Source: a virus
Virus record (IMG/VR): IMGVR_UViG_3300010392_000069
Span: 1 to 34,333 of that record
Length of the DNA stretch: 34,333 bases
Strand: one strand, 5' to 3'
The notes beneath the pieces were generated by a model. That model had not been told where the DNA came from. It saw nothing but the letters and a program-made list of their open reading frames with translations, and did not search any database. Each line of letters starts with the position of its first letter. The stretch's first letter is position 1. A program made the translations under genes and the position numbers. Shown here one piece after another: positions 1 to 34,333 of this stretch.

Positions 1-42
1 GGACACACGAGTGCGGCTCATACAAAACCTAGGAAAATTGAT

Positions 43-1422
43 GTGAGCAAGGTTCTCTACCCTCACCAACGCCGCATCATCAAATGGATGCGAAAGAACG
101 AAAGGGGCGGTCTGTTCGTCGAGATGCGACTAGGGAAAACTTTGGCAACCCTACGTCGTCTCAAATGGGCGAACCCGAAACGCACCTTGATAGTGGCTCC
201 AGCCTCGGCAATTGGGTCGTGGGTGGATGAATACGAAGAGGAGGGCATGGATGACCCGTCCCTCCTCATTGGAACATACACTCAACGCAAGAAGGAGCTT
301 GACCGGGGGAACCCGGTGTGCATCATCAATCAATTCGGGTGGCTGTCACTCCCAGAAATCGCCACGGCTGGATTCGACGCAGTGGTGGTGGATGAGAGCA
401 GCTTTCTGAAAAACCCATTCACCAAAATCTCAGAATTCTACACATCGCACTTTCGAGAAGCACAGTACCGGTACGTTTTGACTGGTACGCCGAACCCCGA
501 GAGCAAGGATGACTTCTTTACTCAACTGTGTTTCGCAAAGGGCGACTTTCTCGGATTCCCCGCAGATAAATACTGGACGTACAAATACAGTTTGTACAAG
601 GTCAACAGTGCGCATCCGTGGATGTCGTTTCCTAAGCGAGGCACAAAGGAGAGGGTGGAGCAGGAGATAGCGGATAACTCCATCATCATTCGCAGAAAGG
701 ATGTAGGGCTTGACCGAAAGAAGATACGCACGATACGCCGCGTAACCTTTGATGGCAGTATACGGAATGTCTACAAAGTGCTGTTAGAGGATTTCCTACT
801 CCGCATAGAAGGTAAGGAGGAGGAGCGCATACTCTGGAAAACGACTCAATTTATCCGGATGTGGCAGCTATGTGCTGGCGTCAGTCCCGATGGCGATTTG
901 ATATGGCGCGGTAAGCTATGCGAACTGATTTACCTATTGGAAGGTGAACTCAAAGACAAGCAAGTGGTGGTGTGGTTCCAGTTCCGAGCCAGCATTACTC
1001 ACGCTTCCTTAGAGCTACGCAAATTCAATATCAGCCACGGCGTCATGACTGGCGGACAAAGCCATGCAGAGCGCGACGCGCTTCGCAAAGACTTCACCGC
1101 TGGTAAGAGGCGGGTACTACTCATGCAAGAGAGTGTGGGCCGCACAGGAATGAATCTGTCGGTCGCAGATGTGGCTATCTACTATACAACGCCTATCAGT
1201 ATGACGGCGAAAACTCAGACGGAGGACCGAATACTAAGCATGAAGAAGACGGGGCCATTGCTGTATATCCATCTGACCGTGAATGATTCCATCGAGGAGC
1301 ACATCCTAAAACGGGTCAAGGATAAAAAATTCGAGAGCGCACGTGATTTAGAGGCGGCAATCCGTCGTGTAGCCCTCGAACAATCAAGAGGAGCAATGAA
1401 ACGATATGTCCGTAAGAGGTAA
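43..1422 (+). CDS. SNF2-like superfamily II DNA helicase/ATPase
   Basis: Likely ATP-driven DNA translocase or helicase acting in phage replication or recombination. Visible motifs of the 459-residue product: Walker A EMRLGKT (Lys about 32), a DESS box at 117-120 in place of DEAH, motif III LTGTP (146-150), and a C-terminal RecA lobe with GRTGMNLS and QTEDR, which match SNF2 motifs V and VI. The GTG at 43 has AGGA about 8 bases upstream and is my preferred start, but the frame stays open to the window edge, so an upstream start cannot be excluded. A preceding gene probably ends at 32 or 46 (stops in the other two frames). It overlaps the resolvase gene by 17 bases, implying one operon. The family is clear; the exact role is inference. 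Confidence 0.88.
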   Translation: MSKVLYPHQRRIIKWMRKNERGGLFVEMRLGKTLATLRRLKWANPKRTLIVAPASAIGSWVDEYEEEGMDDPSLLIGTYTQRKKELDRGNPVCIINQFGWLSLPEIATAGFDAVVVDESSFLKNPFTKISEFYTSHFREAQYRYVLTGTPNPESKDDFFTQLCFAKGDFLGFPADKYWTYKYSLYKVNSAHPWMSFPKRGTKERVEQEIADNSIIIRRKDVGLDRKKIRTIRRVTFDGSIRNVYKVLLEDFLLRIEGKEEERILWKTTQFIRMWQLCAGVSPDGDLIWRGKLCELIYLLEGELKDKQVVVWFQFRASITHASLELRKFNISHGVMTGGQSHAERDALRKDFTAGKRRVLLMQESVGRTGMNLSVADVAIYYTTPISMTAKTQTEDRILSMKKTGPLLYIHLTVNDSIEEHILKRVKDKKFESARDLEAAIRRVALEQSRGAMKRYVRKR

Positions 1423-1930
1423 GAGAAGGGCACGAAAGAATCGCTTGTGTCTTATGTGTATCGACCCAGGCATTGGTGGTACCGGATGGGCAGTCTTTCA
1501 CAACCCAGACTTGAATGGAAATAGCGCACCTGTTCCTGTTGTCGATTCTGGAGTCATTAGAGGTTCTGGAGCATCGTGGATTGAGAAGTCAGCAGAAATC
1601 GCTGGCAAGTTCAAAGACGTGCTCGATGAAAACGAGCCGACGTCCGTTGTTATTGAATGGCCGCAAACTTGGGCTGGTAGTCAGACCAGTGTGGCAGCTA
1701 CTTTACGGGGTGACCTACTCAAGCTGGCACATCTCTGTGGTATGCTATACTGTGACATCGTAGAACACTCATATGCAGAGGTCAGCTATATAACACCCGG
1801 GGCGTGGAAAGGGCAGCTACCGAAAGACGTTGTCATACGAAGAATTCAAGACGTATACCCCGGCTCATCTTTCCCGAACCACGCGGCAGACGCCGTTGGT
1901 ATGGGATTATCACTTCAAGGAGCACTGTGA
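1406..1930 (+). CDS. RuvC-like Holliday junction resolvase
   Basis: Predicted RNase H-fold endonuclease that would cut branched recombination or replication intermediates before packaging. Three acidic positions fit RuvC geometry: Asp20 in CIDPGIGGTGW, Glu84 in VVIEWPQ, and Asp162 in the C-terminal NHAADAVGMG motif. The 174-residue length is normal for RuvC. The ATG at 1406 follows AGAGGAG and lies inside the end of the helicase gene. The N-terminal extension RGKRRARKNR is strongly basic. The next gene starts on the stop codon (TGATG), suggesting translational coupling. RuvC-like is a fold-level call; substrate preference cannot be read from sequence. Confidence 0.85.
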   Translation: MSVRGKRRARKNRLCLMCIDPGIGGTGWAVFHNPDLNGNSAPVPVVDSGVIRGSGASWIEKSAEIAGKFKDVLDENEPTSVVIEWPQTWAGSQTSVAATLRGDLLKLAHLCGMLYCDIVEHSYAEVSYITPGAWKGQLPKDVVIRRIQDVYPGSSFPNHAADAVGMGLSLQGAL

Positions 1931-2451
1931 TGATTTATTGCACGGCCTGTAGTCGTCATAAACACACTAAGTCGCAGCCGATTGGATACGGTCGGTCAGC
2001 TAAGGCCACGAACCCAGCACCGGCTGATGTACTGTTTGTATTCGGGCAGCCGTACAAGTACGAAGCGGTCGCCGGCGCAGGTACCGGTGAAGTTCCACGT
2101 CTACTGAAGCTGGCAATCGAACGTTCCATGTTGTTGTCCCGTGTGAAGTTTACATGGTACGCAACCTATTTGGTTCGATGTCCGGCACCCAACACTGAAA
2201 ACGACGATAGTGTGGGTGAAGATGTGGTATGGGCCTGTAACCCGTTGTTTGAAGAAGTGCGTGTTTCCGTGAAACCACGCGCCACAGTATTTGTTGGTAA
2301 GCACCTTCTCCGGATGGTTCCGAAGGAGATGCGCCGACATTGGATACTCGACATTGATTATGTCGAATACAGAGGAGGAGTTGAGGCACCCGAGTATCGT
2401 ACTGTGTGTCGGCAACTCGTAGACATTGCGAAAGGACTAGATATAGCATAA
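1930..2451 (+). CDS. Uracil-DNA glycosylase family 4-like protein
   Basis: The 173-residue product resembles the Fe-S uracil-DNA glycosylases. Four cysteines sit where the family has cluster ligands: Cys4 and Cys7 (CTAC), Cys84 (LVRCPAPNTEN) and Cys103 (WACNPL). The fold-defining LVRCPAPNTEN and the later TVFVGKHL strand are also family-like. The usual GEAPG active-site loop reads FGQPYKYEAVAG, so the acidic residue appears replaced by Gln, and excision activity is uncertain. The ATG at 1930 overlaps the resolvase stop and precedes the CxxC. It could act in repair, or be a catalytically weak DNA-binding relative. It lies between recombination nucleases. Confidence 0.7.
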   Translation: MIYCTACSRHKHTKSQPIGYGRSAKATNPAPADVLFVFGQPYKYEAVAGAGTGEVPRLLKLAIERSMLLSRVKFTWYATYLVRCPAPNTENDDSVGEDVVWACNPLFEEVRVSVKPRATVFVGKHLLRMVPKEMRRHWILDIDYVEYRGGVEAPEYRTVCRQLVDIAKGLDIA

Positions 2452-2453
2452 CC

Positions 2454-3539
2454 ATGAAGTATGATCCAAGAAAACATGGCATCACCCAATCCAAGCTGGC
2501 GAACTTTCTCCAGTGTCGCCAACGTGCAAAATACACGGCGGATGGTATCGGATGGGTTGAAGGCATGGAGAGAGAAGCACTGTGGTTCGGGTCAATGATT
2601 CATTGGCTGCTTGAACGGTACCACCAAGGGCATGTTGACGTGTCCGTGGAGGACTGGGCGAAGGAGCGCAACCGTTCCCGCTCAAAAACCGAATTCAAGC
2701 CACGACGAGCAAACCAAGCTGAAGCGAACCTGATTTATGTTGGGCAGCTTTTGTTTGATGGCTATAAGAAGAAATGGGCAAAGGTGAACAAGCGACGCAC
2801 CTTTGTTTCGTTGGAGTCCGAGTTCTGCGTTCCGTTTTCTCTCCGCAGTGGAGAGGTGGTGTTTCTAAGGGGGAAGCGCGACGGCACAGGTATTCGGATG
2901 CCTAATGGCAGTGACTGGCTGTTTGAAACCAAGACAGCAGCCCGACACAATGAAGACCAGAAAATGACGCTGCTACAGTTCGACTTCCAGTGCAGCTTCT
3001 ATCTGATTTGTTCGGAGATTGAACGTCAAAAGAAGATGGCAGGTATCTGGTATAACATCATCCGGAAGCCTGGCATCGTCCAACTCCAACGTGAGACCGT
3101 GGAAGAGTACAGGGCACGCGTGAAGAAAGCAATTGATGACCAGCCCGACTATTTCTTCTACCAGTACGAGGTCGCATTCACACCCAAACAAAAGCGGAGA
3201 GCATTGGAGGAGCTTACGCATATCGTAAATGAGTTTATGGACTGGTACGACGACCAAGACCGCAAGACGTACAAAAACACGGTGGCTTGTACCGCTCCGT
3301 ATACATGCGGATACATTCAAGCCTGTGCAAAAGTCTGTGACGCAACTAAGGTGATGGGCATGGGCGACTTAGACCGTGTCCATCCAGAACTCGATAAGGA
3401 CACTATCAATGCCGATACGAAAGGTCAAAAGCGGAAACGCAAAAAGAGCGCCAGCCAAAAAGGCACGACCAAAAAAGGCCACGCTGTCCGGTCTGTTCCT
3501 TCCAAAGTCAAGGCGAGACGCAGACCCAGAACTGCATAA
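2454..3539 (+). CDS. Cas4/RecB-type PD-(D/E)XK exonuclease
   Basis: Probable recombination nuclease that resects DNA ends for the neighbouring recombinase. The 361-residue protein opens with ITQSKLANFLQCRQRAKY, typical of the PF12705 group. The nuclease core shows GKRDG (Asp143) followed by FETK (Glu158 and Lys160). Cys21 plus Cys279, Cys285, Cys291 and Cys295 could bind a 4Fe-4S cluster as in Cas4 and AddB, although the spacing differs from the classical CX2CX5C. The C-terminus is a run of Lys and Arg. The start ATG lies 3 bases after the previous stop. The last 131 bases also encode the N-terminus of the next gene in another frame. Confidence 0.82.
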   Translation: MKYDPRKHGITQSKLANFLQCRQRAKYTADGIGWVEGMEREALWFGSMIHWLLERYHQGHVDVSVEDWAKERNRSRSKTEFKPRRANQAEANLIYVGQLLFDGYKKKWAKVNKRRTFVSLESEFCVPFSLRSGEVVFLRGKRDGTGIRMPNGSDWLFETKTAARHNEDQKMTLLQFDFQCSFYLICSEIERQKKMAGIWYNIIRKPGIVQLQRETVEEYRARVKKAIDDQPDYFFYQYEVAFTPKQKRRALEELTHIVNEFMDWYDDQDRKTYKNTVACTAPYTCGYIQACAKVCDATKVMGMGDLDRVHPELDKDTINADTKGQKRKRKKSASQKGTTKKGHAVRSVPSKVKARRRPRTA

Positions 3540-4350
3540 CTATATCCTCATGGTGTATGGTAGAGCCGGTGTTGGCAAATCAACCCTGTTGTCCTCGTTC
3601 CCAGAAACCATGATGCTGTCCACCGAACGCATAAGCCGTGGTCTCACTTGTTTTGACTTCAACTGGGAGGCAGGTGGTGTTACAAGTTGGGCCGTCTTCA
3701 AGAAGGCATTGGACCTTCTGGAGAGGGACGGTGAGCGAGGAGGGTTTCGCACTGTGGCGGTTGATACCATCGACGCCGCATATAATCACTGTCTCACATG
3801 GGTTTGTCAGCAGAAAGGTATCACACATCCTTCCGACCTTGAATACGGGAAAGGTTGGAACCTTCTGCGGACTGAGTTTCGGGAGACACTGTTACGAGTC
3901 CCACGTATGGGGCTAGGCTTGACAATGACCTCGCATTGTAAGGAGAGTACAATCACATCTCCGTCGGGGTCTAAGGTGTCGCGCATTGAGCCGAGTTGTT
4001 CGGGTCAGGCATACGATATCATCAAGTCTATCTCAGACGTGACAATCTATATTGACTGGATGAAAAATCTTGCAACGGGCAAGAACATCCGGGTCATGAT
4101 AACAGACGGCGACGAGGTCTTGGACGCAAAGAACAATTGCGGGCTTCCTCGCTACCTTGGATTCGGGAAAGGAGATGGATACGCACAAATCAAAGCAGCT
4201 ATGAAGGGAGAGGATGTTGGGATTGCTGATTCCAAGTTAATCCCAAGTGAACTGGCAGGTAAGGCGACGCAAGACCTAGCCCGTTCCGTCCGGAGTCGGC
4301 CAAGCGCCAACAGCCGGAAAAAGAAGACCACAGCACCTCGTCGCAAGTAA
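3409..4350 (+). CDS. Sak4-like RecA-fold ATPase (single-strand annealing/recombinase)
   Basis: Member of the phage AAA_24/Sak4 group: RecA-like core ATPases that promote homologous pairing or annealing with an SSB partner. Walker A is GRAGVGKST (51-59) after the strand YILMVY; Walker B is FRTVAVDTID (Asp119). The product is 313 residues. ATG 3409 has AAGGAC about 8 bases upstream. A GTG at 3376 is possible but lacks a good ribosome site, and ATG 3550 would remove the strand before Walker A. The first 44 codons overlap the nuclease gene and give a basic linker. The C-terminus ends in a Lys/Arg tail. The gene order nuclease, Sak4, SSB-like protein supports a complete recombination module. Confidence 0.8.
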   Translation: MPIRKVKSGNAKRAPAKKARPKKATLSGLFLPKSRRDADPELHNYILMVYGRAGVGKSTLLSSFPETMMLSTERISRGLTCFDFNWEAGGVTSWAVFKKALDLLERDGERGGFRTVAVDTIDAAYNHCLTWVCQQKGITHPSDLEYGKGWNLLRTEFRETLLRVPRMGLGLTMTSHCKESTITSPSGSKVSRIEPSCSGQAYDIIKSISDVTIYIDWMKNLATGKNIRVMITDGDEVLDAKNNCGLPRYLGFGKGDGYAQIKAAMKGEDVGIADSKLIPSELAGKATQDLARSVRSRPSANSRKKKTTAPRRK

Positions 4351-4360
4351 GTTGCAACTT
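4349..4360. repeat. 12-bp perfect palindrome at the Sak4 stop codon
   Basis: AAGTTGCAACTT overlaps the TAA stop and lies 37 bases before the next start codon. It could be an operator or a weak RNA hairpin between the ATPase and the highly acidic SSB-like gene. A palindrome this short can also arise by chance. Confidence 0.3.
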
Positions 4361-4397
4361 CACTTCTAACAATAACTACAAATAAAGGAAAGTCAAA

Positions 4398-5423
4398 ATG
4401 GCTACTCGCAAATCCAATGCTAAGTCTGGTTCCGCCGCAAAGGCCCCTTCCATCAAGTCCGCCCTCAAAGAGATGCAAAGTCACTGGGAACAGGGCCGTG
4501 ACCGTGCGGCTGGTGTACCGGGAGGCATCTACATCGCCCGTATCACCAAGTGCGACTTCAATCAGGCCAAGTCCAGTGGCAACTGGGGTACGACCCGTGT
4601 GTGGACGGTGCTCAACGGAGAGTACGCGGGGTCCGAGATTCGGGACCGCATCACCTTCTCGACTGAGCAGGGTCCTTTCTTCACCTCGCAGTTCATTGAC
4701 CAGTTCGGGTACGAAGTACCTGAGCAGATTGAAGACCTGCAGGAAGTCTTCGATTCTATCGTGGAAGAGCAGGCCGTGGCCCGGTGCGAAGTCATCGAGT
4801 CCGGAGATTTCTTGAACGTCCGAGTGCAGGAAGTCATCGACCCTGACGACCTCGACGAGTTGCTCGAAGAGGGCGACATCGAAGACGAAGACGAAGAATA
4901 CGAAGAAGAAGAAGACGAAGAATACGAAGAAGAAGAAGAAGACGCAGACGATGAAGAATACGAAGACGAAGAATACGAAGACGAAGACGCAGACGATGAA
5001 GAATACGAAGACGAAGACGAAGATGCGGAAGAGGAAGAGGAAGACGAAGACCCCAACCACGCCGCACTCCTCGAAATCGCAGAAGCGTTCGACATCTCCG
5101 AAGTGTCCGCAGATATGGACATTGACGACATCGTGGAAGTGTTCAACGGCATCGACTGGGACCGCGACACCCTCGAAGAGGAAGAGCAGGCTGTGTTTGA
5201 AGAACTGGGCATCCTGAAGAAGCCCCGTAAAGCCGCAGCCAAGCCCGCCACGAAACCCGCCGCGAAAGCTAAGGCCCCGGCAAAGGGAAAGGGAAAAGGA
5301 AAGGCAACGACCTCTTCCAAGTCCGCCAAGGGCAAGTCCACTTCGACCAAGACCACGACCGCGAGGGGCAAATCCGCTCCCGCAAAGGGGAAAGCGACTG
5401 GACGCACCTCCAAGCGGCGCTAA
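4398..5423 (+). CDS. SSB-like (DUF669-type) protein with acidic block and histone-like tail
   Basis: The 341-residue product has four parts. Residues 1-148 include GGIYIARI, NWGTTRVWTVLNGEYAG and IRDRITFS, resembling DUF669-type phage proteins regarded as OB-like ssDNA binders. Residues 149-219 are almost only Asp, Glu and Tyr. Residues 220-272 look like a small helical domain (HAALLEIAEAF, ELGIL). Residues 273-341 are Lys/Ala/Ser/Thr-rich like histone H1 or mycobacterial HU tails. A 30-base unit within the acidic block is repeated exactly at 4941-4970 and 4986-5015. AAAGGAAA precedes the ATG. Its place after Sak4 and before a terminator favours the recombination SSB role. The SSB assignment is inference from the N-terminal domain and context. 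Confidence 0.62.
   Translation: MATRKSNAKSGSAAKAPSIKSALKEMQSHWEQGRDRAAGVPGGIYIARITKCDFNQAKSSGNWGTTRVWTVLNGEYAGSEIRDRITFSTEQGPFFTSQFIDQFGYEVPEQIEDLQEVFDSIVEEQAVARCEVIESGDFLNVRVQEVIDPDDLDELLEEGDIEDEDEEYEEEEDEEYEEEEEDADDEEYEDEEYEDEDADDEEYEDEDEDAEEEEEDEDPNHAALLEIAEAFDISEVSADMDIDDIVEVFNGIDWDRDTLEEEEQAVFEELGILKKPRKAAAKPATKPAAKAKAPAKGKGKGKATTSSKSAKGKSTSTKTTTARGKSAPAKGKATGRTSKRR
4941..5015 (+). repeat. In-frame 30-bp direct repeat in the acidic coding block
   Basis: Two identical 30-base units begin at 4941 and 4986, a 45-base (15-codon) offset, inside a wider GAAGAC/GAATAC-rich tract. Both encode the string DADDEEYEDE. The exact repeat suggests recent expansion and possible length variation by slippage. 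Confidence 0.8.
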
Positions 5424-5458
5424 TGACTAGCATCGTTAGACTTCCTAAGTAGCAATTC

Positions 5459-5491
5459 GGGGGCGGTCCTTATGGGCCGTCCCCGTTTCTT
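5459..5491 (+). terminator. Rho-independent terminator after the recombination operon
   Basis: GGGGGCGGTC (5459-5468) pairs fully, with two G-U pairs, with GGCCGTCCCC (5475-5484) around the loop CTTATG. GTTTCTT follows. It sits between the SSB-like gene and the polymerase gene. Confidence 0.8.
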
Positions 5492-5506
5492 GGATGGAGC
5501 ACTCGT

Positions 5507-7288
5507 ATGAGATGGGAAGAAAAGGCACTAGCCTATGACACGGAGACAACAGGACTGCGACCGTTCGGTACTGACCAGCATATGTTCGGGTATTGTACGG
5601 CCAACTCTGAAGGTATCATAGAGGTACGCAGAATAGACGGCCCACGTTCCAGAGTCAAACAGAACAAGGAGCACCTGATTGATATCATAGAACGCGCAAT
5701 CGCTGGTGAGATTGAGATGGTGTTTCACAATGCGAAGTTCGATTTAGCATTCACGGAAAAGGAGGTGGGGTTTCAGTTCGCAGACAAAATCAAATTCCAC
5801 GACACCATGGTAATGGCACACATACTACAGAATGATTCCAGCCACAGATTGAAGGACTTGGCATGGGAGTTGGCTGGTGTACCTGTGGACGACGAATCCG
5901 CAATCAAGAAGTTCACACGAGCAGGTGGTACGTATCAAGATGTCCCAGAGTTTCTGATGCATAAGTACATGGAGCGGGACGCTTACCGCACTATACTACT
6001 TCACCTTTTCTTCTATCCCAAGATACTCGCAGAGCGCAAGTTCTTGGAGTTGTACCGTATGGAGTTAAACCTTATCCGCGCATCTCTTCACATGGAGCGT
6101 CGAGGTCTCATGTTGAATAAGAAGCGCGCAGAAGAGATGGTGTTCAACCTCAAAACGAAAGCGGGAGAGGCATTAGAAGAGCTACGACTTACCACTGGCA
6201 GAGAGGACTTGAAACTAACTGACGCACATATATCGTGGATACTGTATGAGCACCTCGGCTTTGAGCCGTTCAAGTGGACCAAGAAAGCACAGAAGCCGTC
6301 CACGGACAAAGAGGTGCTAGCTACATTTCACGAAGAGTCAGACGCACATGAGTTAGACCTAATCATGATGCATCGGTCGTATAAGTCAGGAGCCGCAACC
6401 CTCGAAGGATACCTAGAGTTGGCATCTGAAGAGAGTGTGATTCACCCGACAATCAATACGCTAGCGGCAGTGACATCCCGCGAATCTATATCCAACCCAT
6501 CGTTGCAGAATGTTCGCAAGGACAATTCTGGTGGTGACTACTCGATTCCGATGCGTAGTGTGTTTCGACCTCGACCGGGGTATATACTCGTTCCCATCGA
6601 TTACCGAGGCATCGAACTTCGGTTACTCGTTGAATACTCACAAGAGGAAGAGCTAATCGAGATTATGAAGCAGGGCGGTGACGTACACGAGCCGGCATGT
6701 TATGTTTTCTTCGAGGATGAGTACGCCAATGGCACTCCCGAGGTTAGAAGCATACTTCGTGGTCTCACCAAGAATTGCAACTTCGGGTTACCGTATGGCG
6801 CGTCCGATGAAAAGGCACTCCAAATCCTCGGCCTATCTCCAGAGGTCGGATTACCTCGCATTAAGAACTGGCGCAAAAGGTTTCAACGTCTAGGAACTCT
6901 AGGCAAAGATATCCAGCGTGAGGTTTCCCGCTTCGGGTTCGTGACAACCCGATTCGGTCGCAAGCTCCGTGTCCCGAGACACAAGGCATACATGGGCACC
7001 AACTATCTAATCCAAGGCACTGGCGCTGACATTGTGAAGCGGGCGCAAGTACGTGTCAGTAAGTATTGTCGCAACCACTACGGAGGAAAGGCACATGTAT
7101 TGATTCCGATTCACGATGAAATCATACTAGAGTATCCGCGCTACTTGATGCCAACGTTCCATGAATTCATGGGTGACGTTAAGGCATTGATGGAAGACTT
7201 CCCAATCTTTAGCGTGCCGATTGAAATCGAGGCAAGTATCGCGACCGCTAGTTGGAACGCAAAAAGGGAGTATACCTTTGGGAGTTGA
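5507..7288 (+). CDS. polA: DNA polymerase I (family A) with 3'-5' exonuclease domain
   Basis: Likely replicative DNA polymerase of the phage. Exonuclease motifs: YDTET (Asp11, Glu13), HNAKFDL (Asp79), and YMERD (Tyr154, Asp158). Polymerase motifs: A is DYRGIELRLL (Asp365), B is RGLTKNCNFGLPYG (Arg418, Lys422, Phe426, Tyr430), C is HDEI (His536, Asp537). The N-terminal 5'-nuclease domain of bacterial Pol I is absent, as is usual for phage enzymes of about 590 residues. Phe426 aligns with E. coli Phe762, so the T7-type Tyr is not used. GGATGGAG precedes the ATG. The downstream primase gene overlaps its end. Confidence 0.95.
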   Translation: MRWEEKALAYDTETTGLRPFGTDQHMFGYCTANSEGIIEVRRIDGPRSRVKQNKEHLIDIIERAIAGEIEMVFHNAKFDLAFTEKEVGFQFADKIKFHDTMVMAHILQNDSSHRLKDLAWELAGVPVDDESAIKKFTRAGGTYQDVPEFLMHKYMERDAYRTILLHLFFYPKILAERKFLELYRMELNLIRASLHMERRGLMLNKKRAEEMVFNLKTKAGEALEELRLTTGREDLKLTDAHISWILYEHLGFEPFKWTKKAQKPSTDKEVLATFHEESDAHELDLIMMHRSYKSGAATLEGYLELASEESVIHPTINTLAAVTSRESISNPSLQNVRKDNSGGDYSIPMRSVFRPRPGYILVPIDYRGIELRLLVEYSQEEELIEIMKQGGDVHEPACYVFFEDEYANGTPEVRSILRGLTKNCNFGLPYGASDEKALQILGLSPEVGLPRIKNWRKRFQRLGTLGKDIQREVSRFGFVTTRFGRKLRVPRHKAYMGTNYLIQGTGADIVKRAQVRVSKYCRNHYGGKAHVLIPIHDEIILEYPRYLMPTFHEFMGDVKALMEDFPIFSVPIEIEASIATASWNAKREYTFGS

Positions 7289-9314
7289 AAAGAAGCACCC
7301 ACCGTCGAAGACGTTTGAGCAGATGGGGGTGAGGTTGGAATACGAATCAGGCAATCAGGTCATAGGTAATTGTGTCCTATGCGATGGTGAGTCCAAGCTA
7401 TACATAAATCAGGAGAACGGCTTATGGGATTGTAAGAAATGTGGCACAAGCGGCAACGCTGAAAAGTTTGTAGAGCTTGTATGCAAGCTGTACAGCGACG
7501 ACATCTCACGAGAAGAGATGATGGCATTGTCCAAGAGCCGTGGCATTCGACCTAAGACGTTTCGCGCTTGGGGTGTTGGATGTGCCGGTAAGTTCTACAC
7601 CATACCAATGATGGGCAACGAGAAAGCCCGTGTGATAAACGCAAAGCGGTACACCATAGGTGGTCGTTCCCTCACAACAGCACGCTGTAAACAGTGCATG
7701 ATTCGCCCTCTCCAGTTGTACGACTCCGAGATAGTGTATATATGCGAAGGTGAGTGGGACGGTATGAGCATGTGGGAGTTACTCGACAAAGTGGGAGTTC
7801 GGCATGATGTATGGGCTGTTACTGGCAGTCATGTGTTTAATCCTGATTGGATATCTATCTTTCGTGGTAAGCATATTCGTGTCATCTTTGACAACGACAA
7901 GCCGGGCATCGCAGGTTCAAATAGACTGTTCAAGATACTACAGGGAAACGTGGCATCTTTGCAGTTCCTTCACTGGCCCGACGATGCCCCCGATGGATTG
8001 GATTTACGGGACTATTACATGGCATCCGATAAGTCAAAGGATACCGTTGCAGAAATCGAGAGTCTCTTTAAGTCGTACCCAATGGGACTTGATGCAGAAG
8101 AAGGAGAAACGCTTGCGAAAGGCTATCGCGAGCCGGTGTATACCGGACAAGGTGTGCCACCGGATGTTGTGGAAAAAGCCTACCGCAAATGGCTTCACCT
8201 CAAAGATGCCGACATCATCGACATCATGTTCGGCACCGTATTCGCGAATAGACTAGACGGAGACCCGATATGGTTATTGATAGTAGCACCTCCCGGTGGG
8301 TCCAAGACTGCCCTTGTCCGAACCCTGAGCGGTGCCGAGGGCATTATGGAAGCCACGACATTGACTCCGGCATCGCTGATATCTGGATTTTCCGCTGGAC
8401 CCGACCCGAGTTTGATTCCGAAATTGAACAAGCATGTGTTAGTTGTCAAAGACTTCACTACAATCTTGTCTGCGAATCAATCGGCAAAGGAAGAAATCTT
8501 CGGGATATTGAGAGATGCTTACGATGGATATTGCGAGAAGTGGCTTGGCAACAATGTCCACCGAAAATACAAGAGCAGGTTCGGTATCATCGCCGGTGTT
8601 ACTCCAGCCATCGAGAGGGAGGGTGCATCCGGCACGGTTCTGGGGGAGCGTTTTATTCGCTACCGCATATCCTCTACTGGAAATCTGGGGAAGGACGACG
8701 ACGTAATCCTACGTGCCCTTCGGAATGTGAAACACGATGCCCAGATGAACGAAGAATTGGAAGCCATCGCACATGAGGCAGTCAATTGGGATGTATCGAA
8801 CATACCCTATCCTGATTGTGATGATGACATGTTACGCCGCATTGGTTCACTGGCCCAATGGGTTAGCAAGCTACGTGGTGTTGTCCCGAGGCAGGGGTAC
8901 TCTCGCGAACTACTACACAAGCCTATGTCAGAGATTGGCACACGGCTCGCCAAGCAGCTGTTAAAGCTGGGGTATGGTATAGCGGTTTATCGAAGAGAAC
9001 CCGCAATCACGGAGCGTACCTATGAGCTACTTACCAAGGTGGCAATGGGTACATCTCCAGATAGAATCGAGGAGGTGATAAAGCAGATGTACGTTAACAC
9101 CATGCGACGCGGTGAGTCATTCACCACGGGAGAGATTACGGCATGGTGTCGGTTCCCTGAGCAAACCATCCGGTACGTTCTACAGGATATGGAACTACTC
9201 GATATGGTAAAGTGTGAACGCAGACGCTGGCGACTCTCTCCCAGTGTATGGCGAACGATGCGAACGCTCAAGCTATATCAGAAGGAGATAAAACATGCCA
9301 AGAAGCGCCGATAA
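7278..9314 (+). CDS. Primase fused to a P-loop ATPase (primase-helicase)
   Basis: Predicted to prime and unwind DNA at the phage fork. Order of parts in the 678-residue product: zinc ribbon Cys32-X2-Cys35 and Cys52-X2-Cys55; TOPRIM core ICEGEWD (Glu157) and FDNDKPG (Asp205, Asp207); linker; ATPase with Walker A APPGGSKT (337-344) and Walker B-like VLVVKDFT (Asp392); C-terminal segment resembling a winged helix (about 610-670). A TTG at 7278 is chosen because AAAGGGAG lies 7-8 bases upstream; the ATG at 7221 lies deeper in the polymerase gene without such a site. The ATPase does not look like T7 gp4 DnaB-type RecA, so 'helicase' is less certain than 'primase'. Confidence 0.85.
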   Translation: MGVEKKHPPSKTFEQMGVRLEYESGNQVIGNCVLCDGESKLYINQENGLWDCKKCGTSGNAEKFVELVCKLYSDDISREEMMALSKSRGIRPKTFRAWGVGCAGKFYTIPMMGNEKARVINAKRYTIGGRSLTTARCKQCMIRPLQLYDSEIVYICEGEWDGMSMWELLDKVGVRHDVWAVTGSHVFNPDWISIFRGKHIRVIFDNDKPGIAGSNRLFKILQGNVASLQFLHWPDDAPDGLDLRDYYMASDKSKDTVAEIESLFKSYPMGLDAEEGETLAKGYREPVYTGQGVPPDVVEKAYRKWLHLKDADIIDIMFGTVFANRLDGDPIWLLIVAPPGGSKTALVRTLSGAEGIMEATTLTPASLISGFSAGPDPSLIPKLNKHVLVVKDFTTILSANQSAKEEIFGILRDAYDGYCEKWLGNNVHRKYKSRFGIIAGVTPAIEREGASGTVLGERFIRYRISSTGNLGKDDDVILRALRNVKHDAQMNEELEAIAHEAVNWDVSNIPYPDCDDDMLRRIGSLAQWVSKLRGVVPRQGYSRELLHKPMSEIGTRLAKQLLKLGYGIAVYRREPAITERTYELLTKVAMGTSPDRIEEVIKQMYVNTMRRGESFTTGEITAWCRFPEQTIRYVLQDMELLDMVKCERRRWRLSPSVWRTMRTLKLYQKEIKHAKKRR

Positions 9315-10107
9315 GTTTACACTGTATATGGCCGGCGCAGGTCGTAACCCGCATCAGTATGATTTGGTGTTGAAGGATTGGGACTACGAACGCAGCCCAA
9401 TGTCTCTTCTCTTCTCCTTCGCATATCACGATGACATCACCAAACTGTTTAAGGATGGGCATCACAAGAAAGCAACCCGGCTCATTCTGGACAGTGGCGC
9501 GTATACAGCGTTCAGCACCGGAAGTGAAATCGACCTAGACGCATACATGGAGTTCATACACAGTAAGCATGGTCAACGCTTTGATGAAGTTGTTGGGCTT
9601 GATGTAATCGACGACCCAGACCGTGGCAGGCTCACATTCCGCAACTGTATGGAGATGAAGCGCAACGGGATTGAGTGTATACCGGTCTTCCACTACGGCG
9701 ACGATGAGAAATGGCTTGTGAAGTATAGCAAGAATTTCGAGAAGGTCGGGTTGTCTATCACGTCATCAATGCGGGTGTCTGACCGGTACAATTTCCTGCG
9801 TTGGGCGTTCCAACAAGTCTACCCGCATAAGTTCCACATGTTCGGATGGGCTTCTAAGACGTTACTATCGCAGTTCCCTTTCCATTCGGCGGATACCACA
9901 TCATACATGGCAACTGGTTTTCGCTACGGCAGCTGGTCCGCGTTCCACAATATGAAAGGAGTATGCAAGGTACGGAAACAAGACGCATTCAGAATGTCGA
10001 TTCACGAGATATTGCGTGGGTTGAAGGTAGAGCGTGAAATTCAAGCACAATGGTCTATGGAAATTGACCGACAACAGACAGCATGGAGACTTAAAAATGC
10101 CAAATGA
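9295..10107 (+). CDS. DpdA/TGT-like transglycosylase (candidate 7-deazaguanine DNA modification)
   Basis: The 270-residue product looks like the TIM-barrel family of tRNA-guanine transglycosylase relatives that insert preQ0-type bases into phage DNA (DpdA). Supporting strings are LDSGAYTAF (Asp66, matching the TGT DSGGF base-binding position), FDEVVGLDVID, ECIPVFHYGDD, KFHMFGWASK and SADTTSY (Asp200, candidate nucleophile, like the DSTSW of related phage proteins). AAGGAGATAAAAC precedes the ATG, and the gene overlaps the primase by 20 bases. No folE, queD, queE or queC homologue is visible nearby, so the substrate would come from the host or from genes outside the window. tRNA as substrate cannot be excluded. 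Confidence 0.68.
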   Translation: MPRSADKFTLYMAGAGRNPHQYDLVLKDWDYERSPMSLLFSFAYHDDITKLFKDGHHKKATRLILDSGAYTAFSTGSEIDLDAYMEFIHSKHGQRFDEVVGLDVIDDPDRGRLTFRNCMEMKRNGIECIPVFHYGDDEKWLVKYSKNFEKVGLSITSSMRVSDRYNFLRWAFQQVYPHKFHMFGWASKTLLSQFPFHSADTTSYMATGFRYGSWSAFHNMKGVCKVRKQDAFRMSIHEILRGLKVEREIQAQWSMEIDRQQTAWRLKNAK

Positions 10108-11422
10108 AAAAGAGATGCAGACAGTGAAACCATCGCAGATTCGCAATACAACATTGGTTAAATTGGAGACTGCGTTCTGGACCATCCTCGCAGGACAGCC
10201 ATTGATTGTCATGGAGAACGGGGATATGCTCTACCTGTTCGACCACTTCAAAGAGTCCGACACGTTGGGCGTAGATTCCGCAAAAGAGCTAGCCTTGGAC
10301 CTCATGGCAACTCGAATGAAGGTTCACACTGTGGACGCACACACCGGGGACCCGGTGCAAATCCCCCACCCGAAAATAGAGCATCACTTCCCGCTCGTTG
10401 TTCCGGATACCGTATTTATGCACAACAAAGACACCGGCAAGGTTGAGTCAATATCGTTCGCCAATGTAGACGGTGTATGGTGTGTCATAGACGCCGCGCT
10501 TGGCGCCCCAGAAGGCATGACTGATGAATCCCTTGTTGAGTCCGTCTTAAACCGTTCTGGCAGGTCTCTGAGCGACTACAGAGGTCCGCAGAAGGTCGGG
10601 AAAATTCAGGTCACAGATGAAGACGTAGAACGTGTGGCAACTCTTTATACTCCCTCCGAGCAGGAAGAGATAACCGCTCTGTTGGATGTAGACCTCGCAG
10701 ATTTTCCTGTTGATGTGAATACTGCGTTCGGGGCTTTGGCTCTTAGCCGACGCTATGTGGCAGAAGGTTCCGAGAAAACACGCGAACTGATAAACAACCC
10801 TATCCAGTCTCGGGCAGACTCCGACAGGCATCTCCAGAATATGCGACACATGAATACGCTTGCCATCGCACACACGGAGCTAGTCACGAATAACCCTGCA
10901 TGTCTAGTAGGTTGCCATATTCGGTTTACTGACCTTGAAGACAGCATTGACGAATGGATTCAGGCCGGACTCGAACTCATCGAGAACGTCAAAGAGACGG
11001 GCACACTCCCTCCCGATGATTACGAGGTTATATACAAAGACCTTTCCGCAGATAACCTCGCACACAACCTCTCCGAACAATTCAAAGAGAGCATCCGCCG
11101 CTTCTCCCAGAATGTAGTGAACCGCATACGGCAGTCTAGCTTATGTGATGATGACTTCGACCGCCTTATGCTGTATTATGATGCGGCGGCGACCGGGGTT
11201 GTTCCCATGTCATCTGACACTTTGAACCAATTAGAACAGGTTATTTTAGCCTCTGCAATGGGTCAGGAGAGCACCTTTACCGAGGAAGCGAAAGAAGAGC
11301 TAGACTACCTCGGCATCGTCTTCACGGACGGCACAGAGCCTGACGAAGAGACGCAATTTACCGTTGGATATGACGACCGGCACATGGTTGTACATGGTAG
11401 GCACAAGCCGCACATCGTGTAA
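10097..11422 (+). CDS. Hypothetical protein, 441 residues, acidic and helix-rich
   Basis: I do not recognise this protein. It is acidic and largely soluble, with predicted helical stretches in its second half (for example around LAHNLSEQFKESIRRF). Cysteines are scattered and show no metal-site pattern. ATG 10097 is chosen because GGAGA lies 7 bases upstream; an ATG at 10034 in the same frame would lie far inside the preceding gene. It overlaps the DpdA-like gene by 11 bases, so it is probably co-transcribed with it and with the replication genes. It ends the replication operon before a dyad-rich gap. Partner or regulator roles are possible but unsupported. Confidence 0.75.
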   Translation: MPNEKEMQTVKPSQIRNTTLVKLETAFWTILAGQPLIVMENGDMLYLFDHFKESDTLGVDSAKELALDLMATRMKVHTVDAHTGDPVQIPHPKIEHHFPLVVPDTVFMHNKDTGKVESISFANVDGVWCVIDAALGAPEGMTDESLVESVLNRSGRSLSDYRGPQKVGKIQVTDEDVERVATLYTPSEQEEITALLDVDLADFPVDVNTAFGALALSRRYVAEGSEKTRELINNPIQSRADSDRHLQNMRHMNTLAIAHTELVTNNPACLVGCHIRFTDLEDSIDEWIQAGLELIENVKETGTLPPDDYEVIYKDLSADNLAHNLSEQFKESIRRFSQNVVNRIRQSSLCDDDFDRLMLYYDAAATGVVPMSSDTLNQLEQVILASAMGQESTFTEEAKEELDYLGIVFTDGTEPDEETQFTVGYDDRHMVVHGRHKPHIV

Positions 11423-11669
11423 AAAGTTCCCATCTTCCCACAGAAAACTTCCCACGACAAGGGGGGGAGGCGTAGATGAAAATCAAAACCTCTCCCCCTG
11501 CCCTTCGTGTGACCCATATTTTAGCAGAAGCAAACTATAAAATATATATATATATAGTTAGCATATAGGGTACCCTAGGAATGGGAAGTTTTTGTAAATC
11601 AGACCTAGCCTCCACCCCCCGACCATGGAAGTTATCTCATTCTTCCCACAAAAAGGAGCAACGCATGTA
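11423..11669. other. Dyad-rich intergenic region, candidate origin or control region
   Basis: This 247-base gap holds nested dyads and no convincing gene. AAAACTTCCCA (11444-11454) is repeated inverted at 11582-11592. GGGGGGGAGG (11461-11470) pairs completely, with one G-U, with CCTCTCCCCC (11489-11498). An A/T-only run at 11536-11556 is flanked by near-perfect arms (11530-11539 and 11553-11562). TAGGGTACCCTA (11566-11577) is a perfect palindrome. Strand-melting AT DNA beside dyads, next to replication genes, fits an origin; operator plus terminator is the alternative. No clear sigma70 promoter was seen. Confidence 0.4.
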
Positions 11670-12071
11670 ATGGCAGATAAGTTCAAAGAAATACGATGGA
11701 TGAAGAACCGCAGGTACACGTACGCCAAATTCGTTTTGATTGTCGCACCACCTCTCGGAGACCACCATGTGCATATGATTGGTGTTCGGGTTGGATGGGT
11801 TGAAGACGGAATGGTGCCCGTGTTGATTGGAGGTCTTGGCACCTCGAAAGAAGCAATGGAGGGTTTAATAGACCTACTACATCCGACCGGGATTGAATGG
11901 AAACGCGAGGCATCGCGATGTCGTGTATCATGCGTAGTTCCGGTGAAAGAATGGTACCGTTTCTGGGTTCGCAATTTGTCTATCGCATTAGAAGACAATC
12001 CGCGAACTCCCAAATGGAAACGGTTAACACACGCAGAGAGAGTCAAATCATTTAGGAGATTGATGGGATGA
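11670..12071 (+). CDS. Hypothetical protein, 133 residues
   Basis: Function not recognised. The product is basic, with a hydrophobic strand-like core (FVLIVAPP, HVHMIGVRVGWV) and a C-terminal helix-rich section ending in ERVKSFRRLMG. ATG 11670 is chosen because AAGGAG lies about 11 bases upstream; ATG 11625 in the same frame has no ribosome site and sits within the dyad-rich gap. It is the first gene of a new block and its stop overlaps the next start (ATGA), so the two are probably coupled. Confidence 0.65.
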   Translation: MADKFKEIRWMKNRRYTYAKFVLIVAPPLGDHHVHMIGVRVGWVEDGMVPVLIGGLGTSKEAMEGLIDLLHPTGIEWKREASRCRVSCVVPVKEWYRFWVRNLSIALEDNPRTPKWKRLTHAERVKSFRRLMG

Positions 12072-12598
12072 AAGCAGATGACTTCAACCGTCCGTGGTGG
12101 GAAACCCACATTGGAGCTACGAAACTGTCGCAAGACTTTATTGATAAGTTCCCCGACTTTTGCACCGATGTTCAAACTCTACAGCCAACGTTTGAACCTT
12201 TAACCGTGTTTAGCACGGAGATGGATAAACCATTGATTGAAGATTTCGATAATGTCGAAGACTTCACGGTGGGCATTGAGCAGTACGACAAGATATGGGC
12301 AGACGTTGGTCGTGTGTTCCATTCCGAACTCGGACGTGTACCTACGGCGTGTCTTGTAACGCAGTGTCGAAAATGTGGTGCAACTCAATGGATGGCATGG
12401 AGTCGGAAGACAGGTATCATTAAACATGGGTACTCGTTGTACGTTCTGCTGAATGTTTGTTTCCCAATGTTTACGGAATGGATTGCAATGGTACGTCTCA
12501 TGACCGGCATGCAACCCGAGCCGGGTTTACACAAAAAGTCGTGTCCGGTTAACAAAAGCGAAGAGGCACTGAAAGGTGTCTTCACCACGAAAGGGTAA
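12068..12598 (+). CDS. Hypothetical protein, 176 residues, with a CxxC pair
   Basis: Function not recognised. A single CRKC at about residues 98-101 is followed by GATQWMAW, which looks like half of a zinc ribbon; a second Cys pair is not obvious, although single cysteines occur at SLYVLLNVCF and KSCPV. The segment YSLYVLLNVCFPMFTEWIAM is fairly hydrophobic. TAGGAG precedes the ATG, which overlaps the previous stop. It belongs to a run of short accessory genes between the replication and structural modules. Confidence 0.7.
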   Translation: MKADDFNRPWWETHIGATKLSQDFIDKFPDFCTDVQTLQPTFEPLTVFSTEMDKPLIEDFDNVEDFTVGIEQYDKIWADVGRVFHSELGRVPTACLVTQCRKCGATQWMAWSRKTGIIKHGYSLYVLLNVCFPMFTEWIAMVRLMTGMQPEPGLHKKSCPVNKSEEALKGVFTTKG

Positions 12599-12602
12599 CA
12601 TC

Positions 12603-12698
12603 ATGGACGTCGTAATCAATTTTGCGTATATGGTTTTTATACCAACCGTGATTGTGTTGAGCATCGTCGCACTTCACGGGTTGGCGTCGAGGCGGTAG
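12603..12698 (+). CDS. 31-residue single-pass membrane microprotein
   Basis: A 31-codon reading frame beginning MDVVINFAYMVFIPT and ending HGLASRR. Almost all of residues 3-26 are hydrophobic and the C-terminus is basic, so it should span the inner membrane once. AAAGGG lies 7 bases before the ATG, and the gene fits exactly between neighbours with 4-base gaps. Such microproteins in phage accessory regions often target host membrane functions, but nothing here shows the target. Confidence 0.55.
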   Translation: MDVVINFAYMVFIPTVIVLSIVALHGLASRR

Positions 12699-12702
12699 TA
12701 CG

Positions 12703-12891
12703 ATGATAGTCATTACCTACATTTGCGATACCTGTCCGAACCGGTCCCGGCAAGAGTATCCATTCAATGACACGCTCGTAACCCGACCGGATGATTGGAC
12801 CACGTATCAACCAGAGCCACACGACCCGCCGCAACTCCTGTGTCAGTTCTGTTCGAAGCAACTTCAGGAAAGAAAGGAGGTCAGCGAGTGA
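12703..12891 (+). CDS. Small zinc-binding-type protein, 62 residues
   Basis: Two Cys pairs, CDTC near the N-terminus and CQFC near residues 47-50, form a plausible single-zinc ribbon or knuckle. The middle is rich in Pro, Asp and Trp; the C-terminus is charged (KQLQERKEVSE). A GAGGCGG stretch lies upstream of the ATG at 12703. Its stop overlaps the GTG start of the next small zinc-type gene (GTGA). The function is unknown; candidates are nucleic-acid binding or host-protein interaction. Confidence 0.6.
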   Translation: MIVITYICDTCPNRSRQEYPFNDTLVTRPDDWTTYQPEPHDPPQLLCQFCSKQLQERKEVSE

Positions 12892-13034
12892 ACATAATGT
12901 GCGAATGGTGTCGTCATCTTCTAGACACGGAAGACCCGACCACATGGGAAGACCACGAATGGTCTTCGCATCATCAACGAGGTATTATCATAGGGCATAC
13001 GATAACCATGTGTCCGAGAAGAAGGAGCACATGA
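12888..13034 (+). CDS. Small Cys/His-rich protein, 48 residues, GTG start
   Basis: The start is decided by a strong AAAGGAGGT 6 bases before GTG 12888, overlapping the stop of the preceding gene. The product starts MNIMCEWC and contains HEWSSHHQRG and a later Cys (TMCPRR), giving CxxC, several His and one more Cys, which could hold zinc. An internal ATG at 12897 is a possible second start. No function can be assigned; it travels with another zinc-type microprotein. Confidence 0.55.
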   Translation: MNIMCEWCRHLLDTEDPTTWEDHEWSSHHQRGIIIGHTITMCPRRRST

Positions 13035-13035
13035 C

Positions 13036-13752
13036 GTGATATTTAGTAGAGCAAACTTAGCCTGTCATGAAGTGGCATCAACAGATAGTGAATACATGAA
13101 GGGATTATCCGGTGTTCAGTTCGAGCATGACGGCAGTACGGTAGCCACCAATGGTCGCATACTACTCGCGGTTTCACCGGCTCACCCCGAACGGGCAAAA
13201 TTCCCGGATGTCGCATGTGACCAACTCTCTCCCTCCAGAAATGGGTACTTGATGCCATCAAGTCTCATCGTCCGTGTGGTCAAAGGTCTGTCACGGGTAC
13301 GCAAGCTCCCGCTAATGCATGTGGCTATGTCCCGAGTCCGGGATACGCATCGCGTCGGCTTCACCAGCTTGAATGAATCGGGCGACCCCACCACAACGGC
13401 AGCGTTACCCCTTACGGAGAAGTTCCCTCTGTGGCGCAAGCTATTGTCTGATTTGATTGGGCAGGCGACTCTCCGTGTTGTATTGAATCGAGACGACCTA
13501 GTACGGTTACTGAAGGCAATCGATTCAGCATGTCCTTCGACGGGGGATGTGACCCCTGTGTATATGGAGGTCGGCACGGGCGGTGTCGTACTCCACGGAC
13601 GCAACTATGAGACCGCCCAAAACGCTATAGGAGCATTGACCGCAATCGATACACGAGGACAATGGATTGAACAAGATTATACGTGGCATGAATCCATTGT
13701 TCGTGGGAAGAAAAAACGGGTTGTGAGAAAGACCGCGAAAAAACGGGGTTAA
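13036..13752 (+). CDS. Possible sliding-clamp-like (beta-clamp fold) protein
   Basis: The 238-residue product contains GVQFEHDGSTVATNGRILLAVS, which resembles the DnaN strand-turn in which the substrate-facing loop reads ATDGxRLA, and VVLNRDDLVRLLKAI, like the helix opening a second clamp domain. The length fits about two of the three domains of bacterial DnaN. The C-terminus is basic (KKKRVVRKTAKKRG). GTG 13036 has AGGAG about 9 bases upstream. If real, it would act as a processivity factor for the phage polymerase. I saw only local similarity, so an unrelated fold remains possible. Confidence 0.42.
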   Translation: MIFSRANLACHEVASTDSEYMKGLSGVQFEHDGSTVATNGRILLAVSPAHPERAKFPDVACDQLSPSRNGYLMPSSLIVRVVKGLSRVRKLPLMHVAMSRVRDTHRVGFTSLNESGDPTTTAALPLTEKFPLWRKLLSDLIGQATLRVVLNRDDLVRLLKAIDSACPSTGDVTPVYMEVGTGGVVLHGRNYETAQNAIGALTAIDTRGQWIEQDYTWHESIVRGKKKRVVRKTAKKRG

Positions 13753-13838
13753 ATTGGGTGTCCATGGGGGAAAATAAATGGGTTGACAATGTTAAATGGA
13801 TACGCTAAAATACCGCCGTTGTTAGCGAACACCCAATT
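13752..13838. repeat. 10-bp inverted repeat bracketing a promoter
   Basis: AATTGGGTGT (13752-13761) and its exact complement ACACCCAATT (13829-13838) flank the sigma70-type promoter at 13783-13811. Paired operator half-sites on both sides of a promoter suggest a repressor bridging or looping the DNA. The left arm overlaps the end of the clamp-like gene. Confidence 0.5.
13783..13811 (+). promoter_or_regulatory. Sigma70-type promoter before the histone-like gene
   Basis: TTGACA (13783-13788), a 17-base spacer, then TAAAAT (13806-13811). This is a full -35 match and a 5/6 -10 match with ideal spacing, placed at the boundary between early and late genes. Transcription would begin near 13818. Confidence 0.8.
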
Positions 13839-14024
13839 AACAGAAAGGAAATGGTCGCATGGACAGTTGAATCGTAGGTGGCATTGAAACGAATACACAC
13901 ATTTTTTGAGCATATTCAGTATTCGTACACAACACACCGCCGGTGGATTCCCTTCGGCACACCTAATCACAACGTTGTGTATATTACTACTAAACTGGTA
14001 CAGTTAGTACCGAAGGAGAATCGT
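13812..14024 (+). promoter_or_regulatory. Structured untranslated leader with dyads
   Basis: About 210 bases separate the promoter from the first well-supported start. It holds ACGAATAC (13889-13896) pairing with GTATTCGT (13919-13926), the 12-bp palindrome CACAACGTTGTG (13968-13979), and GGTAC-N5-GTACC near 13996-14010. Only very short reading frames occur (for example a 9-codon frame at 13851). A frame beginning with GTG 13878 runs into the next gene but has no ribosome site. Confidence 0.45.
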
Positions 14025-14231
14025 ATGAGCATCATTGATTTCATCATCGACGGAGTAGAAGCCCCCAAATTCAGCACGAGTTCCGGAGGTGGCGCGGCCA
14101 AGAAGGGCAAAAAGCCCGCCGCGAAGAAGCGCGCAGCCAAGAAGCCCGCCGCTAAGAAGAAGGCCGCTCCTCGTAAGAAGGCCGCCGCCAAGAAACCCGC
14201 AGCGCGTAAGAAAGCTACCCGCAGGCGGTAA
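14025..14231 (+). CDS. Histone H1-like lysine/alanine-rich protein, 68 residues
   Basis: Residues 1-22 form a short non-basic head (MSIIDFIIDGVEAPKF). From about residue 25 onward the chain is nearly all Lys, Ala, Pro and Arg in PAAKK-type repeats, like the tails of bacterial H1 homologues and mycobacterial HU. GAAGGAG lies 7-8 bases upstream of ATG 14025, which decides the start. It should bind DNA non-specifically and could compact phage DNA or compete with host nucleoid proteins. Its own promoter and terminator make it a one-gene unit. It resembles the tail of the SSB-like protein at 4398-5423. Confidence 0.72.
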   Translation: MSIIDFIIDGVEAPKFSTSSGGGAAKKGKKPAAKKRAAKKPAAKKKAAPRKKAAAKKPAARKKATRRR

Positions 14232-14244
14232 TTTCTCCCACGTC

Positions 14245-14271
14245 GTCTGATAGCTAGTAGGACTATCAGAC
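14245..14271. repeat. 9-bp perfect hairpin
   Basis: GTCTGATAG (14245-14253) and CTATCAGAC (14263-14271) form a perfect stem with a 9-base loop, 14 bases after the histone-like gene. No T-run follows, so it is more likely an RNA-stabilising or pause structure than a stand-alone terminator. Confidence 0.5.
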
Positions 14272-14282
14272 TTAGCATGGCC

Positions 14283-14334
14283 CCGACGGGCACCGTTTTG
14301 ACTCTCTTTTCCGGTGTCCGTCGGCGGTCTTATT
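14283..14334 (+). terminator. Probable terminator hairpin
   Basis: CCGACGGGCACCG (14283-14295) pairs over 13 positions, with one G-U, with CGGTGTCCGTCGG (14312-14324). CGGTCTTATT follows, a weak T-rich tail. It separates the histone-like gene from the late operon. Confidence 0.6.
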
Positions 14335-14343
14335 AAAACATAA

Positions 14344-14447
14344 GCAGCAGCGAAGCGTAGCGTAGCTGGTCGCTTAGACAGGTGCCCCCGCAGCAGCGAA
14401 AGCGGACGTGGAGCCAGCGAAGCTAAAAGCCGCCGCAGCAGCAAAGG
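14344..14447. repeat. GCAGCAGCGAA-type repeats before the late genes
   Basis: GCAGCAGCGAA occurs exactly at 14344-14354 and 14390-14400, with degenerate copies near 14413 (GCCAGCGAAGC) and 14434 (GCAGCAGCAAAGG). No start codon opens a frame across it. Its place just upstream of the packaging genes makes a terminase-recognition site conceivable; decay of Ala/Lys-rich coding DNA is the alternative, since GCA GCA GCG AAG reads AAAK in the frame of the next gene. Confidence 0.35.
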
Positions 14448-14454
14448 AAATGAC

Positions 14455-14760
14455 ATGGCTGAGAACTACGGAGCGAAGGTGCACAGCGTCGGACCCGACA
14501 CGTTACAGGTCGAGGCAGGCGGCATCATCAAAGGACAGGGCGGTGCCTATACAGTACTCGCCGCCGACGATACTGCCAACACAGTGAACATCGATACCGG
14601 CATTGACCGGGCGACCACCTTCCAGATTCAAATCCGCAGAGCGGGAGTCGAAGTGCAGGACGCGGCTGTCTGTAGTATGGCAGCAGGCGTAATAACCGTG
14701 GCCGATGGTGGAACCTACGCATTGACGGCAGGCGACATCATCCACTGGCTTGTAGCCTAA
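14455..14760 (+). CDS. Hypothetical late protein, 101 residues, beta-rich
   Basis: First gene of the late module. The product is rich in Gly, Ala, Thr and Val with alternating hydrophobics (GVITVADGGTYALTAGD), suggesting a compact beta-sandwich like small head-decoration or fibre-cap proteins. AAGGAAA lies before ATG 14455. The general composition recalls the 122-residue protein at 22754, but no clear alignment was seen. The function is unknown; a minor virion protein is the best guess from location. Confidence 0.68.
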   Translation: MAENYGAKVHSVGPDTLQVEAGGIIKGQGGAYTVLAADDTANTVNIDTGIDRATTFQIQIRRAGVEVQDAAVCSMAAGVITVADGGTYALTAGDIIHWLVA

Positions 14761-14775
14761 TAGGAAGCAGCACGC

Positions 14776-14898
14776 ATGTTGAATGAACTACTGACCGATA
14801 TCGTAACCAGAATCGACAGCGCAGCAGCAGTAGTGTTGGCTTGGATAACATGGGTACTTACCCAACTGTCCGCAGCACTTGGGCTGTTCAACTTCTAA
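14776..14898 (+). CDS. 40-residue hydrophobic microprotein
   Basis: The reading frame MLNELLTDIVTRIDS is followed by a strongly hydrophobic helix ending in SAALGLFNF, consistent with one membrane-spanning or amphipathic segment. AGGAAG lies 8 bases upstream. It fits neatly between two genes, with the next ribosome site immediately after. A holin-like or membrane-associated role is possible but unproven; its position in the packaging region rather than beside the endolysin is unusual. Confidence 0.5.
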   Translation: MLNELLTDIVTRIDSAAAVVLAWITWVLTQLSAALGLFNF

Positions 14899-14914
14899 CG
14901 ACAGGAGCGATACC

Positions 14915-15340
14915 ATGGCAGCACCCGGACGTACAGCCGATGGTAAGTTCGCCCCCGGCCATAAGAGCAGAGGTGGCAGACCACCAAAGGAACGGGAGAA
15001 GAACTACCAGAAGGCATTCAATGAAACCGTCAAGCTGGCGGACTGGGTTGCCATCATCAAAACAGCAGTCAAGGACGCGAAGAAGGGTAACGCAACCGCA
15101 CGCGCGTGGCTTACACAGTGGCTCTGTGGCAGCCCCGAGCAGTGGCTCACGCTTGGTTTTGGGAACCAAGGAGGACAGGAAGATGACGCAGCACGCATGT
15201 CAGAACTTACCGATGAAGAATTCCTCGCGCTGGCCGCAAACCTCGAAGTCAAGCTCGGCATCACAAAGGCTGAGCCAACTGCTGACTCGCCGAAGCCACG
15301 CCGTCGAAAGCGTCCGCAACCTACACGAAAAGAGGCATAA
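14915..15340 (+). CDS. terS: Terminase small subunit-like protein
   Basis: The 141-residue protein opens with AAPGRTADGKFAPGHKSRGGRPPK, a pattern shared by phage proteins next to large terminases (DUF5681 and small terminases). It is followed by a helical core (DWVAIIKTAVKDAKKGNATARAWLTQWLCG) typical of that group. The C-terminus is basic (PRRRKRPQPTRK). AGGAG precedes ATG 14915; an in-frame ATG at 14879 overlaps the upstream gene and lacks a site. It would recognise the packaging site and recruit the large subunit encoded at 15920. Confidence 0.72.
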   Translation: MAAPGRTADGKFAPGHKSRGGRPPKEREKNYQKAFNETVKLADWVAIIKTAVKDAKKGNATARAWLTQWLCGSPEQWLTLGFGNQGGQEDDAARMSELTDEEFLALAANLEVKLGITKAEPTADSPKPRRRKRPQPTRKEA

Positions 15341-15345
15341 GCATC

Positions 15346-15783
15346 ATGAACACTCGTTCTGACCAAAACGACCAGAAGCACCAAAACGACGCAAAAAGAA
15401 ACACCAATGCCCCCATGCCCCCCCGTCACTCTTTGCCACATGTTGGACGGTCGGTGCAGCACTTGTATTCTTCCCACGCCCGGAATTACGGTAAAACGGA
15501 AGCTCAGCAAAATTTTGCGGGGCTTTTGAATGCGGGTTCGTCGCCGTTTTTTCTGGTTCTTCCTGAATTTGACGTGTTGCCCCATCCCGACGGGGAACAA
15601 CTGGTGTGTAGAAAGACTGGCAAGGTGTTATTAGTGCTCCACACCCCCGTAATCGATGCGAGGACTTTCGGAGCGATTACCACCACGTACATGCGTAAGG
15701 ACGTGGATGGCCTGTGTGCCAAGGATGAAAAGGCCTGCGAAACCCCCGCAGACCCCGACCAATGGAGTCATTCCCAGATATGA
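15346..15783 (+). CDS. Hypothetical protein, 145 residues
   Basis: Not recognised. The first 40 residues are polar and probably disordered (rich in Asn, Gln, Asp, His); the middle contains FFLVLPEFDVLPHP and KVLLVLHTPVIDARTFG, suggesting a small globular domain. Two Cys occur near the end (GLCAKDEKAC). It lies between the terminase subunits, a common place for small accessory or nuclease genes, but no nuclease motif is visible. Its end overlaps the next start by four bases (ATGA). Confidence 0.6.
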   Translation: MNTRSDQNDQKHQNDAKRNTNAPMPPRHSLPHVGRSVQHLYSSHARNYGKTEAQQNFAGLLNAGSSPFFLVLPEFDVLPHPDGEQLVCRKTGKVLLVLHTPVIDARTFGAITTTYMRKDVDGLCAKDEKACETPADPDQWSHSQI

Positions 15784-15920
15784 AGATGCGATGTTCAGTT
15801 TGCGGCCATGAATCGGAAGATACTAGTGCCGTAGACGTGAAAGAAGGAAAAGGTACACGCCAAGTGCTGATGTGTGGTAAGTGTGCTTCCTCGAATAAGA
15901 AAGACAAGGAGAAGTACTGA
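15780..15920 (+). CDS. 46-residue zinc-ribbon microprotein
   Basis: Two CxxC knuckles, CSVC (5-8) and CGKC (32-35), separated by 23 residues make a canonical zinc ribbon; the tail is Lys-rich (SNKKDKEKY). It overlaps both neighbours (ATGA at each end), so it is translated as part of the terminase operon. The function is unknown; nucleic-acid or terminase binding are possible. Confidence 0.6.
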   Translation: MKMRCSVCGHESEDTSAVDVKEGKGTRQVLMCGKCASSNKKDKEKY

Positions 15921-17254
15921 TGCGTACGCCAAAGGTTCTCGACCCCCACAACAAAGACGTGCGAGAACTGCTATTGGCGTACCGTTATCGTTGGTCGTTG
16001 CACCGTCGCCCGGAACAGTGGGCAGATGATAAAGACGATTGGACGTATTGGTTCTTTTGCGCGGGGCGTGGGGCTGGTAAGACCAGAAGTGGTGCGGAGA
16101 AGGTGCGGGAGTGGGCCGAGAAAGGGGTATATCAGGAGATTGCCCTTATCGCTCCAACCCATGATGACGTTGAAAAGGTTATGCTAAACGGACCGGCTGG
16201 TATTATGCGTATCTGTCCTCCGTGGTATCGGCCGACATTCAACGCCCGCAGTCGTATCCTCCAATGGCCTGACCGTATAACAACCGATGCTGATGGGCGG
16301 ATTATTTCCAGACGTGACGGCATGAGAGCTTATTGCTACTCCGCTGAGAAACCAGAAAAATTCCGAGGTCCACAGTTTCAAGCGGCATGGGCTGATGAGA
16401 TATGCGCTTGGCGTTTCCCGTTAGCATGGGAACTCCTCGCGTTCGGCATCCGTCTTCCCCCGCGCCCCCGCGTAATTATCACTAGCACTCCGAAACCTAT
16501 TCCAGTAATCCGGGAAATAATGGATTACAAGGGGTTATATGTTACTTCAGGCACCACATACGATAACGTGGCAAACCTCTCAGGCGTTTTCTTCGACACA
16601 ATTATCAAACGTTTTGAAGGCACTCGACTCGGACGCCAAGAACTTCTTGCAGAGTTGTTGTCCGATAATCCACACGCACTCTGGAAATCAAGCCTCATCG
16701 AGAGGTCAAGACTAGTATGCGGTGAGAAAGAACTGCCAGAGTTCGATGATGTGGTGATAGCGGTTGACCCGAACGCATCTGAGTCTGAGAACGCAGATGA
16801 TTGTGGTATCATTGTCTGTGCGTCACGTTGGGATGGTAACACAACACACTATTACACACTAGAAGATGCGACCATGGTCCAACCCACCCCGGAAGAATGG
16901 GGACAAGAGGTTGTGCGTGTCTTCAAACGTTGGCGAGCACATCGCGTTGTCTTTGAAGGAAACAAAGGTGGCAACATGGGTAAATCCATTATCCACAACG
17001 TAGACAACGACGTGCCAGTTAAAATCGTCTATGCCATGACAGGAAAGACAAGGCGAGCGGAACCAATCGCACAATTAAGCGAGCAGGGTCGAGACCACCA
17101 CTGGGGGTTATTCCCAGAGTTGGAAAGCGAAATGCTTGATTGGAACCCCAAGATGCCACAGGAACAACAAGAAAGCCCCGACCGAATGGATGCGAAGGTT
17201 TGGGGTTATACAGACCTTATGGAACACTGCGAACTTCAACAAGGAGTGATATAA
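15920..17254 (+). CDS. terL: Terminase large subunit
   Basis: ATP-driven packaging motor and nuclease, 444 residues. Walker A is AGRGAGKTRS (Lys54), Walker B is QAAWADEICAW (Asp159, Glu160), the coupling motif is ITSTPKP (188-194). The nuclease domain starts with VIAVDPNASE (Asp283). The C-terminal GRDHHWGLFPELESEMLDW pattern is that of Terminase_6 family enzymes. AAGGAG precedes the ATG, which overlaps the stop of the zinc-ribbon gene. The portal gene starts on its stop codon (TAATG). The family placement leaves the packaging mode (cos, pac or other) open. Confidence 0.95.
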   Translation: MRTPKVLDPHNKDVRELLLAYRYRWSLHRRPEQWADDKDDWTYWFFCAGRGAGKTRSGAEKVREWAEKGVYQEIALIAPTHDDVEKVMLNGPAGIMRICPPWYRPTFNARSRILQWPDRITTDADGRIISRRDGMRAYCYSAEKPEKFRGPQFQAAWADEICAWRFPLAWELLAFGIRLPPRPRVIITSTPKPIPVIREIMDYKGLYVTSGTTYDNVANLSGVFFDTIIKRFEGTRLGRQELLAELLSDNPHALWKSSLIERSRLVCGEKELPEFDDVVIAVDPNASESENADDCGIIVCASRWDGNTTHYYTLEDATMVQPTPEEWGQEVVRVFKRWRAHRVVFEGNKGGNMGKSIIHNVDNDVPVKIVYAMTGKTRRAEPIAQLSEQGRDHHWGLFPELESEMLDWNPKMPQEQQESPDRMDAKVWGYTDLMEHCELQQGVI

Positions 17255-18624
17255 TGGGCATCTTCAGCCGTATATTCGGGTCGGACGCACCCGCGCCGGA
17301 AGTGTCCGGTGAGCAGGGTAAAGCTATCCTCGACCCTATCGGTACGGGATGGACCATGCTCTCCGGGAATTGGCCGCACCAATGGAAGGACGGCAGCGAA
17401 ATCTTCCGTCCGATGACCGTTGTCGAAAAGGAGATGGCATACCGCCATCCTCTTATCAAAGCGTGTTGCGATGAGATAGCCTACGCTCTCGTTGAACCGC
17501 AGCTTGAATATGGGTACTGGAAAGATAAAGAATGGGTTTCGCTACCTCACCCCGCACTGGAAACCTTGAAACGGCCTTTCATCCGGCACAGCCAGCGACG
17601 ATTGCTAGCCCTCTGGGTCGTGCGGTACTTACTAACTGGTCTCTCTTACTTGCAAAAGTTCGAGAGTCGGTTAGGTGAGGTAGCATCTATTGTACCATAT
17701 CCTACGTCATGGGTCACACCAACACACTCGCAGTTCACCGGTATGATTGACTATTATACGGTGAATGGGCAAAACAAGCCCGTCGCTCCAGAAGCGATGA
17801 TTATTCTTGAAGCACTGGACCCCGGGCAGTTGTGGGGTGGTGTGTCCGCGCTTGACGCAGCTTGTAATGATTATTTCCTAGACTGTGAGAAAGACGAATA
17901 CTTGGCAGAGATGATGGAGAATCTCAAAGTCGCTGGCATGATTATCATGGCAAAGAATGGGATGCACCGTCAAGAGCGCGAAGACTTCAAACGCGACGTA
18001 CACAATGCTATCGGTAAGGGAGCACGTGGGAACCCGCTTATCCTGTCTGGTGACTATGAAATCAATCAGAGCAATCCTTTGTCGGATATGGACTGGCCGT
18101 CTTTCCAAGAGTCACGTGAAGCACGTGTCTGTATGTCCTTTGGCATTCCGCCAATATTGATTGGCTCTAAGTTGGGGCTGTCGCATATGACGTATTCCAA
18201 CTATCAAGAAACCCGGCGCAGCTTCTATATGGAAACCTTGTCTAACCTATGGCCTATGATGGAAGAAGCAATAGGATATGGTTTCCTGTCGGAACAAGAG
18301 ATGCGTGAAGGTCGTATGTTCAGGTTTCGCAAAGACCTCCTCTCGGAATTCCAAGAGGATTTGAATATAAAAAGCGGAAGGATTATGGCAGAGTTCTCGG
18401 GTGGTCTTATCCCGAAAGAGAAAGCCCGGGCAGAGTTGAACTACGATACAGACGAGTTGCGGGAGCTTGACAAGAAAGAGAAGGAAGAAAATGATAAACA
18501 GCAAACTACAGAATCAGACAGACGCGGAAGCGACGCACATCGCGGAACCTCCGGACCCGAAGCTGCCGAAGCTGAAGGAGAGACCACCAAGGGCAGAACG
18601 CCAAAAGGTGGAAGACCCGAATGA
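17254..18624 (+). CDS. Portal protein (HK97-type)
   Basis: Forms the dodecameric channel at the capsid vertex. The 456-residue sequence has portal features: an N-terminal MGIFSRIFG helix, HPLIKACCDEIA, a long central stem region, and ESREARVCMSFGIPPILIG followed by SNYQETRRSFYMETL, matching the conserved HK97-type segment. AAGGAG lies before ATG 17254. From about residue 405 the tail is charged and low-complexity (KKEKEEND..., then Gly/Glu/Arg-rich), and its last 134 bases are also read in another frame by the following gene. Confidence 0.93.
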   Translation: MGIFSRIFGSDAPAPEVSGEQGKAILDPIGTGWTMLSGNWPHQWKDGSEIFRPMTVVEKEMAYRHPLIKACCDEIAYALVEPQLEYGYWKDKEWVSLPHPALETLKRPFIRHSQRRLLALWVVRYLLTGLSYLQKFESRLGEVASIVPYPTSWVTPTHSQFTGMIDYYTVNGQNKPVAPEAMIILEALDPGQLWGGVSALDAACNDYFLDCEKDEYLAEMMENLKVAGMIIMAKNGMHRQEREDFKRDVHNAIGKGARGNPLILSGDYEINQSNPLSDMDWPSFQESREARVCMSFGIPPILIGSKLGLSHMTYSNYQETRRSFYMETLSNLWPMMEEAIGYGFLSEQEMREGRMFRFRKDLLSEFQEDLNIKSGRIMAEFSGGLIPKEKARAELNYDTDELRELDKKEKEENDKQQTTESDRRGSDAHRGTSGPEAAEAEGETTKGRTPKGGRPE

Positions 18625-18772
18625 GGCATTGTTCCTTATCGGTGAATTGTGTAAGGAAGCATTGGACGAAGACGAGCAACGTTTCGGTAAGAAAGCGTTC
18701 GCCTCTGAGGTCCTTAGCATTGTAACCGATGTTCCGGAAGCGACGCCCAAGAAGGCAAAGAAGGAAAAATAA
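18491..18772 (+). CDS. Hypothetical protein, 93 residues, overlapping the portal gene
   Basis: Begins inside the portal gene at ATG 18491, with GAAGGAAG just upstream, and continues 148 bases beyond it. The first 45 residues are Pro/Lys-rich and come from the overlap; the rest forms a likely helical domain (NEALFLIGELCKEALDEDEQRFGKKAF) with a Lys-rich end. Its location between portal and protease suggests a head assembly or scaffolding accessory, but there is no recognised family. A shorter product from a later start is possible. Confidence 0.6.
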   Translation: MINSKLQNQTDAEATHIAEPPDPKLPKLKERPPRAERQKVEDPNEALFLIGELCKEALDEDEQRFGKKAFASEVLSIVTDVPEATPKKAKKEK

Positions 18773-18775
18773 GCT

Positions 18776-19018
18776 ATGAACTCGCGCTCGCAAGTCGATA
18801 TGGTCAAAGTAAGACAAGCCGTGTCTTACTTTACCTGTATTGAACCTCCAGTTGTAGGGCAAAAAGCGTGTTACATACACGGTAAAACGCTGGTTTCCTA
18901 TGTAGAGGCATTACGAGAAGCTCTTTATCAGGCAGGCGAGCGAGCGAGGACATTTGACCTGCTTACGTCTGAGAATCACCGGTTGAAGGCATTGTTGAAA
19001 GAAAGGGAAACTAAATGA
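18776..19018 (+). CDS. Hypothetical protein, 80 residues, C-terminal helix
   Basis: Not recognised. It holds a short Cys pair (FTCIEPPVVGQKACYIHG) and a C-terminal heptad-like helix (ENHRLKALLKERETK) that could form a coiled coil. GAAGGAAAA lies before the ATG; the stop overlaps the protease start (ATGA). It lies within the head operon; a head-assembly accessory role is inferred only from position. Confidence 0.6.
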   Translation: MNSRSQVDMVKVRQAVSYFTCIEPPVVGQKACYIHGKTLVSYVEALREALYQAGERARTFDLLTSENHRLKALLKERETK

Positions 19019-19809
19019 GTACAGCAGCCCTATCCCGCGTAGACGACCCGGACGAAAAGCAGGTCTGGGACTACGACGGCAGAGTGTATACAAAATATCT
19101 CACGGACGTTGAGGCAAAGGTCGCTTCCAGTGGTTCCGGTGAGATTCAAGGATACTTGGCATCGTACGGAAACATAGACCGAGGTGGTGAGCGCATCTTC
19201 ATCGGTGCGTTCGCTAAGTCCATCAAAGAGAAGGTGGCCGCGGGCAAGATTCCGTTGATGTCAAAACACTTGGCACATGGTGGTGGTGTGGAGGATGTAA
19301 TCGGAGTCATTAAGGAGGCAGAAGAGCGTCCTAAAGGGCTTTGGATACGTGCGGTGTTCGCTAAAGATGAGAAGTCGCAATCTATCCGGACAAAAATCAT
19401 GGACGGTATGGTGTGGGGCTTGTCCGTAGGATACCGCATGATTAAATGGGACGACGAACGGGATATGCGTACTGGTCGTCGAATCCTTAATCTACGTGAA
19501 TTGGCATTAGTCGAGGGCACCGTGACGGTGAACCCGATGAATGAGGAAGCGGTCATCTTGGCCGCAAAATCGATTCAAGAAGAGCTTGCCGGCTCCAATG
19601 GTGACCATCCGGCGTCGCAAGCCTCCATCGACCGTTTGAGCGAAGCAATTGAACTCTTGGCCGGGAAACAGCCACTGGGCGACCCCGCCCCAGTACTGGA
19701 CAACGCAGAGGGTGAAAACTGGGTACCCATCGATGGCTCAGTGCTTCAAGAACAATCGATGAGACTGTCGCAACTTAAACTGGAATTGGCAAGAAAGGAT
19801 TTAATCTAA
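19015..19809 (+). CDS. HK97-family prohead protease (S78)
   Basis: Serine protease that cleaves the capsid delta domain and itself during head maturation. The core matches the family: GEIQGYLASYGNIDRGGERIF, then the His of MSKHLAHGG (His85 or His88), the Ser of WGLSVGY (Ser137), and the ELALVEGTVTVNPMNEEA segment with its acidic residue. A C-terminal helical extension of about 70 residues could serve in assembly. The start overlaps the previous stop, and its stop overlaps the capsid start. Confidence 0.92.
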   Translation: MSTAALSRVDDPDEKQVWDYDGRVYTKYLTDVEAKVASSGSGEIQGYLASYGNIDRGGERIFIGAFAKSIKEKVAAGKIPLMSKHLAHGGGVEDVIGVIKEAEERPKGLWIRAVFAKDEKSQSIRTKIMDGMVWGLSVGYRMIKWDDERDMRTGRRILNLRELALVEGTVTVNPMNEEAVILAAKSIQEELAGSNGDHPASQASIDRLSEAIELLAGKQPLGDPAPVLDNAEGENWVPIDGSVLQEQSMRLSQLKLELARKDLI

Positions 19810-21332
19810 TGGGAAAAGTACGCGCAATCACTGACATACTCGCCGACATGGAGCAGTGTCAGACCGTGATGCACGAGTATCACGGTAAATCGAATGACAC
19901 CGACATCGAGGAATCCAAGCGCAAAGAATATGGCGTTCTGTTCAATAAGAAGCGCGCGGAATTCGATGCATTCTCCGGTGAGTTGAACGACGTAAAAGCA
20001 ATGGCGGAAGTTCAGTCCACCATTAACCACGCCAAGGATTTGTCGAAGCCCGACTTTGGCAACACCAACTTCAACCCCGAAACGCCCGAAACGAAGGGCA
20101 AGACCAGTGGAGAAGGTGACCTTCAGACGAAGCAGGATGACGGGTTTACGTACCAGTCCAAATGTGACGCCTTCAACAACGCGGGAACGATTGAACTCGC
20201 ACTTGACCCCGTGAAAGACCAACTCCTGAAGGGCAAAATCTTCGCGGATTGGTTCGCCTTTGGTTCTGGCGCAATTGAGGGTGAAGCCCTCGCCGCTATC
20301 CAGTGCAAAGACGCTCGGGCGCTCAAGATGGCCGAAGGTCGCACGGTTTGTTCCATGCCGAAGTTCATGGCCCAATTCGTACGGGCAAAGTCTGTACGGC
20401 GTGGTGGTCACGACTACCTGATTGACGGTCTCGAAGGCAAGGTCATCTTGTCCACAGACGCAACCGGTGGCGCGACTGACTCCGGGGCTGCCAACCTGTT
20501 GGCGCCTGACTTCCGCGCACTTCTGTTGGAGTATCCGATTTACGCTCCGCAGTTGTACAATCTGTGTCAGCAGTTCCGGTCGTACAATGGCTCGGTTGAA
20601 TGGCCGATGCTTGACCAAGACCAAGGCGATTATGGTGGTGTAGCATTTACGTGGAAATCCACGGAAGGTGCGGACAAGGGTGAGACCGAACCGGTCTTTA
20701 CCGATTTTACGTTGAACACGCACGAACTGTCTGGTTGGACGGAACTCTCGTTGCAGGCTCTTCGCCGTTCGAGCATTGACCTCCAGTCCACCATCATGCG
20801 TCTCTTCCGTAACGCCGCCGTGGCCGAATGGAGCAACAAGATTCTCCATGGTTCCGGTAGCAATCAGCCGCTTGGTGTTCTGCACGCGAACGCTTCTAAT
20901 GTTATCTCCGTCGCCCGGCAGGTCGCGAATCAGGTTTCGTGGAAAGACCTTACGCAGCTTGAATTCGCCATTCGCCGCGCTCAGCGTTACGGTGCACAGT
21001 ACATCGTGGATGACAGCGTCGAGCAGTACCTGAAGGACACACTCGATGGGCAGGGTCGTCCGTTGTTTACGGCTGACGTTCACTCCCAGATTCGCAACCA
21101 GTTGGCTGGTTACAATTACGTGACGCACGATTATGGTTCCGTTCCGCTTGGAACGACCGGTGACGTTGTGTATGGCAACTGGAACTCTTACGCATGGGCC
21201 ATGGAAGAAGAAATCGCCATCGCCCGTTCGGAGCACGCGGAATTCAAGAAAGGCCGTGTGGTCTACCGCATGATTTGTTTCGTCGGCGGAAAACCCATCT
21301 ACCAGACGCACTTCGCGAAACTGGCGGCATAA
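19809..21332 (+). CDS. Major capsid protein, HK97 fold with delta domain
   Basis: The 507-residue product begins with a helical, charged delta domain (about 1-105: DILADMEQCQTVMHEY..., KKRAEFDAFSGELND) that should act as scaffold and be removed by the protease encoded just upstream. The remaining 400 residues carry HK97 capsid signatures, including SGWTELSLQALRRSSIDL, GSGSNQPLGVLH, and the C-terminal RVVYRMICFVGGKPIYQTHFAKL. The gene is noticeably C-rich at third codon positions compared with accessory genes, consistent with high expression. An antisense frame covers it but is a shadow. Confidence 0.94.
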   Translation: MGKVRAITDILADMEQCQTVMHEYHGKSNDTDIEESKRKEYGVLFNKKRAEFDAFSGELNDVKAMAEVQSTINHAKDLSKPDFGNTNFNPETPETKGKTSGEGDLQTKQDDGFTYQSKCDAFNNAGTIELALDPVKDQLLKGKIFADWFAFGSGAIEGEALAAIQCKDARALKMAEGRTVCSMPKFMAQFVRAKSVRRGGHDYLIDGLEGKVILSTDATGGATDSGAANLLAPDFRALLLEYPIYAPQLYNLCQQFRSYNGSVEWPMLDQDQGDYGGVAFTWKSTEGADKGETEPVFTDFTLNTHELSGWTELSLQALRRSSIDLQSTIMRLFRNAAVAEWSNKILHGSGSNQPLGVLHANASNVISVARQVANQVSWKDLTQLEFAIRRAQRYGAQYIVDDSVEQYLKDTLDGQGRPLFTADVHSQIRNQLAGYNYVTHDYGSVPLGTTGDVVYGNWNSYAWAMEEEIAIARSEHAEFKKGRVVYRMICFVGGKPIYQTHFAKLAA

Positions 21333-21380
21333 CAGTAACCCTTAACTCGTGGCCGTGTCTTAAATGGCAGAGTTAGAACC

Positions 21381-21425
21381 GCTAGCCCGGAGGTGGAGCA
21401 GCCTCCCTGGCACCTTCGGGCTAGT
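21381..21425 (+). promoter_or_regulatory. Strong intergenic hairpin downstream of the capsid gene
   Basis: CTAGCCCGGAGGTG (21382-21395) pairs along 14 positions, with one G-U, with CACCTTCGGGCTAG (21411-21424); a further G-U closes it. Inside, GGAGG could alternatively pair with CCTCC. No T-run follows, so attenuation or 3'-end protection of the capsid message is more likely than full termination. Confidence 0.6.
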
Positions 21426-21441
21426 TGGGAGTTATACAGTG

Positions 21442-21636
21442 ATGGCAAAGAATAAACAACAGACCCAAGCCAGGCAGGTCCCGGTGTCGGGTAAAACCGA
21501 AATCAAAATGCTGGACTCGTTGACGATTGAAGGTGAGAAGCTGGAGAGTGGCAAACGCTACACCCTGGCACCTTACATTCAGACAACGTTGGTCCGCAGA
21601 GGACACGCGGAATATGTCGGTAGTGACAGTAAGTGA
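21442..21636 (+). CDS. Small head-region protein, 64 residues
   Basis: The product starts MAKNKQQTQARQVPVSGKT and contains a short beta-type core (MLDSLTIEGEKLESGKRYTL, TTLVRRGHAEYV) seen in small proteins often encoded after capsid genes. GGGAG lies 10 bases before ATG 21442; GTG 21439 is an alternative. A longer version from ATG 21364 would translate through the hairpin and has no ribosome site. A minor head or connector role is likely from location. Confidence 0.6.
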   Translation: MAKNKQQTQARQVPVSGKTEIKMLDSLTIEGEKLESGKRYTLAPYIQTTLVRRGHAEYVGSDSK

Positions 21637-22186
21637 TGCGAGAGATTACATCAAGCTAGGTGCGGCGGTTCAGACCACACTGATTCAACTGCTGATTGAT
21701 TCGGCGGAAGAATGGCTAGCTCAGCAGCTTGATGTGTCCTTCACTCCAGAAACGGTGACGGACGAATTGTGCGACGGTGGTAATACCATCTTGTACGTTG
21801 AAAAGCTGCCGGTCTGGGTCATCACTGAAGTCAAAGATGCTACCGATGATACCGTGGTCGAGGCAGACCATTACAGATTGAATCGAAGAGGCCCGGAAAG
21901 GATAGACACACCGATGCGCTTCGCGGACTATAGAAGCGTTCGGTGGTACTCCGGGCATGGTCGTTGGAAGGTTACGTATGAAGCAGGGTATGATGATGAA
22001 ACCTCGGGCAGAGAAATTCCCGCCGGTGTGAAGCATCTTATCCTCGACATATTTATGCGTGGATGGTTTAATCGTGGAAATCCTGCGCTTGAATTATCGA
22101 CTGGCGGTAACCAAGCATGGGGCTTGATTATCGGAACAGACCTTCAGCGTCGTATAGATAACTACACCATCGGAAGGAGAGTGTAA
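21614..22186 (+). CDS. Head-tail connector protein (HK97 gp6-like adaptor)
   Basis: The 190-residue product begins MSVVTVSDARDYIKLG, then a helix (TTLIQLLIDSAEEWLAQQLDV), beta segments (LPVWVITEVKDA), and GRWKVTYEAGYDDE followed by PAGVKHLILDIFMRGWFNRG. This helix-strand pattern is typical of phage DNA-packaging adaptors bound beneath the portal. AGAGGA lies about 10 bases before ATG 21614, which overlaps the end of the previous gene by 23 bases. It is longer than many gp6-like proteins. Confidence 0.72.
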   Translation: MSVVTVSDARDYIKLGAAVQTTLIQLLIDSAEEWLAQQLDVSFTPETVTDELCDGGNTILYVEKLPVWVITEVKDATDDTVVEADHYRLNRRGPERIDTPMRFADYRSVRWYSGHGRWKVTYEAGYDDETSGREIPAGVKHLILDIFMRGWFNRGNPALELSTGGNQAWGLIIGTDLQRRIDNYTIGRRV

Positions 22187-22380
22187 TGCTCGACATCCCA
22201 GCGCAGAAGTATCGACCCGTACGAACAGGCGATGGTGCAGGAGGGTACACAACGGAACTCGGGGCTGCTACAACAATTTGGGCTGACGTGCTGTACCACC
22301 AAAACAACATCTGGCGTGTATTGGTTTTGGCAGAAGAAGATATCAAGATAAATGATATCCTAGCACTGCCTCACGGATAG
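22186..22380 (+). CDS. Short possible head-closure protein, 64 residues
   Basis: The sequence GDGAGGYTTELGAATTIWADV and IWRVLVLAEEDIKINDILALP resembles the core of head-tail joining or stopper proteins, but the usual length is about 100-120 residues, so this would be minimal. AAGGAGAG lies before the ATG, which overlaps the connector stop. Position directly after the adaptor gene is the main support for a head-closure role. Confidence 0.5.
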   Translation: MLDIPAQKYRPVRTGDGAGGYTTELGAATTIWADVLYHQNNIWRVLVLAEEDIKINDILALPHG

Positions 22381-22388
22381 GAGGTCCA

Positions 22389-22754
22389 ATGGAACCGAGC
22401 AACTTTTTAGAAATCTTCAATAGTGGCGGTATTGTCGGTGTGCTAGCCGTGTTCGGATGGTACATGGTGAAGGAACGCGACAAGTTGGAGAAAACCCGTA
22501 CGGAGGAAATGTTGAAACAACAGCAACTGAGTCTGGACCGCGAAAAAAGACTTGCGGACCGAATAGATTTAGTTGAAACATTTGTGCGTGACCAGTTGAT
22601 TACCGGAAGAGCAAAGATGATTGACGCGCTGAATCGTTCGACCGACGCACATGATGAGTTATGCAAAACTATAGCGTCTCTTCCATGTCAAAGTGTAAAC
22701 AGGCAGGCGTTACATGATTTTATGGCGTCGGCACAATCTGAAAGGAAAGAATAA
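22389..22754 (+). CDS. Single-pass membrane protein with cytoplasmic coiled coil
   Basis: Residues 13-27 (GGIVGVLAVFGWYMV) form one likely membrane segment; residues 28-70 are a charged heptad-like helix (KERDKLEKTRTEEMLKQQQLSLDREKRL). The layout matches BhlA/UviB-type small phage membrane proteins, some of which are holin-like, but here the gene sits among connector genes far from the endolysin. AGGAGGT precedes the ATG. A holin, a membrane-anchoring factor, or a virion protein are all possible. Confidence 0.6.
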   Translation: MEPSNFLEIFNSGGIVGVLAVFGWYMVKERDKLEKTRTEEMLKQQQLSLDREKRLADRIDLVETFVRDQLITGRAKMIDALNRSTDAHDELCKTIASLPCQSVNRQALHDFMASAQSERKE

Positions 22755-23122
22755 TGGCAACTCTCTCGACCACGGGACGGAACGCGGCTGTTACAGCCGT
22801 GGGAGACCTGCTTAATAGCGGTGTTGTGGAGTTTCAAACCTCCGCAGACAATGAAGTCGCGACTGTGACATTCGCTGCTACCGCGTTTGGAGCGGCGGCG
22901 GTTGGTGTTATCACGGCAGCGGCTATGACGGATGATTCTTCCGCCGCAGGTGGTACGGTCGCAAAAGCGCGTCTGTATAAATCCGACCTCACAACAGAAA
23001 TCCTTCTTTGCACGACGACTACGGTTGGCGGTGGTGGTGACTTTGAATTGACCTCCCTCGTCATTGGGGCAGGCGATACTGTCAGCATTACTTCACTTAC
23101 AATCACGCAGCCCGCGGCCTAA
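22754..23122 (+). CDS. Phage structural protein, 122 residues, beta-rich
   Basis: The start MATLSTTGRNAAVTAVGDLLNSG and the later TVTFAATAFGAAAVGVITAAAM match a recurrent type of small phage virion protein with a beta-sandwich outline. Composition is Ala, Thr, Gly and Val-rich with only two Lys in the last 60 residues. AAAGGAAAG precedes the ATG, which overlaps the previous stop. It is likely a head-decoration or minor capsid protein, by analogy and position. Confidence 0.62.
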   Translation: MATLSTTGRNAAVTAVGDLLNSGVVEFQTSADNEVATVTFAATAFGAAAVGVITAAAMTDDSSAAGGTVAKARLYKSDLTTEILLCTTTTVGGGGDFELTSLVIGAGDTVSITSLTITQPAA

Positions 23123-23130
23123 TCAATAAG

Positions 23131-23151
23131 GCTCATAACCTTCAGGGAGAA
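23131..23151 (+). promoter_or_regulatory. Shared leader element, copy 1
   Basis: GCTCATAA (23131-23138) and TTCAGGGAGAA (23141-23151) lie just before the gene at 23158. The same two blocks, without the 2-base gap, occur before 27028. The GGGAGAA part contains the ribosome site, but the upstream conserved part is not needed for that. Confidence 0.5.
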
Positions 23152-23157
23152 TTTGGC

Positions 23158-23709
23158 ATGAACATCGAAGACAAAGAGTTGCAAGCTATCGCGAACCTTT
23201 ATCAGAAAGGAGTGACCTTGCAACTCTTCGACCGGTCGGCGAACCAAGTAGCATCCGGTACGTTCACGAACGCAGTTCAGACCACACCAGACGCTGTGCG
23301 TTTTGATGTGGAAGTTCATCTCGACGTTGACGGTGGTGTGATTGACCACGCATCAATCTCCATCAACGCAGGAAAGAAAAACATCACCAAGCGAGTGCCA
23401 ATCGGAACTACCGGAGAGGAAGGCAAAGCGTTTCTCCTTTCTGGTCTGGTGGTGAACCGCACACTCAAAGTTGAACCTGTGGAGATTCAACGCGCCAACC
23501 GTGCTTCCGCTGTTGTGGACGCTCAATCGAAGAAAGTATACGCAGGTGTTGGTGTTGTGTTCCGCGCCAAACTCCCCGCCCAGTGTGAACGATGCGGAGG
23601 TGTAGGATGGGATGAATGCGAAGCTCCTCTGTATCCTCCGGTCCCGGAAGGTACAAAGTGTTACGAATGCTCGAGTGAAGATTGTCTTCAATACGAGTAT
23701 CTGAAATAA
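23158..23709 (+). CDS. Structural-region protein with C-terminal zinc-type domain, 183 residues
   Basis: Residues 1-130 appear to be a beta-rich domain (TLQLFDRSANQVASGTF, VRFDVEVHLDVDGGVIDHASISIN). The last 50 residues hold a cysteine-rich module, CERCGGVGWDEC followed by CYECSSEDC, enough for one or two zinc sites. ATG 23158 follows GGGAGAA. A terminator follows. The combination is unusual; it may be a virion-associated or assembly protein. The function was not recognised. Confidence 0.62.
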   Translation: MNIEDKELQAIANLYQKGVTLQLFDRSANQVASGTFTNAVQTTPDAVRFDVEVHLDVDGGVIDHASISINAGKKNITKRVPIGTTGEEGKAFLLSGLVVNRTLKVEPVEIQRANRASAVVDAQSKKVYAGVGVVFRAKLPAQCERCGGVGWDECEAPLYPPVPEGTKCYECSSEDCLQYEYLK

Positions 23710-23716
23710 AGACTAT

Positions 23717-23756
23717 GCGGGTGTCTGTTCGAGATGCCCGCGTATTCTTACTTTTG
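23717..23756 (+). terminator. Rho-independent terminator
   Basis: GCGGGTGTCT (23717-23726) pairs with AGATGCCCGC (23732-23741), 10 positions with two G-U pairs, around the loop GTTCG. The sequence GTATTCTTACTTTT follows. It separates the zinc-type gene from the repeat protein gene. Confidence 0.75.
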
Positions 23757-23769
23757 AAAGGCTGGAGCC

Positions 23770-25713
23770 ATGGCATCTACAGGTTTTGTAGAGTTCGCTA
23801 GTATATCTCAAACCGCTGCTGGTGGTGGTGGTCCATTCACAAACTTGACAAATATGCTCACGGACATCGCCACCTACGGGTACAAAGATGTTGTAGACGG
23901 CGACTTTAGTTATCGCGTAGATGCTGTGGACGCTTCAGCCAATCTGTCGGCAGTTTCTGGAGCTATTGACGGAATAGAAGTGCGAGTCGAGGCTACCACA
24001 GAAGACGGCGGGTCTACTGAATGCGTGGACTATCTTGTCAGTCTAATAAAAGGTGGTGTCGTGTCTGGAGCAAACAAGGCTCTAGGCACAGAATTTGGTG
24101 ATAACTCCGGTGTGGTTACACGCGACTACGGCGGAGCAGCTGACATGTGGACACTGTCTCTCACCGATTCCGACGTTAAGGCAACTAATTTCGGTGTGGC
24201 GTTACAGTTTGAGAGCATAGGTGGTTCACCATCTATGACTCGCGTTTACAGAATCTCAATTAACGTGCACTATTCGCCATCGTCTCCGGATGTGACAGCA
24301 GAAGGTGATGTGACGTTAGGTGCTGTTATCACGAGTCTGTCGGCTGAAGTCGGATGGAACATACCGGCAGTCGGTCTCGACCTTGCTCCAGTAGAACTAG
24401 CCGCATCTATTAACCAGTCCTTCGGTGGGGCAGGTTCAATAACTCTCGGAGCTTCAAGAATTGCAACGGTCGTTCGTTATGAATTTAAACTAGCCTCGGC
24501 ATTGTCACTAGCTCCATTAGTTGTTGACGGTGAAGCAGACATTATAGAATACCACACAACAGAAGCTGCACTGGTATTAGCTCCAATGGAGATTGACGCA
24601 GTCGTTCCCGATAGTTGGGGGCCGGGCGCAATAACTCTCGGGGCTATTACGTTGTCAGGTGATGGGAAACTAGGGTATAACGTAAATGGAGCAATCACGC
24701 TCGGTGCCGTCACTCTGGCATCTGACACTATCAACATACCAAACCGTCTATCAGATGGAGCAATAGACCTCGGCGTCGTGGAGGTTGGCTCGATTGCAAC
24801 AAATGCCTCCGTTTTGGCTACCGCTGATATTGAATTTCTCACCGGCATTGAAGTTTCCGGTAGTGTGAAACGTGACCTAGACCTTGGGAGCATGTCCGCC
24901 CCACTTCCAGCTATCACCGCTCGTGGTTCTGTGGCAATGACTTCGTTTAGTGATTCAAGCGGTACCATAGACTTGGCAGCTGTTAGTGTTGATGGGGCTG
25001 GTTACATCTACCCATTGCATGGGGTTGGTGGTGATATCACATTGGCACCTGTTTCTTTGGCTGGTGTTGCCGATGTGTTTACCTACGTGTCAAAGGAGGG
25101 GTCGGGTGCCTTGGTACTTGGTCCCGTATCGCTTGTGTCACGGGCTGTATTGTACGCACTAATGGAAACCTCGGGAAATGTTAGTTTAGGCGCTTTAACC
25201 CTACGTGCAGAGGCTATTCTAGGGCTTCACACGGCCGCAGACATCGATTTAGGGGTACTTGACGTGTCGGGGTCTGTGCTAATCGCTCAGGACGCCGCAG
25301 GGGTGGTAATTTTAGGTGCTCAAACGGTATCCTCCGGTGTGTATTCTATCCGTAAAGTGTCCGGCAGTATCGAACTAGGCGGGATGACAGTTGAAAGCAC
25401 AGTTCGCCCATGGGTTGACGGTGTGGGAAGTATTACACTCGCCGGAGCATTGTTGGCTGGTTCATCTGTTCGTGGTTCAAACGTGACCGGCAATATACTC
25501 CTTCCCACGATGAGCGCAGACGGTGAGGTCGAGCGTGATATTATAGTCAACGCGGCAATCACCCTCGGGTCAATTCAACTCTTCTCCAGAGTGGCGGGAA
25601 CCACTCAGCAGTTATACCGTGTTACTCATATTGGAACAACGCAGGGTGGTAAGTACAAATTGTTATCAATCTCGGCGACGAAGAAACCGACGGAGCGCGA
25701 CCCCAATGTTTGA
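23770..25713 (+). CDS. Large beta-repeat structural protein (possible head or connector fibre)
   Basis: The 647-residue product has an N-terminal domain (about 1-175, ending RISINVHYSPSS) followed by about 18 degenerate repeats of 20-25 residues with the pattern G-x-I-x-L-G-x-V-x-L-x-G (for example AITLGAITLSGDG, DITLAPVSLAG, SIELGGMTV). A short tail follows (YRVTHIGTTQGGKYKLLSI). Such a period suggests a beta-solenoid or a string of small beta units. Its place between head genes and the gp10-like connector, rather than beside tail-tip genes, favours a head or collar fibre. The binding target is unknown. Confidence 0.75.
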   Translation: MASTGFVEFASISQTAAGGGGPFTNLTNMLTDIATYGYKDVVDGDFSYRVDAVDASANLSAVSGAIDGIEVRVEATTEDGGSTECVDYLVSLIKGGVVSGANKALGTEFGDNSGVVTRDYGGAADMWTLSLTDSDVKATNFGVALQFESIGGSPSMTRVYRISINVHYSPSSPDVTAEGDVTLGAVITSLSAEVGWNIPAVGLDLAPVELAASINQSFGGAGSITLGASRIATVVRYEFKLASALSLAPLVVDGEADIIEYHTTEAALVLAPMEIDAVVPDSWGPGAITLGAITLSGDGKLGYNVNGAITLGAVTLASDTINIPNRLSDGAIDLGVVEVGSIATNASVLATADIEFLTGIEVSGSVKRDLDLGSMSAPLPAITARGSVAMTSFSDSSGTIDLAAVSVDGAGYIYPLHGVGGDITLAPVSLAGVADVFTYVSKEGSGALVLGPVSLVSRAVLYALMETSGNVSLGALTLRAEAILGLHTAADIDLGVLDVSGSVLIAQDAAGVVILGAQTVSSGVYSIRKVSGSIELGGMTVESTVRPWVDGVGSITLAGALLAGSSVRGSNVTGNILLPTMSADGEVERDIIVNAAITLGSIQLFSRVAGTTQQLYRVTHIGTTQGGKYKLLSISATKKPTERDPNV

Positions 25714-26158
25714 AGCACAGATTATGGTGGTTGATTTGGACTCCGGAGCGATGCTGGAGTTGTCACGAAGTATGGCCCGTAGACCTTTACGTAAAATAGC
25801 CTACGCTATCCGTGATGAGGTTCGCAGGAGCATGAAAAAAGGTGGAGAAGAAGTAGGCCCTAACTACGGTATCATTCAGATACCGTCACCTCCTGGCACC
25901 CCACCTAACGAACAATCCGGAAAGCTGAAACGGAGCATCCGTGTTGGGAAGTACGGCGAAGACTATTATATCGGAACGGATTTGCCGTATGGGTTGGTTC
26001 ATGAATACGGAGGAAGGCATCATCCTCCACGGCCCTATCTACGACCCGCTCGCAAAAAATATGAGCGGTTGATACAGGAGGCATTTAATGGTGTAGACTC
26101 ACACGACGTAGCAGCCGGTAAAGTTTTGAGATTCTTTGAAGGGAAACGAACACTATGA
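25706..26158 (+). CDS. HK97 gp10-like head-tail connector protein
   Basis: The 150-residue product has KIAYAIRDEVRRSMKKGG, then LKRSIRVGKYGEDYYIGTDLPYGLVHEYGG and HHPPRPYLRPARKKY. The pattern 'VHEYGG...RPYLRPA' is characteristic of the HK97 gp10/tail-completion family. ATG 25706 has GGAG about 10 bases upstream and overlaps the repeat-protein gene by 8 bases. It should help join tail to head. Confidence 0.8.
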   Translation: MFEAQIMVVDLDSGAMLELSRSMARRPLRKIAYAIRDEVRRSMKKGGEEVGPNYGIIQIPSPPGTPPNEQSGKLKRSIRVGKYGEDYYIGTDLPYGLVHEYGGRHHPPRPYLRPARKKYERLIQEAFNGVDSHDVAAGKVLRFFEGKRTL

Positions 26159-26616
26159 TTGAAGCACTTCACAGTTTGATAGTGGCTCAGCCGTGGATGC
26201 CGAGATTGTCAAAGTATGATTTCGGAAACGGTGAAGAAGAGCCAGCAGTATTCACCGTTGACCCACCACCGCCAGACGCACAAGAGCCGCTGATAATCAT
26301 CTCGCAGTCTGGTGGAGATGAAGAGGATTCAGTGTCAACTCGCAGCGATATATCGGCGGTGTACCAATACACCATGCGAGTCTACGATAAGAAGTCAGAA
26401 TCGGAGAAAGGGTTGCGGGCGATTGTGAATCGTCTGTATCATTTGTTTTTCAACGGTGACGGTCGCAAACCATCTTCCTATAGTGGTGTGGATGGCAAGG
26501 TCGTCGAAAAAGTAACGGTAAGCGTTCCATCATCGGCACCGGATAATGAAGGTTTCCCCGGTTACATCATGACGGTAACAATCACCGCAACAAGTGAAAG
26601 GGTACATGATGAGTGA
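26155..26616 (+). CDS. Tail terminator-like protein
   Basis: The 153-residue product (MIEALHSLIVAQPWM, PLIIISQSGGDEED, YQYTMRVYDKKSESEKGLRAIVNRLYHLFF, GYIMTVTITATSERV) has the helix-strand order of gpU/DUF3168-type tail terminators, which cap the tail tube and bind the connector. Its position between the gp10-like gene and the tail tube gene matches the usual siphovirus order. The start overlaps the previous stop (ATGA). Confidence 0.7.
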   Translation: MIEALHSLIVAQPWMPRLSKYDFGNGEEEPAVFTVDPPPPDAQEPLIIISQSGGDEEDSVSTRSDISAVYQYTMRVYDKKSESEKGLRAIVNRLYHLFFNGDGRKPSSYSGVDGKVVEKVTVSVPSSAPDNEGFPGYIMTVTITATSERVHDE

Positions 26617-26986
26617 AATGGGATATGATGGAACACTGCTTGTTGGTTCGCTCGAAGCGAAGCATATCAAGGACGTGACCGTTGACATGAATGCGTCTGA
26701 GGCGGATGACACAACCCGTAATCATGATGGATGGGAATCAACCGCAACGGGTCTCAAACGTTGGATGGTTTCATTCAACATGGTGAAGAAAGACGGCGAC
26801 ACCGTGTACGCAGCTTTGAAGTCCGCATTCAAACTCAATACGGAAATTACCGTATCTGTTACGGACGAGCAGGGTGACACGATTGTCGGAACCTGCAAGG
26901 TCTCGAAGTTTACACGGTCGGAACCACTGCGTGATGTGGTGACCGTCGATGTCACATTGGTAGGGCGTGGAAAACCCACTTGGTAA
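26609..26986 (+). CDS. Major tail (tube) protein
   Basis: The 125-residue product includes GYDGTLLVGSLEAKHIKDVTVDMNASEADDTTRNHDGWESTATGLKRWMVSFNMV, the conserved beginning of a phage tail tube family, ending VDVTLVGRGKPTW. ATG 26609 lies 6 bases after AAAGGG and overlaps the previous stop; GTG 26594 and ATG 26606 are less well spaced. The tail chaperone genes follow directly. Polymerised rings of this protein form the tube. Confidence 0.82.
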   Translation: MSEMGYDGTLLVGSLEAKHIKDVTVDMNASEADDTTRNHDGWESTATGLKRWMVSFNMVKKDGDTVYAALKSAFKLNTEITVSVTDEQGDTIVGTCKVSKFTRSEPLRDVVTVDVTLVGRGKPTW

Positions 26987-27002
26987 TCGCCACATAACAT
27001 AA

Positions 27003-27021
27003 GCTCATAATTCAGGGAGAA
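27003..27021 (+). promoter_or_regulatory. Shared leader element, copy 2
   Basis: GCTCATAA directly followed by TTCAGGGAGAA, matching the copy at 23131-23151. It lies 6 bases before the first tail chaperone gene. Confidence 0.5.
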
Positions 27022-27027
27022 CTGAAA

Positions 27028-27423
27028 ATGGAAACGCAAGAACAACAAGAACAAGAACAAGAGACCCCGCAGAAGCCGAACGATTACTTCTTTGACGCAG
27101 AAGGTCGGATGTGGAAACCGCGTGTAACCACACCGGTGCTGATTGACGGTTGTATGAAATGCAACATCGAAATCAAAGACCTCTTCAAAGGTAAGGTGAA
27201 CGCAGGGTCTCTTGTTCGTTTTGTATGGTTCGCGTGTGCATATCAAGCGGACGCATACGGAATTAAAAACGAAGCGGAGTTCATGGACAAAGTGCTGACC
27301 TTAGATAAAGTGTTTGACGCGATGACTGCCATCGGTGTCGCCGTTGTGGACACACTGCCCGAGGTTTCTTCCGCGCTCCATGAGGTATTCAAAGATGCCG
27401 GCCCTTTAGGGAATGGCGACTAA
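27028..27423 (+). CDS. Tail assembly chaperone (gpG-like)
   Basis: The 131-residue acidic protein starts with a Gln/Glu-rich stretch and continues with a helical core (FVWFACAYQADAYGIKNEAEFMDKVLTLDKVFDAMTAIGVAVVDTL) typical of the first tail assembly chaperone between tube and tape measure genes. Near its end lies the slippery heptamer CCCTTTA (27402-27408) in the frame needed for a -1 shift. Most ribosomes would stop at 27423; a fraction would continue into the next frame. Confidence 0.8.
   Translation: METQEQQEQEQETPQKPNDYFFDAEGRMWKPRVTTPVLIDGCMKCNIEIKDLFKGKVNAGSLVRFVWFACAYQADAYGIKNEAEFMDKVLTLDKVFDAMTAIGVAVVDTLPEVSSALHEVFKDAGPLGNGD
27402..27408 (+). promoter_or_regulatory. Programmed -1 frameshift site CCCTTTA
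   Basis: The zero-frame reading is ggC CCT TTA, a full X XXY YYZ heptamer. After a -1 slip the ribosome reads CCC TTT then AGG, and the new frame runs open to 27689. The -1 frame is open from 27384, so only this short window could serve. No clear downstream pseudoknot was seen by eye. Confidence 0.75.
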
Positions 27424-27437
27424 CGGATTTATACGAG

Positions 27438-27689
27438 ATGTGCAATCTAGCAAATGTAACCGTACGTGACCCGTTATTAATTCGGGAAGTGTTAGTCATT
27501 GCTAAATCTCGTCAAGCGTCGGAGTGGGACCACACTGCCGCGCTCCGTTCGGACATACACAACATTATGTCCAAGTCGCAGAAGTCACCGATAGAGTTAA
27601 ACCCATTTAGGGCATCCTCCTCTCCAGAAAATGGTCGTGGCATGTCCATAGGCGAAGCGAAGAAATACTATGAGGAGCATTTCACATGA
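27438..27689 (+). CDS. Tail assembly chaperone extension (gpT-like), probably made by frameshift
   Basis: The 83-residue frame MCNLANVTVRDPLLIREVL... is open upstream to 27384 and reads REWRLTDLYEMCNLA after the slip at 27402-27408. Frameshifted product: bases 27028-27408 then 27408-27689, about 220 residues, like lambda gpGT. The ATG at 27438 has no good ribosome site, which supports expression only as the fusion. The fused part should bind the tape measure protein encoded next; the gene ends overlap by four bases. Confidence 0.72.
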   Translation: MCNLANVTVRDPLLIREVLVIAKSRQASEWDHTAALRSDIHNIMSKSQKSPIELNPFRASSSPENGRGMSIGEAKKYYEEHFT

Positions 27690-29296
27690 GCGGAGTAGCA
27701 GCCGAACAGGCCATGGCTCAAGTAGCAGTCTGGCTTAAATTCAAAGACGAGGAAGCGAAACGCGGGATGGAGCAATCGTCCCGTGACTTCAGCGTGTATA
27801 CACTTGGTATCCGCGTCTTGATGGATGACTTGATGAAGACCGGCAAGTTTGTGACCGAACGTTTGAAAACGATGTCAAAAGGTTTTGCAGATTACGGAGC
27901 AAACCTCAACCGCTCCAGCCGTGAAGCAAACGTGTCCGTCACATGGTTAGAGAAGATGAACTATGTGCTCGGTCTCACAGGCCATTCCGTGCAGGACCTA
28001 CAGGGCGCGCTTCTCACAATGAACCAGGCATTACATGACGCCATGTACGGTGCAGACACGCCAGCCAATAGGGCGTTGCGGATGTTGGGTATTGACGTTC
28101 GGGAATTGTACACACTCACAACTTCGCAGAGGTTTGAAAAGATAGCCGAACGTATTATGAACATCGAGAACGCATCTCGACGGGCGGGTATCGCGGCAGA
28201 GATTTTCGGTGACAACGCCAAAGATATGATGGCTGCCTTTACGGATGAAGGAGGAGCACAGCTACAAGAGTACATCAGACAGGCGGAGATGTTCGGCAAT
28301 CAATCATCCCCGGAGGACCTCCAGCTTGCAAGAGAGGCTGAGCAGTCCACATTCCGTATGGTGTACGCTTGGGAGAAATTGGAAAAGACCATAGGCAAGC
28401 TGGTCACTCCAGTGGTGATAGAGGTGCAGAAGTGGTTGACCGCTCTGATGGAAACTGTGACAGAGTTCCTAGAAGAAAACCCGAGGTTCGCAGCTACGCT
28501 TGGTGACCTCTCGGTGGCACTTGGTAGTGTCCTCGCCGCTGTTCTCCTGATTGTAGGTGCCATGTACTTGTGGTCAACAGGTGTGATACCTATCGCACTT
28601 CTAGTTGTCGCGATTCTTGGTCTTATGGACGTGCTGGGTATCGTTGACACTGGCGCACGGGATTTCTTCGAGTCAATACGTATTGGTACAAACTCTGCGG
28701 CTGGTTGGTGGGATAGCATGACCAATTTTTGGGGTGACCGCATCTTTTACGTTTGGGACATGATGAAAACTTTCTTTTCCGATTGGAAAAACGCACTCTC
28801 TAATATATGGGACATGTACTCAGCAATCGGTAAGAAAATTTTGGAGATTGCCTCCTTTGGTACCTTGGACTTCGGGGCTGATGCACTAATGGAAGGTGCC
28901 ATGGCTAGGGCCGCTGAGATATACAAAGACCCTCTAGCCCGTCTGGCAGAGGGCGACCGTTTACGTTGGGAACAAAACGAAGACGACCGTGAGCAGTTGA
29001 AAGACAATGACCTGATTGCCTCATTGAGGAATAAATTTGATGACCTATTCAACAAATTAGATAACATGAAACCGCCCGGACTTGGAAACACATCTTCCGG
29101 GTTCTCTCCCGGTGTTTCGTTTTCATATGGTGTACACGGGTTCATGGGTGGTGGTACCCAACTGTCAGAGCAGCTTGGCGCGGCGTACTCTGGCAAAAAT
29201 TTTGAGGATAGGTCAATTGAGATTCAGCAGGCCATGAGAGACAGTCTCACTCGCATTGACGACAACACACGCCCATCTGTAGATGTGATGCTATAG
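27686..29296 (+). CDS. Tape measure protein
   Basis: The 536-residue product has the hallmarks: long helical stretches, a central hydrophobic segment (about 275-320, LAAVLLIVGAMYLW and IPIALLVVAILGLMDV), and TMP-type motifs (NRALRMLGIDVRE, RRAGIAAEIFGDNAKDMM). It follows the frameshifted chaperones, as is usual. At roughly 1.5 angstrom per residue it would set a tail of about 80 nm, short for a siphovirus. The start overlaps the previous stop. Confidence 0.88.
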   Translation: MSGVAAEQAMAQVAVWLKFKDEEAKRGMEQSSRDFSVYTLGIRVLMDDLMKTGKFVTERLKTMSKGFADYGANLNRSSREANVSVTWLEKMNYVLGLTGHSVQDLQGALLTMNQALHDAMYGADTPANRALRMLGIDVRELYTLTTSQRFEKIAERIMNIENASRRAGIAAEIFGDNAKDMMAAFTDEGGAQLQEYIRQAEMFGNQSSPEDLQLAREAEQSTFRMVYAWEKLEKTIGKLVTPVVIEVQKWLTALMETVTEFLEENPRFAATLGDLSVALGSVLAAVLLIVGAMYLWSTGVIPIALLVVAILGLMDVLGIVDTGARDFFESIRIGTNSAAGWWDSMTNFWGDRIFYVWDMMKTFFSDWKNALSNIWDMYSAIGKKILEIASFGTLDFGADALMEGAMARAAEIYKDPLARLAEGDRLRWEQNEDDREQLKDNDLIASLRNKFDDLFNKLDNMKPPGLGNTSSGFSPGVSFSYGVHGFMGGGTQLSEQLGAAYSGKNFEDRSIEIQQAMRDSLTRIDDNTRPSVDVML

Positions 29297-29306
29297 GAGA
29301 TATGAG

Positions 29307-30152
29307 ATGCCATTAATCGAAGTGACAGAAATGATTAGCAGTCGGCGGGTGAATAGAACCGCCGAGGGTACGACCATAACGAGAATCTTTCGGGTTGCAA
29401 CAACAGATCCGGAATGGTTAATAGCAAACGGATGGGTTGTGGATTTACCTGCACACAATGAACAGCATCCATGGATTCCATTTCTCTTTGTAGACCGATT
29501 GGAAATCCTGCCTGACACAAAAGGTATTGGCAAGGTCGATGTGGAGGTTACATACCGAGAATTCCCGTTAGGCTTTACCCCGTACTCTGAGCAATGGTCG
29601 TGGGATATCGTAGGTAGTCAGCAGAAGATTTACAGCGTATGGGACCCGTCCTATGTTATCCATTATCCGGCAACATCCGACTCTGGCATGGCTATTGGGT
29701 TTGACGGTGAACGGGCAAACGGCGTGTCCGTCTTTCGCCCAGAAACGGCGGTTAACGTCACCAAGGTGATGGCAGCGATTACGATTAGCGACCGGTACAT
29801 CTTGGAAAGCATGGTAAACACTGTTAACGATTCCTCATGGTTCGACTACGCAGCTGGTGAGGTATTGTACACCGGGGCACGTGTGCGTCGACGTAGCGAT
29901 GGTTTAATACAGGTTGACTTCTCCTTTCTTGTGACCCGAACGAGAGTGCCAACGTATGTTACCATGTATGATGGCTCGACAATCCTAGTGGCACCTCGTC
30001 CATGGGATTACCTATGGTTTCAATATCTGGACTCCGCACAGCTTCTAGGTGATGACACGGTCATTGCCAAACGTATCAAGTCAATCCACATCGCGCAGGT
30101 GTACGAATACGCAAACTTTGGCGTGTTCAATTTAGGTGGTCCCTATGGCTAA
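29307..30152 (+). CDS. Distal tail/baseplate protein, 281 residues
   Basis: It lies directly after the tape measure gene, where distal tail proteins are encoded. The sequence is beta-rich with many aromatics (TPYSEQWSWDIVG, PRPWDYLWFQYLDS), consistent with a tail-tip component. I do not recognise a specific family. AGGAGA lies before ATG 29307. Its end overlaps the next gene by 8 bases, and the following genes also appear to be tail-tip proteins. Confidence 0.65.
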   Translation: MPLIEVTEMISSRRVNRTAEGTTITRIFRVATTDPEWLIANGWVVDLPAHNEQHPWIPFLFVDRLEILPDTKGIGKVDVEVTYREFPLGFTPYSEQWSWDIVGSQQKIYSVWDPSYVIHYPATSDSGMAIGFDGERANGVSVFRPETAVNVTKVMAAITISDRYILESMVNTVNDSSWFDYAAGEVLYTGARVRRRSDGLIQVDFSFLVTRTRVPTYVTMYDGSTILVAPRPWDYLWFQYLDSAQLLGDDTVIAKRIKSIHIAQVYEYANFGVFNLGGPYG

Positions 30153-30930
30153 TCAAGAGCATAGACTCATTAGACAGGTAAAAGAGCTTGAAACCTCTGT
30201 GCGTCGTCTTCGTCCACGCAGTGAGGGTGATATTGATGTTCGTTCAACGAACAATTCTACAACAATAATAGCACCTGAAGCTCCACGACATTACCCATCT
30301 ATTCAGATACCAGTTTGCAATTCATCTGAGGTGAATACAATATACGCATTCAAGCCTATTGTAATCACAGGCGGGCCGTACATAACCGCAAACAAGATGA
30401 TGTCAAACCCTCTAGTATACTGCAGACATATAGCCGGACAAGGGGACGAGGATGCGCCGATGGGTGTTGTTTACAAAGACATACCCCCTCTTGGTGTTGG
30501 TAATGCTTTCATAATTGGAGCGGCATTAATAGAAGTTATAAGTCCCGGCGGTTATGGAATATCGTGCGGTGTTTCTTGGGATGATGCTGGTGGGTATTTC
30601 TACACGTCGAATCAACGAGACATGCCCTATCACATTCTTTGGGAGGATACGTCTGTTCCGTATACAGACCCACATAAAGCGTTAATTCTGCTAGGCGGCG
30701 GCGGTGCTGTTGTAGAAGAGGATGACGGACCAACCAATATAGAATGTGAGGTGGTGGCAACACTACCCCCTATCCCAGAAACTGAAAACGTAAGGCATGA
30801 GGTGTTCTGGGGTAGTGCGTCTACGATAGATGGGGGTACTGGAGATGACCAGATATGGTTTGCACACAATTTAGATAGCAGATGGTGGCCTACTCGATAC
30901 ACCACGAAAAACGGAACACCGGGAGCGTAG
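30145..30930 (+). CDS. Tail-tip protein with N-terminal coiled coil, 261 residues
   Basis: The first 25 residues (NQEHRLIRQVKELETSVRRLR) form a likely trimeric coiled coil; the rest is beta-rich and low in Lys, ending GTPGA. ATG 30145 follows AGGTGG. Coiled coil then beta domain is common in tail fibre or tail-tip subunits. The receptor-binding or structural role is not distinguishable from sequence. Base composition is more AT-rich than upstream tail genes. Confidence 0.62.
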   Translation: MANQEHRLIRQVKELETSVRRLRPRSEGDIDVRSTNNSTTIIAPEAPRHYPSIQIPVCNSSEVNTIYAFKPIVITGGPYITANKMMSNPLVYCRHIAGQGDEDAPMGVVYKDIPPLGVGNAFIIGAALIEVISPGGYGISCGVSWDDAGGYFYTSNQRDMPYHILWEDTSVPYTDPHKALILLGGGGAVVEEDDGPTNIECEVVATLPPIPETENVRHEVFWGSASTIDGGTGDDQIWFAHNLDSRWWPTRYTTKNGTPGA

Positions 30931-30934
30931 CACA

Positions 30935-32248
30935 ATGGCTTGTTATAACGGAGAAGTTGACACTACGGCAGGTCATGGAGAGTCTTGGCACGAATTTGAT
31001 AGTCCATGGTCTGCAGAGCCGGGACGAAGCGCCATTGCGCAGCTTTGTCGTGTTGTTGATGATAGGTTGAATGCTCTATCGTCTGGTGTACGATTTATAC
31101 CAATCTCTCAATGGGGGATAGCACCTTCGGACACCAAGCCCGCAGAGTTTGATTATCAAAGCAATCCAAACAGTAATCCGCATCGTCATTTTGTACTGGC
31201 GCTAACTGCTTGTAAGAACAAAATAAGCGACATGCTAACACCTATCACATTGTCGGTGAATGGCGGTATTGTCCATCCAGTTACGTGCAAACGTTGGCAA
31301 TGGTCAAACGTTTTCGGTCGGTTAAATACGTTTAATGGCGCTATGAATGCATTTGATTTTGAACGCCAAGAGGATTGGCAAGGTATCATTCAAAGGATGC
31401 GGGTTGAGCTTGACTGGATGTCGGGTCGTGTTAGAACCTCTGCAGCTTGGATTAGCCACTATGGGGGTTTACGTTTAGAAGAACCGTACCCACCGCCTCT
31501 CTTAGGGTTGCCTCCAGTAACTCCCCATGTGGAAGAACTCGGAGGCTTGCACCCCTCTCCGGGGTATGATTACGTTACGTCTTATTTCGACACAGGGGGG
31601 CAGCATTATGTGGTGACCAGTCGCGTTAAAATAAATGACGGAATTCAGACATATGATAATGCGGTGTTTGGAACAAGTGCTGGTGGTGCTACCGGGCCGT
31701 CTACAGTAGACATCGGCATTGGATGGTCATCGTCCCATTCTGACGGAGAATTGCGCAATGAATTTTTGAGTTCGTACACAAGAGGTTCAGCACCTACCGG
31801 ACACCCGACACCAGACCCGTCAATTGAATGCCCTTATGGTTGGTTTAGAAGAACTCAAGGCACGCGTCGGTTTTATTTTAAGACGGAAACAAACCCATCA
31901 GGCAATGCGGCGTTGAAAGCTCAATTGATTAACAAACAGTTTTCATGGCAAGCTACGTTGGAATCTGGGGGAAGTGGAAGCGCCCCACTTGAAGGGTTAG
32001 CATCAGGTTCCCTGTCTCCAGCGTCTGGGGTTGTGCGGTACACTGGTAGTGCCTTCGATCCGCCGTATGTGGACATAACCGCAACTATGGACCCTTTGGA
32101 GTCTGTGTCTGGATTGCCTCAAGTTAACGTAACCACGGAGGATGATGGAATACAACTACACAAGGCAAGTAAAATATCGCTTGAGTTCACTACGCAAGAT
32201 TTAGAGTTTTGTCTGAACGGATGCAACACATACTCAAACCCAATATAA
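30935..32248 (+). CDS. Putative tail-tip/receptor-binding region protein, 437 residues
   Basis: The last large gene before the lysis genes, with Trp/Tyr/Gly-rich, Cys-containing sequence (MACYNGEVDTTAG, CKRWQWSNVFGRL, FCLNGCNTYSNPI). The C-terminal half, rich in Ser, Gly and Thr, has the look of a beta-structured adhesin. GGGAGCG lies before ATG 30935. The family was not recognised; a tail-tip or receptor-binding role is inferred from position and composition. Confidence 0.6.
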   Translation: MACYNGEVDTTAGHGESWHEFDSPWSAEPGRSAIAQLCRVVDDRLNALSSGVRFIPISQWGIAPSDTKPAEFDYQSNPNSNPHRHFVLALTACKNKISDMLTPITLSVNGGIVHPVTCKRWQWSNVFGRLNTFNGAMNAFDFERQEDWQGIIQRMRVELDWMSGRVRTSAAWISHYGGLRLEEPYPPPLLGLPPVTPHVEELGGLHPSPGYDYVTSYFDTGGQHYVVTSRVKINDGIQTYDNAVFGTSAGGATGPSTVDIGIGWSSSHSDGELRNEFLSSYTRGSAPTGHPTPDPSIECPYGWFRRTQGTRRFYFKTETNPSGNAALKAQLINKQFSWQATLESGGSGSAPLEGLASGSLSPASGVVRYTGSAFDPPYVDITATMDPLESVSGLPQVNVTTEDDGIQLHKASKISLEFTTQDLEFCLNGCNTYSNPI

Positions 32249-32259
32249 GGAGAATTCAA

Positions 32260-32982
32260 ATGGCAAACGAAGCGAAACGAATTTTCAACCTCTGCGGGAC
32301 TGTGGCTAACATCTTCCATCCCGACAACAAGAAGTATGCCGGCTCTAGTCAGAATCTGCTGTTCATGATAGCGGCTCATGAGTCCGACAGTTTTAAGTGC
32401 CGTAGACAGCGTGGATTCCCGAGAGACTCATACGCAGGCGCGTTCGGTCTCTTCCAGAGTGAATGGCCGGCAATGATAGACAACCTCGAATGGCTCGGAC
32501 GCAAAACCCAGTTTCATGAATCAATCATCGAGGCACTGCGGGGATATGAGGGAGACACAGACACTGTGGCGCTGCTGACTCAGATGATGACGGAAGAACC
32601 ACGGATGCGGGTGGAGTACAAGAAAGAAGGTATTATCGCTTCCCATTCTGACCCCTTGGTTCGCGGGTATCGTGAATTGTCGATGACCATGGAAGGTGAC
32701 ATGTTCTGTGCCATCATGTGTCGTATACACTTGATGAGACAGCCGGGCAGTATTCCCGCCGCGCCTATGGCCCAGTCGTTGTACGCAAAAACGTACTACA
32801 ACACGAACAAAGGGAAGGCAACCCCGGCGTTGTATCTCCGCGCCTTCTCCTTGTGGTATGGAGCAGCTTTGAAGGATGACGCACCAATCACCCCTAAGGT
32901 ACCGAATCCAAATTCTGTTTTCGGGTGTACATCGAAGCACAACGAAGGGGAAACTCCTGATGGCACTCCGTCGGACAGATAA
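32260..32982 (+). CDS. Endolysin, lysozyme/transglycosylase fold
   Basis: Peptidoglycan-degrading enzyme of 240 residues. The motif FMIAAHESDSF (Glu41) followed by YAGAFGLFQSE matches the catalytic Glu and GxFGLFQ element of lytic transglycosylase/lysozyme-like families. No signal peptide and no clear cell-wall-binding domain were seen, so it would need a holin to reach the wall. AGGAGAA lies before ATG 32260; an in-frame ATG at 32209 overlaps the upstream gene and lacks a site. A tail-associated muralytic role is an alternative. Confidence 0.72.
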   Translation: MANEAKRIFNLCGTVANIFHPDNKKYAGSSQNLLFMIAAHESDSFKCRRQRGFPRDSYAGAFGLFQSEWPAMIDNLEWLGRKTQFHESIIEALRGYEGDTDTVALLTQMMTEEPRMRVEYKKEGIIASHSDPLVRGYRELSMTMEGDMFCAIMCRIHLMRQPGSIPAAPMAQSLYAKTYYNTNKGKATPALYLRAFSLWYGAALKDDAPITPKVPNPNSVFGCTSKHNEGETPDGTPSDR

Positions 32983-33118
32983 ATTAGAACTAGCAATAGT
33001 TGTGATAGCTGCTATATGGGTTGGGTTTTTACTTGGTCGTTTGTACCAAGTATGGGCACACCCCGAACCAGAGGTACGATACATCTTGCGTAACGAACGC
33101 TACAACGAGGAGTCGTAA
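32960..33118 (+). CDS. 52-residue single-pass membrane protein (holin or spanin candidate)
   Basis: Residues 11-29 (LAIVVIAAIWVGFLLGRLY) form one strong membrane segment after a short basic N-terminus (MALRRTDK); the tail is charged (EPEVRYILRNERYNEES). AGGGGA lies about 9 bases before ATG 32960. It overlaps the endolysin gene by 23 bases and precedes a lipoprotein gene by 2 bases. An N-in, C-out layout would suit an inner-membrane spanin partner, but it is much shorter than usual; a small holin is equally likely. Confidence 0.58.
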   Translation: MALRRTDKLELAIVVIAAIWVGFLLGRLYQVWAHPEPEVRYILRNERYNEES

Positions 33119-33120
33119 AC

Positions 33121-33573
33121 ATGAAAGCATCATTGGTGTTATTGGCACTGTTCCTGTCCGGATGTGGAACTCTCGCTCCGGGTGCGTTTGGGAAGACCAC
33201 GTACAACCTAGAGTGGCACTCCGAGACATACGAACAGGATGTACAGGATTTCAAGGTATCGGTCAAAGCTCCGGCAGGTGACCTAGTGAAGGTTATGTCT
33301 AACCTCGGCTACACATGGAATGCCGACGGGTCTGGGTTCGTGAAGGTGAACTCTACGCAGGATATCGACTCTACCGGACAGGCCGACCTGATACGGGCAC
33401 TCGGTGAGATGCAGACCGACACCCTCCAGAGTATCGTAGGCATCCTAGCCCCGCTCGTCCCAGAGGTGGTACGAGGCAAGACTGAGAGAGCGGCCATATC
33501 AGCCGAGTCCGAAACCGTGTCCCGGCAGGAGGTCTTGGACCTCGTCGAACAGATGCTGTCCACTGGACGCTAA
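33121..33573 (+). CDS. Lipoprotein, 150 residues (possible outer-membrane lysis or exclusion protein)
   Basis: A classic lipoprotein signal: basic start, hydrophobic core LVLLALF, then lipobox LSGC with acylated Cys15; Gly at +2 would favour the outer membrane in Gram-negative bacteria. The mature part contains a beta-type segment (YNLEWHSETYEQDVQDFKVSV) and a long C-terminal helix (SRQEVLDLVEQML). It is followed by a terminator. In a lysis cassette it could be an o-spanin-like protein, though it lacks the usual Pro-rich composition and is longer. Confidence 0.68.
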   Translation: MKASLVLLALFLSGCGTLAPGAFGKTTYNLEWHSETYEQDVQDFKVSVKAPAGDLVKVMSNLGYTWNADGSGFVKVNSTQDIDSTGQADLIRALGEMQTDTLQSIVGILAPLVPEVVRGKTERAAISAESETVSRQEVLDLVEQMLSTGR

Positions 33574-33588
33574 CTGTACTATCAGTGC

Positions 33589-33621
33589 GGGGATGGGGCG
33601 TTCGCCCTATCCCCTTTATCT
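33589..33621 (+). terminator. Rho-independent terminator of the late operon
   Basis: GGGGATGGGGC (33589-33599) pairs through 11 positions, with one G-U, with GCCCTATCCCC (33604-33614) around a GTTC loop. TTTATCTATT follows. This is the strongest terminator in the window and closes the late transcript. Confidence 0.85.
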
Positions 33622-33635
33622 ATTGGATAATCTAC

Positions 33636-33674
33636 TTTAGATTACGTCTAAATACTTGTTAAGGTACCTTAACA
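33636..33674. promoter_or_regulatory. Two operator-type dyads, including an 18-bp perfect palindrome
   Basis: TTTAGA (33636-33641) and TCTAAA (33647-33652) form a dyad with a 5-base spacer. TGTTAAGGTACCTTAACA (33657-33674) is a perfect 18-bp palindrome ending 17 bases before the -35 box at 33692. Both fit dimeric regulator sites, upstream-activator or repressor. Confidence 0.6.
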
Positions 33675-33691
33675 TACCTGGTCGATTTCTC

Positions 33692-33720
33692 TTGACAACG
33701 TGGGGGAAATGCTGTATAAT
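33692..33720 (+). promoter_or_regulatory. Consensus sigma70 promoter
   Basis: TTGACA (33692-33697), exactly 17 bases, TATAAT (33715-33720): a 12/12 match at ideal spacing. Transcription would begin near 33727, into the structured untranslated region. It is probably an early promoter read by the unmodified host polymerase. Confidence 0.9.
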
Positions 33721-33937
33721 GAAGGTACATTTGAAAGCGTCCCGGAGAGCGAGGCAGGGTTGAAACCTTGACCACGCGCAGTACACTCCCTCTGTGATAA
33801 AGGCAGTCTAGACGGCCTTGAAACGAGCATCGAGAACCCCGGTAACATAGCTCATTGATATTTGAATCGCACCCCAATCAACCGCAAGCGAACCTTGGTA
33901 CGTGACGGGTGAACGAAAGCACGATACAGTGAACGGC

Positions 33938-33957
33938 AGGAGCCTACGCGCTCGGCA
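33938..33957 (+). repeat. 20-base direct repeat, copy 1 (hairpin apex)
   Basis: The segment begins AGGAGCCTACG and ends CGCTCGGCA. It lies inside a hairpin closed by GAACGG (33931-33936) and CCGTTC (33959-33964), extended by ATAC/GTAT. Internally GAGC can pair with GCTC. It is identical to 34005-34024. Confidence 0.9.
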
Positions 33958-34004
33958 ACCGTTCCAGTATTTTCTAGTTTTCGCCCATGGGGCGGTCGAG
34001 GGAA

Positions 34005-34024
34005 AGGAGCCTACGCGCTCGGCA
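34005..34024 (+). repeat. 20-base direct repeat, copy 2 (hairpin apex)
   Basis: Identical to 33938-33957 but set in a different stem: GGGGCGGTCGA and AAGGAG on the left, CTCCTTCGACCACCCC on the right, with one C-A mismatch and one bulge. Flanking sequences of the two copies do not match each other, so only the apex is conserved. Confidence 0.9.
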
Positions 34025-34119
34025 CTCCTTCGACCACCCCGGGGCACTCTCCCTTTCTTGTTTGTTCGGTCTTAGGTACTTCATCCCGGAGTACCGATAA
34101 CCGCACAAAGGAGAATATC

Positions 34120-34333
34120 ATGAGCAACCTTACCTTGAACCTTAACAACGCAGAGTGCGCGGGTTACCACCAGTTCCAGACGGAGGAGGCAGAGACTTTC
34201 GGGTCTTTTGAAGTCTTCCACATGGACGGTGAATGGTTCTGGCAGGCTGGTTTCCCCGGATGTCTAGCAGACTCCGACGACCCGTACGGTCCATATGAGA
34301 CCTCACACGCGGCGTTTGAAGACGCACAAAGCC
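34120..34333 (+). CDS. Small hypothetical protein, 3' end outside the window
   Basis: ATG 34120 follows AAAGGAGAATATC and opens a frame that remains open to the last base (71 codons). The product starts MSNLTLNLNNAECAGYHQF and contains FHMDGEWFWQAGFPGCLAD and GPYETSHAAFEDAQS. The pattern, aromatic strand then PGC then GP(Y/F)xT with a helix, is seen in small early phage proteins of unknown function. It would be the first gene of the transcript starting near 33727. Confidence 0.65.
   Translation, partial: MSNLTLNLNNAECAGYHQFQTEEAETFGSFEVFHMDGEWFWQAGFPGCLADSDDPYGPYETSHAAFEDAQS

Follow-up and report, generated by a model that had tools for sequence, protein, structure and literature searches.

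What is the function of the largest non-coding region in this viral genome? The window that we have analyzed is a whole viral record of 34,333 nt. It corresponds to a siphovirus, and its credible genes are nearly all found on the + strand. The region between positions 33574 and 34119 spans 546 nt and is the largest gap in the record: With our hand-made gene set, the other gaps reach at most about 223-270 nt, and this one is at least twice as large as any of them. The initial annotation had described it as a striking 545-base gap without a gene, and this is largely right. No coding ORF is present in it: The ORFs that fall within the gap have codon scores around zero or below, while most genes score between 0.1 and 0.4 with a codon model trained on the long genes of this phage. 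Small ORFs or a leader peptide were also looked for in the gap, none was found with a convincing Shine-Dalgarno sequence (SD) and a plausible length.

We consider it rather probable that this region is formed by a promoter and a structured 5' leader which acts in cis, and that the model structures described below give this leader translational control of the operon starting at 34120. Rather than a free RNA, the leader would probably be a switch for translation. The features on which this proposal is based are collected in Table 1.

Table 1. Features of the non-coding region and its surroundings. Positions refer to the whole window.
Feature	Positions	Strand	Details
Replication block	from position 1	+	SNF2-type helicase, PD-(D/E)XK nuclease, AAA_24 ATPase, DNA polymerase A, primase
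Late block	terminase 15920-17254; last ORF 33121-33573	+	terminase, portal, protease, major head protein, tape measure
Intrinsic terminator-like hairpin closing the late (structural/lysis) block	33589-33614	+	11-pair stem, 8 G-C, followed by TTTATCT
Overlapping AT-rich dyads, possible operator	33628-33652		TAATCTA-CTT-TAGATTA (33628-33644); TTTAGA-TTACG-TCTAAA (33636-33652)
Perfect 18-bp palindrome, possible operator or activator site	33657-33674		TGTTAAGGTACCTTAACA, once in the window
Sigma70 promoter	33692-33720	+	TTGACA-17-TATAAT, 12/12, the only such match in the window; 0.01 expected in shuffles
5' part of the leader	33727-33914	+	no structure beyond chance, window z 0.06 to 1.0
Stem-loop A	33931-33964	+	lower stem GAACGG/CCGTTC, internal loop CAG x GGCAA, apical stem GAGC/GCTC, hexaloop CTACGC
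Stem-loop B	33994-34035	+	10-bp lower stem GGTCGAGGGA/TCCTTCGACC (as RNA GGUCGAGGGA/UCCUUCGACC); apex 34005-34024
Hairpin C, predicted to sequester the SD	34055-34115	+	UUCUUGUUUGU (34055-34065) pairs with ACAAAGGAGAA (34105-34115); cap GGTACTTC/GGAGTACC
SD of the putatively regulated gene	34106-34112	+	CAAAGGAGAATATC-ATG
Putatively regulated gene, truncated where the record ends	34120-34333	+	codon score 0.296

The promoter and the terminator, like the duplicated apex described below, are read directly from the sequence. The terminator hairpin sits 16 nt past the stop codon of the last ORF of the late block. It is followed by the dyads, the palindrome and the promoter, from whose position transcription should start around 33727. 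A strong terminator, dyads and a 12/12 sigma70 promoter had all been listed in the initial annotation, and our coordinates and counts bear them out. The dyads and the palindrome may be operators. The center of the palindrome falls at -61.5 relative to the predicted transcription start. This is a position similar to that of class-I activators, yet the promoter is already a full consensus.

A second promoter-like sequence deserves a separate comment. The next best match in the window (TTGACA-17-TAAAAT, 11/12) is found at 13783-13811, within the gap that runs from 13752 to the next gene, and is flanked by the inverted repeats TTGGGTGT ... ACACCCAA; it may be the start of the late block. A short ORF with an SD is present at 14026-14231, coding for a protein with a basic tail rich in Lys and Ala (AAKKPAAKK), similar to histone H1; its start seems better placed at 14026 than at the GTG in 13878. 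Two strong tandem hairpins (14233-14345, z -5.1) are found downstream of this gene. The second one (CCCCGACGGGCACCG...CGGTGTCCGTCGGCGG, followed by TCTTATT) is a likely terminator.

The transcript from 33727 to 34119 folds better than its shuffles (z = -4.0), and sliding windows allow us to locate the structure. The windows starting at 33676, 33751 and 33826, which jointly cover 33676-33975, have z values of 0.06, 1.02 and 0.88. The values fall to -3.4 for 33901-34050 and to -8.0 for 33976-34125, the lowest among the 912 windows of both strands of the whole record. The initial annotation had suggested about 390 nt with several hairpins: This is valid for the 3' portion of about 200 nt, which is structured beyond chance, while the 5' half (33727-33900) is no better than shuffled sequences. 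All these structures are equilibrium computations on one sequence, and co-transcriptional folding or ribosome binding may alter them. Within these computations, stem-loops A and B and hairpin C are stable at 20, 30, 37 and 42 C, each having been folded in as many as six contexts. The second strongest folding value in the record corresponds to the minus strand at 2234-2383 (z -7.0), within genes of the + strand.

The most striking prediction concerns the gene at 34120, whose ribosome-binding site is included in hairpin C (folding z = -4.06). Between 20 and 42 C, the inner pairs of the SD have a probability of at least 0.98 (at least 0.96 for the inner part in every context), and the outer ones of 0.72-0.97. 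Opening the segment from the SD to the AUG (34105-34123) in the full leader costs about 17 kcal/mol (16.9-17.0). This cost ranks first among 40 genes of the record, an approximate rank, as some high-cost genes have poorly supported starts. When the leader is shuffled keeping its dinucleotides, with 34104-34180 unchanged, the cost is only 4.3 +/- 1.6 kcal/mol, and none of the 300 shuffles is as high as the native sequence. If the start of the transcript is moved to 34066, hairpin C is lost and the cost falls from 12.4 to 2.0 kcal/mol. The predicted occlusion of the SD and the start codon by the leader exceeds chance, as would correspond to an SD-sequestering leader.

A series of truncations maps the lock on the SD to 34053-34115, and an additional contribution of about 5 kcal/mol at the AUG to 33841-33861. 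This segment can pair with the start-codon region (34115-34134), and the pairing reaches a probability of about 0.9 when the transcript extends into the gene; 9 and 15 of 1000 shuffles give a comparable duplex (p about 0.01), so that taken alone it is no more than moderately unusual. The pairing competes with a helix which would close the molecule (33744-33749/34047-34052) and which appears only in transcripts ending before the gene. We have rejected the closing helix as a fixed feature, its probability is at most 0.06 once 31 nt of the gene are added. Both long-range pairings come from the folding model and should be considered uncertain.

Stem-loops A and B are located upstream of hairpin C. 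They share an identical 20 nt apex, AGGAGCCTACGCGCTCGGCA, found at 33938-33957 in A and at 34005-34024 in B; no further copy is present in the window. In both cases, an internal loop with nAG facing GGCAn is followed by the apical stem GAGC/GCUC and the loop CUACGC. The predicted pair probabilities are 0.99 for A and at least 0.96 for B in all contexts. The lower stems are not identical: With only these two copies to compare, changes on both sides are seen in two of the six facing pairs and a change on one side in another, all of them remaining paired. A constant apex on top of lower stems which have changed and are still paired is the pattern expected if both the apex and the pairing are under selection. 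A and B look as a duplicated binding site for a protein or a ligand would look, and we regard them as a candidate for such a site. The stems are separated by 29 nt. Pairing between the loop and another loop is not apparent, as the complements of CUACGC (GCGTAG, GCGTA and CGTAG) are absent from 33574-34333.

We have also looked for relatives of this region. None was found by blastn among 50,697 phage records, and the exact 19 nt apex does not appear in viral contigs. A 16 nt apex gave 12 hits in viral contigs, all of them inside ORFs of at least 107 codons. We have searched for the pair of apices with free stems or free loops in viral contigs, and with free stems in 84,980 species genomes: In both cases, the hits examined were tandem repeats in coding sequences or unrelated repeats. 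The proteins of the neighboring genes have no detectable relatives. The closest relatives of the terminase are at most 45% identical in annotated phages and at most 42% in viral contigs; they lack a 12/12 promoter, and their matches to the leader are at chance level only.

The product of the gene at 34120 has a pI of 4.05 and no Lys or Arg in its first 71 amino acids, and it has no match in Pfam, PHROGs, NCBIfam or by tblastn in phages. A protein this acidic would not obviously bind RNA.

These results are consistent with the following mechanism. The late block would end at its terminator, and transcription would start near 33727 from the promoter, which has operator-like palindromes upstream. 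The final 200 nt or so of the leader would fold into the three adjacent hairpins A, B and C. Hairpin C would tie the SD of the gene at 34120 to a pyrimidine-rich tract, and the segment 33841-33861 could also cover the start codon. As the SD and the start codon would both be covered, little translation of the first gene is to be expected in the default state. The lock would be opened or strengthened either by a putative trans factor bound at A and B or through leader processing. A cis leader with translational control of this gene was among the suggestions of the initial annotation. Our results support it: The predicted occlusion is far beyond that of shuffled leaders, and the pairing is present in every context from 20 to 42 C.

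A more detailed version of this mechanism is frankly speculative. The apices (AG-GAGC-CUACGC-GCUC-GGCA) might bind a phage or host factor which gates the SD-locking hairpin, and possibly also the polymerase. Such a phage riboregulator would time the expression of an operon whose first protein is strongly acidic and possibly involved in host takeover. If the leader does control translation as proposed above, we would have an unusually strong example of a promoter coupled to a translation start which is off by default, in an unstudied phage lineage. The duplicated candidate recognition element could also be used to fish out the binding factor.

The main rival of translational control is processive antitermination by an element unrelated to the put RNAs, which we consider unlikely. 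In this case, A and B would be an RNA loading site, either put-like or nut-like with a protein, which modifies the polymerase and allows it to pass downstream terminators, and hairpin C would be secondary. In fact, the arrangement of tandem stem-loops close to the promoter (about +205 to +309) is reminiscent of put sites and of the lambda nutL-N region. There is also a terminator-like hairpin inside the replication block (5458-5485, 12 bp, 10 G-C), just before the polA-type polymerase gene (5507). It is a possible internal terminator, although its U-tract is poor (TTTCTTGG). On the other hand, the strongest anomaly of the leader is located at the SD, which is not required for antitermination, and we have not recognized any boxA in the leader by eye.

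The put RNA of HK022, which carries out antitermination without a phage protein, had been mentioned in the initial annotation as a model for this leader. We have built a covariance model (R1) from nine aligned put RNAs, which include putL and putR of HK022 together with relatives retrieved by blastn; covariation is found in 7 of the 13 pairs of the alignment. HK022 putL scores 97.0 bits and putR 73.4 bits, both are in the model by construction, so these values only give the scale of true matches. The best site in 33574-34200 has 2.0 bits (E = 0.67), which corresponds to chance, and the best one in the whole window has 11.7 bits (E 0.39). A score of 2.0 bits against 73-97 for true put RNAs leads us to reject this identity, both in sequence and in structure.

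It is quite improbable that the region codes for a free regulatory or structural phage RNA, starting at 33727, ending near 34050-34065 and acting in trans. The strong promoter and the lack of ORFs would agree with it, as would one predicted fold which is closed by the 6-bp helix mentioned above and followed by a U-rich tract. Nevertheless, a terminator scan found no terminator-like site between 33727 and 34333. In the folding model, the U-rich stretch at 34053-34066 is an anti-SD arm and not a terminator tail, pairing with the SD with a probability of 0.7-0.99, and both facts weaken the case for a free RNA. An RNA end near 34065 had been suggested previously; there is no terminator at this position, and 34055-34065 is the 5' arm of the hairpin which covers the SD. 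If so, this case would show that a U-rich tract resembling a terminator tail can prove to be an anti-SD arm. The low probability of the closing helix in the presence of the gene also argues against a free RNA, as does the 5' half, as unstructured as its shuffles. A search with Rfam had been proposed as a check: None of its 4227 covariance models matched the window at the gathering score, and only chance-level matches appear with E up to 10.

An element for mRNA stability or processing is somewhat less probable still. The hairpins might be cut by a double-strand RNase or act as a 5' stabilizer, SD occlusion being incidental or relieved by cleavage. The stems at 33983-34045 and 34055-34115, long and almost uninterrupted, would be suitable for this role, but exposing the SD takes far more energy than chance would explain, and this is difficult to consider as incidental. 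Finally, it is very improbable that the region acts as DNA, as a replication origin or a packaging site, with the RNA structure as a by-product of inverted repeats: Its size, its AT-rich palindromes and its position between modules might suggest so, but the folding value is clearly lower for the + strand than for the complementary RNA (z -8.0 versus -2.8), the pairing is specific for the SD, and the gap shows no switch of skew, although it lies where the window ends.

The proposed translational-control leader may be compared with known systems. ROOL and GOLLD are also long structured non-coding RNAs found in phage genomes. The RNA described here is shorter, its structure is confined to about 200 nt adjoining the ribosome-binding site, and it has no credible match in Rfam. 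The translational operators of T4 which sequester the SD are short sites located at the SD itself. In both cases an mRNA structure, a bound protein or both would govern the start of translation of one phage gene, but the leader studied here is long and has an upstream stem-loop in two copies. The put sites of HK022 also have two stem-loops downstream of an early promoter, at a similar distance in the case of putR, about 270 nt downstream of PR (PMC9378689). Unlike our A and B, with identical apices and stems 29 nt apart, the put stem-loops differ from each other.

The leader of the lambda N gene differs in several aspects. Here the apex is a different one and is present twice, no boxA is recognized by eye, and the leader has its own hairpin which would lock the SD. 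The N protein is rich in arginine, while the first gene product of our operon is acidic and devoid of Lys and Arg in 71 amino acids. In lambda, nutL is found about 200 bp upstream of N, and N together with Nus factors represses N translation through a structured spacer (PMC5725501). The general arrangement of the lambda leader (PL - nutL - structured spacer - N) is also found here: a strong promoter, a long untranslated leader, promoter-proximal hairpins of the protein-binding type, a structured spacer and the first gene, whose translation is likely controlled, as in lambda (PMC5725501).
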